Of a DNA stretch of 64,000 nucleotides, positions 1 to 64,000 are shown piece after piece. How positions within the stretch are numbered: the stretch's first letter is position 1; each line of letters opens with the position of its first letter. The translations under genes were made by a program, and so were the position numbers. The notes beneath the pieces are model-generated. The model worked only from the letters and a program-made list of their open reading frames with translations, was not told the DNA's origin and did no database searches. Origin of the DNA: Campylobacterales bacterium (GTDB lineage Bacteria; Campylobacterota; Campylobacteria; Campylobacterales; QNZT01); assembly GCA_024278835.1 (NCBI GenBank), contig JAJRSK010000036.1, forward strand, positions 1 through 64,000, read 5' to 3'.

Positions 1-211
1 ACACACGCACATTATCACCCTCTTCTATCATCAGTGCATTTTTATAAAAAAGTGGGATTTCAAAACTATACTCACGTAGACGACTAGGGTCTATCAAGGT
101 AAAAGCAACCCCCTCTTTCTCAAGTCTTGAAAAAAACTCATCTACTTCTGAAAATATTACCTCTTTTATGGTATCAAAACCCAAAATTGGTGAAACTACT
201 TTAAAATTCAC
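1..211 (-). CDS. fliW: FliW flagellar assembly factor, N-terminal part, running off the window start
   Basis: Reverse-strand translation VNFKVVSPILGFDTIKEVIFSEVDEFFSRLEKEGVAFTLIDPSRLREYSFEIPLFYKNALMIEEGDNVRV with a probable GTG start; next to bamD and lon as in other Campylobacterota. Confidence 0.75.
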   Translation of the reverse strand, partial: MNFKVVSPILGFDTIKEVIFSEVDEFFSRLEKEGVAFTLIDPSRLREYSFEIPLFYKNALMIEEGDNVRV

Positions 212-362
212 ATTTAGCTCCCATTAACAGACTTCTTGTAAAATCCTACTTGAATAATTTAACACGAAGTCTATTTTTAATTAATTTAAATTTTATCATC
301 TATTATGTTAATATCGGATTTTTTAACAAAAACTTAGATAAAATCTTGGATTATAATCTATC

Positions 363-1025
363 ATGATAAGGAAACCTATAGTGAAACACTTAACTCTACT
401 ACTCGTTAGTATCTACCTCTTTACGGGATGTGCAAATAAACTGCAAAAAGAAGAAGAACTCTTTAACAAACCTGCTGCATTTTGGTACAAACAAATCATA
501 AAAACAGTGAAGATGGGCAACTTGGATAAAGCAGATGAAGCGTATACTTCTCTCTCTAGTGAACATGTTGCATCTCCCTTGCTAAAAGAAGCCTTGCTTA
601 TCTTGGCACAGGCGCATAAAGAACAAGAAGAGTATATCATGGCAAATTTTTATATAGATGAGTATACAAAGAGATTTGCAAGAAGTAAAAATATTGAATA
701 TTTAAAATACCTAAAAATCGAGTCAAACTACCAATCTTTTAAAAAAATAAATAGAGATCAAAAACTTCTCTTAGACACCATTGCTTCTGCCAATGCCTAT
801 ATTAAAAAGTTTCCAAGTTCTCCTTACAATCCACTTGTACAGACGATGCTGACACGACTTTATCTCACTGAACACATGTTAAACAAAAATATTGCTGCAC
901 TTTATAAAAAGACAGGCAAAAAGAAAGCCGCTGCACTTTATAAAGAAAAAATAGACAATTCTTGGCTCAAAAACACAGATGCTATTGCACCAAAAAGTGG
1001 TTTTTTGGGCAGTATTATAGATTAG
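363..1025 (+). CDS. bamD: BamD-like outer membrane assembly lipoprotein
   Basis: Lipobox-type signal (LLLVSIYLFTGC), TPR-like body, directly upstream of lon. Confidence 0.75.
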   Translation: MIRKPIVKHLTLLLVSIYLFTGCANKLQKEEELFNKPAAFWYKQIIKTVKMGNLDKADEAYTSLSSEHVASPLLKEALLILAQAHKEQEEYIMANFYIDEYTKRFARSKNIEYLKYLKIESNYQSFKKINRDQKLLLDTIASANAYIKKFPSSPYNPLVQTMLTRLYLTEHMLNKNIAALYKKTGKKKAAALYKEKIDNSWLKNTDAIAPKSGFLGSIID

Positions 1026-1035
1026 AAAGGACGAT

Positions 1036-3456
1036 ATGCAACTTAGTAACTATGGAGATTTCCCCACCAAACTGCCTGTCATCGTAGAAGATGAACTTTT
1101 TTTATATCCTTTTATGATATCTCCCATCTTTTTAACACAAGAAAAAGATATCTTAGGGGTCAATCACGCGCTTGAAACTGACTCTTTAGCACTGGTGGTC
1201 ACATCAAAAACAAATCACGAAGGTCAAAGAACCTTTGATGATGTTTTTGATACTGGTGTTATAGGCACTATCATGAGAAAAGTTTCTCTCCCTGATGGAC
1301 GCGTGAAAATACTTTTTCAAGGTTTGGCAAAAGGTAAGATAGTAGAAGCCATACAGGAAGACCCTCTCTTGGCTGTTGTTGATATGATAGAGAGTGAAAG
1401 TGACAATAGCCTTAAAGTCGATGCTACTTTAGAAATCTTAAAGGAGAAAGTACGTACACTCTCCACGGTCTCCAATCTCTTTCATCCCGACCTTTTAAAA
1501 ACTATCGAAGAAAATGATGAACCTAACAGACTAGCCGATCTCATCTCCAGCACTATAAAGCTCAAAAAAGAGCAAGCGTATGCACTTTTTGCCCAAGAGA
1601 GCCTAGAGAAGAGACTCTTTATGTTGATTGAATATATATCAGAAGAGATTAACGCCAACAAACTACAGCGTGAAATCAAATCAAAAGTGCACTCCAAGAT
1701 TGAACAAGTCAATAAAGAGTACTTCTTAAAAGAACAACTCAAACAGATCCAACAAGAGTTAGGGACTGATACACAAAGAGAAGAAGAGATTGAAGAGTAT
1801 CGTCAAAAGCTAGAAGATAAAAAACAATTTTTAAAAGAAGATGCCTATAAAGAGATAAACAAACAGATAGATAGATTTTCTCGTATGCATCCAGACTCTG
1901 CAGATGCTAATGTCATCCAAGGGTATCTTGATTGGGTACTGGATATCCCTTATGGGAAGTATTCAAAACGGAAACTAGATATCCATGAAGTAAAAAAACA
2001 ACTTGAAGCGGATCACTACTCACTTGAAAAACCAAAAGAGCGCATAGAAGAGTATTTTGCTGTCAAAGAATTGATGCAACTTCGGGGTATAAAAAGTGAA
2101 GATAACCAAGCCGCTATCATCTGCTTTGCAGGCCCTCCAGGTGTGGGTAAAACTTCACTTGCTAACTCTATCGCCAAGGCACTTAAGCGTAAACTTGTAC
2201 GTATCGCGCTAGGTGGGTTAGAAGATGTCAATGAGCTTCGAGGACATAGAAGAACCTATATAGGTGCCATGCCTGGACGTATCGTACAAGGACTCATAGA
2301 GGCAAAAGAGATGGATCCGGTGATGGTGCTAGATGAGATAGATAAAGTCGCTCGTGGCCAGCGTGGAGACCCTACATCTGTATTATTAGAGATACTAGAC
2401 CCTGAACAAAACAAAGAATTTCGTGACTATTATCTAAACTTCAACCTTGACCTATCACGCGTAGTATTTATCGCTACGGCCAATGAGATAGGACATATCC
2501 CTGCACCACTTCGTGACCGTATGGAATTTATCTTTTTAAGTTCGTATACGCCACAAGAGAAATTTCAAATCGCTAAAAAATATCTCATTCCACAAGAGTT
2601 AAAAAAGCATGGTCTTAAAAATTCCGAAATAAGCATCAATAAAGCAGCCCTTGAGATGATGATTGCCAACTATACCAGAGAAGCGGGAGTGAGAAACCTA
2701 AGACGAAAAATAGCCGTTATACTGAGAAAAGTAGCCAAACAAATTCTTTTAAATTCAGATATTGGTAAAGTGACCATCACAACAAAAAACCTTCCAGACT
2801 ACTTAGACAAAGAAGTTTTTTCAATCGATGAAAAAGATAAAAAAGATTTAATAGGCGTAGTCAATGGTCTTGCATGGACAAGTGTTGGTGGAGATGTGCT
2901 TAAGATAGAAGCGCTCAAGATTGAGGGCAAAGGTGCTATTCAACTCACCGGAAGTCTTGGTGATGTGATGAAAGAGTCAGCAAGAATTGCACTGAGTGTC
3001 GTAAAAGTACTCATAGACGACAAAAAACTGAAGATTGATACAAAAAAAATTCCACTAACAGCCAAAGAGAAAGCTGACAAAATCACACCAAAAGCAAGTG
3101 ATATCTATAAGCGGTATGATTTACATATCCATGTCCCAGAAGGGGCAACGCCAAAAGATGGACCAAGTGCTGGTGTAGCGATGACTACGGTCATCGCCTC
3201 TATCCTATCAGATACAAAGATACGCGCAGATGTCGCTATGACAGGAGAAGTTACTTTGGTAGGGAAGGTATTGCCTATTGGTGGATTAAAAGAGAAACTT
3301 ATCGCTGCCTATACCGCTAAAATGAAGACCATCATGATACCTATGAAAAACTATGAAAACGACTTAAATGACATACCCGATGAAGTGCTAGATGCACTAG
3401 AGATTATCGGTGTTAAACATGTTGATGAAGTACTCAAAGTAGCACTCGTAAAATAG
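1036..3456 (+). CDS. lon: ATP-dependent endopeptidase Lon
   Basis: 806 aa; Walker A GPPGVGKTS, proteolytic-site region PEGATPKDGPSAGVAM. Confidence 0.97.
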   Translation: MQLSNYGDFPTKLPVIVEDELFLYPFMISPIFLTQEKDILGVNHALETDSLALVVTSKTNHEGQRTFDDVFDTGVIGTIMRKVSLPDGRVKILFQGLAKGKIVEAIQEDPLLAVVDMIESESDNSLKVDATLEILKEKVRTLSTVSNLFHPDLLKTIEENDEPNRLADLISSTIKLKKEQAYALFAQESLEKRLFMLIEYISEEINANKLQREIKSKVHSKIEQVNKEYFLKEQLKQIQQELGTDTQREEEIEEYRQKLEDKKQFLKEDAYKEINKQIDRFSRMHPDSADANVIQGYLDWVLDIPYGKYSKRKLDIHEVKKQLEADHYSLEKPKERIEEYFAVKELMQLRGIKSEDNQAAIICFAGPPGVGKTSLANSIAKALKRKLVRIALGGLEDVNELRGHRRTYIGAMPGRIVQGLIEAKEMDPVMVLDEIDKVARGQRGDPTSVLLEILDPEQNKEFRDYYLNFNLDLSRVVFIATANEIGHIPAPLRDRMEFIFLSSYTPQEKFQIAKKYLIPQELKKHGLKNSEISINKAALEMMIANYTREAGVRNLRRKIAVILRKVAKQILLNSDIGKVTITTKNLPDYLDKEVFSIDEKDKKDLIGVVNGLAWTSVGGDVLKIEALKIEGKGAIQLTGSLGDVMKESARIALSVVKVLIDDKKLKIDTKKIPLTAKEKADKITPKASDIYKRYDLHIHVPEGATPKDGPSAGVAMTTVIASILSDTKIRADVAMTGEVTLVGKVLPIGGLKEKLIAAYTAKMKTIMIPMKNYENDLNDIPDEVLDALEIIGVKHVDEVLKVALVK

Positions 3457-3463
3457 AAATTTG

Positions 3464-3485
3464 AAGAGTCCTTAACCGGACTCTT
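3464..3485. terminator. Bidirectional terminator hairpin between convergent lon and NUDIX genes
   Basis: AAGAGTCC-TTAACC-GGACTCTT followed by TTT. Confidence 0.75.
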
Positions 3486-4055
3486 TTACCTCTTATTTTC
3501 AAAAAACCAATAAAAAGAAAATAATAACCCTGGTGTTTTAGCGAGGCTCTCATCAAACATAAATGTTTGTGTCTCTTTTAAAGGGAGATAAATCACCTCT
3601 ATCTCTTCATGGTCTATGCCACCACCCGCACCTTTTTTCATCTTTTCATTGATTTTCGCATAATAAACCGTCTGTTTTCCACCAGCAAATCCAACTGCTG
3701 TGTGAAAAGCAGTAATTTTCTCTATGGCTTCAAGTGGCACTTCATAGCCACACTCTTCCATGATTTCTTCTTGCGCAATCACCTTGATATCTTTGGCTTT
3801 ATCTACTAATCCTGCACATAATTCATAGGTATAGCCGTCATTGTTGTGCATGAAAATCGCTGGTCGAAACTGCTTTACCAAGACAAAAGCATCTTTTTCT
3901 TCATGATAAAGTAAGATAGAGACAGAATCATGCGTATTGGCTATCTCCCAAGTTTTTTCGATGCCACTTTGCACATAGGTGATGAGACGCGGTTTAATGA
4001 ACTGTGGATTTTCACAGGGTTCTATTTTGATTATTTTTATGCTATCAGTAGCCAT
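3486..4055 (-). CDS. NUDIX hydrolase (ADP-ribose/UDP-sugar pyrophosphatase type)
   Basis: NUDIX-like box around ELCAGLVDKAKDIKVIAQEEIMEECGY. Confidence 0.85.
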   Translation of the reverse strand: MATDSIKIIKIEPCENPQFIKPRLITYVQSGIEKTWEIANTHDSVSILLYHEEKDAFVLVKQFRPAIFMHNNDGYTYELCAGLVDKAKDIKVIAQEEIMEECGYEVPLEAIEKITAFHTAVGFAGGKQTVYYAKINEKMKKGAGGGIDHEEIEVIYLPLKETQTFMFDESLAKTPGLLFSFYWFFENKR

Positions 4056-5407
4056 TTTGCAAGTCCTAAAAAGCTAAAAAATCCAACAACATCTGTTACT
4101 GTTGTTAAGATAACCGTACTACCAACAGCGGGGTCAATGTTGGCACGTTTGAGCACCAATGGCACGACTGCACCAAATAAACCAGCTGCAAAAAGATTAA
4201 CTACCATAGACAAGGCGATGACGACACCAAGCATAGGAATACCAAACCACACATATGCCACTAACCCTAAAATAACAGCAAAGATAGCACCATTGGCAAG
4301 TGCCAAGCTTACCTCTTTTTTTATCGTCTCTTTGGCATTTTCTAGTTCGATATCACCTAGCGCTAGCCGTCTTACAGTAACCGTCAGCGTCTGCGTACCA
4401 GCATTGCCACCCATGGAAGCAACGATAGGCATAAGAACTGCCAATGCAACAAAAGTTTGTATCGTTTCATCAAAGTATTGGATAACAAATGACGCTAAAA
4501 TCGCGGTGATGAGATTTAGCAAGAGCCAAGAACCCCGTTTTTTCCCAGCCTCAAAGAAATTCTCCTCTTCCTCGGCTTCATCATCAACACCGGCTAAGTT
4601 ATAGATTTGTTCTGTGGCACTCTCTTGGAGAACATCATAAATATCATCAGACGTGATACGTCCTACCAATTCACCATGATAATTGACAACTGGAGCAACT
4701 GACAAATCATGTTCTTTGAAAAACTGTGCTACATCATCGATATCTTCATCATCTTTGACATATTGGGACTTATAATCCTCTTCTTGTTCTAAAAGCATCT
4801 CTTTATAGGTTTTAGAAAAATCAAAAGTAATCAAGTCTTGAAAGGGAATCGTAAACATCAACTTACCAAAGGTTCCCACGATAAAAACATTATGTGTATC
4901 TATCAACCTATCATCTTTTTTATGTTCTTTAAGTCTAGCTATAGAGTCTTGTATCACTTCATCATAAGAGGCTGAAAAAAGCTCTGTCTGCATATATGCA
5001 CCCGCTTGATTTTCATCATAGCGTTTAAGCTTCTTGATCTCTTCTTGATCTTCTTCATCAAGAGAAGAAAGAATCGCATCTGCTTTTTCCTGATCAATAT
5101 CTTCAATATCTTGAATCAAATCCGTTGCATCATCACTATCAAGTTCCCCGATGACCTCTGCCATCTCATGATGAGGAAGTTCATTAATAACATTTTTAAG
5201 ATGTTTTTCTGGAAGTTCTAAGGCAATATCACCAAGATATTCGTTTGGAATCTTTTGTAGGTATGCATTGAAAAGTGTCTCATCACTTTTATGTATCTGC
5301 TTAAGTGCCTTTGCTATCTCCGTAGCAGAGATATTTGTATGGGCTGGGTCTTCTAAGAAGCCCTCTAAAAGATTGATGTAGCTCTCTATCTCTTTATCTA
5401 TTGGCAT
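4037..5407 (-). CDS. mgtE: Magnesium transporter MgtE
   Basis: 456 aa; MgtE N domain, CBS pair, C-terminal membrane domain with MPIVASMGGNAGTQ. Confidence 0.93.
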   Translation of the reverse strand: MPIDKEIESYINLLEGFLEDPAHTNISATEIAKALKQIHKSDETLFNAYLQKIPNEYLGDIALELPEKHLKNVINELPHHEMAEVIGELDSDDATDLIQDIEDIDQEKADAILSSLDEEDQEEIKKLKRYDENQAGAYMQTELFSASYDEVIQDSIARLKEHKKDDRLIDTHNVFIVGTFGKLMFTIPFQDLITFDFSKTYKEMLLEQEEDYKSQYVKDDEDIDDVAQFFKEHDLSVAPVVNYHGELVGRITSDDIYDVLQESATEQIYNLAGVDDEAEEEENFFEAGKKRGSWLLLNLITAILASFVIQYFDETIQTFVALAVLMPIVASMGGNAGTQTLTVTVRRLALGDIELENAKETIKKEVSLALANGAIFAVILGLVAYVWFGIPMLGVVIALSMVVNLFAAGLFGAVVPLVLKRANIDPAVGSTVILTTVTDVVGFFSFLGLAKWLLIA

Positions 5408-5433
5408 AAAAAGCTCCCTCCCACATTTGTTTT

Positions 5434-5490
5434 AGGGCACTTCGAAAAACCTAGTGATGTTATGAGTATCTAGGGTTTTCAAGGTGCCCT
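5434..5490. repeat. Long imperfect inverted repeat (hairpin) between mgtE and the M23 peptidase gene
   Basis: AGGGCACTTCGAAAAACCTAG ... CTAGGGTTTTCAAGGTGCCCT. Confidence 0.7.
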
Positions 5491-5509
5491 TTAATATATC
5501 AAACTTTTA

Positions 5510-6730
5510 CTAAACGGCATCTTTAGTACTGTTTTCTTCCGATGAGTCTAACTCCTCAAGGGATACCCCTACCTTACTACTACATTTATCTACCTCAAGT
5601 AAATTTTTCATCTTTTGCATATAAATTTTTGTGCTTGCATTAAATGCAGCTCTTTTACTACCACTTAAGCCTTTGGTAAAGACTATTTTCAGAGCAGGAT
5701 TTATCCAACGATTATTGAGACTCAAACCAAAGTGAAGGTGTGGGCCTGTACTTCTACCAGTATTGCCAGAGCGCGCGATAAGTTGCCCTGTTTTTACTTT
5801 TTGTCCTACATGCACTTTGTAACTATTAAGATGGGCATATAGTGTTTTATAACCTGAAGCGTGTTTAAGTACCACCGTCTTACCATATCCACCTTTTCTA
5901 CCAGCAAATATCACTTTGCCTGAATATGCTGCTTTGATAGCTGTACCTATCGGTGTGGCGTAATCTATACCATGGTGTGCGCGATAACGCTTTAATATAG
6001 GATGCCATCTCTTTTGGGTAAAACGCGAAGAGATACGTTTATAACGACAAGGTACAATAAAAGAAGAGGTGTTTGTGGTTTTACCCTTTTGGTCATAATA
6101 CTTTCCATCAAGAGCCAAAAACTGATATCTTTTTTTGCCACCCTCTTCTATCATCGCTGCTTCTATCTTTTGTTCACCAAAAAACTTTCCTAATCTTTTT
6201 TTCTCTGTATAGTAGACGATTAGCTTATCACCCAAACGAATCTTTTTAAAATTTACTATTTTGCGAAAAAGTTGTGTGATAGCCAAAGAGAGTTCATAGT
6301 TTTCTGTCTTTTTTAAGATATCTTTAGAAGGGATATCCTCAAAAGTAATCATTAGGGATTTTTTATTGGTCTCATAGATGATTGGGATGACAGAAGCCTT
6401 ATATTCACCATCTTCCCCTATCATGATATGTAACTCTAACTCGTCATTGAGAGGTAGTAATACTTGTTCTATCTGTCCATTTTCATCTTTAAGAACTTGA
6501 TAAAGGGTATTGATACGAATATCCGCTAAGAGTTTTTCATCTTCAGAATCTAGTTCATAGTATAGCTTCAGAGGAATCATGTTTTCTTGTAAAAAAGCCA
6601 AGAGTGTTTCGCCTCTCCCCCAAACCTTATCTTGCACCATTTTATGACTTAAAGGCACCGCAAAAAGTGAATTGAGAAACAGAAAAGTGAGAAAAAAAAG
6701 TGTTTTAAACAAGTGTAAAAATCCCCTCAT
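5510..6730 (-). CDS. M23-family murein endopeptidase
   Basis: HHGIDYATPIGT and HLHFG peptidase motifs, N-terminal signal. Confidence 0.92.
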   Translation of the reverse strand: MRGFLHLFKTLFFLTFLFLNSLFAVPLSHKMVQDKVWGRGETLLAFLQENMIPLKLYYELDSEDEKLLADIRINTLYQVLKDENGQIEQVLLPLNDELELHIMIGEDGEYKASVIPIIYETNKKSLMITFEDIPSKDILKKTENYELSLAITQLFRKIVNFKKIRLGDKLIVYYTEKKRLGKFFGEQKIEAAMIEEGGKKRYQFLALDGKYYDQKGKTTNTSSFIVPCRYKRISSRFTQKRWHPILKRYRAHHGIDYATPIGTAIKAAYSGKVIFAGRKGGYGKTVVLKHASGYKTLYAHLNSYKVHVGQKVKTGQLIARSGNTGRSTGPHLHFGLSLNNRWINPALKIVFTKGLSGSKRAAFNASTKIYMQKMKNLLEVDKCSSKVGVSLEELDSSEENSTKDAV

Positions 6731-6804
6731 ATTTTATGAATCGTAGTATACTAAAAGTAAATAAATTTTTTTGTATAATAAGTCAAAAATATAGAAGGTA
6801 CTTA

Positions 6805-7524
6805 ATGAAAAATATTTTCACACTCTTAACATTACTCAGCGTAACACTTTTTGCACAAGTGGATTTTAGCCCTTATAAAACAGATATTCTTTCACTCGAG
6901 AAAGATACTGTTAGCATTAAAGGTTCTGCAAACATTGCACTGGGTGCTACGGGTGTTATTATCCACTCCTTTGATGAAAGCCATCAAACTATCATCGCCA
7001 ATGTGGAAGTTATCAAACGAGAGGGCGATACACTTCGCTTAAAAGTCTCTTCATTTAATGCTATTCCACAAGAAGCACTTCCTACATACAACATTGCTCC
7101 CAAAATAGGTGACAGTGTGATTTTAAACTTTTTATATAACAGAGCCATGGCAATAGTACCTGATGAGGAGACCTATAAACTAGTGACAAAAAGTTATAAG
7201 ACCTTTACGTGGATTCATCCGGATATCTTTGCCACTAAGTTAGCCAAGTCCTATAATCCTACACCAACAAGAGAGATATTTCAAGAAGAGTGTATTGCAC
7301 AAAATGTAGGGCTATTGCTATTTGCCATCAAAGGCAAAGGTCACTTTGTAGATTGTCACAGTTTTAAAACCATCAATACTATTCCTCTCCCTGAGGCAAG
7401 TTCAGTAAAGCTCCCTTTTTATAGTCGCTTAGCTGCGATAAAAGGAAGAATATTTGGACTTTTTGGTGGTAAAGGTGTGATAAATTATGACAGCTTTTAT
7501 AGCAAATTATTAGAGGATAAATAA
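6805..7524 (+). CDS. Exported protein resembling the Campylobacterota plasminogen-binding (PgbA/PgbB N-terminal) family
   Basis: Signal peptide MKNIFTLLTLLSVTLFAQ; position M23-pgb-glcD-rbn matches the Campylobacter order; start chosen inside ORF 6736..7524. Confidence 0.6.
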   Translation: MKNIFTLLTLLSVTLFAQVDFSPYKTDILSLEKDTVSIKGSANIALGATGVIIHSFDESHQTIIANVEVIKREGDTLRLKVSSFNAIPQEALPTYNIAPKIGDSVILNFLYNRAMAIVPDEETYKLVTKSYKTFTWIHPDIFATKLAKSYNPTPTREIFQEECIAQNVGLLLFAIKGKGHFVDCHSFKTINTIPLPEASSVKLPFYSRLAAIKGRIFGLFGGKGVINYDSFYSKLLEDK

Positions 7525-8906
7525 TGCTAGATAAAAAATATCTCAAAGCCTTTAAAAAGATTGTTGGTGATGACAATGTGTATGATGACAAGGCTCATAT
7601 GATTGCCTACTCTTACGATGCCACACGTACACGTTATGAGCCTGACGCAGTTATCTTTCCTAGAGATGAAGATGATGTTTCCAAGATACTTGCCTATTGT
7701 AATGAACATGCCATCGTTATTACCCCTCGTGGTGCTGGGTCTGGCTTTACAGGTGGAGCACTACCTGCCAATGGTGGTATCGTTCTTGCCATGGAAAAAT
7801 ATATGAATAAAATCATAGAAATCGACCTTCAAAATATGTTAGCCATCGTACAACCGGGTGTTATCAACATGGATTTACAAAAGCATGTTGAGGAGCTAGG
7901 ACTTTTTTATCCACCAGATCCCGCTTCTGAACAGTACTCCACACTAGGAGGCAATGTCAGTGAAAATGCAGGGGGTATGCGTGCTGCCAAGTATGGCATC
8001 ACTAAAGATTATGTCATGGCGCTTCGCGCTGTACGCCCCAATGGCGACATCATCAGAGCAGGAAAACGTACTATCAAGGATGTTGCTGGTTATAATGTCG
8101 CAGGGATTTTGATAGCGAGTGAGGGTACGCTTGCTGTCATCACAGAAATCACGCTCAAGCTCTTACCAAAACCACAATTTGCCAAATCCTATATGGCAGT
8201 CTTTCCTAGTGTGGACAATGCAATGAACGCTGTCTTTAAATCACTCGCGGCGGGTGCAAATCCAGTGGCAATGGAATTCATCGATTCTCTTGCTGTCAAA
8301 GCTATTAAAGAGAAACTTGGCGTTGAACTACCTGAAGATGCTGGTGCACTTCTCATCGGTGATGTCGACGGCAACGTAACAGAGGAAGTTGCTTTTCAGA
8401 TAGAGACACTACAAAACTCTTTTAAGGAAAATGGCTGTTCTGCCTTTTTGGTAGCAGAGGATACAAAAGAGAGAGAAGAGATTTGGTACGCCAGACGCAA
8501 TGTCTCACAATGTGTCACCGTCTATGGCTCTAAAAAGCTCAATGAAGATATCTCCGTACCACGGAGTCTGCTTCCTGAGGCACTCAAAGAGATTTATAAA
8601 ATAGGTGAAAAATATGGCTTTTCTGTACCCTGCTTTGGGCATGCGGGTGATGGCAATATCCATGTCAATGTCATGGTCGATGGCAGCGATGAAAAACAGT
8701 TATCCGATGGGCACAAAGCTATCGAAGAAATTTTTCAACTCGTCGTCGATATGGGGGGTACGCTTAGTGGGGAGCATGGTATCGGTCTCTCTAAAGCACC
8801 ATTTATGGATATCGCCTTTAGCAAAGAAGAGAGTCAACTTTTTGCGGATATCAAAAAAGCCTTTGACCCTAACAATATCTTAAACCCGGGGAAGATGGGA
8901 CTATGA
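7524..8906 (+). CDS. glcD: FAD-linked oxidase, glycolate oxidase subunit GlcD type
   Basis: PRGAGSGFTGGALP, GHAGDGNIHVNV, GEHGIG motifs. Confidence 0.92.
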   Translation: MLDKKYLKAFKKIVGDDNVYDDKAHMIAYSYDATRTRYEPDAVIFPRDEDDVSKILAYCNEHAIVITPRGAGSGFTGGALPANGGIVLAMEKYMNKIIEIDLQNMLAIVQPGVINMDLQKHVEELGLFYPPDPASEQYSTLGGNVSENAGGMRAAKYGITKDYVMALRAVRPNGDIIRAGKRTIKDVAGYNVAGILIASEGTLAVITEITLKLLPKPQFAKSYMAVFPSVDNAMNAVFKSLAAGANPVAMEFIDSLAVKAIKEKLGVELPEDAGALLIGDVDGNVTEEVAFQIETLQNSFKENGCSAFLVAEDTKEREEIWYARRNVSQCVTVYGSKKLNEDISVPRSLLPEALKEIYKIGEKYGFSVPCFGHAGDGNIHVNVMVDGSDEKQLSDGHKAIEEIFQLVVDMGGTLSGEHGIGLSKAPFMDIAFSKEESQLFADIKKAFDPNNILNPGKMGL

Positions 8907-9781
8907 GAGAAGCGGTTGGTAAAGCACCTTTAGGCAAAAGACTAAAAGCATTCTTTATCGACCACAACCTTTTACACTATGCCTCCTCGCTTAGCTTTCA
9001 TACGCTTTTAGCATTGATTCCTATCATGATACTCTCCTTTTTTATCTTTTCTCAGCTACCGGAGTTTGAGACAACCTTGGAAAATGTCAAAGCTTTTATC
9101 TTCTCTTCTATCATGCCTGTAAGGCAAGAGATGATATCAAGCTACATAGATACCTTTATGCAAAATACAGAACAATTAGGCTACATGGGAATTGCCTTTG
9201 TACTCTATGTTTCTTTGATGTTTTTTGATGACTTTGAATATGTCGTTAATAAGATATTTAGGATACATCCACGTGGCTTTTGGCACTCTATCTCTATCTA
9301 TCTGTTCTTTACGATTATGATGCCTTTAGGACTAGGAATCTCCCTCTTTCTCTCCATACAAGCCAATATCTTATTGCATAGCTACCAGTACACATCTGAT
9401 ATCAACTTGTTAGCCCTCACCTCTTATCTCATCGCATGGTTTCTCTTTTTGATACTCTATCTCATCGCACCAAACATAAAAGTAAAGTTTAAAAATGCAT
9501 TCATAGCCTCCTTTGCCGCCTCTGCTGTCTGGTTTTCTTCAAAATCACTTTTTTTCTACTATGTCACCTACAACAAAACGTATACCAGTATCTATGGTTC
9601 ATTTTCAACGATTATGTTTTTTGCTATTTGGATTTATCTTTCATGGATGATATTTCTCTATGGAGTGAAACTCACCTACCTCTTAAACAATCAGAAAAAA
9701 ACTCAGAAGGACAGACGCGAAAAGGAACAAAAAGCGGTAATGAAATATAGCCAAAAACGAAGAGAATACATACAGCGCTAA
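8903..9781 (+). CDS. YihY/Rbn-family inner membrane protein
   Basis: Multi-helix membrane protein with YASSLSFHTLLALIPI signature. Confidence 0.88.
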   Translation: MREAVGKAPLGKRLKAFFIDHNLLHYASSLSFHTLLALIPIMILSFFIFSQLPEFETTLENVKAFIFSSIMPVRQEMISSYIDTFMQNTEQLGYMGIAFVLYVSLMFFDDFEYVVNKIFRIHPRGFWHSISIYLFFTIMMPLGLGISLFLSIQANILLHSYQYTSDINLLALTSYLIAWFLFLILYLIAPNIKVKFKNAFIASFAASAVWFSSKSLFFYYVTYNKTYTSIYGSFSTIMFFAIWIYLSWMIFLYGVKLTYLLNNQKKTQKDRREKEQKAVMKYSQKRREYIQR

Positions 9782-10942
9782 AAACCAAAGAGGTGTTTTT
9801 AGCACAATTATCTCAGCTTTTAGGCTAAATAATTTTTCAAGCATCCCATCCAACAGATCACCCAAACCTAGCAGATGAAGCAACATTTCAAATGGATAAA
9901 AGATGCCAAATACTATCGATAACAGGGGCGATAAAAATTGTAAATAGGAAAATGCAGGAAATATAAAATGCACAATGGGGATCATCGCAAAATAGACCCA
10001 TACATTTATCACTATCATGATAAGCCATTTGTTCCACGTTTTAAAGTAGTGTAAAAAAAGATAGATATAAAAGATACCAGAAACAGAAAACCAAAATCCT
10101 ATCGAAAAAAGAAGCGCGGGCTTGAGTGCCAGGATAAACAACACTGCTACTGCCAATACTTCAAATGAAAGGATACGGATATGCCGATGAAAGAGAAAAA
10201 AAGCAAAACTAAGCATCACAAACGAACGTATCAAAGAGGGTGTAAAATCAAGTAGCCACACATACCACAATAGCATCATGATAATCCCTACAGACAAATC
10301 AAAACGACGATTTCGATAGGGGAAATACCTATCTTGAAAAAAAGTATAGGGCTTTGCAACAAGTAAATATAAAAGTCCAAATAAAAAGGATAAATGATAG
10401 CCTGATATCGCGATAAGATGGCTGATTCCCAACATTGAGACACTATTACGCAGAGATTTTGAAATCGGCTTTGCCAAAAAAAGTGCAGAAAAAAGTTCTT
10501 TTGCAAAAGGTTCTTGATGTTGTGCTTCTATCGAAGCTTGTAGCTTTTCTTTGAAAGAATCATGATAATCCAACAACTCGATATCAAAACTCGGCGCATA
10601 AAAAGATTTTAAAAAGTCTAAAAATGAGACTTTATCGGTGATAAGCCCTATACGAACTTGTCTATCTTTTAAGTCTTTAATATCTTCATAATTTGTCGTG
10701 ATAAATGTATAGCCATCTACACTTTTTAGTTTTAAAACATGATAAGTTTTTCCCTTTTTACTTTTTTTTTGATATTGGTTGATAACCGTAGCTTCTGTAT
10801 GAGAAAACTTTGAAGAAGAGAGTTTTTGGTAAGTTTGATACTGGAAAAAGAGATTGCTAGCAAACACTATCATGATAAACACTAAAAAGAGAAAAATCTC
10901 TTTTTTAGACTCAAAAAGATTGAGTTTTAAATCTTCATTCAT
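9683..10942 (-). CDS. comEC: ComEC/Rec2-family competence protein, short form
   Basis: HLIAISGYHLSFLFGLLY and TPSLIRSFVMLSFAF; no C-terminal metallo-beta-lactamase domain in this ORF. Confidence 0.85.
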   Translation of the reverse strand: MNEDLKLNLFESKKEIFLFLVFIMIVFASNLFFQYQTYQKLSSSKFSHTEATVINQYQKKSKKGKTYHVLKLKSVDGYTFITTNYEDIKDLKDRQVRIGLITDKVSFLDFLKSFYAPSFDIELLDYHDSFKEKLQASIEAQHQEPFAKELFSALFLAKPISKSLRNSVSMLGISHLIAISGYHLSFLFGLLYLLVAKPYTFFQDRYFPYRNRRFDLSVGIIMMLLWYVWLLDFTPSLIRSFVMLSFAFFLFHRHIRILSFEVLAVAVLFILALKPALLFSIGFWFSVSGIFYIYLFLHYFKTWNKWLIMIVINVWVYFAMIPIVHFIFPAFSYLQFLSPLLSIVFGIFYPFEMLLHLLGLGDLLDGMLEKLFSLKAEIIVLKTPLWFLALYVFSSFLAIFHYRFLFLFASVLLSFFLIV

Positions 10943-11021
10943 GCTAGCACTCTTTTTGTGTGCTCAGACTGCAAGGAAGATTTCTCCTGTAGAGAATTAC
11001 ACAAGAAGAGACCTAGCAAAA

Positions 11022-12452
11022 TCAAATAATAGGCATATTGGCATTGCCTATTGAGGCGTTATAGTCAGCATCTTCATAAACGATTTCTACAGGGATATGT
11101 CCTTTGTCGATAAAACGAGTAAACTTCTTTTGAAAGACCAGATGCGCCACACCGATAGGACCATTTCTATTTTTTCCTACAATTACTTCTGTCTCTTCAT
11201 TCTCTTGTTCTTGATAATTACTTCTATACTCTTGCCCATCAGCTTTGGCTTTTTTCTCTTTTTCCATCTCTTCACGCATTTTATACACCGCGTCACGATA
11301 GACAAAAAGTATCAAGTCTGCATCTTGCTCGATAGAACCAGACTCACGGATATCTGACAACATAGGACGTTTATCATTTCGACCTTCAAGTCCACGATTT
11401 AACTGTGAAAGTGCGATGATAGGCATATTGAGCTCCCTCGCCAAGAGTTTTAAACCCCTTGAAATCTCACTCACTTCCAAGTGCCTATCTTTTCCCCCAC
11501 TGCCATTCATCAACTGAAGGTAATCAATGATACAAAGCGATATCTCTTGGTGTTGGGATTTTAGTTTTCTGAGCTTGGAGCGAAGTTGATGGATATTGAG
11601 TGTACCATCATCATCCACAAAAAGTTTTTGATTTGCCATCTGGTCACTGGCATCTGTCAGTCGTGTCCACTCACCATCATCCATATCACCCACACGAAGT
11701 TTTTGTAACGGGATAGACGTCTTTGCCGCCAACATACGCATCATCAACTGCTCTGCTGGCATCTCTAGTGAGAAAACCGCCACACCCAAGCCATCATCCA
11801 AAGCTTTTTGTGCTAAATTCAGCGTCAACGCCGTCTTCCCCATAGCAGGTCGTGCCGCGATGATGATCAAATCACCCTCACCAAACCCAGCCGTCATATC
11901 ATTGAGTTCAGCGTACCCTGTATCGACACCTACCACACCATTGTTTCCGCGTTTTTTCATCTCGTGAATATGTTTGATAGTAGAAGAGACCATCTCTAAA
12001 GATTCTCTAAACTCCTTGGTCGCAGAATCAAGGGAAATCTCATAAAGCTTTTTTTGCACCAAATCAAGCACATCTTCACTCGGCAAATCTTGCTCAACTG
12101 CCACAGACTTTATCTCCGTAGTGAGTTGCACTAAGGCTCTTTTTATCGATTTTTCTTTGATTTCATCGACATAGGCGGCTGTATTTGTGATAGGATTGGT
12201 GACTAAAATCTCTGAAAAAACATCTTCTTTAAAGGCGTTCATCTTCACAAGACGGTTTTTCAAAAACTCTTCATCGATAGGAGAGCCTTCGGTATTGAGT
12301 TCTGCCATGGCTTTAAATATCGCTTGATGGTCTGGCAGATAAAAGTCATCGTACTTTAGTGCCGCTGCGATATCTTCGTATACAGAAGGTTCAAAGATGA
12401 TGGAGCTTAACACCGCTCTTTCTATATTTAAATTCTGTAATTGATTGCCCAC
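11022..12452 (-). CDS. dnaB: Replicative DNA helicase DnaB
   Basis: ARPAMGKTALTLNLA Walker A, DYLQLM, 476 aa. Confidence 0.96.
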   Translation of the reverse strand: MGNQLQNLNIERAVLSSIIFEPSVYEDIAAALKYDDFYLPDHQAIFKAMAELNTEGSPIDEEFLKNRLVKMNAFKEDVFSEILVTNPITNTAAYVDEIKEKSIKRALVQLTTEIKSVAVEQDLPSEDVLDLVQKKLYEISLDSATKEFRESLEMVSSTIKHIHEMKKRGNNGVVGVDTGYAELNDMTAGFGEGDLIIIAARPAMGKTALTLNLAQKALDDGLGVAVFSLEMPAEQLMMRMLAAKTSIPLQKLRVGDMDDGEWTRLTDASDQMANQKLFVDDDGTLNIHQLRSKLRKLKSQHQEISLCIIDYLQLMNGSGGKDRHLEVSEISRGLKLLARELNMPIIALSQLNRGLEGRNDKRPMLSDIRESGSIEQDADLILFVYRDAVYKMREEMEKEKKAKADGQEYRSNYQEQENEETEVIVGKNRNGPIGVAHLVFQKKFTRFIDKGHIPVEIVYEDADYNASIGNANMPII

Positions 12453-13513
12453 TATTCAAGTTCCTTTGCCGCTTCTTCTACTTCTTGTAAAAAGCGTTCA
12501 ACGAGGTTTTTCTCATCCAAGTTTGCAACCACTTCCCCTTTTCGCATCACCAGTCCCGAGCCTTTCCCATAAGCAATGGCTACATCAGCCCCCTTGGCTT
12601 CTCCGATGGCATTGACCACGCAACCCATCACCGAGATATTGAGTGGTGTTTTGATATGTTTGGTGGCTGCTTCTACTTCTGCCACAGCCTTAACCAAGTC
12701 CGCTTCGATGCGTCCACAAGTAGGGCAAGAGATGATATTGACCCCATCTTTGACGGCACCAGAGTCTTTGAGGATGGCGCGCCCTACTTCTATCTCTTTT
12801 TCAAGTTCGCCCGTGATAGAGATACGCATCGTATCCCCAATCCCATCAAGGATAAGAGAACCTAGCCCGATAGCCGACTTGATAGTCGAGTGAAAAAGTG
12901 TCCCTGCTTCTGTCACACCCAAATGAAAAGGATACACCACCTGCGGACGAAGTCCACGATATGCATCAACAGTTCGCTGTACATCCGAAGCTTTTAAAGA
13001 GACCTTGATATCGCTAAATCCCAAATCTTCCAGATACTTGATATTGTACAGTGCAGAGGCAATCATCCCTTCAGCACTCTGCCCATACTTGTTTTCAAAT
13101 TGATCTTCCAAAGAGCCACAATTTACCCCGATACGGATAGGGATACGCCTCTGGCTACACGCTTTGACAATCTCTTTTATCTTACCTTTATCGGAGATAT
13201 TTCCGGGATTAAAACGCACACAATCCACCACTTCAGCAGCCACAAGTGCCAATTTATAATTGTAGTGAATATCCGCCACGAGAGGAAGCGAGGTGTTGGC
13301 TTTTATCTCTTTGAGTGCAAGCGCATCTTCCATCGCAGGTACTGCCACACGCACGATATCGGCTCCTGCAAAGTGCAAACGCCTTATCTGCTCATTGGTC
13401 GCGACGATATCGTGTGTTTTACTATATGTCATAGATTGTACAGAGATAGGCGCATCTCCACCGACAGCTACATTTCCGACCATTATCTGTTTTGTTGGGT
13501 ATCTTTTTATCAT
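12452..13513 (-). CDS. ispG: 4-hydroxy-3-methylbut-2-enyl diphosphate synthase
   Basis: [30 protein letters not shown] Fe-S motif. Confidence 0.97.
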
Positions 13514-13520
13514 GATGAGA

Positions 13521-13817
13521 TTATACTAAAATCTTTTTATAGTTGAGACTACTATGCAAAATGCGTATGATTAAAATAGAATTTTCTAAGACCTTATAGA
13601 AGATAAGGTAAGCATCAAATATCAAAATCCTACACTCTATCTTGATATTTTTTCGCCTGCACAACACACCAAGATGTGCATTTTTTGAAAGCAATGCTAT
13701 ATTTTCTTTTATTTTTTCTAAATACTCTAGTGCCCTATCTACACTATCAAGCGCAATAAAATCGACAATTTCCTCTAAATCACACTCTGCATCTTTACTA
13801 AAATCTATCCTAAGCAT
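13521..13817 (-). CDS. RelE/ParE-family toxin
   Basis: 98 aa ParE-like fold pattern ([31 protein letters not shown]); overlaps the upstream small ORF. Confidence 0.75.
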
Positions 13818-14025
13818 ACTTACTTTTTAATCTTTTAAAAATCGCATCACTTGTGGATTCACTGATACCAGAAGCCAACCCCTTTTCAATCTCTTTAGTC
13901 AAAAAACTAAAATCATCATGGCTCTCTTTTTTGGCAATACCATCTATCATGATGCCCTCTAAATTTTCCAAAATTGTCAAAAGCTCTTTTTGATAGTCGT
14001 CATTTACCTTAATCTCTAAAATCAT
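13810..14025 (-). CDS. Putative antitoxin of the RelE/ParE pair
   Basis: 71 aa, overlaps the toxin start by 8 bp. Confidence 0.65.
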   Translation of the reverse strand: MILEIKVNDDYQKELLTILENLEGIMIDGIAKKESHDDFSFLTKEIEKGLASGISESTSDAIFKRLKSKYA

Positions 14026-14059
14026 AAAAGCCCTTTTTTTCTTTCATTATAGCTAAAAT

Positions 14060-15895
14060 CTAAGAAAATGTCACAGGGTCGATGTCACTCTCACAATTTT
14101 TAGATTTGCATCGTTGCATCGCCTCTAAAAGTGCCTTGGCAGAGTCTGAGCGCAAAAGTATCTGATAGCGAAACTTAGAGGCGATTTTGGCGATGGGGGC
14201 TTCGCCTGCTCCGATGATTTCTATATTTGCCTGTTTCTCTAAACACGCTCTTACCTCACTCATTTCTTGCATCGTCTTGTTTTTATACTTGCCCGATATC
14301 TCTACTTTCATCAACTTTTTAAATGGCGGATAGAGCCCCTCTCGATAAACGAGCTCCTCTTTTAAAAAGCGTTCATAATCCTCCAGATAACGCTCAAAAA
14401 ACTCCCGATTTTGTGTCTGAATGAGCACCCTTCCCTCACCCTTTCTCCCAGATCTCCCTGCTATCTGAAGTAACAGACTCATCGCCTTTTCTCTTGCACG
14501 AAAATCAGGCTGAGAGAGAATCGTATCTATCCCGATAACCACCGCCAAATCTACCCCTAGATAGTTATGCCCCTTGGAGAGCATTTGCGTACCGACAAGG
14601 ATATCTATCTCTTTGTTATTAAAGGATTTGAGGGCTTTTTTGAGCTTGGTCTCTGTGGTGATTTCATCTCTGTCAAACTTCGCTATGACCTTATCATGAT
14701 AGGCTTTGCTGAGCACATCTACCACCTCAGCCGTACCGATACGCCCTACCCGCATATCCCCTTTTTTGCAAGAGGGACAGACCTGTACGATGCGTTCGGT
14801 GAAGTGACAGTAGTGACAAACAAGGGCATTTTTCTCCAGATGTAAACTCATCCCCACCGAACAATAAGGACACTCCACAAACGCCCCACAATCATAACAA
14901 GAGAGGTACTTAAAGTTTGCCCGCGTGGGTAAAAAGACGATGACTTGTTTATCTGCTTGTAAACTTTGACTTATCTGCGCTTTTATCGACTCTGTGATTT
15001 CACTATCATGATGCTCAAAGAGATAGCGTTTTTGGCTATCATGATAGGTGCCTTTGAGTCTAAAAAATGGAAACTTTTTATAGGAAGTTAGCGAAGGCGT
15101 CGCAGAACCCAAAAGCACCTTTGCACCCAAAATGCTCCCCATATAGACAGCCACATCTCGAGCGTGATAACGCGGTCTTTGGGCTGATTTATAGCTATCA
15201 TCATGCTCTTCATCCACGACTATCAAGCCTAAATTTTCCAATGGCAAAAAGAGTGCCGACCTAGCCCCAGCGATGATTTTGATTTCGCCACTTCGTATCC
15301 CCTCTAAGATTCCCTCTTTCTTTTTTTTAGTGATTTTGGAGTGCCAGATAGCGACCAAGTCCCCAAACTTCTCTTGTAGGCGTTTTGACATCTGCGGGGT
15401 GAGGGAGATTTCAGGCATCAAGAAAATCGCTGTTTTGCCGTCATTTATCATCGTCTCAAAAAGCTTCATGTAGATTTCTGTTTTGCCACTTCCCGTATCG
15501 CCAAAGAGTAGCGAACTCTTTTGGCGCATGATAAAGTCATAAGCTTGTTGTTGCGCCTCACTCAACGCGATATCTATCATGATAGCCTCTTTTTTAGCTC
15601 TGCTATCGGTAAAAGGTGTAAAAAGATTTCCAGCATCACCAAGCGAACAAGCATAATACTGCGACAAAAACTTGATGATATCAAGATACTTATCATGATA
15701 GAAGTATGGCGTGATAGTTTCTACTTTTTCACATTTAAACTGAGGTTTTTCACATTGTGAATAAGTAATACCTCTGACTAATCTACCTCTAAGTTTTACC
15801 TCTACAATCCTGCCTATCATGATAGCTTCTTCGCTCTGGTATGTGAGTGGGGAAAGGGGTGAGCCGAGGATGGCTATGTGGTAGTAGTTAACCAT
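14060..15895 (-). CDS. priA: Primosomal protein N' (replication restart helicase PriA)
   Basis: GDTGSGKTEIYM, DEEHD, Zn-binding cysteine cluster CYDCGAFVECPYC...CPSC. Confidence 0.95.
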   Translation of the reverse strand: MVNYYHIAILGSPLSPLTYQSEEAIMIGRIVEVKLRGRLVRGITYSQCEKPQFKCEKVETITPYFYHDKYLDIIKFLSQYYACSLGDAGNLFTPFTDSRAKKEAIMIDIALSEAQQQAYDFIMRQKSSLLFGDTGSGKTEIYMKLFETMINDGKTAIFLMPEISLTPQMSKRLQEKFGDLVAIWHSKITKKKKEGILEGIRSGEIKIIAGARSALFLPLENLGLIVVDEEHDDSYKSAQRPRYHARDVAVYMGSILGAKVLLGSATPSLTSYKKFPFFRLKGTYHDSQKRYLFEHHDSEITESIKAQISQSLQADKQVIVFLPTRANFKYLSCYDCGAFVECPYCSVGMSLHLEKNALVCHYCHFTERIVQVCPSCKKGDMRVGRIGTAEVVDVLSKAYHDKVIAKFDRDEITTETKLKKALKSFNNKEIDILVGTQMLSKGHNYLGVDLAVVIGIDTILSQPDFRAREKAMSLLLQIAGRSGRKGEGRVLIQTQNREFFERYLEDYERFLKEELVYREGLYPPFKKLMKVEISGKYKNKTMQEMSEVRACLEKQANIEIIGAGEAPIAKIASKFRYQILLRSDSAKALLEAMQRCKSKNCESDIDPVTFS

Positions 15896-16101
15896 TATCT
15901 TTTACATTTATCGTTCTTATCATTCCATGCTTCCTCTTTTTCTATCTTGAGGCATTATATAGCATTGAACTCTATAATGTCAAGCTTATCATGATAGCGT
16001 CTTTGCTTTGGTAAATGTCTAGTGTTAGGGTGAGTCGAGAATGGTTATGTGCGTAGTGAAAAATCACTTCAACTTTTAAAAGTCGAAGTGATGTAGAGAA
16101 T

Positions 16102-16593
16102 TTATTGTGTGAGGTTTGTGCAGAGTTTTTGCGCTGGGGTGGCAGTACCTTGTGTGCAGTCAAAAGAGCCAGTAGTTGAAACATAAGTAAAATTGACATC
16201 CGTGTTGATAGCATTGAAGATATATTTATCAGCGGCTACTTTTCTCCAGCCATCTTTACTTTTTGAAAGAATTGGATAGTCTAGTATCTTCTTTGAGGAA
16301 TCACTAGCATTGGAATCATAGTCAAAAAGCTTATCTCCATCACTTGAAGTTGTAGATGTAAGTGCGTCCAAATGCGTTGGATTGCCTCCATTGGTCATGC
16401 CACGCATCATATTTTTACTACGCACTAGCGTGATAGCAGAACGAATGGCACTTACTTGCCCTTTGCCCTTGACGATGACGGCATCACCCCGTGTTACTGA
16501 CATCTTTGAGACTGCTATACTTGATAAGATACCGAGTATGACGATTACAAAAACCAACTCTATCATCGTAAACGCTTTTCTAGTATATGACAT
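16102..16593 (-). CDS. Type II/IV pseudopilin-like protein
   Basis: Class III signal AFTMIELVFVIVILGILSSIAVSKM. Confidence 0.85.
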   Translation of the reverse strand: MSYTRKAFTMIELVFVIVILGILSSIAVSKMSVTRGDAVIVKGKGQVSAIRSAITLVRSKNMMRGMTNGGNPTHLDALTSTTSSDGDKLFDYDSNASDSSKKILDYPILSKSKDGWRKVAADKYIFNAINTDVNFTYVSTTGSFDCTQGTATPAQKLCTNLTQ

Positions 16594-17038
16594 TTGTTCC
16601 CCTTACTTTCATATTATAATTTGTAGTTTTTATCAACGCCTGCAACCCTATACAGCTACTATCGGTTGTACTGGCATATGTTATATACATCTCATTTTGC
16701 GTTGTAGCATTTAAATCAATCTCTATACAATTATTAACCGTGCCACTAATAAGCTTCATATTATTACTACTCATTGTAGCAAGACCGGAAGATTCCAAGC
16801 TTGCCAGTGCTTTAGACATTTTGGAAAAATTACTATCAACTATTCCCTGAGCTAACATATAAGAAATCATCTCATTGGTACCATTTCTCAGCGTAGCTGA
16901 TATTTTGACATTTTCCGCATCATCTCTCGTTGCGTTTAGTTTTGGTATCGCCATTGATGCTAAGACACCTAGTATCACGATAACAAAAATAAGCTCAATC
17001 ATAGTAAATGCAGACTTCATATCTTCTCTTTTTTGCAA
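16580..17038 (-). CDS. Type II/IV pseudopilin-like protein
   Basis: AFTMIELIFVIVILGVLASMAIPKL. Confidence 0.85.
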   Translation of the reverse strand: MQKREDMKSAFTMIELIFVIVILGVLASMAIPKLNATRDDAENVKISATLRNGTNEMISYMLAQGIVDSNFSKMSKALASLESSGLATMSSNNMKLISGTVNNCIEIDLNATTQNEMYITYASTTDSSCIGLQALIKTTNYNMKVRGTNVIY

Positions 17039-17082
17039 GGTATTTCAAGCCAAATAAGGCTTGAAATAGTAATAGTGTAGAA

Positions 17083-17565
17083 TTAGAAAGAAACTCTACT
17101 ACCACCGAATAGCTTAGTACCATTTAAGTCATTTTTAAATGCACTAGAAGCCAAAAGACCTTTACAAACATTTCCAGCTGGAGATGCCTTAGATTGGTCT
17201 ATAGTTAAGTTACCATCAGCATTTGTGACTGTAAATTTAATACAATCTTCTGTACCACTTGCAGTTGGAGTTTGTAAATAATAAGTTGTAGCATCAGCAA
17301 TTGCAGTTGCAGCAGTACTACCAGCAGTATCTGTTGTAATACCACTTACATTTGTAGCAGATTTAATATCTGTTGCAGCAAAAGTACCTTGTGATGTATA
17401 GTAAGAGCCTAAATCACCTACTAATGTACTTAACTCTGATAATGACTTAGACACTTTCGCATCATCTCTCGTCGCTGCCAACTTTGGAATCGCCACCGAT
17501 GCCAAAATACCTAAAATAACGATAACGAAGATCAACTCAATCATTGTAAAACCACTTCTTTTCAT
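17083..17565 (-). CDS. Type II/IV pseudopilin-like protein
   Basis: GFTMIELIFVIVILGILASVAIPKL. Confidence 0.87.
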   Translation of the reverse strand: MKRSGFTMIELIFVIVILGILASVAIPKLAATRDDAKVSKSLSELSTLVGDLGSYYTSQGTFAATDIKSATNVSGITTDTAGSTAATAIADATTYYLQTPTASGTEDCIKFTVTNADGNLTIDQSKASPAGNVCKGLLASSAFKNDLNGTKLFGGSRVSF

Positions 17566-17699
17566 AAAGAACTCCTAAAAATTTTTTTCCCGACTCTTTT
17601 TGTTTGTCGTTGCAACTAAATCGGCAGGGTTGAAAATAACTTTACCCTTCTGCCCAAAAAGTTTTCAAATATGCTATAATAAGAGTACAAGGAGTTAAA

Positions 17700-17921
17700 A
17701 TGCAAATCACATTAGAGATAAAAGAGACTATTTTTGATAAGTTTATATGGATGCTGGAGCATTTTGATGATGATATTCAGATTGTAGAAGATAGTGAAGG
17801 TATAAATGTCGATACTTGTTTAGACACTATGCACAAAGTAAAAACAAAAAAATCAACTGATTTTGAAGTTATAGAAGATATAGATGCACATATAAAAGAG
17901 TTGGTAGATGCAACTCGTTAG
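17700..17921 (+). CDS. Putative antitoxin
   Basis: 73 aa acidic ORF with an upstream AAGGAG, overlapping a RelE-like ORF by 14 bp. Confidence 0.6.
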   Translation: MQITLEIKETIFDKFIWMLEHFDDDIQIVEDSEGINVDTCLDTMHKVKTKKSTDFEVIEDIDAHIKELVDATR

Positions 17922-18183
17922 AGATGATAAATATACAAAAAAAGAGAGAAAATTTTTCAAAAACCATCAGGATCTCATCGAAAAATATTCTCAAGTTTTA
18001 AAAAAATTACAACAATATCATAACGATAGCTCATTAAAACTACATCCCCTAAAAGGAAAATTAAAAGGCTTTCATTCTGTTAGTTTAACTTTTCAATATA
18101 GAATTGTTTTGATTTTATTGCTTAGCGATGATAAGATAGTATTAACTGATATTGGAACACACGATAAAGTATATGACAAATAG
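17908..18183 (+). CDS. RelE/YafQ-like mRNA interferase toxin
   Basis: 91 aa; LHPLKGKLKGFHSVSLTFQYRIVLIL...IGTHDKVY typical of RelE/YafQ toxins. Confidence 0.75.
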   Translation: MQLVRDDKYTKKERKFFKNHQDLIEKYSQVLKKLQQYHNDSSLKLHPLKGKLKGFHSVSLTFQYRIVLILLLSDDKIVLTDIGTHDKVYDK

Positions 18184-20157
18184 ATGGCAAAATTTACCCT
18201 AAAAACCCCCTACCAACCAGCCGGCGACCAACCCCAAGCGATAGAGAAGCTCTCCTCATCTATCATGAAAGGCAACAAGTACCAAACCCTCGTCGGTGTT
18301 ACAGGTTCAGGAAAGACCTACACCATGGCACAAGTCATCCAAAAGACCCAGCGCCCCACCCTTATCATGACACACAACAAAACCCTCGCAGCACAACTAT
18401 ATAGTGAGTTTAAACACTTCTTTCCTGATAATCATGTCGAGTATTTTATCTCCTACTATGACTACTATCAGCCAGAAGCCTACATCCCAAGGTCTGACCT
18501 CTTTATCGAAAAGGATAGCTCCATCAATGAAGAGTTAGAACGCTTACGACTCTCCGCCACGGCATCTTTGCTCTCTTATGATGATGTTATCGTCATCGCT
18601 TCCGTCTCAGCCAACTATGGATTAGGAAATCCAAAAGAGTACAAAGAGATGGTACAAATCATCGAAGTAGGCAAAGAGCTCAACCAAAAAGAGCTATTAC
18701 TACGCCTCGTCGAGATGGGCTACAAGCGAAACGATGCCTACTTTGATAGGGGAGATTTTCGTGTAAACGGCGATGTCATCGATATCTATCCCGCCTACAA
18801 CGAAGAGTATGCTATCAGAGTAGAGTTTTTTGGTGATGAGGTAGAGAGTATCTACTTTTTTGACCCACTCACCAATGCCAAAGCAAAAGAGCAAGAAAAA
18901 GTCATCATCTACGCTGCCAATCAGTTTATAGTAGGAAACGAAAAACTCCAAATCGCCATCAAGCAGATAGAAGATGAGTTGCATGATAGACTAGCCTTTT
19001 TAAAAGATGAAGGAAAGCTCGTCGAAGCCCAACGCCTAGAACAACGCGTGGGATTTGACCTAGAGATGCTCCAAGCTACGGGTGCGTGTAAAGGAGTAGA
19101 AAACTACGCCCGGCACCTCACAGGCAAAAAACCCGGTGAAACCCCCTACTCCATGTTTGACTATTTTCAAGAAATCACCGATGAATTTTTAGTAATCGTC
19201 GATGAGTCGCATGTCTCACTTCCACAGTTTCGAGGGATGTATGCGGGAGATAGGAGTAGAAAAGAGACGCTTGTAGAGTATGGCTTTCGTCTGCCTTCCG
19301 CGCTTGATAACCGTCCTTTGATGTTTGATGAGTATATCAACAAAAAAGCACAGTTTCTCTTTGTCTCTGCCACTCCCGCAGACATAGAACTAGAACTCTC
19401 CAAAACAAATACCGCCTTACAAATCATCCGACCAACTGGCTTACTCGACCCACCCGTCGAAGTCATCGACAGCACCTACCAAGTCGAACGCTTACACGAT
19501 GAAATCAAAGAGGTCATCAAAAAAGATGAACGCATCCTTGTTACTGTCCTTACCAAAAAGATGGCGGAAGAACTCACGAAGTACTACATCGAACTCGGTA
19601 TCAAAGTCAAGTATATGCACTCCGACATCGATACGATAGAACGCACCCAAATTATCCGTGCTTTTCGTGCTGGGGAGTTTGATGTGCTTGTGGGGATTAA
19701 CTTACTTCGAGAGGGGCTTGATTTGCCTGAGGTGAGTTTGGTAGCCATACTCGATGCTGATAAAGAGGGATTTTTGAGAAGCGAAACCGCACTCATTCAG
19801 ACCATGGGAAGGGGTGCAAGAAATGAGAATGGTCGCGTGATTCTCTTTGCCAAGAAAATCACCCGTTCTATGAAAGCCGCTATCGATACCACTGGGGAGA
19901 GAAGAGAAAAGCAGATAGCCTTCAACAAAAAACATGGCATCACACCCACCTCCACCAAAAGAGGCATGGATGATAGTTTAAAACAAGAAGAATATGCCGA
20001 TATGTATGAAAAGAAGAAAAAGCAAAAAATCCCAAAAGGCGAAAAGCAAAAAATCGTCAACGAATACAAAAAAAAGATGCTTGAAGCAGCAAAAAATTTA
20101 GACTTTGAAGTGGCAGCAAAGTATCGGGATAAAATCGCAGAGATAAAAAAGATGTAA
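18184..20157 (+). CDS. uvrB: Excinuclease ABC subunit B
   Basis: [29 protein letters not shown] motif at the C-terminus. Confidence 0.98.
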
Positions 20158-20203
20158 AAATTTATGCTACAATAACACCAAAGCTTGCAAGGAAACAACT
20201 ATC

Positions 20204-22300
20204 ATGATAGACCTCAACGACTCCTCTCTCTACACAAATAGAGAACTCTCTTGGCTACACTTTAACTCACGCGTTCTCGCACAAAGTACTAAAGAGGATC
20301 ATCCCCTCTTGGAAAAACTTAAATTTATCGCTATTTACTCTACTAACCTAGATGAATTTTATATGATTCGTATCGCAGGACTCAAGCAACTCTATGCGGC
20401 GCGTGTAACGACTACTGCTAGAGATGACATGACCCCTATAGAGCAGTTGACGGCTATCACCGCATACCTACATAAGGAAAAGGAGTTACTCGAAAATAAC
20501 TACAAAACTATCATAAAAGGTCTCGATGAACATGGGTTATTTATCAAAGATTATAAAGAGTTGAGCATTGAGCTTCAAGCCAAAGCGGATAACTTTTTTC
20601 TTGAAAATATCTTTCCTGTTATCATCCCTATCGCAGTCGATGCTACCCACCCATTCCCCCCACTCAACAACCTCTCGCTCTCTCTTGCTGTCACACTCCA
20701 AGATGAAAATGACGAAGAAGATATCAAACATGCCATGATTCGTATCCCTCGTCTGTTGGAGCGTTTTGTTGCCATAGCGGACGACACGTATGTACCCGTT
20801 GAATCTCTAGTAAGAGAAAATATCAGCAATATTTTTCCTGGCTATAAAATCCTCGCGTCTACCACTTTTCGCGTCACAAGAAATGCTGATATCGTGATAG
20901 AAGAAGAGGAAGCCGATGACTTTATGGAGATACTCGAACAGGGGCTTAGACTACGGAAAAAAGGGGCATTTGTTCGTCTTGAGATAGAGAAGGATGCCAG
21001 CGGTGAATTGATAGATTTTTTAAATTCACATCTCAATATCAACAAAGAAGATATTTATGAGTATGATATTCCTCTCAACCTAGGGGCACTTTGGAGCATC
21101 GTCTCAAATAAACTTTTTTCACACTTAACACTGCCTACCAATATCCCCAAGATGCTTTCACCTTTTGATAAAAATGAGTCAATCTTTAAAGCACTTGACC
21201 GCGAAGACATCATGATATTTCAACCTTATGAATCATTTGAACCCGTTGTGAAGTTTATCCAAAATGCGGCAAAAGACCCAAAAGTACTCTCTATCCGTAT
21301 GACGCTTTATCGCGCGGGGAAAAACTCTCCTATCATCCAAGCACTCATCGACGCTTCTAACAATGGCAAGCAGGTCACCGCTATGGTAGAGCTTAAAGCA
21401 CGGTTTGATGAAGAGAACAATCTCATCTGGGCAAAAGCCCTCGAAGAGGCCGGAGCCCATGTCATCTATGGTATCCCTGGATTTAAAGTCCATGCTAAGA
21501 TAGCCCAAGTGATACGAAAATCCAATGGAAAACTAAAAATTTACCAACACCTCTCCACAGGTAATTACAACGAATCTACCGCGAAACTCTATACAGATAT
21601 AGGCTATTTTACTTCTCGTGAGGAGTTGCGTGCTGACTCTATCACCTTTTTTCATATCCTGACTGGCTTTTCAAAAAACAAAAAACTTAATAACCTCAAA
21701 ATGTCACCATTTCAGATAAAAGACACCCTCCTCTCCATGATAAAAAAAGAGATGAAAGAGGGAGAAAATGGTCGCATCATCGCCAAGATGAATTCGCTAG
21801 TAGACAAAGATATCATCAAGGCACTTTATCGTGCTTCACGTGAAGGAGTGAAAATAGACTTGATTATTCGTGGTATATGTTGTCTAAATCCAGGCATCGA
21901 AGGAGTGAGTGAAAATATCCGTGTTGTCTCACTCATAGGGAAGTATCTCGAACACTCCCGTATCTTTTACTTTAAGCACTCTTCGCCCTCTGTCTTTATC
22001 TCAAGTGCGGATTGGATGCCTAGAAACTTAGAAAAGAGATTTGAACTGATGATACCAATGTATGATGAAGCCATTAGCTCAAAACTACTTGACTCACTCA
22101 AACTTCAACTTCAAGACAATAGCTTATCATGGGAGATGCTCCCTACGGGTGACTACAAAGAACTTTCTCCAGAGTTGGGTGACGACATCATCAACTCTCA
22201 AGAAATTTTTGAGAACTATATCAATAAAATATATAAGAAAAATACAAAAACAGTTTCATCAGACACCCTCTCAAATAAAGATAAAAAGATTTTCAAATGA
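20204..22300 (+). CDS. ppk: Polyphosphate kinase 1
   Basis: [22 protein letters not shown] motifs, 698 aa. Confidence 0.97.
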
Positions 22301-22824
22301 TACTAAACTACAAAGATTTAAGTCCAAAAATAGGGAAAAACTCTTGGATAGCCCCCTCTGCTGATGTTATCGGTGATGTTAAGATGGGAGAAGATTGTTC
22401 CATCTGGTTTGGCTGCGTGGTAAGGGGAGACGTCCATAGGATAGAGATAGGGAGCCGTGTCAATATACAAGATTTGAGTATGGTGCATGTCACACACTAT
22501 AAAAAGGTCGATAAGAGTGACGGAAATCCAACGATTATAAGAGATGACGTAACTATAGGACATCGTGTGATGCTTCATGGATGCACCATAGAAAAAGCTT
22601 GCTTAATCGGAATGTCTTGTACTATCTTAGATGGTGCCATTATCGGGGAAGAGTCTATTGTAGGTGCTTCCTCTCTCGTAACGAAAAATAAAGTCTTCCC
22701 TCCTCGAAGTCTCATCATGGGTTCTCCCGCCAAAGTGATTCGCTCACTAACAGAGGAAGAGGTACAAGAACTTTACGCTTCAGCCTTGCGCTATGTTACT
22801 TTTAAAGATAATTACAGCATATAA
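22297..22824 (+). CDS. Gamma-class carbonic anhydrase/hexapeptide acyltransferase-like protein
   Basis: Left-handed beta-helix hexapeptides; [22 protein letters not shown]. Confidence 0.9.
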
Positions 22825-22912
22825 ACTTTTATAAATAACAAAAACTAATGTTACTTTAATAATAAAAAACATATAATTATAAATCTAAATTATATTATTA
22901 AAAGGAGATTAT

Positions 22913-24382
22913 ATGGCAAGAGTAGTTGTTATGGGTGCTGGTGTATCTGGACATACCGCTTCAACATTTCTAAGAGATTGGCTTGGAAGTGAACATGAGG
23001 TAGTAGTAGTAACCCCAAATAGTAAGTGGAATTGGATTCCTTCAAATATCTGGGTAGGTGTTGGTCAAATGACTAAAGAAGAGGTTACTTTTGATTTAGC
23101 ACCTGTTTATGCTAAACAAGGTGTAGATTTCAGACAAGCAAAAGCAGTTTCTATCCACCCTGAAGGTAGTGCAGATGAAAAGAAACCATATATTACTATC
23201 GAGTACACAGAAGAAGCAAGAGCTGGTGAAAGTGAAGTAGTTACTTATGACTATCTTATCAATGCAACGGGACCAAAACTAAACTTTGATGCTACTCCAG
23301 GACTTGGAAATGGGTCTGGACAATTAGGGCCAAACACAGTTTCAGTATGTACAGCAGATCATGCAATTCATGCCAACCAAGAGCTCCAAGCGTCTATCGC
23401 TAAGATGAAAAAAGGTGAAAGACAAAGATTCCTTATCGGGACAGGTCATGGTATGTGTACTTGTCAAGGTGCAGCATTTGAGTATATCTTTAATATTGAG
23501 TTTGAACTTGGAAACGCAGGTGTTAGAGATATGGCAGATATCACATGGATATCCAATGAATCTTTCTTAGGTGACTTTGGTATCGGTGGTCTTCATATCA
23601 AAAGAGGTGGATATGCCGCTTCAAGTAGACTATTTGCAGAGTCTATCTATTCAGAAAGAGATGTAAGCTGGATTATCGGTGCACATGTTTCTAAAGTAGA
23701 AAAAGGTAAAGCACATTATGAACTTTTAGATGGTTCTACTGGCGTACAAGAATTTGACTTTGCAATGCTTATCCCACCATTTGCTGGTGTTGGTCTTACC
23801 GCAGTCGCAAAAGATGGTTCAGATATGACTGCAGACATCTTTGCACCAAATAACTTCTTAAAAGTGGATGCTGACTATACACCAAAACCTTATGAAGAGT
23901 GGACAGCTGCTGATTGGCCTCGTACATACCAAAGTCCAAAATATGACAATATTTTCGCAGTCGGTATCGCCTTTGCACCACCACACTTGATTTCAAAACC
24001 TATGTCTTCTCCAAATGGGACGCCAATCAATCCGACACCTCCAAGAACAGGTATGCCTTCAGCAATGATTGGTAAAGCCGTTGCTATGAGTATCAGAGAT
24101 ATGATGGAAGGTGCTAAGGAGCCAACACACACTGCGTCGATGACAGAAATGGGTGCAGCATGTGTAGCATCAACAGGGAAAGGACTCTTTTCTGGTACAG
24201 CAGCGGCACTAACTGTTTATCCTGTTGTTCCTGACTTTGATAAATATCCAGGCCTAGGAAGAGATCTTGACTATACCTTTGGTGAAATAGGACTTGCGGG
24301 ACACTGGATTAAGCATATCTTACACCACTTGTTCCTACATAAAGCACAGTTAAAAGCTGGTTGGAAAATGATTCCAGAATAG
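22913..24382 (+). CDS. Sulfide:quinone oxidoreductase-like flavoprotein
   Basis: N-terminal FAD-binding VVMGAGVSGHTAS, GMCTCQGAAFEY cysteines, SQR/FCSD-like layout. Confidence 0.85.
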   Translation: MARVVVMGAGVSGHTASTFLRDWLGSEHEVVVVTPNSKWNWIPSNIWVGVGQMTKEEVTFDLAPVYAKQGVDFRQAKAVSIHPEGSADEKKPYITIEYTEEARAGESEVVTYDYLINATGPKLNFDATPGLGNGSGQLGPNTVSVCTADHAIHANQELQASIAKMKKGERQRFLIGTGHGMCTCQGAAFEYIFNIEFELGNAGVRDMADITWISNESFLGDFGIGGLHIKRGGYAASSRLFAESIYSERDVSWIIGAHVSKVEKGKAHYELLDGSTGVQEFDFAMLIPPFAGVGLTAVAKDGSDMTADIFAPNNFLKVDADYTPKPYEEWTAADWPRTYQSPKYDNIFAVGIAFAPPHLISKPMSSPNGTPINPTPPRTGMPSAMIGKAVAMSIRDMMEGAKEPTHTASMTEMGAACVASTGKGLFSGTAAALTVYPVVPDFDKYPGLGRDLDYTFGEIGLAGHWIKHILHHLFLHKAQLKAGWKMIPE

Positions 24383-24390
24383 AGAGCAGT

Positions 24391-24421
24391 TATCATGATA
24401 AGCAAAAAGGTTATCATGATA
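24391..24421. repeat. Inverted pair of TATCATGATA palindromes forming an 11-bp perfect stem downstream of sqr
   Basis: TATCATGATAA-GCAAAAAGG-TTATCATGATA. Confidence 0.9.
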
Positions 24422-24422
24422 C

Positions 24423-24540
24423 ATGAACCAAAAGCCAATATTAGTAAAGTTGGTTAAACATAGGTTCATCTAGGCGTGGTTTCTACCCTGAGTAGGGGCT
24501 ATGTCAGCGTTTAACTGAGGAGCTTTGCCCCTCAGTTATA
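24423..24540 (+). ncRNA. Possible structured leader/attenuator RNA between sqr and a small ORF
   Basis: Overlapping inverted repeats ATGAACC/GGTTCAT, GTTAAACATAG/CTATGTcagcGTTTAAC, AACTGAGG/CCTCAGTT. Confidence 0.35.
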
Positions 24541-24565
24541 ATTAAAATATAAATTAGGAGACAAA

Positions 24566-24751
24566 ATGGCAAACGAAGAAAACAAACACACACCACATGT
24601 TCATCATATTGAACCATATTCAGCAGAATTTACAACAATGGTACCAACTGGATTTGTAAAATTTTTCAGAACCTGCGTTATTTGGCAGTTTATTAGGTTT
24701 GTAATGATTAACATCAAGATGACTATCGTTATTTTAAAAAGTCACCATTAA
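24566..24751 (+). CDS. Small membrane protein downstream of sqr
   Basis: 61 aa, RBS TTAGGAGAC, His-rich N-terminus and one hydrophobic segment. Confidence 0.6.
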   Translation: MANEENKHTPHVHHIEPYSAEFTTMVPTGFVKFFRTCVIWQFIRFVMINIKMTIVILKSHH

Positions 24752-24782
24752 TAAATATAAGTTAACTAGAAAATATTTCTAG

Positions 24783-25580
24783 TTAACTTACTTCTTTATC
24801 TTCACTCTTTTTAGGGGTAGATTTTTTATGTTTAGCTGGTGCTTTTTTAGAAAATCTTATTAAATCTTCTGTCGTTTCTACAGCACTTGGCAAGTTTTTC
24901 ATACAAACATCTAACACTTTAGCCGCAGAAACAGCGTCTGAAAATGCCCGATGATGTTCTCCTTCATTTATCTCCAAGAACTCTTTTAAGTATCCTAGCC
25001 CATGCCTAGGAGCATCAATCGTTTTACGAGAAAGATCCACTGTACAAAGCTTTCTATTGAGTAACTCTTTATCACCTATCGTTTCTAAAGATTTAGAAAT
25101 AAAGCCAAAGTCAAAGTTTACATTGTGTGCAACAAATACACAAGAACCTAAAAACTCTTTAAATTCGTGTAAAACAGATTTTAATGAAGGTGCACCTTCT
25201 AAGTCAGCCACTTGGATTTTTGTGAGTCTGATGATAGACTCTGGGATAAAATCGGCATAAACATACGACTCAAATCGTTCTAAAATCTCACCATTTTTAT
25301 ACTTGATGGCACCTATCTCTATGATTTGGTTTTTGATAGGCGAGTTACCATTGGTTTCTATATCCACCACACAAAAAACTTCATCTTTAAATGCTGTTTT
25401 GGCTGTCGATAAAAAAACTTCTTCATCATTCTCACTAAGAGGAAGACCATAACACTTTAAAAGCTCAGAATCTACAACAGAATCAAAATGTGTTTTCATA
25501 CGATACAAACATATCTCAAACTCATTTTTTGATAAGGTGCCACGCTCTAACTTACTTATAAGGGAATCAAATTTAACCAC
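24783..25580 (-). CDS. DnaQ-like 3'-5' exonuclease
   Basis: FCVVDIETNGNSP, HNVNFDFGF, HRAFSDAVSAAKVL exonuclease motifs. Confidence 0.9.
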   Translation of the reverse strand: MVKFDSLISKLERGTLSKNEFEICLYRMKTHFDSVVDSELLKCYGLPLSENDEEVFLSTAKTAFKDEVFCVVDIETNGNSPIKNQIIEIGAIKYKNGEILERFESYVYADFIPESIIRLTKIQVADLEGAPSLKSVLHEFKEFLGSCVFVAHNVNFDFGFISKSLETIGDKELLNRKLCTVDLSRKTIDAPRHGLGYLKEFLEINEGEHHRAFSDAVSAAKVLDVCMKNLPSAVETTEDLIRFSKKAPAKHKKSTPKKSEDKEVS

Positions 25581-26169
25581 AATTTACCGCTTTCATAAAG
25601 TTTTCTACCTTCATTCTATCTTTTTTGCCTTTAGTTTCTTCTACACCAGAGCTCACATCCACCCCATAAAAGCCATATTGGGCTAATTCGTGTACATTTT
25701 GACTATTTAATCCACCAGCTAGTATCATATGTGAGCAATCCACACCATCAAACCATGACAGGTTTAAGCGCTTTCCTTCTCCTCCATACTGTGCTACAAA
25801 TGAGTCAACCAGCGCATATACTGATGTATCTATCATGATAATCTCTTCTCTACTCTTAGCGCGTATCACTTTGATATACTTAATCTCCAAAGCATCATAG
25901 AAAGCATCATCTGCTTCAAAATGTATTTGTGCGAGAGAGAGGTGACTATCATGATAGGTAGCATTAACAAAAGCAGCGTCACAATTGACAAATAATCCTA
26001 CCCTCTCTATAAAAGGTGGTAACTTATCGATAATCTTTTTAGCTTCTTTAGGAGAGATGTATCTGGGAGATTTTTCATAAAAGACAAATCCCAGGGCATC
26101 GGCTCCTGCTGCAATCGCAACAAGAGCATCTTCTAAGTTTGTGATACCGCATATTTTAACGCGCATCAA
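25573..26169 (-). CDS. trpF: Phosphoribosylanthranilate isomerase
   Basis: VKICGITNLEDA, ADALGFVFYEKSPRYI, GVDVSSGVE. Confidence 0.95.
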   Translation of the reverse strand: MMRVKICGITNLEDALVAIAAGADALGFVFYEKSPRYISPKEAKKIIDKLPPFIERVGLFVNCDAAFVNATYHDSHLSLAQIHFEADDAFYDALEIKYIKVIRAKSREEIIMIDTSVYALVDSFVAQYGGEGKRLNLSWFDGVDCSHMILAGGLNSQNVHELAQYGFYGVDVSSGVEETKGKKDRMKVENFMKAVNCG

Positions 26170-26834
26170 ACTTGCAGACTCTTTATCCTCGCAGCATAAT
26201 CATCGCTGTTATACACATACGAACCAGCTACCACGATATCCACACCCGCTTCTTTAAGTTGATGAATATTTTTATCATTTACACCACCATCTACCTCTAT
26301 CAAACAAGAAGCATTTTTTCGTTCTATCAAAGCTTTTAATCTTTGAGCGCGCTCTATCACCGATGGGATAAATTTCTGTCCCCCGAAACCAGGATTTACA
26401 CTCATCAAAAGTACCATATCTAAATCATTGATAATGTATTCTAAATCATCAGGGTTTCCATGCGGGTTAAGCACGATTGCAGGAGAGATACCAAGAGAGC
26501 GGATATGTTGAATCAGACGATGAGGATGCTTCTCTTCTTCAAAGTGGAAAGAGATATACTTTGGTTTTAAGGATGCAAATAAATCTACAAAAAAGGTATT
26601 ATTTTCCACCATTAAATGTACATCCAGAGGTTTAGTCGCTGCCTTAGCCACGGCAGATACTACCACAGGGCCGATGGTAAGATTTGGGACAAAATGTCCA
26701 TCCATCACATCAACATGTACAAGGTCACAACCTCCATCACATATCGCTTTTACTTCTGCGCTCAAGTTGCCAAAATCTGCTGAGAGTATACTCGGTGCTA
26801 CTTGCATTTTCATTTTATTCCTTTTACATTCCAC
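26166..26834 (-). CDS. rpe: Ribulose-phosphate 3-epimerase
   Basis: APSILSADFGNL, HVDVMDGHFVPN, VNPGFGGQ; likely start at internal MKMQVAPS. Confidence 0.96.
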   Translation of the reverse strand: MECKRNKMKMQVAPSILSADFGNLSAEVKAICDGGCDLVHVDVMDGHFVPNLTIGPVVVSAVAKAATKPLDVHLMVENNTFFVDLFASLKPKYISFHFEEEKHPHRLIQHIRSLGISPAIVLNPHGNPDDLEYIINDLDMVLLMSVNPGFGGQKFIPSVIERAQRLKALIERKNASCLIEVDGGVNDKNIHQLKEAGVDIVVAGSYVYNSDDYAARIKSLQV

Positions 26835-28044
26835 CCATATTCATAGAGAATATCGGTAATAACATGGCAATCACAATAAATCCTATCGTCGCACCCACAA
26901 AGAGTATCAACAATGGTTCCATGAGTGATAAAAAGAGGTCAATTTTTCCTCTATTTTCACTAAAATATAAATCTGCCAAGTTTTCCATCACCAAGGCCAC
27001 TTCACTTGTCTCTTCTCCTAGCGCTATTGCTTGGATAAAGGAGTTATCAACATTTTTACCATATTTAGACAAGGCGGTAGAAAACTTCTTTCCTTCGACT
27101 ACTTCTTTTGAAGCAGCTTCAAACTCTGCTCTCATCACATCATTGTCTAATATCCCAGAGGACAACTTCACTGCATGCACAAAAGTCACACCTGAACGCA
27201 CAAGTACAGAGGTGATATAGGCAAAGCGTGCTAACTCAAAAGTTTGAATTATTTTACCAAAAACAGGTAATTTTAACAAAAAGGCGTGATATTTATACTT
27301 AAAGGAGGCAGAATTTTTCAAGAAATAACCAAAAAGCATACTAAGCAGCACAATACCCACCGCCATAGGTAACCAATATGCTGTAACAAAGTCCCCTGCC
27401 CCTATCACTATCTTCGTCACAGCAGGCAACTCTTGCTTTAATTGATCAAACATCGCTGTGATTTTTGGTACTACGGTGGTCAGCATAAATGCCACCATAA
27501 AGATAGAGATAATCACGATAAACATAGGATAAACAAGTGCTTGTTTCACGCGTCCTGCTACTTTATCTTGCTCTTCCACAAAACGTGCCATCTCAAAGAG
27601 TACTTCAGACATACTACCACTCTCTTCTGCCACTTTGATAGACTGTTTATAAAAAGAGGGAAGTGTAATGATATTTTGAGAATCAAGCGCATGAAAATAA
27701 GAATTACCCTCATTCATGCTGGTTTCTAAGGAGGAGAGAAAATCCACCATTACACCATCACCTTCATACTGAGATTTTGCCAGTTTTACAACATTGACGA
27801 TAGGAATACCAGAACGTAGATAAATAGCAATATTTTTAGAAAATTGTGCCAATCTTTTGGCTGGTAGGGTATGTGTTCGTTGAAATTTAAATTTTTTTAA
27901 AAAACTATCACCACTCTCACTCACACTCTCATACAAAATGCCTTTGGCTTTTAACTTTCGTTTTGCTTCAGCTTCATCAAGTGCTTCTATCCGTGCTTTG
28001 ACCTTTTTACCATGCGCATCGTACCCTACATATTTATATATCAT
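26824..28044 (-). CDS. gspF: Type II secretion inner-membrane protein GspF
   Basis: 406 aa T2SSF-domain repeats. Confidence 0.92.
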   Translation of the reverse strand: MIYKYVGYDAHGKKVKARIEALDEAEAKRKLKAKGILYESVSESGDSFLKKFKFQRTHTLPAKRLAQFSKNIAIYLRSGIPIVNVVKLAKSQYEGDGVMVDFLSSLETSMNEGNSYFHALDSQNIITLPSFYKQSIKVAEESGSMSEVLFEMARFVEEQDKVAGRVKQALVYPMFIVIISIFMVAFMLTTVVPKITAMFDQLKQELPAVTKIVIGAGDFVTAYWLPMAVGIVLLSMLFGYFLKNSASFKYKYHAFLLKLPVFGKIIQTFELARFAYITSVLVRSGVTFVHAVKLSSGILDNDVMRAEFEAASKEVVEGKKFSTALSKYGKNVDNSFIQAIALGEETSEVALVMENLADLYFSENRGKIDLFLSLMEPLLILFVGATIGFIVIAMLLPIFSMNMGGM

Positions 28045-28050
28045 GATAGG

Positions 28051-29574
28051 CTAATCTTTCAATCCCACACGAATGACTTCTTTAAGTGAAGTATCACCAT
28101 CCACTAAAAGTTCTAAGAGTTTTTCAGGAATCGTTCTCATCCCTTTTTCACGCATCTTTTCACGTATCTCAAAATCTGTCATTTTATTTTTAAGCATCAT
28201 CTTGACGTCATCGTCCATGAGCAAGAGTTCACCCACAGCATGTCTACCATTGTATCCGGTAAAATTGCATTGCTTACACCCTTTTTCTTTATAAATAGTT
28301 GCACTTTTATCAATACCAAACTCTTCTAAGATTTCTAAAGGCAAGGTATCTATCTCTTTGCACTCATCACAAAGCTTTCTTACTAGTCTTTGTGCCAAAA
28401 CACCCAAAAGTGAAGAGGTGATTAAAAAGTCATCGATGCCCATCTCTACCAAACGGGTGATTGCCGCTGCTGCATTATTGGTATGTAAAGTAGAAAGCAT
28501 TAAGTGCCCTGTTAATGCCGCTTGAATGGCAATCTCAGCGGTCTCTTTATCTCGTATCTCACCAACCATCACGATATCAGGATCTTGTCGAAGGATGGAG
28601 CGTAGTCCTGCTGAAAATGTCAATCCAGTTTTAGTATTGACTTGGATTTGGTTGATGTTATCTGCTTTGTACTCGACGGGATCTTCTACTGTAATGATAT
28701 TTTTATCAGGCGTTGCGACAAGTTGCAAAAAGGTATGAAGCGTGGTTGACTTACCTGAACCCGTAGGTCCCGTGACTAGTATCATCCCGTGGGCATGCTC
28801 TAAAAGCTTTTCAAAGTGTTGCGTTAGATCTGATTTAAATCCTAGTTTTGCCAAGGTCGGGATATCTGAACTCTCCATCAATATCCGCATAACTACACGT
28901 TCGCCATAATAAGTAGGCAGTACAGACACCCTGATATCTAACCCCTTCCCCGCTATCTTTACTTGTGTACGCCCATCTTGAGGAATACGCTTTTCTGAGA
29001 TATCTAAATTTGAGATAACTTTGATTCGTGAAATAACAAGGGAAATAATATTTTTATCTAAATCCACATGTTTAGTGAGGACCCCATCAACACGAAATCG
29101 TACGACACCTCTAAATTCATGTATTTCAACGTGAATATCTGATGCCCCTTTTTTAACAGCTTGATAAAAGAGGGAATTAACAAATTTGATGATAGGCGCA
29201 GACTCTTCACTTGTTAATATATCTGAGCTGTTTTGTAAAAATTCAGATAGAGATATCTCATCTTCTAATAGTTCACTCTCACTCTCTTCATTAATGGTTG
29301 AAGAGAGTTCATTGTCTGTTTTTATCTCTAAAAATCGGTGATAAAGTCGCTGAAATGAATCAGAATCTACAAACGCTATAGGTAAATCACACTCTATTTT
29401 GGATAGGTAGTTAAAGCCCTCTGCCATCTTCTCTTTATCTAGTACCATGTGGGCTTTATCATCAATTTTACTAAAAAGAAGTGAGTTTTTCACAGCCAAG
29501 TCGATATCTACACTCTCTATATGTTCAGGGTAAAGATCAAGATCAAAAAACTCTGGAATATTACTCAAATGCAT
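28051..29574 (-). CDS. gspE: Type II secretion ATPase GspE
   Basis: GPTGSGKSTTLH, VEDPVEYK, CxxC zinc motif (CDEC, CKQC). Confidence 0.95.
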   Translation of the reverse strand: MHLSNIPEFFDLDLYPEHIESVDIDLAVKNSLLFSKIDDKAHMVLDKEKMAEGFNYLSKIECDLPIAFVDSDSFQRLYHRFLEIKTDNELSSTINEESESELLEDEISLSEFLQNSSDILTSEESAPIIKFVNSLFYQAVKKGASDIHVEIHEFRGVVRFRVDGVLTKHVDLDKNIISLVISRIKVISNLDISEKRIPQDGRTQVKIAGKGLDIRVSVLPTYYGERVVMRILMESSDIPTLAKLGFKSDLTQHFEKLLEHAHGMILVTGPTGSGKSTTLHTFLQLVATPDKNIITVEDPVEYKADNINQIQVNTKTGLTFSAGLRSILRQDPDIVMVGEIRDKETAEIAIQAALTGHLMLSTLHTNNAAAAITRLVEMGIDDFLITSSLLGVLAQRLVRKLCDECKEIDTLPLEILEEFGIDKSATIYKEKGCKQCNFTGYNGRHAVGELLLMDDDVKMMLKNKMTDFEIREKMREKGMRTIPEKLLELLVDGDTSLKEVIRVGLKD

Positions 29575-29575
29575 A

Positions 29576-31696
29576 TCACTCTCCTATAAAACCAGCTGGT
29601 ACTTGTCGTCTACTTATCTCATTACCACGACCATCCAAGGTAAGCTCATAGGTATTGCCATAATCATCTATGAGGATTTCTGTACTTTTTGAAGCTGATT
29701 CTACATAAATTGGTTCTACACTATTTACAGTTTTTGTATTATACTTACCATCAGCGTAATCCTCTTCAAACTTAAGCGCTAAGTCATTTTCTAACATAGA
29801 AAGTTTTCCTAATGCATCTCGTAGTCCTGCCAAATCTTCACTTTTTTTGACAATGTATGGCGTCAACATGATGACTAAACTAGTTTTATTGTGCGTTGTG
29901 GTCGTATGACGAAAAGGAATACCAAGGATAGGAATATCTCCTAAAAGTGGGATTTTAATCACAGAATTACTCACTTTATTTTTAGATAAACCTCCAATAA
30001 TCACCGTTTCACCATTCATCACGATAGAAGAGGTACTCACTTCACGTTTTGTTGTCGTAGGTTGTCCCGCTGAACCTCCAGGTACGATATCTTCAGATAT
30101 CACACTCACTTCTAAAGAAACTTTATCATCTGCAGAAATACGTGGTTTGACTTTGAGTGTTAACCCAATATCTTCTCTTGAAAAGTTTTGCGTTGGTAAA
30201 GCAGTTGTTGACGCAGCGATAGAAGTTTGCGTTAAAATCGACTCCGTTTGACCTACATAGATAGAAGATTCTTTATTGTTGATACAAAGGATAGAAGGTT
30301 CTGAGAGTATAGATGCTGCACCATTGTTGTCAAAAAGAGAGATCGTCACACCCATGGCTAATGCCTTACTTAGATTATCAGGCACCTTAATTCCATCGCC
30401 AAATAGCGCTGTCGCCGCACCTAAAGGATCTAAAACACCACCTAGTTTTCCGCTGATACCATATAACCCAGCCCCTCCAGCAACACCACCTAAAATCTCA
30501 TACTTAGCCCCCAGCTGTCTTGCTTCATCATCTTTTATCTCAATGATTTTTGCGACTACATACACTTGCTGTCTCTCAGTATCGAGTGCATCAACAACTT
30601 GACGAATCTCTTTAAGCTCATTTTCTGTGGCATACACGATAATAGCGTTCAACTCTGCATCTACCGTGACGGTTGGTTTATCTTTGTCCCCGATAATAGA
30701 AGGCGTGACTGTCTCCGTTTTTACAATAGGAGGCAAACTCTTCCCATTTTTAGATTTTTGAGGAATTCTTGTCGTCACCGTTTTAGGATCACCATTGGAT
30801 ACTGATGATTTTGCAAAACTCTTATCTGAGAGTAACTTTTCTAATGTTTTGACAATTTCCGTAGCATCTGCATTTTTAACGTATAAAATCTCCATGCGTT
30901 TGTCCACGGTATTGTCTGCTTTATCCATCCTTCTGATATGGGGAATAAGTGCACGCACATTTTGTTTATTACCCACTATGATGATGGAGTTACTAGCATC
31001 ATCCGAAAAAACATCTACTTTTTGTGTGGCTATTTTATTGTCAAAGAGGGCATTACTCAACTGTTTGACTTTTGAGTAGACAGACTTTGCTTGGGCATTG
31101 TGTAAAGTTACAAACTGTACTTTTGTATCACTATCTTGGTCTAACTTATTGATAACATTTTCAATAGCACGTATATTTGCTGGAAAGTCTGTGATAACCA
31201 CAGCGTTATTTTCATTTGAAAGTGAGATTTTTCCATAACGGCTAAGAAGGAAATTGATTTGTCTTAAAATCGTTCTGACATTCAGGTTATAAATAGGAAT
31301 AATCGTTGTTTGCACTTCAGCGATATCACTCTCTCCATACATTGGTGGTGATGATTTAGAAGCATCCGCACTTTTAATCACCTTTAAAAAACCACTTTTT
31401 GTATCTCTAAGCGTATATCCTTTGGTGGATAATATATCTGAAAGAAGGGTAAAGATTTGATTTTTCTTGATAGGTTTTACGGAAACATAATCCACCGTAC
31501 CCGTGATATTTTGTGATATCAGGATATTTTTTCCCGTTATCTTTGCTACCATTTGTATAAAATCAACAATTTTAAGGTCTTTAAAATTTATATTAACTTC
31601 ATCTCTATTGGTCTCTCTAAAATTATCACCCTTTGCTTGCATAGATGATATTGCTAAAGAACTTACCAGTATAAAACTAAGTACTATTTTTTTCAT
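29576..31696 (-). CDS. gspD: Type II secretion secretin GspD
   Basis: N-domains and secretin domain (VIIGGLSKNKVSNSVIKIPLLGDIPILGIPFR). Confidence 0.95.
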   Translation of the reverse strand: MKKIVLSFILVSSLAISSMQAKGDNFRETNRDEVNINFKDLKIVDFIQMVAKITGKNILISQNITGTVDYVSVKPIKKNQIFTLLSDILSTKGYTLRDTKSGFLKVIKSADASKSSPPMYGESDIAEVQTTIIPIYNLNVRTILRQINFLLSRYGKISLSNENNAVVITDFPANIRAIENVINKLDQDSDTKVQFVTLHNAQAKSVYSKVKQLSNALFDNKIATQKVDVFSDDASNSIIIVGNKQNVRALIPHIRRMDKADNTVDKRMEILYVKNADATEIVKTLEKLLSDKSFAKSSVSNGDPKTVTTRIPQKSKNGKSLPPIVKTETVTPSIIGDKDKPTVTVDAELNAIIVYATENELKEIRQVVDALDTERQQVYVVAKIIEIKDDEARQLGAKYEILGGVAGGAGLYGISGKLGGVLDPLGAATALFGDGIKVPDNLSKALAMGVTISLFDNNGAASILSEPSILCINNKESSIYVGQTESILTQTSIAASTTALPTQNFSREDIGLTLKVKPRISADDKVSLEVSVISEDIVPGGSAGQPTTTKREVSTSSIVMNGETVIIGGLSKNKVSNSVIKIPLLGDIPILGIPFRHTTTTHNKTSLVIMLTPYIVKKSEDLAGLRDALGKLSMLENDLALKFEEDYADGKYNTKTVNSVEPIYVESASKSTEILIDDYGNTYELTLDGRGNEISRRQVPAGFIGE

Positions 31697-31709
31697 TTTA
31701 ACCCTTTTG

Positions 31710-32525
31710 TTAATTTACATTGAAGTCTAAATCAATCACTTCACCCGCACGTTCTACCGTAAGAGTTAAGGAGTCTAAACTATCTATATTTGTATAATAT
31801 TTCATGACATCTGCTAAAGATGTTATCTCATTGCCATCGATGCCCTTGATGATATCACCTGATTTTAATCCTGCTGTATCAAAAAAGGAAGATTTTTTAA
31901 CATAATTGACACGAAAACCTGAGATTTGACCGTTGACACGTTGCTCTTGTATTCGGATATTTTTCCATATTTTATTTGGATCTTTAACATAAGAGTTTAA
32001 CTCATTTTTAGTGATACTCACAGGTGCACCAGGTACCGCTTCAACATTTGGTGTATGAGATGACATGCTAGGTCTTGTTAGTGCCTTGTTTTCTTCATCA
32101 CGTAGTAAGATATAATAACTCTTAGCATTTTTTTCTAACCCTACTTTCTTTTCAGATACACGCACTAACTCATAGCCTTTATAACTCTCCCCAATATAGA
32201 TAAAATTACTTTTTCCTGCATCTTCAATAATCATAAAAGAGGCATCTCCACCCAAGTAAGTACCTTTTAGCTTCATGTTTTTTAACTGTTCACCATCATC
32301 ACTAGCGACTACAGGTTCATCTTTTATCACCCCATTGCTACGACCAATGATTTTTGGTGCAAGATTTAAGTTATAACGATAAGAATAACTCTCCGAAGAT
32401 TGACTCTGCAGAGTACCCTTATCTAAAAAGAAAAGAGAGAGGCTCCAGAGTAGTTTTGCCAAAACAAGTGGTAAAACGATAAGAAAAGCAAAAAAACGTA
32501 ATTTACGACTAAAGCTTTGACTCAT
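31710..32525 (-). CDS. gspC: GspC-like protein with PDZ domain
   Basis: TM N-terminus and C-terminal PDZ (GLKSGDIIKGIDGNEITSLADVMKYY). Confidence 0.8.
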   Translation of the reverse strand: MSQSFSRKLRFFAFLIVLPLVLAKLLWSLSLFFLDKGTLQSQSSESYSYRYNLNLAPKIIGRSNGVIKDEPVVASDDGEQLKNMKLKGTYLGGDASFMIIEDAGKSNFIYIGESYKGYELVRVSEKKVGLEKNAKSYYILLRDEENKALTRPSMSSHTPNVEAVPGAPVSITKNELNSYVKDPNKIWKNIRIQEQRVNGQISGFRVNYVKKSSFFDTAGLKSGDIIKGIDGNEITSLADVMKYYTNIDSLDSLTLTVERAGEVIDLDFNVN

Positions 32526-33024
32526 ACACTAATCCCTCCTCTTCTTTTTTAAAGTATGTTCTAACAAGGTCGTTATTTTTAAACTTTGCGCTAGGATTTA
32601 AAATAAGACGAAGTTTCTGTTCTAGCACATCCAAGGTACCATGTACCTCACCAAAATCACCCTTGGCTTCTATCATGATACTCTTATAGGAAAGTACCGA
32701 ATAGGTCAATGTAACAACATCTGCTGAGGCATGAAACATAGACTGTAGCTCTTTACTAGGTGAGACACCACGGGCTGTCACTTTATTGTAAAAAATCCAT
32801 GGCAAAATATGTAAGGTATCTACCTTCACAGAATCAATCCCATCATAAAAAATGCTCGCATCCTTAATCTCAAGATCAATCCATCTATCTTTCAAGCTGC
32901 CCTCTTTTATCTCGACATGCTCTTTTTTAGCAAAGTTTTCTAGCGTATAGTAGAGATTGACCTTGGGCATAAACAGTACAAATCCAAGATAAAAAAGAGC
33001 GATAAAAAGTATTATTTTTTTCAT
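32509..33024 (-). CDS. GspN-like T2SS accessory protein
   Basis: Position in T2SS operon, TM anchor, GspN-like layout. Confidence 0.5.
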   Translation of the reverse strand: MKKIILFIALFYLGFVLFMPKVNLYYTLENFAKKEHVEIKEGSLKDRWIDLEIKDASIFYDGIDSVKVDTLHILPWIFYNKVTARGVSPSKELQSMFHASADVVTLTYSVLSYKSIMIEAKGDFGEVHGTLDVLEQKLRLILNPSAKFKNNDLVRTYFKKEEEGLVYESKL

Positions 33025-33416
33025 TTTTTTATCTCCAGTCGTAAACTTGCCTTTGTCTCACTAAGTCGATTTATCTCTAATTTTTTGATATTTAATGTGC
33101 TGTTTTGTATCTTGCGTAAGAGATTGCCTAGTGTAGCAGTCGATAACTCTTCATACATCAATACCCTGACATCTGATTTTTTATAGTCTTTAGTCGCTCT
33201 AGCAATACGATTTAAGGTCTTTATCGTTCTTTGTACAATTTTTTTATCACCAAATTTATTTTTTAAGGTAGCCAAAGATTTTGCTTCTTTTGAAAAGAGC
33301 TCTAAACTCTCTTTTTCAGAGAAAAAAGATTTTTTAGCATTGTTACCCATCATGTAAACCATAAAAAGCAGCAAAAAGGCAAGTATAAAAAAAAGTAGGC
33401 TCTGTTTTTGCGTCAT
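33021..33416 (-). CDS. GspM-like T2SS protein
   Basis: Single TM plus periplasmic domain, position between GspL-like and GspN-like ORFs. Confidence 0.5.
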   Translation of the reverse strand: MTQKQSLLFFILAFLLLFMVYMMGNNAKKSFFSEKESLELFSKEAKSLATLKNKFGDKKIVQRTIKTLNRIARATKDYKKSDVRVLMYEELSTATLGNLLRKIQNSTLNIKKLEINRLSETKASLRLEIKK

Positions 33417-33775
33417 GAGGCAACCTTTATAGTTAGAAGATTGTCATCTACCCTGCTTTCACGTATCATGATAGCCTTTGGAAACATCTTTTTAATCTCT
33501 TCTTCTCTATCCTTTGAAGCAACAACAATCTTCACAGTAGCTCCCTTAGTAGATTCTTCTATACTTTGGATATATTCCCCACTTTTAAGCCTAAGTTTTG
33601 AGATAGCCAACAACATATCTCTCAATTTTTTTTGTGTCTTAAACTTTTTTGTGAGAGATTTCTTAATACTTTTTAACTGTATGGATGTACGTGGTAAGTT
33701 ATTGGTTTTTATAATCTCTGCTCTTTTATTTTCTAAATCACTAGTAGCTTTTTTATAGACGACATATTCACTCAA
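33413..33775 (-). CDS. GspL-like C-terminal (periplasmic) part
   Basis: Begins at TTG, overlaps the stop of the preceding ORF by TTGA; coiled-coil/ferredoxin-like region. Confidence 0.5.
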   Translation of the reverse strand: MSEYVVYKKATSDLENKRAEIIKTNNLPRTSIQLKSIKKSLTKKFKTQKKLRDMLLAISKLRLKSGEYIQSIEESTKGATVKIVVASKDREEEIKKMFPKAIMIRESRVDDNLLTIKVAS

Positions 33776-34347
33776 AAATGAAAAAACAAAAGTCCAAAAA
33801 TAGCAGCAATCAGCTTGATATCTCCAGATGAGAGTAATGCATTGTCAAAGGAACTCAGCTTTACCTTTCTTTTACCTAGGTCTGCTTTTTCCAATATGCC
33901 ATCTAAGTTCTCTTCTGTATTGGTACAAGCGCGGGGCACTTGGATAACGATGCCATCCATATTGCTAAGTGCTGCACGCTTATCTATCTCTACACACTCT
34001 TGTATAAAGCCAAGGGCATCTTGTGCAAAATAAATATCTACAATATCACTTTTATAGGGAAGTATTTTCTCTAAATCTTCTGCTATTTTCTTTTTGTTAT
34101 AGGCTATCATGATAAAGGCATCGTCACTTTTACGTACTTCATAAGAGAAGTCACCAGATGGCAGAAAACCTTCAAATATAGAAGGAGCAAGTTTTATTGC
34201 CTCTTTCTCTTTTTTAACAGGTAAGGTTACTTTTTTAATCCAGTAAAACTCAGGAGAGAGTATCAGCGAGTAGCTACCCCGCTTTTCAATCCTATCACTT
34301 TTGCTGACAAAAAGCGTGGTAGTTTTATTCTTGAAAATTTTTGTCAA
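33772..34347 (-). CDS. GspL-like N-terminal (cytoplasmic plus TM start) part
   Basis: ORF ends inside an apparent TM helix (IKLIAAIFGLLFFHF). Confidence 0.5.
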   Translation of the reverse strand: MTKIFKNKTTTLFVSKSDRIEKRGSYSLILSPEFYWIKKVTLPVKKEKEAIKLAPSIFEGFLPSGDFSYEVRKSDDAFIMIAYNKKKIAEDLEKILPYKSDIVDIYFAQDALGFIQECVEIDKRAALSNMDGIVIQVPRACTNTEENLDGILEKADLGKRKVKLSSFDNALLSSGDIKLIAAIFGLLFFHF

Positions 34348-35272
34348 TATTGCTTATCCTCTTTGTACTCACATCATAATCAAATGAGATTTCTCTTAGC
34401 CTGTTTTCTACATCTAAGTTAAGTATACATTTTACCAAATATTTCTTTTTATTAGCAAATTGTGAAATATTATATATCTTATTTAAAGTTTTCATATTTG
34501 GATTGTTACTTGCATTTGCCTCTGTGCAATAGTCTGTCTCTTCATTTATCATCATCTCGTCATCTACGATAAGTCCCATAGCATTCGATATATACAAAGA
34601 GTCACAATCTAACAGTAATCTCTCCTTAGCTTCCCCAAAATAAAAATATCTTTCAAATTCCTCTCTTGTTATCTTGAAAACATTTTCATCATGCGTACTT
34701 TTATAATAGTACTCTCTTATCTTTTTAAAGTGTTCAAAGTCATAAATCTTCCCCTCTTGAAAGTCAAAATCCTCAGAAGCTATCTCTGAGAAACTTGCCC
34801 TCTCCAAATCATCTTTATCAATCGTATCTAGTAGAAAATCTATCATAGTAAAAGGGTCTGAGAGTTCAAATTTTCTAAAAAACTTTTCTAATGGACGCCT
34901 AAGATAGGGGTCTTGATAAGCACCGGTTGTATTGGTTTCATGATTTACTAAAGAGGCTAAAATGTAGTTTATATTGAGTTTGTCCATCATAGATGTGGCA
35001 GAAAATCCTAAGCCTATCTTGGTCTTTTCTTCCATAATTGGGGGTAAATCCATTGATAAAAAAAGTGACAAGGCATCACTTGAATTGATATCAAACTGAG
35101 TAATTAGTTTTGTAAAGTCTTTAAAAACTATAGAAAATTGATTCTCTGCATCAATCTCCACCACCTTATCAAAACGACTTTTAGAGATAGAAACTGACCA
35201 CAGTATCAACGCAGTAATCACAGCGATAAAGCCCAAAGTCATCATCAATACTATACCATTTCTACTACGCAT
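34325..35272 (-). CDS. gspK: GspK-like minor pseudopilin
   Basis: RNGIVLMMTLGFIAVITALILWSVSISKSRFDK N-terminus, position in T2SS operon. Confidence 0.65.
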   Translation of the reverse strand: MRSRNGIVLMMTLGFIAVITALILWSVSISKSRFDKVVEIDAENQFSIVFKDFTKLITQFDINSSDALSLFLSMDLPPIMEEKTKIGLGFSATSMMDKLNINYILASLVNHETNTTGAYQDPYLRRPLEKFFRKFELSDPFTMIDFLLDTIDKDDLERASFSEIASEDFDFQEGKIYDFEHFKKIREYYYKSTHDENVFKITREEFERYFYFGEAKERLLLDCDSLYISNAMGLIVDDEMMINEETDYCTEANASNNPNMKTLNKIYNISQFANKKKYLVKCILNLDVENRLREISFDYDVSTKRISNIDKNFQE

Positions 35273-35381
35273 GGGCTATCCTTATTTTTTTATCATGATA
35301 ATATTTTAATAATCAATCTAAAAGCAAAATTAATGTAGACTATTTAAGTAAATAATATACAATAAACACTTAAGGACACAC

Positions 35382-35798
35382 ATGAGAAAAGGTTTTTCAT
35401 TGATAGAAATCATGATTGTTATCATAATTTTAGGGCTTTTAGCTGGTTTGGTACTACCAAATCTCTTAGGACAAGGCGAACAAGCAAAAAGAAAGATTGT
35501 CTGCATACAGATGCAAAGTATCAAAGATGCGCTTAAAAATTTTAAATTGCAAAACGGTATGTATCCAACAACCGAAGAAGGTATCAAAGCCCTACTCACA
35601 AACCCAGATGAAGAGAAATACAAATCTTATCCAAATGGCGGTTTTTTAGATGAAAAAGAGCCACACGATCCTTGGAAAAATCCTTATATTTATACCAATG
35701 ATGAAGGTGCGATTGATATACTTTCTTTAGGTGCAGATGGTAAAGAGGGTGGCAGGGCAGAAGCTGCTGACATTGCAATGTCAAGTTGTAATAAATAG
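35382..35798 (+). CDS. gspG: Major type II pseudopilin GspG
   Basis: KGFSLIEIMIVIIILGLLAGLVLPNLLG; DPWKNPYIY...DILSLGADGKEGG. Confidence 0.95.
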   Translation: MRKGFSLIEIMIVIIILGLLAGLVLPNLLGQGEQAKRKIVCIQMQSIKDALKNFKLQNGMYPTTEEGIKALLTNPDEEKYKSYPNGGFLDEKEPHDPWKNPYIYTNDEGAIDILSLGADGKEGGRAEAADIAMSSCNK

Positions 35799-35799
35799 C

Positions 35800-35817
35800 G
35801 TGTAGGTTCCCCTACAC
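35800..35817. terminator. Terminator hairpin after gspG (convergent with the FadL-like gene)
   Basis: GTGTAGG-TTCC-CCTACAC, followed two bases later by TATCATGATA. Confidence 0.65.
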
Positions 35818-35831
35818 ACTATCATGATAGA

Positions 35832-37064
35832 TTAAAACTGAAAGTTTAATGCGACAGTAATAGAATTTTGTTCATTCGTTGCAGTCACATTAGCACCACC
35901 ACCAAAATCAACCGTCTCTTCTACTTCTGGTGCATAGACATAGGCAATATCTAAACCTGTAGATTTTGATATCTGGTATGATAAACCACCTGTAAAGTGC
36001 GAATCAGAGTATGCGGGAAATCCCAAGGCATTGAAGTATGCAATATTACCTGGCTGAAATGGTGCTCCACCAACAGTTGCCGCAGTAAATGTTTTGTCAT
36101 GTAGTGGAGATTCTGCATAATTATATCCTAGTCTTAGTACTAAATTATCTGCCGCCTGATAAGACCCACCAAGAGCAAATACATCTTGATCATCCCATTG
36201 GAACGCATCATATCCATCAGCATCAGACCACATGATACGTCTGTAATCTAAAGTTATAGAATAACACTTACAATCAGAGGTATAACCAAAACCAATTCCT
36301 GCTTCTGCTGGTTGAGATAAATCTAAATCATCATATTGTCCATTTGTTGTAAAATCAAATACATCATCATATGTTGTATCTACTTGTGTTTGATAATAAG
36401 CACCTACAGTAAATGATGGCGTGACATGATAACCCAGACCTATTTGTCCACCAAAACCTATATCTTCACTTAACCCACCGGATCTTTGTCTTGCAGTTGT
36501 AGGATCTGGGTTTTGTCCTGGTGGCACACCATTTGGCGTAATCGCTGCCATATTTAATGCCCCATATGCAACTGTTAATCCAACACCTATTCTCAAGTCA
36601 TCTACTTTATAACTCAAACTTGGTACAAAACGCATATATTGCAATGAAGTTCTCATACCTGCAAGTCCAGGATCAGATTCATTTCTGTAATCAACACCCA
36701 TACCAGAAACACCAAACATACCTACACCATAAGAAAGTTCTTCATTGATATGATCAGAATGAGAAACTGTAGGGATGATAGAAAAATCTGCATCACTTGA
36801 TGTGGTAGAACCATTTCCACCAAATCGAGGGCCAACTGTAGCCGTTACATCAGGCATAAATGCTGTTGCACCAAAGCTCGCGTTAAATCCTTTTTGGTCT
36901 ACAATCCATGCAGGATTTCTAAAAACTGAATCAGTCCCTATACCCATACCTACACCAGCACCACCCATCGCACGTGACTGTGCACCGACACCTATCATAT
37001 TATCACCATTTGTTGCAAATGCTAACGTCGCTGTTAAAAGCGAAAGTGTTATAACTCTTTTCAT
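35832..37064 (-). CDS. OmpP1/FadL-family outer membrane protein
   Basis: GVGAQSRAMGGAGVG, beta-barrel pattern and terminal aromatic LNFQF. Confidence 0.9.
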   Translation of the reverse strand: MKRVITLSLLTATLAFATNGDNMIGVGAQSRAMGGAGVGMGIGTDSVFRNPAWIVDQKGFNASFGATAFMPDVTATVGPRFGGNGSTTSSDADFSIIPTVSHSDHINEELSYGVGMFGVSGMGVDYRNESDPGLAGMRTSLQYMRFVPSLSYKVDDLRIGVGLTVAYGALNMAAITPNGVPPGQNPDPTTARQRSGGLSEDIGFGGQIGLGYHVTPSFTVGAYYQTQVDTTYDDVFDFTTNGQYDDLDLSQPAEAGIGFGYTSDCKCYSITLDYRRIMWSDADGYDAFQWDDQDVFALGGSYQAADNLVLRLGYNYAESPLHDKTFTAATVGGAPFQPGNIAYFNALGFPAYSDSHFTGGLSYQISKSTGLDIAYVYAPEVEETVDFGGGANVTATNEQNSITVALNFQF

Positions 37065-37206
37065 ACATATTCTCCTAAATTTTGTTTGTATTATAAGTAA
37101 AAATGATATTCTAGCACAGTAGACTTAAAGTAAGTATAAGATAAATTTATAATATGCAATATTGATGACCTTATTCTTATAAGACCATCAATAAAATAGA
37201 TTGCTT

Positions 37207-38880
37207 TTAGATTGCTTTGGTATTAAACATCAACACTGGTACAAAAATCAGTGAAACAGCCACCGCTGCCACAGTTCCAGAAATCAACGCAACACCTAAA
37301 CCACCAAATATAGGATCAGATGCCAAAAGTGCTGAACCCAGTATAATAGCAACACCTGTTAACATGATAGGTTTAGCACGTGTAGCCGTTGCTACAGCAA
37401 TTGCATGACATTTTTCCATTCCCTCATCTTCCATCAAAGATTTGGTAAAATCAACCAAAAGTAGTGAATTACGTGAGCTAATCCCCATCAATGCAATAAA
37501 ACCAATTAATGAAGTAGCCGTTAAAAAGAAGGTTTCTGAAGTGAAAAGATTTGCTGCCCAATGTCCGATAAGTACCCCTATAATAGAGAGGAAACTACCA
37601 CCAAGGATGATACCCGAGATAGCAAAACTCTTATAATAGATAACCAATAGTAAAAATATCATAATCAATGCTGCTATAAAAGCACCACCCAAGTCCCTAA
37701 ATGTATCAAGCGTTACTTTCATCTCTCCATCCCAACGGAGAAGTACTTTTTCCCCCGTTTCTTTATTAACAAGATGTAAGTCAAACATATAGGTTGTCAT
37801 ACCTGGCTCTTTTGTCACATTGTACTCTTTTGAGAAGTATTCCATCATCACATCTCTAGCCTCAAGAAGTGGATAGACTTGAGAAACCATATCGGTTTCA
37901 CAAAAAACATTGGTGCTTCTTTTTAAATCTTTAGAAAAGATAGCAGGAAAACTCTTTTTTTGTGAGATATGTACCAATTCACTCACCGGTACCATCATTC
38001 CCATTTTATTCATTAGTTTCAAAGATGATATCTTCGCTTCTAATGCTTCTTTAGATAAATTTTCTACGCGTTTCGTCTCTTCACTTAAGGCTAAAAATAT
38101 AGGTATCTGATCTGGCGAGTGTTTTGAGTTTTTCACTGCGATATTCATCCCTTCAAACGCCAAATACAAAATTTTATTTAACTGTTCGATGGAGATACCA
38201 GAGCGTGATATCTTCTCTGTATCTGCCACAAGTTCATATCTATCATAAAACTCCTCTTGCATGATATCCACATCCACAACACCAGAAGTCTTTTTTAAGA
38301 TATCCGCCACTTCATGAGATACTTTTCTATTTGTGTACATATCTTCTGTCGTCACTTCCACAACGATAGAAGCAAGTGTCGGCGGACCAGCAGGTTGTTC
38401 AATCATCTTGATATTTGTGCCTTCTTTAATACTTGCACAACGTGACTGTATCACTGGTCGTAACCGATGCACCATCAAAAATGATGCCTCATCACGTTCA
38501 TGTTTATCTGTTAAATTGATGACTATTTCAGAAACATTCTCCCCTTGCTTTAGGGTAGATCCTTTCACCAAACCAGCATAGTCCAATGGTGCACCTTGTC
38601 CTAAAAAAGTTTCGACATCTGTGACTGCTTCTTCTCGTTTAAGTATATCCACCACACAATTAGTGATTTTTTTAGTCTCTTCTATAGAAGAACCTGTAGG
38701 TGCATCGACATAAATAGAAAATGTATTGGCACTTTTACCCGGTAACATCCGAGCCAAAACTAACTTTGTAGGAAGCATCATGATAGTAGCCCCAAGTGCT
38801 ACAAAAGTCAATACAATAACCATCATACGTTTAAAGCGGCTACCATTGACATTATATATAAAATTTTCTAGCCACTTCAT
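37207..38880 (-). CDS. RND efflux transporter, C-terminal half
   Basis: Begins at the expected TM7 segment; 557 aa. Confidence 0.88.
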   Translation of the reverse strand: MKWLENFIYNVNGSRFKRMMVIVLTFVALGATIMMLPTKLVLARMLPGKSANTFSIYVDAPTGSSIEETKKITNCVVDILKREEAVTDVETFLGQGAPLDYAGLVKGSTLKQGENVSEIVINLTDKHERDEASFLMVHRLRPVIQSRCASIKEGTNIKMIEQPAGPPTLASIVVEVTTEDMYTNRKVSHEVADILKKTSGVVDVDIMQEEFYDRYELVADTEKISRSGISIEQLNKILYLAFEGMNIAVKNSKHSPDQIPIFLALSEETKRVENLSKEALEAKISSLKLMNKMGMMVPVSELVHISQKKSFPAIFSKDLKRSTNVFCETDMVSQVYPLLEARDVMMEYFSKEYNVTKEPGMTTYMFDLHLVNKETGEKVLLRWDGEMKVTLDTFRDLGGAFIAALIMIFLLLVIYYKSFAISGIILGGSFLSIIGVLIGHWAANLFTSETFFLTATSLIGFIALMGISSRNSLLLVDFTKSLMEDEGMEKCHAIAVATATRAKPIMLTGVAIILGSALLASDPIFGGLGVALISGTVAAVAVSLIFVPVLMFNTKAI

Positions 38881-40523
38881 TATTTATCTCCCTCTAGTTT
38901 ATCTTTTTGAAAATGATGTTTATGATAGTGTCCTCTTGGTTTCTTTAACATCTTATTTGCCAAATATGGGGTAAATATATACGCCACAATCAAAGAAACG
39001 AACAGTGCAACTGGTACATTATAAGGAATAGGCTTCATAAACTCACCCATCATCCCCCCAACAAATGCCATAGGTACCATGGTCAAGATAATAGCCAAGG
39101 TCGCGATATTGGTTGGTGCACCAATCTCATCCGTCGCCGTAATCATAATCTCATGTTTTTCCCTATCAACCGCATCATGGGCATGCATATGTCTATGAAT
39201 ATTTTCGATAACAATGATAGCTGCATCCACCAGTAAGCCCAGTGAGAGCAAAAATGCAAAAAGTGTGATTCTATTGATAGTCTGTCCTGTTAAATACGCT
39301 ACAAAAAGTGTTACTGCCAAAATAGCAGGGACAGTAAAAGTTACGATAAGTGATTCTCTCCAACCCAAAGCGAGGACAAGGACTATCGCAATAATAACAA
39401 TCGTTATCACAAGGTGATTCATCAACTCATTTACCGCTTCATCCGCTCGCACACCATAGTTTCTCGTTAACTTATAGCCAATATGTTCTTTAGCAAATTC
39501 AGGTTCATACTCTTTTAATTTCTCTAATACTTTTTCTGCTACGACAACAGCATTGGTACCCTTGAGTTTTGAAACAGAGAGAGTGATTTGATTTGTTAAC
39601 GCTGTAAAGTTTCCATTTTTATCTCTTTGTGTAATTTGCGCACCTTTGTAATTTTGTACATCGTAGCCATCTTCCACTTCTGCGACATCTCGTAAATAGA
39701 TAGGTGCGCCCATATATGATGCGACGATAACGTTACGTACGTCTTCCACACTATTGATAGCATTTTGTACACCAAACATCACAATCTTACCATCGGCTGT
39801 TCTATTTTTTACTTCTGGTACATTGACAGCCAAAGCTTGTATGGATTGCATCAACTGCCCCAAAGAGAGATGGTACCCAGAGAGTTTATAAAGATCGACT
39901 TTGACATTGAACTGCTCTTTATGCTCACCTTTTAGGGTCGTTTTAGAAACATTTTCTATTGTATTTATCTCTTGTTGAATATCCCTTACTTTTCTAAAAA
40001 GGTCTGTTTGAGAAAGCTTATTATCATCTTTAGAATAAAACGCTAGTGAGATGATAGGGACATCAATATCGATATCAAAAGGCTTCACTATCGGTTGCAT
40101 TGCACCCTTTGGCATAAGATTCATATTTTGCATCACTTTATCATAAAGTTTGAGGTTTGAGTCTTCTCTATTTTCCCCAATTTTATACATTACATTGATA
40201 ATGCCAATATTGTTTGCTGCTACACCATAGATATGTTCTAAACCAGCAATCTCTCTTAGTTTTCTTTGTAATGGTTTCACTACTACATTCTCAATCTCAC
40301 TTGGTGTTGCTCCAGGTATAACTACCATAATAGTACCCCCAGAAATTGCAATCTGAGGATCTTCTTCTCGTGGCATAATCACAAGAGAAAGATACCCAAC
40401 AGCCAGTAAAAAAATAGCAAGGACAGGTGTCAGAGGATTATATATAAATGACTTTGCTAGTCTTCCAGCATAGTCTGTTACAGATATACCACCAATATCT
40501 TTATCACTTTCAATTTCGCTCAT
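38880..40523 (-). CDS. RND efflux transporter, N-terminal half
   Basis: Porter domain start and TM1-6; 547 aa; ends after TM6 in a His/Lys-rich tail. Confidence 0.88.
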   Translation of the reverse strand: MSEIESDKDIGGISVTDYAGRLAKSFIYNPLTPVLAIFLLAVGYLSLVIMPREEDPQIAISGGTIMVVIPGATPSEIENVVVKPLQRKLREIAGLEHIYGVAANNIGIINVMYKIGENREDSNLKLYDKVMQNMNLMPKGAMQPIVKPFDIDIDVPIISLAFYSKDDNKLSQTDLFRKVRDIQQEINTIENVSKTTLKGEHKEQFNVKVDLYKLSGYHLSLGQLMQSIQALAVNVPEVKNRTADGKIVMFGVQNAINSVEDVRNVIVASYMGAPIYLRDVAEVEDGYDVQNYKGAQITQRDKNGNFTALTNQITLSVSKLKGTNAVVVAEKVLEKLKEYEPEFAKEHIGYKLTRNYGVRADEAVNELMNHLVITIVIIAIVLVLALGWRESLIVTFTVPAILAVTLFVAYLTGQTINRITLFAFLLSLGLLVDAAIIVIENIHRHMHAHDAVDREKHEIMITATDEIGAPTNIATLAIILTMVPMAFVGGMMGEFMKPIPYNVPVALFVSLIVAYIFTPYLANKMLKKPRGHYHKHHFQKDKLEGDK

Positions 40524-40537
40524 GTTAGCTTCCTTTC

Positions 40538-41332
40538 TTAATCATCAAATGAAATTTTGCTATATAACCCAGGATAGACTAACTTACCATCTCTATCAAA
40601 ATCTATTTTAATCTTAAACGTATGTGTCATAGGATTTGAACTGGGGATAATGGAAGAGACATGCCCGATTGATTTTAATCCAGCAGAAGGTATCTCCACA
40701 CTTACTTCTTGACCTATTTTCATATATTGTAAATTACTCTCAGCTACTTCTGTTAAAATCTTTAATCTACTTAAATCTGTCAAAACCAGCGCTGGCATAC
40801 CAGGAATCGCCATCTCACCTACATTGATATTTTTCTGAACAATTACACCATCATTTGGTGCTTTTACTTTTAAATAATTATATTGGTTCATCACCTGCGT
40901 TAAAGAAGCTTCCGCTTGCTGCACTTGTTTTTTAGCCACTTTTATCATATCAACTAAATTTTTTTCAGCCAATTCTAAACTCTCTAATTGATATTTTGAG
41001 ACCATATCTTTTGCAAAGAGACGCTTATTACGGGCTAAGTTTAGTAAAAGATTTGTATGTTGATTACGGTACATTTGAAGAGATAATCTTGCTTGTTGTA
41101 TACCTAATTCTACTTGAATCTTCGAACTATCAATCTCTTTAGAATCAATCTCATATAAAAGTTGTCCCTTAGTCACACGGTCACCTTCCGAAACAGAAAC
41201 ACTTTTTATAAATCCCATATAACGACTCGTTAACATCTTTTTATTGTCTGAAACTACTGTTCCCGTCAATTCTATCTTTATTGCCACGGCATAACTACTT
41301 AGTAGCAGTATCATTAAAACAATTTTTTTCAT
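40538..41332 (-). CDS. RND periplasmic adaptor (HlyD/MFP family)
   Basis: Lipoyl and hairpin domains (VKAPNDGVIVQKNINVGEM). Confidence 0.9.
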   Translation of the reverse strand: MKKIVLMILLLSSYAVAIKIELTGTVVSDNKKMLTSRYMGFIKSVSVSEGDRVTKGQLLYEIDSKEIDSSKIQVELGIQQARLSLQMYRNQHTNLLLNLARNKRLFAKDMVSKYQLESLELAEKNLVDMIKVAKKQVQQAEASLTQVMNQYNYLKVKAPNDGVIVQKNINVGEMAIPGMPALVLTDLSRLKILTEVAESNLQYMKIGQEVSVEIPSAGLKSIGHVSSIIPSSNPMTHTFKIKIDFDRDGKLVYPGLYSKISFDD

Positions 41333-42777
41333 TTATTTTCTCCATATGTTAATCTAGCTAACTCTAATATTTTTTCATTTCTTTGCGTCTGAACTTGTTG
41401 CAGGCTTAATAACTTCTCTATTTGAAGTGCCTCTTTTATGAGAACATCATTGATAGAAGTTAAACCTTCTTCATATCGTGCTAGATATGAGTTATATATC
41501 TCATTTGTCAAATCAACCTCTTTTTGTAAACTCTCCACCTGTGCATTCAAATTTTTAATCTCTGTTTTAATCTTCTTAAATTTAAGTGCTATCCCCTTTT
41601 TAGCAAGTTCAACTTGCTTGGCAACTTTTAGTTTTTTTAACTTCTCTTGTTGTAACATTGCTGCGTCAGAACCACCGGCAAAAAGATTATAAGAGAGTTG
41701 TATTCCCACCGTATATCTATCATGTTTTTTAAAGTCATTTAAAAATTTATCATCACTAGAGCCATACTCTGCAAAGGCACCCACACTAGGGTGAAAAGCT
41801 GATCCTGCGACATCAACCATCTTTGACTGTATTGCCAAGCCAGTTTTTGCTCTTTGTATATCCAAGTTTTTATCAAGTACCTCTTCCTCAGTTACCGTAA
41901 ACTCTGGTGCATCTAAGGCAACTGTTTGAATAGACTTTACTTCTGAATTAACTAAAAAACTTAAAAATTGATAAGAGAGTTCTTTGTTAGCATCTGTCTG
42001 AATCAACATCCTTTTTACATTTGCCAATTTAGACTCAACTTCTAAGAGATCCGTTTTCTTAGCATATCCCTCTTTTCGCATCTCTACAGTTGTATTTCGT
42101 AACTCTTCCATACTCCCTAATACGTGTTTTAAATCTTTTGCAAAATTTAAAAGTAAAGAGATATCATAAAAAGCTTTTTTTACTTCAAAAAGCTTTTCTG
42201 CTACCACTTTGCTTTTATCCAAAGCACCCATTTTCGACATCTGCTTTGCGATATCTCTATAACTTTTTAACTTCCAACCGGTATAGAGAGGAATCATAAA
42301 AGAGAGTTTTGTATCAAAATGATTTCTCGTTTTTGGAAAGTTTAACTGGTCTGGCTCTATGCCTAAAAGTTGTGCCTGTGCTTGTGGATTTGCCATATTT
42401 TCAGCAAAAGCATTAAAGTCAGGTTCACCAGAAGCATTGACCATTGCCCCACCAAAAGCACCTAAAAACTCATCAAAACCAAAGTCCCCAAAATTTGCTT
42501 CTCTACTTTGAAGCTTAAAACCAAACACATTACCTGCATCATTAGATCTTAGCCCCATTAAAGTCGCATCTAATTTACCAAAACTATATCCATTAGCTAC
42601 TCTAATACCTAAGTCACTGACTTGTTTATCAAACTTTGCGATATCTATCTCTAGATTGTGTTCTTTAGTCATAGCAATAGCATCTGGAAGAGAGAGGTTT
42701 TCATATATTTTTAACTCTTCCGCTTTTAAAAAAGAACCTAAACATAAAGAGAGTATAAAAATCTTTTTTTTCATCAA
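41329..42777 (-). CDS. TolC-family outer membrane efflux protein
   Basis: 482 aa, signal peptide, TolC coiled-coil repeats. Confidence 0.88.
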   Translation of the reverse strand: MMKKKIFILSLCLGSFLKAEELKIYENLSLPDAIAMTKEHNLEIDIAKFDKQVSDLGIRVANGYSFGKLDATLMGLRSNDAGNVFGFKLQSREANFGDFGFDEFLGAFGGAMVNASGEPDFNAFAENMANPQAQAQLLGIEPDQLNFPKTRNHFDTKLSFMIPLYTGWKLKSYRDIAKQMSKMGALDKSKVVAEKLFEVKKAFYDISLLLNFAKDLKHVLGSMEELRNTTVEMRKEGYAKKTDLLEVESKLANVKRMLIQTDANKELSYQFLSFLVNSEVKSIQTVALDAPEFTVTEEEVLDKNLDIQRAKTGLAIQSKMVDVAGSAFHPSVGAFAEYGSSDDKFLNDFKKHDRYTVGIQLSYNLFAGGSDAAMLQQEKLKKLKVAKQVELAKKGIALKFKKIKTEIKNLNAQVESLQKEVDLTNEIYNSYLARYEEGLTSINDVLIKEALQIEKLLSLQQVQTQRNEKILELARLTYGENK

Positions 42778-42900
42778 TTTCCCTATTTTATCAATTGTTA
42801 AATAGTTAATATTTTACAGAATGCTTGCTTAGAAGCGTATTGAGTTTTAGAAGAATAAAATAGCCAGATATTATAAAACGAGAGTATTAAAAGAAGGAGC

Positions 42901-42927
42901 ATTTCCCAACACAATTGGCTGGGAAAT
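42901..42927. terminator. Hairpin downstream of the 11-mer repeat gene
   Basis: ATTTCCCA...TGGGAAAT. Confidence 0.5.
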
Positions 42928-42948
42928 ACTTATAGTAAATCTGTCTAC

Positions 42949-43845
42949 TTACTTATCCTTAGCATCATCACTTACTTTTTTAACTGAATCTCTTGAGTCA
43001 TTTGAAATAGTTTTTGTGCTATCTCTAGCATCATCACTAACACTAGTTACACTTTCTCTAGTATTGTTTGTTGCTGTGTTTGTTGTATCTCTTGCATCAT
43101 TTGAAAGAGTTTTTGTGCTATCTCTTGAGTCGTTAGACACAGTTTGTACTGAATCTCTACTGTCATTTGATACTGTTTTCACAGAAGATGTTGCATCATT
43201 TGAAATAGTTTTTGTACTATCTCTTGAGTCATTAGACACAGTTTGTACTGAATCTCTACTGTCATTTGAAATAGTTTTTGTACTATCTCTAGTGTCATTA
43301 GATACAGTCTTCACTGAGTCTCTTGAATCATTTGAAATAGTTTTTGTGCTATCTCTTGTGTCATTTGATACTGTTTTTACCGAATCTCTTGAATCATTTG
43401 ATACTGTTACTGTACTATCTTTCAAGTCACGACTGACATTTGAAACAGAATCTCTTTGATCTGCACTCACACTTTTTACACTATCACTAGTATCATGTGA
43501 AACTGTTACCGCTGAGTCTTTCAAATCTTTTGTAGCAGCCATAGAAGATGCTTTTAAATCCGCAGACGCATTTGTCGCAGTATCTTTAGTATCCTCAGCT
43601 ACTTCAATTGTAGAATCTCTAACATCTCTACTGACACTTGTCATGGTATCTTTCTGATCAGCTGACACATTTGTTACTGATCTCTCCGCTGATCTACCAG
43701 TCTCAATAACACTTTCTTTCATATCTTTACTTACGCCTGTAACCGCATCTTTCATATCTGTAAACATATCACCAAAACTAAAATCTGCTGACACCGGTGA
43801 CGTTAAAAGTACCGCTAAACTCGTTGCTATTACTATCTTCTTCAT
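42949..43845 (-). CDS. Exported protein built of 24 tandem 11-residue repeats (LEA/apolipoprotein-like amphipathic repeat)
   Basis: Signal peptide MKKIVIATSLAVLLTSPVSA then 24 x 11 aa such as DSRDSVKTVSN/DTRDSTKTISN; 29+264+5 = 298 aa. Confidence 0.85.
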   Translation of the reverse strand: MKKIVIATSLAVLLTSPVSADFSFGDMFTDMKDAVTGVSKDMKESVIETGRSAERSVTNVSADQKDTMTSVSRDVRDSTIEVAEDTKDTATNASADLKASSMAATKDLKDSAVTVSHDTSDSVKSVSADQRDSVSNVSRDLKDSTVTVSNDSRDSVKTVSNDTRDSTKTISNDSRDSVKTVSNDTRDSTKTISNDSRDSVQTVSNDSRDSTKTISNDATSSVKTVSNDSRDSVQTVSNDSRDSTKTLSNDARDTTNTATNNTRESVTSVSDDARDSTKTISNDSRDSVKKVSDDAKDK

Positions 43846-44112
43846 TATTTAAATCTCCTTTAGATTTTTTGATTTATAAAAAAAAATTATAACACTTATA
43901 GGCTGAAAATAAACTTAATCATATAAGTAATATTTATACTACTAAAGATAATTTAATTATTGTTTTAATCATACAACGTAGGCATAACTATTTGTACACT
44001 TATACTACATTTAATGTTCTAAGTGCTAAAATCTAACGTTAACTATCTCATTACATAGAATAAAATGAACACATTCTAGAGATTCTCACAACTTTTTATA
44101 TTAAGGTAATAA

Positions 44113-44898
44113 ATGTACAAGCTATTAACCATACTACTATTTGTAGCATCTCTCTTGCCCGCCTCTACTCTCACCATACCTGGGACCGTTGTTTCTGACA
44201 GTCAAAGGATGATTGGCAGTCGCTATATGGGTTACGTCAAAGAGATAAATTTCAATATTGGTGATAAAGTCAAACAAGATGATATCCTATTTGAAATCCA
44301 ATCTGGAGAATTTGACTTGATGAAGTCACAAGCTGAGTTAGGATTAGAACAAGCACAAATCTTTGTAGAGATGTACCAAACACACTTAGCCAATGTACAA
44401 CGAGAGAAAAGAAGCCTCAAAAGAACAAAAAAGGCTTCCATGATAGATGTAGAAACACTCGATATCGCTGCTGAAAACACCAAGGCCATGTTAAAGGCAG
44501 CACAACAAGTGGTCAAACAAGCAACCATCAAGATAAAACAATTCACGGGACTTTATAATTATCTGGAAGTAAAAGCACCCAATGATGGAGTAATCGTCCA
44601 AAAAAGAATCAAAGTGGGTGATATGATTATGCCTGGTATGCTTGCGATGATTTTAGTAGATTTAAATGATTTAAGAATTGAAGCAAACATAGCAGAGTCT
44701 AATCTTAAATATATCCGAAAGAACACTCAATTAAAAGTGACCATTCCTTCTATAGACTTTAAAACAACAGGCGTAGTAGAAGCCATTGTACCTAGTGCCA
44801 ATCCTATGACACACACCATGACAATAAGAGTGAAGTTTAACAAAAGAGATATAGAGATATTTCCAGGAATGTACGCAAAATTACACGTTGAGATGTAA
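44113..44898 (+). CDS. Second HlyD/MFP-family adaptor, paralogous to 40538..41332
   Basis: Shares GTVVSD, SRYMG, YLxVKAPNDGVIVQK, NPMTHT with the other adaptor. Confidence 0.88.
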   Translation: MYKLLTILLFVASLLPASTLTIPGTVVSDSQRMIGSRYMGYVKEINFNIGDKVKQDDILFEIQSGEFDLMKSQAELGLEQAQIFVEMYQTHLANVQREKRSLKRTKKASMIDVETLDIAAENTKAMLKAAQQVVKQATIKIKQFTGLYNYLEVKAPNDGVIVQKRIKVGDMIMPGMLAMILVDLNDLRIEANIAESNLKYIRKNTQLKVTIPSIDFKTTGVVEAIVPSANPMTHTMTIRVKFNKRDIEIFPGMYAKLHVEM

Positions 44899-44914
44899 AA
44901 TCCAAAAAAACCTA

Positions 44915-44942
44915 TCATGATAAGAAAATTCTCTTATCATGA
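44915..44942. terminator. Hairpin between convergent genes containing a TATCATGATA copy
   Basis: TCATGATAAGA-AAATTC-TCTTATCATGA. Confidence 0.75.
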
Positions 44943-44953
44943 CAAGTAAGCGA

Positions 44954-46540
44954 CTAGATACTCGCGTACGAAACCCAATTGCACTCTTCGATAGATTTTA
45001 AAGTACTTAACAGCTCTTTAGAAACTGCTTCATCTGTTAAAACAACAGCCAACGCTTCCCCATGAGAATCTCTTCCTAATCTAAAATCCGCAATATTAAT
45101 ATTTGCCTCACTCATAATTGTAGAGATTTTAGCGATAACACCAGGTTTATCTTGATTGGAAAAGAAAATCATCTTTCCTTTTGGTTTAAAGTCAAGCTTG
45201 ATATCATTAATGCTAACAATTTTCTCTATCGTATCAGAGAAGACCGTTCCGCCTATCATGATAGTATCACTATCTGTCGTGAGTTTAATTTTTATCTTAT
45301 TTTTATATTCACTCAGATTTGAGACTTTTTCACCACTGACATCTATTGATTTTTCTTTAGCAACAAATTCTGCATTCACATAATTTATCTTTTCACCTAA
45401 TGATTCTTTCAAAGAACCCACAAGTGCAAATGTCGTAAGAGAACTTAAATATTCAGCGATATCACCCTCCGCCTCTATCTTTAGAGATTTGATATAACCC
45501 ACATTGATTTGTGCGGCTAAATAACCAATCTTTTGCGCAAGTTCAAGGTATGGTTTAACAGAATCCGGCATATCACTCTCTTTAAAAGGAAGATTCAGCG
45601 CATTGGGATAGCTAGTACCCCGCGCGGCATTGATAGCTTGTTCTGCAGCTTGTTCAGCTATTTTTTCTTGTGATTCTTTGGTGTTTGCCCCAAGATGTGG
45701 TGTGACTGAAATATTTTCTAAATCTAAAAGTTTATTATCAATTGCTGGTTCAGAGATAAAAACATCAATACCCGCATAAGCAACTTTTTCACTTTTCAAA
45801 CCTTCATAAAGTGCATCTTCATTATAAAGACCACCACGTGCACAATTGATAAGACGTACACCATCTTTCATCTTTGCAATCTCTGCTGCACCAATTATAT
45901 CAATCGTTTCAGCATTTTTGGGTGTATGAATCGTGATAAAATCACAAGCTAAGATATCAGCAAAATCCTTTGTATACTTAGCCCCAACATCTGTCGCTTT
46001 AGATGGGTCAATATAAGGGTCATATGCGATAACATCCATTTCAAATGCTAAAGCACGCTTACCTACCCTACTTCCTATATTACCAAAACCGATAACACCC
46101 AGTTTTTTATCTTTTAACTCGATACCATACCATTTCTCTCGTTTCCAGATTCTATCATACTTGAGATGGTTATTCGCATTTGGAAAACTTCTCGCACATG
46201 AAAGCATATGCGCCATAGTAAGTTCTACCGCGGCAATAGTGTTAGCCGTTGGTACATTCATCACAATAATACCATTTTTACTACACCCATCAATATTGAC
46301 ATTATCAACACCTACACCCGCACGCACAACTGCTTTGAGACTGGTAGAAGCATCAATAAATTTTTGATCTACGTCTGTAGAACTACGCGTGATTGCGACA
46401 TCATAATCCGCCATCAACTCTAGTAACTTATCTTTTGGTTCTTTTGACGCATCGATAAAGTCAATATCTTGGTTCTCGGCTAAGATATCTAAGCCTTTTT
46501 GATGAATTGCATCACAAACTATAATTCGTTTTTTTTGCAT
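44954..46540 (-). CDS. serA: D-3-phosphoglycerate dehydrogenase
   Basis: Full-length SerA with ACT domain, GFGNIGSRVG. Confidence 0.96.
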   Translation of the reverse strand: MQKKRIIVCDAIHQKGLDILAENQDIDFIDASKEPKDKLLELMADYDVAITRSSTDVDQKFIDASTSLKAVVRAGVGVDNVNIDGCSKNGIIVMNVPTANTIAAVELTMAHMLSCARSFPNANNHLKYDRIWKREKWYGIELKDKKLGVIGFGNIGSRVGKRALAFEMDVIAYDPYIDPSKATDVGAKYTKDFADILACDFITIHTPKNAETIDIIGAAEIAKMKDGVRLINCARGGLYNEDALYEGLKSEKVAYAGIDVFISEPAIDNKLLDLENISVTPHLGANTKESQEKIAEQAAEQAINAARGTSYPNALNLPFKESDMPDSVKPYLELAQKIGYLAAQINVGYIKSLKIEAEGDIAEYLSSLTTFALVGSLKESLGEKINYVNAEFVAKEKSIDVSGEKVSNLSEYKNKIKIKLTTDSDTIMIGGTVFSDTIEKIVSINDIKLDFKPKGKMIFFSNQDKPGVIAKISTIMSEANINIADFRLGRDSHGEALAVVLTDEAVSKELLSTLKSIEECNWVSYASI

Positions 46541-46557
46541 TTTTTCCCCTATATGAT

Positions 46558-46812
46558 TTAATTTAACTCTAACTGTATCTCAGATACAGCATAAAAATAA
46601 CTTTTTTGATTTAAATCTTTTTTGAACTGCCCTAACCAAGTATTTTTTGTATGTTCTTGGTTGAACTTGTATGTAGTATCGTCCATATCAGATGTCTCTA
46701 CATCAGATACGGACATTTTTGGAGTGCTGATATAATGATAAGATAAAAATATCATCACAAAAACAGTCACCCCTAATAAGAAAAAAATAGAATATTTATA
46801 TCTACTTTTCAT
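46558..46812 (-). CDS. Small single-pass membrane protein of unknown function between rpsA and serA
   Basis: 84 aa, N-terminal TM, same strand and tight spacing. Confidence 0.6.
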   Translation of the reverse strand: MKSRYKYSIFFLLGVTVFVMIFLSYHYISTPKMSVSDVETSDMDDTTYKFNQEHTKNTWLGQFKKDLNQKSYFYAVSEIQLELN

Positions 46813-46813
46813 C

Positions 46814-48523
46814 TTACTTTTTTAGTTGATCTTTTAAAATATCACCTAAGGTAGACGTTGAGTCATCATTGTACTCTTCTAAATCAGCTTTTTCTTGAAT
46901 CCTAGCAACTCTTTTTACTGATAATCTAATCCTATCTTTTTGTGTATCGATGAACACAATAGCTGCTTCAAGTTCTTCACCAATCTCTAATTCATCTTCT
47001 TTTTTTTCACCAAGATCTTCAAGTCTGATAAGCGCATCCACACCATCATCAAGTTTCACAAAGATTCCGAACTCTTTTTTATCTCTAATTGTCGCTTTTA
47101 CAATATCACCATTTTGATGTGTTTTAGAGAATTTTTCGATTGGAGACTCTTCAAGCTCTTTTTTAGAGAGTGAAATCTTTTCATTATCACGATCTATTTT
47201 GATAATTTTTACTTCTACTTCATCACCCTCAGCAAAAGCATCTCTACATTTTACAGATCTATCCCAAGAAACATCTTCGTTGTGTAAAAGTCCATCGATA
47301 TTACCAATTTTAATAAATGCACCAAAGTTTGTAATAGTTGCTACTTTACCAGTCACAACATCACCTGTTTTATGCTCTCGTGAAAAAGTTTCAAATGGTT
47401 TTGGAAGTACATTTTTAAGACTTACACGAAGTTTTCTTTTTTCAAAGTCCATCTCTACGATTTCAACATCAATCTCTTCATCTACTGAAATGTAGTCTTT
47501 TGGATGTTTGATATTTTTATCCCATGATACTTCTGAAACATGTAAGAAACCTTCTATGTCATTTCCTAAATCAACAAACGCACCATAAGGCTCAATGTTA
47601 GAAACAAGTACTCTTACTGCGTCTCCTACCTCTAACTGTTCTTTAAGATCAGCCCAAGGATCTTCCATCGCTGCTTTAATAGAGAGTGAAAGATGACGTT
47701 TTTCTTCATCATACTTGATAGCTTTAACAACAACCACTTCACCTTCATCATAAAGTTTTGAAGGATTTACTGGTCCTTTATACGAGATTTCACTATAGTG
47801 AACAAGTCCATCAACACCACCAACATCAACAAACATACCATAAGAAGTAATCTTTTTGATAGTCCCTTCAATCATCTCATCTTTTGCAAGAAGTGTATTA
47901 ATAATCTCTTTTTTCTTCTCTCTATCTGCTTCGATAAGTACTTTTCTAGAGATAACGATAGATTTTGACTCTTTATCTACTTTGATCACTTTTGCTTGCA
48001 CTTTTTTACCTACGATAGTAGGGGTATCTTTCATATAAGCTTGAGATTTAGGTAAGAAAAATTCTACACCTGCATAAGTCTCAGTACCTTCTACGATATA
48101 GCCACCTTTATTTTTTCCAATGATAACACCATCAATCAATGGCGCGTCATCTTCTTTGTAGTTTGCAACAAATTCTTCAACTTTCTTCGCTCTTAACGCT
48201 TTTTTATAAGAAAGTGCTGGTCTTTCATTTCTATAACCTGTGATAGCAACGGTGATTTTATCACCCAATTTAAAAATCAATTCACCATTTTCATCTGTGA
48301 TTTCTGACTTCCAAAGTAGACCCTCTTGCTTCTTGCCCACATCTACTAAGATACCATCTTCATCTTCAGGGATACTAACGATGATACCTTCGGCTGTGCC
48401 ACCGCTCTTTTCACTCTTGACTGATGCTTCAAACATCGATGCAAAATCCGCGTCCTCTTCCCCTAAATCCATCGCTTCAATCGCTTTTTTGCTATGAACC
48501 TTTCCGTTCAAATCTTTTAACAT
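46814..48523 (-). CDS. rpsA: 30S ribosomal protein S1
   Basis: Multiple S1 repeats (GAFVDLGNDIEGFLHVSEVSWD). Confidence 0.96.
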   Translation of the reverse strand: MLKDLNGKVHSKKAIEAMDLGEEDADFASMFEASVKSEKSGGTAEGIIVSIPEDEDGILVDVGKKQEGLLWKSEITDENGELIFKLGDKITVAITGYRNERPALSYKKALRAKKVEEFVANYKEDDAPLIDGVIIGKNKGGYIVEGTETYAGVEFFLPKSQAYMKDTPTIVGKKVQAKVIKVDKESKSIVISRKVLIEADREKKKEIINTLLAKDEMIEGTIKKITSYGMFVDVGGVDGLVHYSEISYKGPVNPSKLYDEGEVVVVKAIKYDEEKRHLSLSIKAAMEDPWADLKEQLEVGDAVRVLVSNIEPYGAFVDLGNDIEGFLHVSEVSWDKNIKHPKDYISVDEEIDVEIVEMDFEKRKLRVSLKNVLPKPFETFSREHKTGDVVTGKVATITNFGAFIKIGNIDGLLHNEDVSWDRSVKCRDAFAEGDEVEVKIIKIDRDNEKISLSKKELEESPIEKFSKTHQNGDIVKATIRDKKEFGIFVKLDDGVDALIRLEDLGEKKEDELEIGEELEAAIVFIDTQKDRIRLSVKRVARIQEKADLEEYNDDSTSTLGDILKDQLKK

Positions 48524-48576
48524 CTATCTTCCTTGTGTATTATTTAATTTTTTGCTATCTTTTAAAAATTGCTCGA

Positions 48577-49407
48577 TTATATCGTAAACTCTCTTATTTT
48601 AGCAATAATTTTTTCAATTATCCAATCTGGGGTAGATGCGCCCGCTGTCACACCGCACTTTTGCTTACCTTTAAACCATGATTTTTCAAGCTCTTTTTCG
48701 TTTTCTATGAGATAACAGTCCTCACAATTTTCTTCTGAAATATTCAAAAGCTGTTTAGTATTTGATGAGTTTTTCCCACCGATGACTATCATGATATCAG
48801 AAGAGAGTGAGAGGTCACGCGCTGCATCTTGATTTTCAAAGGTTGCGTTACAGATAGTATTAAAGACCCGCACCTCTGAGACCCTCTCTACTAAATAGTT
48901 CACAATTTTCATAAACTCTACAAACTTTCTTGTTGTCTGTGAAACGATAGCTATTTTAGGACCAAGTGGGATATTTTTCAGTTCATCAACAGAGAGGATA
49001 ACCAGTGCGTCATTGACGGCATAACTCTTTACCCCTTTGACTTCAGGATGATTTTCATCACCAAAGATGATGATTTTATATTTTGCTTTACTCATCTGTT
49101 CCACAATCTCTTGGGGTTTAGTCACAAAGGGACATGTGGCATCGATTATATCTTTTTTTGATGCTTTAAGTGTGGCTAAATCATCTTTGACAATCCCATG
49201 CGTACGGATGATAACCCGCTTAGAATCCCCAATCTCATCCATAGAGTGGGCTGTTGTTACATCAAAATTTTTCTTGAGACGATTTATCTCTTCATTGTTG
49301 TGGATAAGTGGTCCCATCGTTGTAGCATTTTGAGACTCTTCTGCGATTTCAATCGCCCGCTTTACACCAAAACAAAAACCATAATTTTTCGCTAATTTAA
49401 TCTCCAT
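48577..49407 (-). CDS. ispH: 4-hydroxy-3-methylbut-2-enyl diphosphate reductase
   Basis: [34 protein letters not shown]. Confidence 0.96.
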
Positions 49408-50686
49408 AAGAAACCTTTGTAATATTTTCTAAGAGTGTGATAAAGTTAGGAAATGAGGTATTGATACACTCTATATCTTCTATCATGATAGAGCCAAGAA
49501 GTCCTGCTATAGCAAAACTCATGGCGATTCGATGATCTCCATGGCTATCTATCACACCATCTCCAACAAACTTTCCACCAACTATTTCGTACCCATCTTC
49601 ATACTCTTTACAATCGATACCACAAATCTTCAGATTATCCACCACAGTGGTAATCCTATCGCTCTCTTTAACACGAAGTTCTGCCGCATTTTTGATAACA
49701 CTTGTCCCTTTGGCAACGGCCATAACGATAGAAAGTGCAGGCAATTCATCAATAAGCCAAGCGATATTCTCTTCCACACTCACCGCTTTTAAAGCACCAT
49801 ACTGAACCACAATATCCCCTATAGGTTCATAGACTTCTTCTTTGGCGATAAATTCAATATTTGTACCCATTCTCTGAAGTACCTTATACGCTTCAATTCG
49901 TGTCGGGTTGAGGGAAACATCCTGAATCACAACACGCGATTCAGGAATGATTGCCGCAGCCACTGCAAAAAAGAAACCACTAGAGGGATCTGAGGGGACG
50001 GTGATATCAAGTGGTTTTAAAGGCGCAGTTAGTGGTAAAATCTTGATTTTATCTTTATCCGCGATGATTTCTGCGCCCATACCTACAAGCATTCTCTCTG
50101 TATGATCACGACTCAAACGAGGCTCAGAAAACTCACTCATCCCATCCGCATAAAGTGCTGCTAAGATCATTGCTGATTTAACTTGCGCCGAGGAGATAGG
50201 GCTAGCATAGGTAAACCCTTCTAACTTTGCCCCGCGTATCGCGATAGGAGAGAGGTTACCTTTGACACGACCATCGATGTTTGCCCCAATTTTTCGTAGA
50301 GGATCTGCCACACGTCGCATCGGGCGCGATGCTAGATACTTATCACCATGCAATATATAAAAGCCTTCATGCGGTGCTAAAAACCCCATAAACAGACGCA
50401 TTGCTGTACCAGAATTCCCACAGTATAAGATTTCAGAAGGCTCTTTAAAACTCTCAGGTGGCGTGATCACAATCATCTCCCCATCATCCGCGACCTCCGC
50501 ACCCAATAGCCTCACAATATTGAGTGTATTGAGCGTATCTTCTGCCCGTAGAAAATTCTTGATGCTAGAAGGTTTATCTGAGAGTAGTGAAAAAATCGCA
50601 CTACGGTGAGAAATAGACTTATCACTCGCAATCGTATTTATTTCTATGTCAAATTTCTCTGCCTTTTTAACACTTAAATAACTCAT
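49397..50686 (-). CDS. aroA: 3-phosphoshikimate 1-carboxyvinyltransferase
   Basis: [28 protein letters not shown]. Confidence 0.97.
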
Positions 50687-52947
50687 CTCATCTCCAATGA
50701 AAATTTCTCTTTTAGCCTTGCTACTATCATATCCATGATACCCGTAATCATTGCTTCATCCATCGTTTTTTCTTTTGCTTGCAAAATAAACCGAAGTGTC
50801 AAAGATACTTTATCTCCCAATGCGTCATCATGATAGATATCTATGGGATAAAAATTCACGACATTTTCTATAGGATTTTCCTCTAAAAATCCTCGTATCT
50901 TAGAAAACTTCATGCTTAAGGGAATCACTAGTGAGATATCTCGAGAAAGGGAAGGAAATTTAGAATATCCTTTTGCAATAATGCGTTCATACACCAAAGC
51001 ATCAAAATCCACTTCACAGATATAAGTCACAGGCAAGTCATGTTCACGTTCTACATCGATATGCACACGTGCCATAAAGCCGATGTCTTTTCCACCTATC
51101 ATGATACGCGCAGATTCATAGGGGTTTGCCAAAAGGTTTTCATCATCAGCCACTTCTAAAGAAAACGCACCAATGATCCCTCGCACTTTAGACGCAAAAG
51201 TCATAAAGTCAATCATTTCAGGTTTCCCATGATTTGAGACAGAAGGTGCTTCTACTTCACCTGTAAAGATAAATGCCATGCGCTGATGTTCATTTCTCTC
51301 TCTATCTACAACACGCCCTACTTCAAAAAGTTTCACAGCATTTTTCCCGTGTTTTAAGTTAGTAGAAGCTGACTCCAACATATGCAGGACTAGTGTAGCG
51401 CGCAAAGTATTTAAATCATTGTTAATAGGATTGGCTACATCTTTATTATCTGCTATACAAGGAAGCTTGTATTTTTCCATCTTCTCCCGATTATCAAAGA
51501 AATAATGCACTGCTTCAAAGAATCCAGCCCCAGCCGCTCTTTTCCTAAAATGTATGCGTTTTTGATACATTTCATAGGCTTCATTAAATCGACGTTTTTC
51601 AGCAAAGACAAAGGGTTTAGAGACGATATTATCAATCCCCACAATCCGCACTATCTCCTCTATCACATCTTGATCATTGACGATATCATGTCTGAAGGTC
51701 GGCACATCGATAGTGAGTAAATCTTTATCACGCGAAAGGGTAAAGCGTAACTTCTCTAATATTGCTATCACTTTATCTTCTGCAATATCTTGTCCAATAA
51801 AATTATTGATTTTAGAAAAAGAAACAGTCACTGATGAAGAAAATTTTGCCTGTTGTTTTGTTTTAATGGTTGCTAACTTTTCACTACCCGTAAGCTTGGC
51901 TAAATAATCCAAACCAAAAATCAAATCACTCTCAGAACCACGGGAGGAGCGATAATACAAATCATCTTTTTCACATTTTATACCCATAACGGATCGAGAA
52001 ACAACATCGGGGTTAATGTAAGAAGCTTCTATCATGATAGCTTCCCCCTCACATTTATCTTGATTAATCCCAATACGAGAGATAATTTTTCCATCACAAT
52101 AAACAGACTCCAAGTTTTCTTCATCTGCTTTGACTTCTATTTTCTCACACCGCTCATCATAAGCACGCAGTAAAACGCCTGTTGCCTGTGTCGCATAATG
52201 TAACAAACGCGTAGTAACATTAGTATCATACTTCTCCACTAATCCCAAACGCACATCAATCAAAGCATTCGAAGAAGGATTTTTCACCGCTTCTTGATAT
52301 ATCAATGCCGTATGTACACTATCATGATAGAGCTCCATCTCTAGATTTTCACCACTACTAGTTGGATAAGCCACTTCACGAAGCGGGATATCCAAGGCAG
52401 AAGAGAGGTCTCTAGCCACCCCATAAATACTCAAACAATCTCCACGATTGGCAGTCAATTCAATATCAATTACTGCATCTACCAAAGCGGGGAAATCAGA
52501 TAACTCTTTCCCTAGCGTCAATTCGCCAAGACTCTCATCCAAGACCCAAATCCCATCATCAAGCTTTGGCAATCCTATCTCATTTGAACCACAAATCATC
52601 CCATGAGATTCCACCCCTCTTAACTGTGCCTCTTTGATAACAAATCCATTACCCAAATCAGCCCCAACCGTAGCTGCCGCTATGATTTGTCCCGCTGCAA
52701 CATTTTTCGCACCACAGACAATCTGTTTTGTTTGGCTTCCCAAATCTACTTGACAAACATTAAGTTTATCTGCATCAGGATGTTTTTCACAAGAGAGCAC
52801 TTTTCCTACAACTACCCCTTTGGGTACGCTAATAGTACTCAAAGAATCTACTTCTAACCCAATAGCATTAAGTGTTGCACAGATTTTTTCTGTACTCACA
52901 GCACTCAAATCCAAAAATTCATTTAACCACAACTTTGTAACTATCAT
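50683..52947 (-). CDS. pheT: Phenylalanyl-tRNA synthetase beta subunit
   Basis: 754 aa, EMAP-like N-domain, B5 and FDX-ACB domains. Confidence 0.97.
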
Positions 52948-53939
52948 CTAAACTGCTCCAACAATCTTACATCCCCATCAAACATACTACGCAAATCCGG
53001 AATCTGATGAATCAACATCGCTATCCGCTCTATCCCCATCCCAAAAGCATATCCACTCACATTTTCATAACCAACAGCTTTAAAAACATTGATATCAACC
53101 ATACCAGCCCCTAACACTTCAAGCCAACCAGTGTGAGAACAGACACGACAACCTTCACCCTTGCAGAAAATACACGAGATATCCACCTCCGTGCTAGGCT
53201 CAGTGAATGGGAAAAAACTAGGACGAAATCGTACTTCTACATCCCCAAACATAAACTTCAAAAAATCTTCCAAGATATATTTTAGATGCGAAAAAGAGAC
53301 TTTTCCTTCCTCTTCAACCACTAAACCCTCTATCTGATGAAACATTGGCGTATGCGTGATATCAAAATCTCGACGAAATACCGTCCCTGGACAAATCATT
53401 CGAATCGGTGGTTTTTGACTCATCATCGTTCTTATCTGTACTGGGGAGGTATGTGTGCGAAGGAGCTTTTTATCATTGAAAAAGAAAGTATCTTGCATAT
53501 CACGTGCAGGATGAAAGTCAGGTAAATTGAGTGCTTCAAAATTATGAAAGTCATCTTCTATCAGCGGTCCTTCCTCAATAGAAAAATTCATACTCACAAA
53601 ATAATCTATCATTTTATTCATCGTTTCATTGATTGGATGTAAAGACCCAGCTTCATTAATACCATTAAAAAGCGTCACATCGATAGCACCCTCTTTCATC
53701 ATTAAGATGCTCTCGTGCTTAATGAGTTCTGTCTTCTTCTTGTCAAAAAGTGCTGTTAGTTTCGCTTTTTGAATATTAAGATTTTTAGCAAACTCTTTTT
53801 TTTCTTCATTGGGTACGGATTTCATTTTGGCAAACTGTTCTGCTAAAACGCCCTTCTTTCCAAAGACCTCTATACGAACCTCTTCCAACACCTTAAGAGC
53901 CTCAGCAGACTCAATTTTTTCACTATATTCTTGCAACAC
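52944..53939 (-). CDS. pheS: Phenylalanyl-tRNA synthetase alpha subunit
   Basis: [21 protein letters not shown]. Confidence 0.97.
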
Positions 53940-54020
53940 ATCACCTAATTATTTTTTTCTTAGTCTATTACAAAGTTGGTTAAAGGCTGATTAGAATAAA
54001 ATACATAAAAAGGAAGTACA

Positions 54021-54377
54021 ATGTGTCTATTTTGTAAATTAGTAAATGGGGAAATCCCTTCAAATAAAGTCTTGGAGGATGATAACTTCATCGCTTTTCA
54101 TGATATCAACCCTATCGCACCTATCCATCTGCTCATCATCCCAAAAGTACATGTAGAGAAGTTCCAAGATGTGCAACCTGAGATGATGGCACAAATGACA
54201 GCATTTATCCAAGAAGTCACCAAAACAATGGAACTTGATAAAAGTGGGTATAGGTTAGTAACAAATAATGGTGAAGATGGTGGACAAGAGGTTCCACACC
54301 TACATTTTCATCTACTAGGCGGAACTAAACTCAAATGGACACATCTACACGATGAAGACCCCAAAGCGTCTATGTAA
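54021..54377 (+). CDS. HIT-family hydrolase
   Basis: CLFCKLVNGEIPS, HLHFHLLGG. Confidence 0.95.
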   Translation: MCLFCKLVNGEIPSNKVLEDDNFIAFHDINPIAPIHLLIIPKVHVEKFQDVQPEMMAQMTAFIQEVTKTMELDKSGYRLVTNNGEDGGQEVPHLHFHLLGGTKLKWTHLHDEDPKASM

Positions 54378-54388
54378 GCTATCATGAT

Positions 54389-54413
54389 AACACCGTAAGT
54401 TTAATACGGTGTT
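54389..54413. terminator. Terminator hairpin between convergent HIT and CAP-domain genes, abutting TATCATGATA
   Basis: AACACCGTA-AGTTTAA-TACGGTGTT. Confidence 0.65.
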
Positions 54414-55045
54414 TGACCTATATAATTTCCTGGTTTTTGGTATTTACAGACGACGATGTTCCAGCCATTTGCATTATTTCCATCAATGAATGTATCAACT
54501 TTATATTGGCTCATAGCACATCCAACTAATGTTGTATCTTTCCAAATAACCTGAGTATAGTGTCCACACTGTTTACCTACATCACAAGTGTTAGAGTCTC
54601 CAATTAGACCATAACTATAAAAATTTTCTTCCTCCACCCAGGCTATTGATGCTTCTTTAAGTGATGTTATTTGAGAAGATGTATAGAGGTTTTCACCATA
54701 ATTTCCATGACCATACCCATCATTTTGATTTTTCACTGTATCATGTCCCCAGATACCCTCACTAGCCATTTTATCAGCGTATAATTGTGCATCTTTAGCG
54801 ATAGTAGGACTCCATTTTAAATCACTTATACTTTTATTAAGGCCACTTCTTGCGCTATTGTGCACATCCAATAATGCTTGTATCGTTTGCGTTATATTCC
54901 CTTCATTACCGTCACTTGCAATCCCTGCATCATTACTGATAAAGTCTTTTGCATCATCTACAACGTCTTGAATTGTTTCTCCTGCACCACAACCGGCAAG
55001 AAATGCCAGCACTAATAGTGAGAAAAGTATCTTTCTATCTATCAT
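54401..55045 (-). CDS. Lipoprotein with CAP (SCP/PR-1) domain
   Basis: Lipobox [38 protein letters not shown]; start chosen at MIDRK so that it overlaps the argH stop by ATGA. Confidence 0.9.
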
Positions 55046-56427
55046 GATAGTCCCTTTATCCACTCGATATAATATGCCATCTGTTTAACGGTCTCTTCTG
55101 TCGCCGTCCCACCATGGGAGGCTCTAGCATTCATAGAGTTTCGTAAATTTAAAAATGTTAAAACATCTTCTTCTATCCTACTATCGACGACTTTGAGTTC
55201 TTCAATACTCATCTCACTAAGGTCAACACCCGACTTTTCTGCTTGTACCACGATAGAACCAGTGATTTTATACGCATCACGAAAAGGCATATCACACTTC
55301 TCCACCAGATAATCCGCCAAATCAGTCGCAGAGAGATGTCCGATTTTACATGCCTCCTCCATCCGAGAGATATTCACGGTCATCGTTTTTATTGCTTCCC
55401 TTAAAATCTCTAACGATATTTTTGCTGTCTCCACAGAATCAAATACACCCTCTTTATCTTCTTGCATATCCTTATTGTATGCTAAAGGAAGCCCTTTTAA
55501 AACTGTTAAAAGAGAGATGAGATTTCCATAAACACGTCCGGTCTTGCCACGAAGAAGTTCAGGAACATCAGGATTTTTCTTTTGTGGCATAATGGAAGAA
55601 CTTGTGGAATATTCATCACTTAGTGAGATAAAAGAGAACTCAGAACTTGACCACAGCACTAACTCCTCTGAAAGACGAGAAATATGTGTCATCAAAGTCG
55701 CAATATTAAAAAGTATCTCTAAAGCAAAATCCCTATCACTCACGGTATCTAAACAATTAACCGTAGGCTCTTTGAATCCTAGTTCTTTTGCAGTTAAAAA
55801 TCTATCTATTTTATGTGGAGTCCCTGCCAAAGCAGCACAACCAATAGGAGAAATATTATTTCTCTCATAAGAACTATCAAATCGTTCAATATCACGTTTA
55901 AACATTGATACATACGCTAGTAAATGGTAAGCAAAGTTGATAGGTTGAGCATGTTGCAAGTGTGTCATCCCGGGCAACATACTCTCTGTGTGATAAGAGG
56001 CTACGGTTAAGAGTTCTTTTTCTAAAGATACCAGCAACGCTTTCAACACAAGCGTATTTTTTTGAACATACAGTCTAAAGTCTAAAGCCACTTGATCATT
56101 TCGACTTCTAGCAGTATGGAGTTTTTTACCCGCATCCCCTATCATTTCTGTCAATTTTTTTTCTATTGCCATATGGATATCTTCATCTGCTATCTTAAAA
56201 ACAAATTTACCTTCAGCTATTTCATCTTTTATCTGGATTAAACCATCTTTAATAGAAGCAAGTTCATCCTGATTCAATATCCCCTGTGCTGCTAGCATCG
56301 TGGCATGCGCCATAGAGCCTTCGATATCTTCTTGATATAATTTTTGATCAAAAGGAAGAGAGGCATTAAAAAGGTCTAAAAGTTCTGAAGATTTTGCGCC
56401 CACGCGCCCTGATGCTAGTTTTGCCAT
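55042..56427 (-). CDS. argH: Argininosuccinate lyase
   Basis: [11 protein letters not shown] signature. Confidence 0.97.
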
Positions 56428-56533
56428 AAAGTAAGTACTCCAAATTTAATATAGTGGATTATAGCAAAAAGTGATTAATGGATAGAATTATTAGAGAGCA
56501 ATAAGAGGGATGCACCCTCCTATCATGATAAGT

Positions 56534-58123
56534 TTATGGTAACTTAGGACCTGCTACAGAGTAGTCAAACTCCGCATCTTCTTTAAGATATTTTTTAAAG
56601 TTTTCAATGTAGAGTTTGGCAAGATTATCTCTTGTCTTTTTATACTCTTCTTTATCTTCCCAAGCATTTTTGGGATTTAATACTTTTTCATCAACACCTG
56701 GTAAAGTTGTTGGAAAGTTCAAACCGAATGTTTTGGTAGTAGCAAATTCAGAATCATGAATCGAACCATCCATGATAGCATCGATACAAGCACGCGTCGC
56801 TTTAAGGGACATTCTCTCACCAACACCATAAGCACCACCCGTCCAACCAGTATTTACCAAAAATACATTAACATCATGACTATCAATCTTTTCACCTAAA
56901 AGTTTAGCATAGACAGTCGGATGTAGTGGCAAAAATGCTTCACCAAAACAAGCTGAAAAAGTAGCTACCGGTTCAGTAATACCTCTCTCAGTCCCAGCAA
57001 CTTTCGCTGTATAACCAGAAAGGAAATAGTACATCGCTTGCTCTTTAGTCAATTTACTTACTGGTGGTAATACACCAAAAGCATCTGCAGATAAAAAGAC
57101 GATATTTTTAGGATGTCCTGCTTGCAAGGATGGTTCATGATTGGGAATATGTTCGATAGGATAAGAAACTCTTGTATTTTCTGTTTTAGATCCATCATCA
57201 TAGTCTACCACACCAGCATCATTTGCAACAACATTTTCTAAGAGTGCATTTTCACGAATTGCACCAAAAATTTCTGGTTCATTCTCGCCTTTCAGTCCAA
57301 TAGTTTTTGCATAACAACCACCCTCAAAGTTGAAAACACCATGTTCATCCCAACCATGTTCATCATCACCAATAAGATTTCTTTTTGGATCTGCTGAAAG
57401 TGTTGTTTTTCCTGTGCCTGAAAGACCAAAGAAAAGTGCTGTATCGCCCTCTTTACCAACATTTGCGGAACAGTGCATAGAGAGTTTTCCTTCAAGTGGC
57501 AACCAGTAGTTCATCATAGAAAAAATCCCTTTTTTCATCTCACCGCCATACCATGTTCCACCGATGACTGCAACATTCTTCTCTACATTAAAAACAACAA
57601 ATACCTCAGAGTGAAGATTATGTTTTTCCCACTCATCATCTACAACTTTACAAGCATTGTAGACAACAAAATCAGGAGAAAAACTAGTTATTTCATCCTC
57701 TTTTGGACGAATAAACATATTTTTAACAAAATGTGCTTGCCATGCAATCTCAGTTACAAAACGCACATTCTTTTTGCTAGCATCACTCGCACCACAAAAC
57801 AAGTCTTGAATATAAATATCTTTATTTGAAAGTTGTTCTGTCGCTTTTTCAAAAAGGATATCAAAAACTTCTTCTGTTGTTTCAAAGTTGATGTCACCCC
57901 AAGCAATATACTTGTTAGAAGGTGATTGATTCACAAAGAACTTATCTTTTGGGCTACGACCGGTAAAAATGCCCGTATCTACCATCATCGCACCATTATC
58001 AGCTTGTTTTAATCCCGCTTCAAGCTCTTTCTCTCTTAAAAAGTCATAACTCGAGTTATGAAAAACTTTTTGAACATTACTAAGACCTAACTTTTCTAAA
58101 TCTGCTACTGTAACCATAATCAC
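56534..58123 (-). CDS. pckA: Phosphoenolpyruvate carboxykinase (ATP)
   Basis: [14 protein letters not shown], 529 aa. Confidence 0.97.
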
Positions 58124-58170
58124 TCACCCTTTATTTTTACTCTTACACTTAAATCGGACATTCTTACTTT

Positions 58171-59493
58171 TTATTTAAATATTGATAACAAAACACCCGC
58201 TGCAACGGCAGAACCTATAACCCCTGCTACATTTGGACCCATAGCATGCATCAATAAAATATTGGACTTATTATACTCTTGCCCTACTTTACTTACCACC
58301 CTGGCTGCCATAGGTACAGCAGATACACCTGCCGCACCAATAAGTGGATTAATTGGATCTTTTGAGAATTTATTCATCAATTTTGCCATAAGTACACCAG
58401 CCGCCGTACCCGCAGCAAATGCTAAAAGACCAATAACCATAATACCTAAGGTCTCTGCTACTAAAAACTTATCAGCTTGAAGCGTACCACCAACGCCAAG
58501 TCCCAAGAAAATAGTCACTATGTTAATCAAAGAATTTTGCATTTCATTTGATAGCCTATCTACAACGCCAGATTCTTTTGCAAAGTTACCTAAAGCAAAT
58601 GAACCCATCAATGGAGCAGCATCAGGAAGTACCAAAGCAATCATCATAATAACTACGATAGGGAAAATCAATTTTTCAATTCTATTCACTTGTCTACCCG
58701 TAACCATCTTAATTTTTCGTTCTTCATCTGTTGTCAATGCTTTCATTATCGGAGGTTGGATAACAGGAACCAATGCCATATATGAATATGCCGCGACAGC
58801 AATAGCCCCTAACATTTCTGGCGCTAGCGCAGACGCTATAAAAATTGATGTAGGGCCATCAGCACCACCGATAATTGAGATAGCAGAGCACTGTTTTAGC
58901 GAATAGTCAACTATGCCGTATTGAGAAAGTGCTGCTGCCCCTACTAAAGAACCAAAGATTCCAAACTGTGCTGCACCACCAAGAATAGCTGTTTTAGGGT
59001 TGGCAAGCAATGGTCCAAAATCTGTCATTGCACCAACACCCATAAAGATAAGCAAAGGGAAAAACTCATTGGCAATACCCATATCATAAATAATACCAAG
59101 CATACCATGTGGCCCCGTCATATTGGCAATAGGAATATTGGCCAATAATCCACCAAAAGCAATTGGAAGCAACAATAACGGTTCAAAGCCTTTGGCTACT
59201 GCTAAATAAAAGAGCACAAAAATAATCAAGAACATGATAACTCGACCGCCACTTTGGGCAAATTTTGTCATCTCTTCACCACGACCATTTTTGACACCAT
59301 CTTGAGGAAACATGATAGCGTTAAGCCCTGTCGTTTCAAAAAAACCTGCAAAAAGACCTGTCACAGACTTTGGTGTATATGCTTGCTCTGTTTCCGCTAC
59401 AGCTGCTGCCACCTCATGCTCAGATGCTGAAGCAACAGAAGGCACTACAAAAGTAAGCACCAATAAAAGAGAAAGTAGAAATTTTTTCATCAC
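58171..59493 (-). CDS. oadB: Oxaloacetate decarboxylase beta subunit (Na+ pump)
   Basis: [15 protein letters not shown], multi-TM. Confidence 0.93.
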
Positions 59494-59499
59494 TTCTCC

Positions 59500-61296
59500 C
59501 TAGTCCATAGTTGCTAGTAGTTGACCATCTTGAACTGCATCATTTGTATTCACATTAATCGATTTTAACACACCATCTTGCGGTGCTGGTATATCAATCT
59601 CCATTTTCATAGCTTCAAGTATCATGATAGGGTCGCCCTCTTTAAGTGTGTCACCCACACTGGCAACAATTTTCCAAACATTGCCCGGTGTTTGAGAGTG
59701 TACTTCTACACCGCCAACACCAGCAGCCACTGCTACAGGTGCTGCTGCCACGGGGGCTACTACTGCAGGAGTAGCAGATGTTACTGCTACTTCACCATCA
59801 TGTCCTTCTACAACATCAACATTGTATCTTGTCCCATTTACTACTACTGTATATTGTCCACCCATATCTTTGCTTCCTTTATTTATACTATCATTTTTTC
59901 TTATATTTACTTCTGCTTCACCTTTAAGGAAAGTGATACCTTTATCCCCACATGATGCTGCAATAAAAAGATTTTCATCATTTAGGTCGATACCTTCATC
60001 GGCCAATATCGCTTTAAAATATTTTAGTGATTTTTTCTCATCTGCATCAGCATGTGACAATGCCGTTGCAGTTGTAGGTTCCAACTTTAATTTTTCACTT
60101 GCTAACTTTACTATTTCAGGATCAGGAGCAACTGGTGTACTACCAAAATATCCAAGTACCATACGACCATAGCCATCTGCTATTTTCTTCCAATCACCAA
60201 ACATCACATTGGCATAGGCTTGTTGCCAGTAAAATTGAGAAACTGGTGTCACAGAAGTTCCGTAGCCTCCCCTTTCAACTACTTCTCTCATCGCAGCGAT
60301 AACCTCAGGAAATTTATCTAATGAATCATTATCTCTCATCATTTGTGTATTTGCAGTTAGTGCTCCACCTGGCATCGGTGAAAATGGAATCAATGGAGAA
60401 ACCGCCGTTGCTTCAGGTGGGATAAAGTAGTCACTAAGACAATCTTTTAATACTTCTTCATAAGTAAGTATCTTTAATACTTCTAAACCACCTAAGTCAA
60501 AATTTGTCCCTTTTGTTGCATGTAAAAGTGTTAAAATATCAGGTTGACTTGTTCCCCCACTCACTGGCGATGCTGCTAAATCTATACCATCAACACCAGC
60601 TTCAAGTGCCGCTAAATAGCATGAAACACTCACACCTGCTGTCTCATGGGTATGAAGTCTTACATGTACATCTTCAGGCAATAATCTTTTTGCCATAGCA
60701 ATTGTTTCATAGACTTTATGTGGACTGGAAGTCCCACTGGCATCTTTAAAACAGACAGAATCGTACTCAATACCAGACTCAAGTATATCACGTAATGTTT
60801 TCTCATAAAAAGCAACATCGTGCGCCCCCTTACACCCTGGTGGTAAATCCATCATCGTCACAACAACTTCATGATTTAAACCATGTGCTTTTATGCGACT
60901 ACCAGAATATTTAAGATTTTCCACATCATTAAGTGCGTCAAAGTTACGAATCGTCGTCGTACCATGTTTTTTAAACATTTTAGCATGTAAATCAATCAAC
61001 TCACTACTACCTGTATCTAACATAACTGTGTTAACACCACGCGCTAGCGTTTGAAGATTTGCTTCAGGCCCAACAATGGTACGAAACTTATCCATCATCT
61101 CAAAAGCATTTTCATTCAAATAAAAAAAGAGACTCTGAAAGCGTGCCCCTCCACCAAACTCAAAATGGCTAATGCCTGCATGCTTGGCTGCTTCTACCGC
61201 GGGAAAGAAGTCGTCCATCAATACTCTCCCGCCAAAGACAGACTGAAATCCATCTCTAAAAGTAGTATCCATAATATCTATTAATTTTTTTGCCAT
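59500..61296 (-). CDS. oadA: Oxaloacetate decarboxylase alpha / pyruvate carboxylase subunit B
   Basis: DTTFRDGFQS, HTHETAG, biotinyl EAMKMEI. Confidence 0.94.
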   Translation of the reverse strand: MAKKLIDIMDTTFRDGFQSVFGGRVLMDDFFPAVEAAKHAGISHFEFGGGARFQSLFFYLNENAFEMMDKFRTIVGPEANLQTLARGVNTVMLDTGSSELIDLHAKMFKKHGTTTIRNFDALNDVENLKYSGSRIKAHGLNHEVVVTMMDLPPGCKGAHDVAFYEKTLRDILESGIEYDSVCFKDASGTSSPHKVYETIAMAKRLLPEDVHVRLHTHETAGVSVSCYLAALEAGVDGIDLAASPVSGGTSQPDILTLLHATKGTNFDLGGLEVLKILTYEEVLKDCLSDYFIPPEATAVSPLIPFSPMPGGALTANTQMMRDNDSLDKFPEVIAAMREVVERGGYGTSVTPVSQFYWQQAYANVMFGDWKKIADGYGRMVLGYFGSTPVAPDPEIVKLASEKLKLEPTTATALSHADADEKKSLKYFKAILADEGIDLNDENLFIAASCGDKGITFLKGEAEVNIRKNDSINKGSKDMGGQYTVVVNGTRYNVDVVEGHDGEVAVTSATPAVVAPVAAAPVAVAAGVGGVEVHSQTPGNVWKIVASVGDTLKEGDPIMILEAMKMEIDIPAPQDGVLKSINVNTNDAVQDGQLLATMD

Positions 61297-61305
61297 TTAT
61301 CGCCT

Positions 61306-61563
61306 TTAATTTTTTCTAAAATCAGTTATCGCTGCTGTGATTGCCGCAATGACCTCTGCATCGTCATTTTTTCCAGAAGTTGCAGTACTAGCAGCCTTTG
61401 CAGCGCCAGCTGCACCTACTGTAACTGACTTTTGAGGAAAATACTTTTGAACCAATTTTGCTTGTAGTTTGAGAACCCAAATAAGAAGAAGCAAAAAGAG
61501 GAAAACGGTTGTCATGCCAAGAACCATGAACTTTAAACCTTCGGTAACGAGATTAACTTCCAT
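61306..61563 (-). CDS. oadG: Oxaloacetate decarboxylase gamma subunit
   Basis: Single TM small protein immediately upstream of oadA. Confidence 0.85.
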   Translation of the reverse strand: MEVNLVTEGLKFMVLGMTTVFLFLLLLIWVLKLQAKLVQKYFPQKSVTVGAAGAAKAASTATSGKNDDAEVIAAITAAITDFRKN

Positions 61564-61640
61564 TTAACCAACCTTTAATAAAATAATAACAAAATGATAA
61601 CACAAGATATATTAAACCATCTTATTTATAGATATATTCT

Positions 61641-61665
61641 AGGGCACTTTGTTTTAAAGTGCTCT
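61641..61665. repeat. Hairpin with GGGCACTT arm, similar to the 5434-5490 inverted repeat
   Basis: AGGGCACTTT-GTTTT-AAAGTGCTCT. Confidence 0.6.
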
Positions 61666-61709
61666 GATAAAAAAAGTAAAAATATTAATTTAAAAAGAGT
61701 GTTACCTTT

Positions 61710-62246
61710 TTACTGATTTTCTGAAATATTTTCTATAAACTCTTGTACTTTTTTCTTTCTCAAACGTCTTGAATAATCTAAAGCACTCATACCCATATTA
61801 TCTTTTACATGCGCATCCCCACCACGAGAAAGTATAAATTCTGCGACATCTAGGTTTCCATAGCAACATGATTGCATAAAGGGAGTAAATCCACTTTTTC
61901 TTTTGGTAGTTGTGATATCTAAACATTTTTCATCCGTTAGATAAGCTAGTATCTCTAAATCACCAAAGATAACTGCCTCATCTAACACACTAACACCGTC
62001 TTCATTGACAAAAGAGACATCTGCTCCACTATCAACTAAAAGTCGTATAATTTCACATTCAACTCTTTGACGCAGTGCATAAAAAAGTAGTGTAGATTCT
62101 TCATCTTCATCTAGACCAACCATGATAATTTGATTCATATCTTCACCATCTTTGATGGCTTGTTTCACTTTCAGAATATTATCTTCATCTAGTGCTTCTA
62201 TTATATTAGACATATTTTCCCCTATATCTTTGAATATTGTTATCAT
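61710..62246 (-). CDS. Ankyrin-repeat protein
   Basis: Ankyrin repeats (GFTPFMQSCCYGNLDVAEFILSRGGDAHVKDNMGMSALDYSRR); internal MSNIIEALDE is an alternative start. Confidence 0.88.
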   Translation of the reverse strand: MITIFKDIGENMSNIIEALDEDNILKVKQAIKDGEDMNQIIMVGLDEDEESTLLFYALRQRVECEIIRLLVDSGADVSFVNEDGVSVLDEAVIFGDLEILAYLTDEKCLDITTTKRKSGFTPFMQSCCYGNLDVAEFILSRGGDAHVKDNMGMSALDYSRRLRKKKVQEFIENISENQ

Positions 62247-62353
62247 GATAACAGATAAAGCATTAGAAAATATTATAAATTAAAAATTTGAGAAATTTAG
62301 TAGAGAGAAATGTGTAAAGGTTGCACGAAGACAACCTTTACAAGAAGTTACGT

Positions 62354-62653
62354 TTATTTTAGACCAGCAATATATTCAGCAACTGCTTTCATATCAGCAT
62401 CACTATATGAAGCAACTTGACCTTTCATTAAACCACCCATACCGTGTGTATTCAATGTACCAGCTTTATAACCTTTTAAAGCTGCTTCAGTTTTTCCTGC
62501 ATCTTGACCAGCGATAACTGCTGACTTACCAAGTGCTTTTTTCTCACCTTTTGCACCATGACAACCTGCACACTTCTTATAAAGTGCTGCACCGTCTGCT
62601 GCTAAAAAACTCATTGCGCCCACTGCCATTAATGTTAATACTACTTTTTTCAT
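62354..62653 (-). CDS. Small class I c-type cytochrome
   Basis: Signal peptide, CAGCHG heme motif, GMGGLMKGQ distal Met region. Confidence 0.92.
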   Translation of the reverse strand: MKKVVLTLMAVGAMSFLAADGAALYKKCAGCHGAKGEKKALGKSAVIAGQDAGKTEAALKGYKAGTLNTHGMGGLMKGQVASYSDADMKAVAEYIAGLK

Positions 62654-62728
62654 ATATTTTTCCCTTTTAATTTATTTATATCTGTTTCAACCTAATCTTA
62701 CTCAACACTTTTCTTACTAAGATTTATA

Positions 62729-63046
62729 TTAGCAAGAAGGAACATTTCCTGAATCGCTACCATACTCGTGGAAAAAGTCAAAAAGATCTGGTAAATACTT
62801 ATCTTTTACATCTTTTACATTTGGACAAATAGTCTTGATTTCATCTTCTAATGTGCCTTTCTCTTTGAAAGCTGCCCACTCATCTTGTGTGTGTTTCCCT
62901 GACATTTTAGCACCATTTAGACCACATGATTTCTTAAGTTTTTTAAGAAAAAGCTTTTGACCCTTTGCAGGATCAGCCATAACTGACGTACTTGCTACAC
63001 TTGTAATCAACAATGCAGTTGCTACCATACTTAAAACTTTTTTCAT
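62729..63046 (-). CDS. Exported cytochrome c-like protein lacking a canonical CxxCH
   Basis: Signal peptide; SCGLNGAKMSGKHTQDEW at the expected heme position. Confidence 0.6.
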   Translation of the reverse strand: MKKVLSMVATALLITSVASTSVMADPAKGQKLFLKKLKKSCGLNGAKMSGKHTQDEWAAFKEKGTLEDEIKTICPNVKDVKDKYLPDLFDFFHEYGSDSGNVPSC

Positions 63047-63164
63047 TTATTCTCCTTAGACTTAAAGTTTATCTTTCTTACACCAACAGTATAAAATACA
63101 ATTGTGGAGTAATTGTGAATTATAATACACTTTTGTATGATTCTTTATTAAAATCTCCAAAAAA

Positions 63165-63506
63165 CTACTGAATTTTTCCAAAAACTGTATATTTTTCCCA
63201 ATATATATCAATAGCTTCTTTCAATTTATCCTCATTTAATTCACTTTTTTGTTTCAAACCAAAACTTCTCGTGTATTCCTTTGACATAACACTTGTATCA
63301 CTATTAGGTTGCTTTAAATAATCTATCAATGCCAACTTAACAGAAACTTCATCACTATACTTTAAGAGATAACGAAAAAATATCTTCTCTAAATTAAAAG
63401 AGAGTTGTTTATGACAAATTAAACAATTGGTATCGTAAATATTTTGTTCAGCTTCTAAGAAACTAATGAAAAGCAGCAGCCATATAAATATTATTTTTTT
63501 TACCAT
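63165..63506 (-). CDS. Exported single-heme (CLICH) protein upstream-coupled to a histidine kinase
   Basis: Signal peptide, one CxxCH, 7-bp overlap with the kinase ORF. Confidence 0.7.
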   Translation of the reverse strand: MVKKIIFIWLLLFISFLEAEQNIYDTNCLICHKQLSFNLEKIFFRYLLKYSDEVSVKLALIDYLKQPNSDTSVMSKEYTRSFGLKQKSELNEDKLKEAIDIYWEKYTVFGKIQ

Positions 63507-64000
63507 GATATTTTTACCTTTGTTCCCATGTCCAATTTCGAATCTATATCAATAGATAAATTATATTCAGAGGCTATCGCTGCCACGATATTTAACCCTA
63601 TCCCAAAGCCACCCTCACTATTATTAAAACGGGTATACCTTTCAAATATCTCTTTTATCTCTCTTTTCTTCATACCTATGCCACTATCTTCAATTATAAA
63701 ATAATTATTTTTTAATATCACACGAATAAAGCCAGACTTTTTATTGTATTTGATGGCATTTGAAATCAAGTTATCAATAACTCTTGTTATCTTTCCTCTA
63801 TCTATCATGATAGTCACATCTTCTTCCAAATCTAGTTTGCAAGTTAGTTTTTTTTGTGTTGAAATGATTTTAAAAAACTCTGCACGCTCTTTTATCAATT
63901 CGGTAACATTCACGCTCTCATTTTGGGATTTGACTTGGTTTTTTAAAGCAACATAAGTAAGGTCGTTGTAGATAGTAGATATAGTCCTAGCGGCGATATC
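63500..64000 (-). CDS. Sensor histidine kinase, C-terminal part, running off the window end
   Basis: HATPase_c motifs DNLISNAIKYN, IEDSGIGM, GGFGIGLNIV; the frame stays open to the window edge beyond the ORF-track ATG at 63913. Confidence 0.88.
   Translation of the reverse strand, partial: DIAARTISTIYNDLTYVALKNQVKSQNESVNVTELIKERAEFFKIISTQKKLTCKLDLEEDVTIMIDRGKITRVIDNLISNAIKYNKKSGFIRVILKNNYFIIEDSGIGMKKREIKEIFERYTRFNNSEGGFGIGLNIVAAIASEYNLSIDIDSKLDMGTKVKISW

Follow-up and report, generated by a model that had tools for sequence, protein, structure and literature searches.

Amphipathic repeat helices with 11/3 periodicity have been studied best in the coats of eukaryotic lipid particles and in the synucleins. 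In class A apolipoprotein helices, both flanks are basic and the apex is acidic. For the 11-mer helix of perilipin-4 (Plin4), one-sided basic residues, scarce aromatics, and a weak V/T/A face give a stable coat (PMC8064757; PMC5889406). The Plin4 coat was destabilised when the charges were symmetric, and a few Thr-to-Ser changes abolished binding (PMC8064757).

We analyzed a repeat protein, termed REP, whose gene lies in a 64,000-nucleotide stretch of Campylobacterales DNA (the window). The Plin4 11-mer helix appears to be the nearest working analogue of REP, and the likeness is read as convergence, not as homology or family membership. Both proteins have long gap-free arrays of 11-mers, 3-11 periodicity, almost no aromatics, and a weak V/T apolar face, with basic residues placed one-sidedly at the polar/apolar interface. 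Both also show internal duplication above the level of 11 residues, as a 33-aa unit in Plin4 and a 99-bp DNA unit in REP. Compared with the Plin4 values of PMC5889406, the hydrophobic moment of REP was 0.33 against 0.257, the hydrophobic fraction 0.227 against 0.35, the aromatic fraction 0 against 0.002, and the charged fraction 0.33 against 0.15, where the HeliQuest averaging may differ slightly from our computation. Unlike human Plin4, REP is bacterial, predicted to be exported, net acidic, and Ser-rich, and it uses Arg besides Lys.

Other 11-residue systems resemble REP in part. Apolipoproteins and alpha-synuclein share with it the predicted 11/3 amphipathic helix and a Pfam resemblance, but their charges are symmetric about the apolar axis, whereas those of REP lie on two separate edges. 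Hendecad coiled coils, such as the tetrabrachion stalk and the NadA undecads, have the same 11-residue period and possible parallel salt bridges; however, the REP core is more polar, and REP has neither a membrane or beta-barrel anchor nor a solved relative. Group 3 LEA proteins (LEA_4) are similarly built from hydrophilic amphipathic 11-mers, whereas REP shows an Asp/Ser/Val pattern with two charge edges and no significant LEA_4 match. Our literature search found no bacterial 11-residue apolipoprotein-like periplasmic repeats. The REP family may offer an independently evolved test of the Plin4 charge-edge rule on coat stability.

The repeat gene and its product

The REP gene was read as an ORF of 298 aa with an ATG start, preceded by a strong Shine-Dalgarno sequence, AAAGGAG. 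Its features were as follows.

42949..43845, minus strand: REP gene (ORF reading and homologues)
43786..43845, minus strand: putative signal peptide MKKIVIATSLAVLLTSPVSA, residues 1-20, without a lipobox Cys (n/h/c-region and A-X-A rule)
43744..43785, minus strand: mature N-terminus DFSFGDMFTDMKDA (family column conservation)
42967..43758, minus strand: 24 gap-free 11-mers, residues 30-293 (repeat parsing)
43399..43758, minus strand: the more degenerate part of the array, repeats 1-11, roughly residues 30-149 (repeat comparison and column conservation)
42967..43398, minus strand: repeats 12-24, lineage-specific, with local duplications (Tandem Repeats Finder and repeat divergence)
42898..42930, minus strand: intrinsic-terminator-like hairpin 3' of REP, 13-pair stem (hairpin reading)

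The signal peptide, read by rule, suggests that REP is exported by the Sec route, which supports the exported protein proposed in an earlier note on this DNA. The count given there of exactly 24 gap-free 11-mers followed by DAKDK was reproduced; these last five residues form the C-terminus directly after repeat 24. The mature N-terminus was the most conserved stretch of the family, with a mean column conservation of 0.93, which fell to 0.42 across the last third. The aromatics of REP are confined to this N-terminal stretch. Cys is absent from the protein, Pro is absent from its repeats, Gly occurs there twice, and the net charge over the repeats is -11. Repeats 1-11 include degenerate copies such as SAERSVTNVSA and DLKASSMAATK; the single consensus previously given for the array holds for roughly repeats 12-24, but not for these.

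The terminator-like hairpin follows the REP stop codon, indicating that REP adjoins the TolC/HlyD/RND operon and does not lie inside it. REP is probably transcribed alone, not with the TolC operon. The other strand has a long ORF as well, at 43016-43459(+), which was judged to be a by-product of the repeat.

Helical periodicity and turnover of the array

The hydrophobic moment of REP, calculated with the Fauchere-Pliska scale on an 11/3 helix, was 0.330, compared with a mean of 0.041 and a maximum of 0.113 in 1000 shuffles. An angular scan of the moment peaked at 98-98.5 degrees, which corresponds to 11/3 periodicity, and this peak was present in all 34 family members; the apolipoprotein-like amphipathic periodicity of 11 residues suggested earlier was thereby borne out. 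Across 824 repeats in 34 proteins, the phase of the array was unbroken save for one internal 7-residue insertion (SMKDGA), which lies near the N-terminus, roughly keeps the phase, and is absent in the window's genus. Phase breaks are also seen at both ends of the family arrays. A comparison of repeat number, set as a check in the earlier note, gave 17-31 repeats per protein among the Campylobacterota homologues, in 11-residue steps.

Over the same 824 repeats, the positions were occupied by Asp/Asn (position 1), T/A/L/S/M/V (2), K/R (3), D (4), S (5), V/T (6), K (7), T (8), V/I (9), S (10; 90% S/T), and N/D/K (11). On an 11/3 wheel, positions 9, 2, and 6 form an apolar centre at ~190 degrees, D1 and D4 lie on one edge, and R/K3 and K7 lie on the opposite edge. 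The repeats are predicted to form an 11/3 amphipathic helix with a small aliphatic/Thr face at positions 2/6/9, an Asp edge, and a Lys/Arg edge. Aliphatics at positions 2 and 6 compensated each other (r -0.47), and the variance of aliphatics per repeat was 0.444 against a mean of 0.655, lower than in all 2000 column shuffles; the repeats behind these statistics share ancestry and hence are not independent. The net charge resolved almost entirely into a dipole at nearly right angles to the apolar axis, and its sign was the same for 34 of 34 members (0 of 500 shuffles each). The AlphaFold2 model of REP was helix throughout, without strand, at low confidence (mean pLDDT 47.9), with values of 70-83 near the C-terminus only.

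Resemblance to the Pfam Apolipoprotein A1/A4/E family (PF01442) was observed in all 34 members, with scores of 24.6 bits for REP and 34.1 bits for the homologue L067 against a gathering score of 90 bits, REP being well under the cut-off. Synuclein (PF01387, gathering score 23.3 bits) was matched by L034 at 25.6 bits and by a position-permuted control at 26.7 bits; no Synuclein match for REP was among the Pfam matches listed. LEA_4 (PF02987) was reached by 4 of 34 members, with a best E of 0.014, and REP was not among the listed matches; the previous suggestion of a group 3 LEA or desiccation protectant was not upheld by this result. The control series set four sequences with permuted positions and two full shuffles beside two natural members. 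The Apolipoprotein/Synuclein resemblance of the natural sequences was lost each time on full shuffling, and in three of the four permutations. The one permuted control that kept a 3-residue V-V spacing still matched both families, indicating that the Pfam resemblance reports 11/3 amphipathicity, not ancestry. A PAT domain and C-terminal four-helix bundle appeared neither among the REP Pfam matches (E up to 10) nor among the 25 families most often matched by the 34 members. Membership of REP in the Apolipoprotein, Perilipin, or LEA families was rejected on these tests, and the Synuclein matches were unspecific. Solved structures searched by sequence and profile gave no match for REP, solved coiled coils included. 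The beta-barrel anchor of a trimeric autotransporter was not found, as REP ends right after its repeats, and neither was an Lpp-type lipobox, as Cys is lacking; an LPAM_1 match was insignificant.

At the DNA level, Tandem Repeats Finder gave periods of 33, 66, 99, and 132 bp, the best being 99 bp (43092-43278, 93% match), and repeats three apart differed less than nearest neighbours. An alternation of two repeat types in a 66-bp unit had been described before; the residues do alternate in repeats 12-17, but the 99-bp period is the stronger at the DNA level. Within repeats 12-24, the codons differed in 42% of identical-residue pairs, indicating that the pattern of the protein persists longer than the copies at the DNA level. 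The nearest relative of REP is L031, with an identity of about 74-79%. When the two were compared position by position, most of the first repeats differed at 9-15% of bases, and repeats 1-11 compared inside one protein differed at 52%. For repeats 12-24, the within-protein divergence was 33%, near the orthologue divergence of 38%. This pattern indicates that the front of REP evolves as unique sequence, whereas the back is renewed by duplication, in register. An origin of the array by DNA slippage or chance was ruled out by the codon heterogeneity and the shuffles. As judged from its sequence, REP is under protein-level selection.

Distribution and the recurrent envelope module

REP homologues were found in 15 of the 22 genomes of the same family and, at E<=1e-10, in 19 of 397 Campylobacterota genomes (8 of 69 genera). 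Public named genomes held 22 REP loci, all in Campylobacterota or unassigned MAGs, with records that include Sulfurovum, Sulfurospirillum, and Helicobacteraceae. The hosts are marine, largely sulfur-oxidising bacteria, and the homologues are confined to certain lineages of Campylobacterota, where they are widespread. The family has no name in Pfam and NCBIfam as searched. Phage records yielded no REP homologues, and the plasmid search gave one weak low-complexity match only. A phage origin was rejected; weak PHROG tape-measure matches of L067 were judged to be helical low complexity. Tandem copies, two to four, were present at L034, L038, L044, L046, and L047. Very short relatives, 82-105 aa long, whose N-terminus is similar and whose repeats are few, were also observed downstream of full-length copies (L034:8504-8821 and L051:6926-7174).

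In the Campylobacterota sample, SoxB was present in 11 of 19 REP genomes compared with 81 of 378 other genomes. This co-occurrence is suggestive of a sulfur link, which is confounded by phylogeny and is not universal. In a Sulfurovum transcriptome, TolC/HlyD genes were up on sulfur (PMC10045233); the locus tags were not matched to the REP locus.

In the window, REP is flanked by the following genes.

44113..44898, plus strand: ADP1, a CusB/HlyD-type periplasmic adaptor, divergent from REP and a conserved neighbour (homology and synteny)
41329..42777, minus strand: TolC-family outer membrane efflux protein (homology)
40538..41332, minus strand: ADP2, a second RND adaptor (homology)
38880..40523, minus strand: split RND permease, N-terminal half (homology)
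37207..38880, minus strand: split RND permease, C-terminal half (homology)
35832..37064, minus strand: outer membrane protein of the FadL/TodX family that recurs in the module (homology and synteny)

The spot beside a TolC/HlyD/RND operon had been called unusual; the adjacency is correct, but the claim was an understatement, as the neighbourhood of REP is a recurrent, conserved divergent module. Synteny was counted by hand for the window and 37 further loci, some of which are not independent of each other. A cytochrome-like gene was adjacent to REP and divergent from it in 32 of the 36 loci that could be assessed, ADP1 was in the module at 34 of 36, and 28 of 33 had TAIL, a domain of ~250 aa often fused to DUF302, downstream of REP on its strand. 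A split two-gene RND permease, TolC, a second adaptor, and FadL were frequent companions. The cytochrome-like protein is exported, has 135-145 aa and one C-terminal CXXCH, and by eye looks cytochrome-c'-like; it had no Pfam, NCBIfam, or specific PDB match. The TAIL model reached a pLDDT of 88.2, and its highest-probability solved Foldseek match was the DUF302 protein 1q9u (0.99; E 0.023, TM 0.29/0.54); on this model, TAIL is probably a divergent DUF302 relative. TAIL was present in all 19 REP genomes compared with 36 of 378 others, and in 55 of 397 in all in the phylum sample. Together, REP and the DUF302-like, cytochrome-like, and RND parts define a recurrent envelope module.

The genome to which the window belongs carries its cytochrome-like and DUF302/TAIL genes away from the REP locus. 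On contig C45 of this genome, the gene of a DUF302 relative (L095:9482-10399) forms a cluster with those of SoxB and of CXXCH proteins, a hint that proteins of the DUF302 type may take part in sulfur oxidation.

Several minor features of these neighbourhoods were also observed. The RND permease at 37207-40523(-) is encoded by two half-genes side by side, of 547 and 557 aa, and relatives from several families show this split too. Its N half reads VDAAIIVIEN with one Asp; AcrB-type pumps have two Asp at the matching site. TAIL occurs as an exported, previously unmodelled domain at L042:9658-10485, L040:7111-8202, and L092:9394-10215, and a FadL-DUF302-TAIL operon is present at L096, L097, and L098. 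A second CXXCH-protein paralogue lies convergent beside FadL in L033, L036, L039, and L042. At L075:8262-10610, the cytochrome-like gene and its neighbours look inverted and duplicated on either side of a repeat gene, either as a palindrome or as an assembly artefact. Lastly, an 84-aa protein with an N-terminal hydrophobic segment, at 46558-46812(-) between serA and rpsA, had no family match and is kept in the sister genome L031.

Possible roles of the predicted long helix

The reading that we tentatively favor, possible though short of probable, is that long REP helices lie parallel, side by side, and coat an apolar surface of the envelope. REP, soluble in principle, would form one very long 11/3 alpha-helix, ~40 nm if fully helical, which the conserved DFSFGDMF N-terminus may nucleate or anchor. 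The narrow apolar face (positions 2, 6, and 9: V/I/T/L/M/A) would rest on a membrane leaflet, a hydrophobic particle, or cargo. Because the D1, D4 edge is acidic and the R/K3, K7 edge is basic, adjacent helices could pack in parallel, acidic edge to basic edge, making a coat or raft. In the periplasm, REP would act with adjacently encoded RND-type adaptor, cytochrome-like, and DUF302-like proteins, and might be linked to the pump substrate.

The periodicity, phase, compensation, dipole, Plin4 likeness, Apolipoprotein resemblance, helix-only AlphaFold2 model, and synteny argue for this coat. Against it stand the low confidence of the AlphaFold2 model, the net acidic repeats, which are unfavourable for anionic membranes, and the fit of a hendecad coiled coil to the same pattern. 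A real weakness is the apolar face, which is poorer than in all comparators of PMC5889406 Table 1; given this face and the Thr-to-Ser sensitivity of Plin4, the lipid affinity of REP may be too low. A fuller version, doubtful as a whole, would make REP the exported bacterial counterpart of the Plin4 coat, a giant, weakly apolar, two-edged helix forming a sheet by self-assembly on a hydrophobic surface of the envelope. In marine Campylobacterota, it would serve a FadL/DUF302/cytochrome/split-RND/TolC system whose substrate is hydrophobic and might be zero-valent sulfur or a lipid.

A soluble hendecad (11/3) coiled coil is a serious contender, nearly as likely as the surface coat. In solution, REP would then associate with itself, with positions 2/6/9/10 as the contacts, and build a parallel bundle that is long and nearly straight. 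This rod, periplasmic or secreted, would serve neighbouring pump parts as a scaffold or spacer. The 11-residue period and the 4-3-4 core spacing of a hendecad are present, the opposite acidic and basic flanks suit parallel interhelix salt bridges, and exported bacterial undecad coiled coils are known, such as NadA3 (PMC6191539). However, the core is very polar, a/d/e/h being largely Ser/Thr and these residues being common at positions 2, 6, and 10, and many repeats have just one or two aliphatics. No solved coiled coil was matched by sequence, and monomer prediction is blind to bundles. The range of 17-31 repeats also disfavours a fixed-length ruler spanning the periplasm. The coat and the coiled coil both have lateral parallel association and differ in the need for a surface.

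It is improbable that REP acts in the periplasm as a disordered hydration protein, LEA-like or osmoprotective, a role among those that the earlier note had proposed. Its very hydrophilic, low-complexity 11-mers fit such a role, but LEA_4 was reached by few members, the face and charge edges are conserved more strictly than a generic protectant needs, and the genes that accompany REP are those of a single transport module instead of stress genes. Quite improbable, too, is an exchangeable apolipoprotein-like shuttle moving a hydrophobic substrate between RND/TolC/FadL components; REP resembles Pfam Apolipoprotein and ApoLp-III, and FadL, TolC, RND, and adaptors are encoded close by, but its charge vector is almost wholly transverse, unlike class A helices, and a permuted control shows the Pfam resemblance as well. 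An extended beta repeat, for example a beta-solenoid adhesin rich in Ser/Thr/Asp, would suit the beta-branched, polar composition, but is highly improbable given the 4-3-4 apolar spacing, the 98-degree moment, two Gly, and a model without strand. Least credible is a neutral repeat expansion with no function at the protein level, for which the local 99-bp duplication speaks, and against which stand the synonymous codon differences in repeats 12-24, the 11-residue phase kept across genera, and the conserved module.

A C-terminal motif like S-x-D/E-Y-x-x-Y-x-x-L/W-K-x-K is common to many of the repeat proteins (C-termini of L070, L071, L072, L073, L040, L042, and L045), whereas the window protein is without it. 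It was similarly observed in two small exported neighbours (L042:7198-7497 and L045:7084-7422), and may possibly be a docking or sorting signal.
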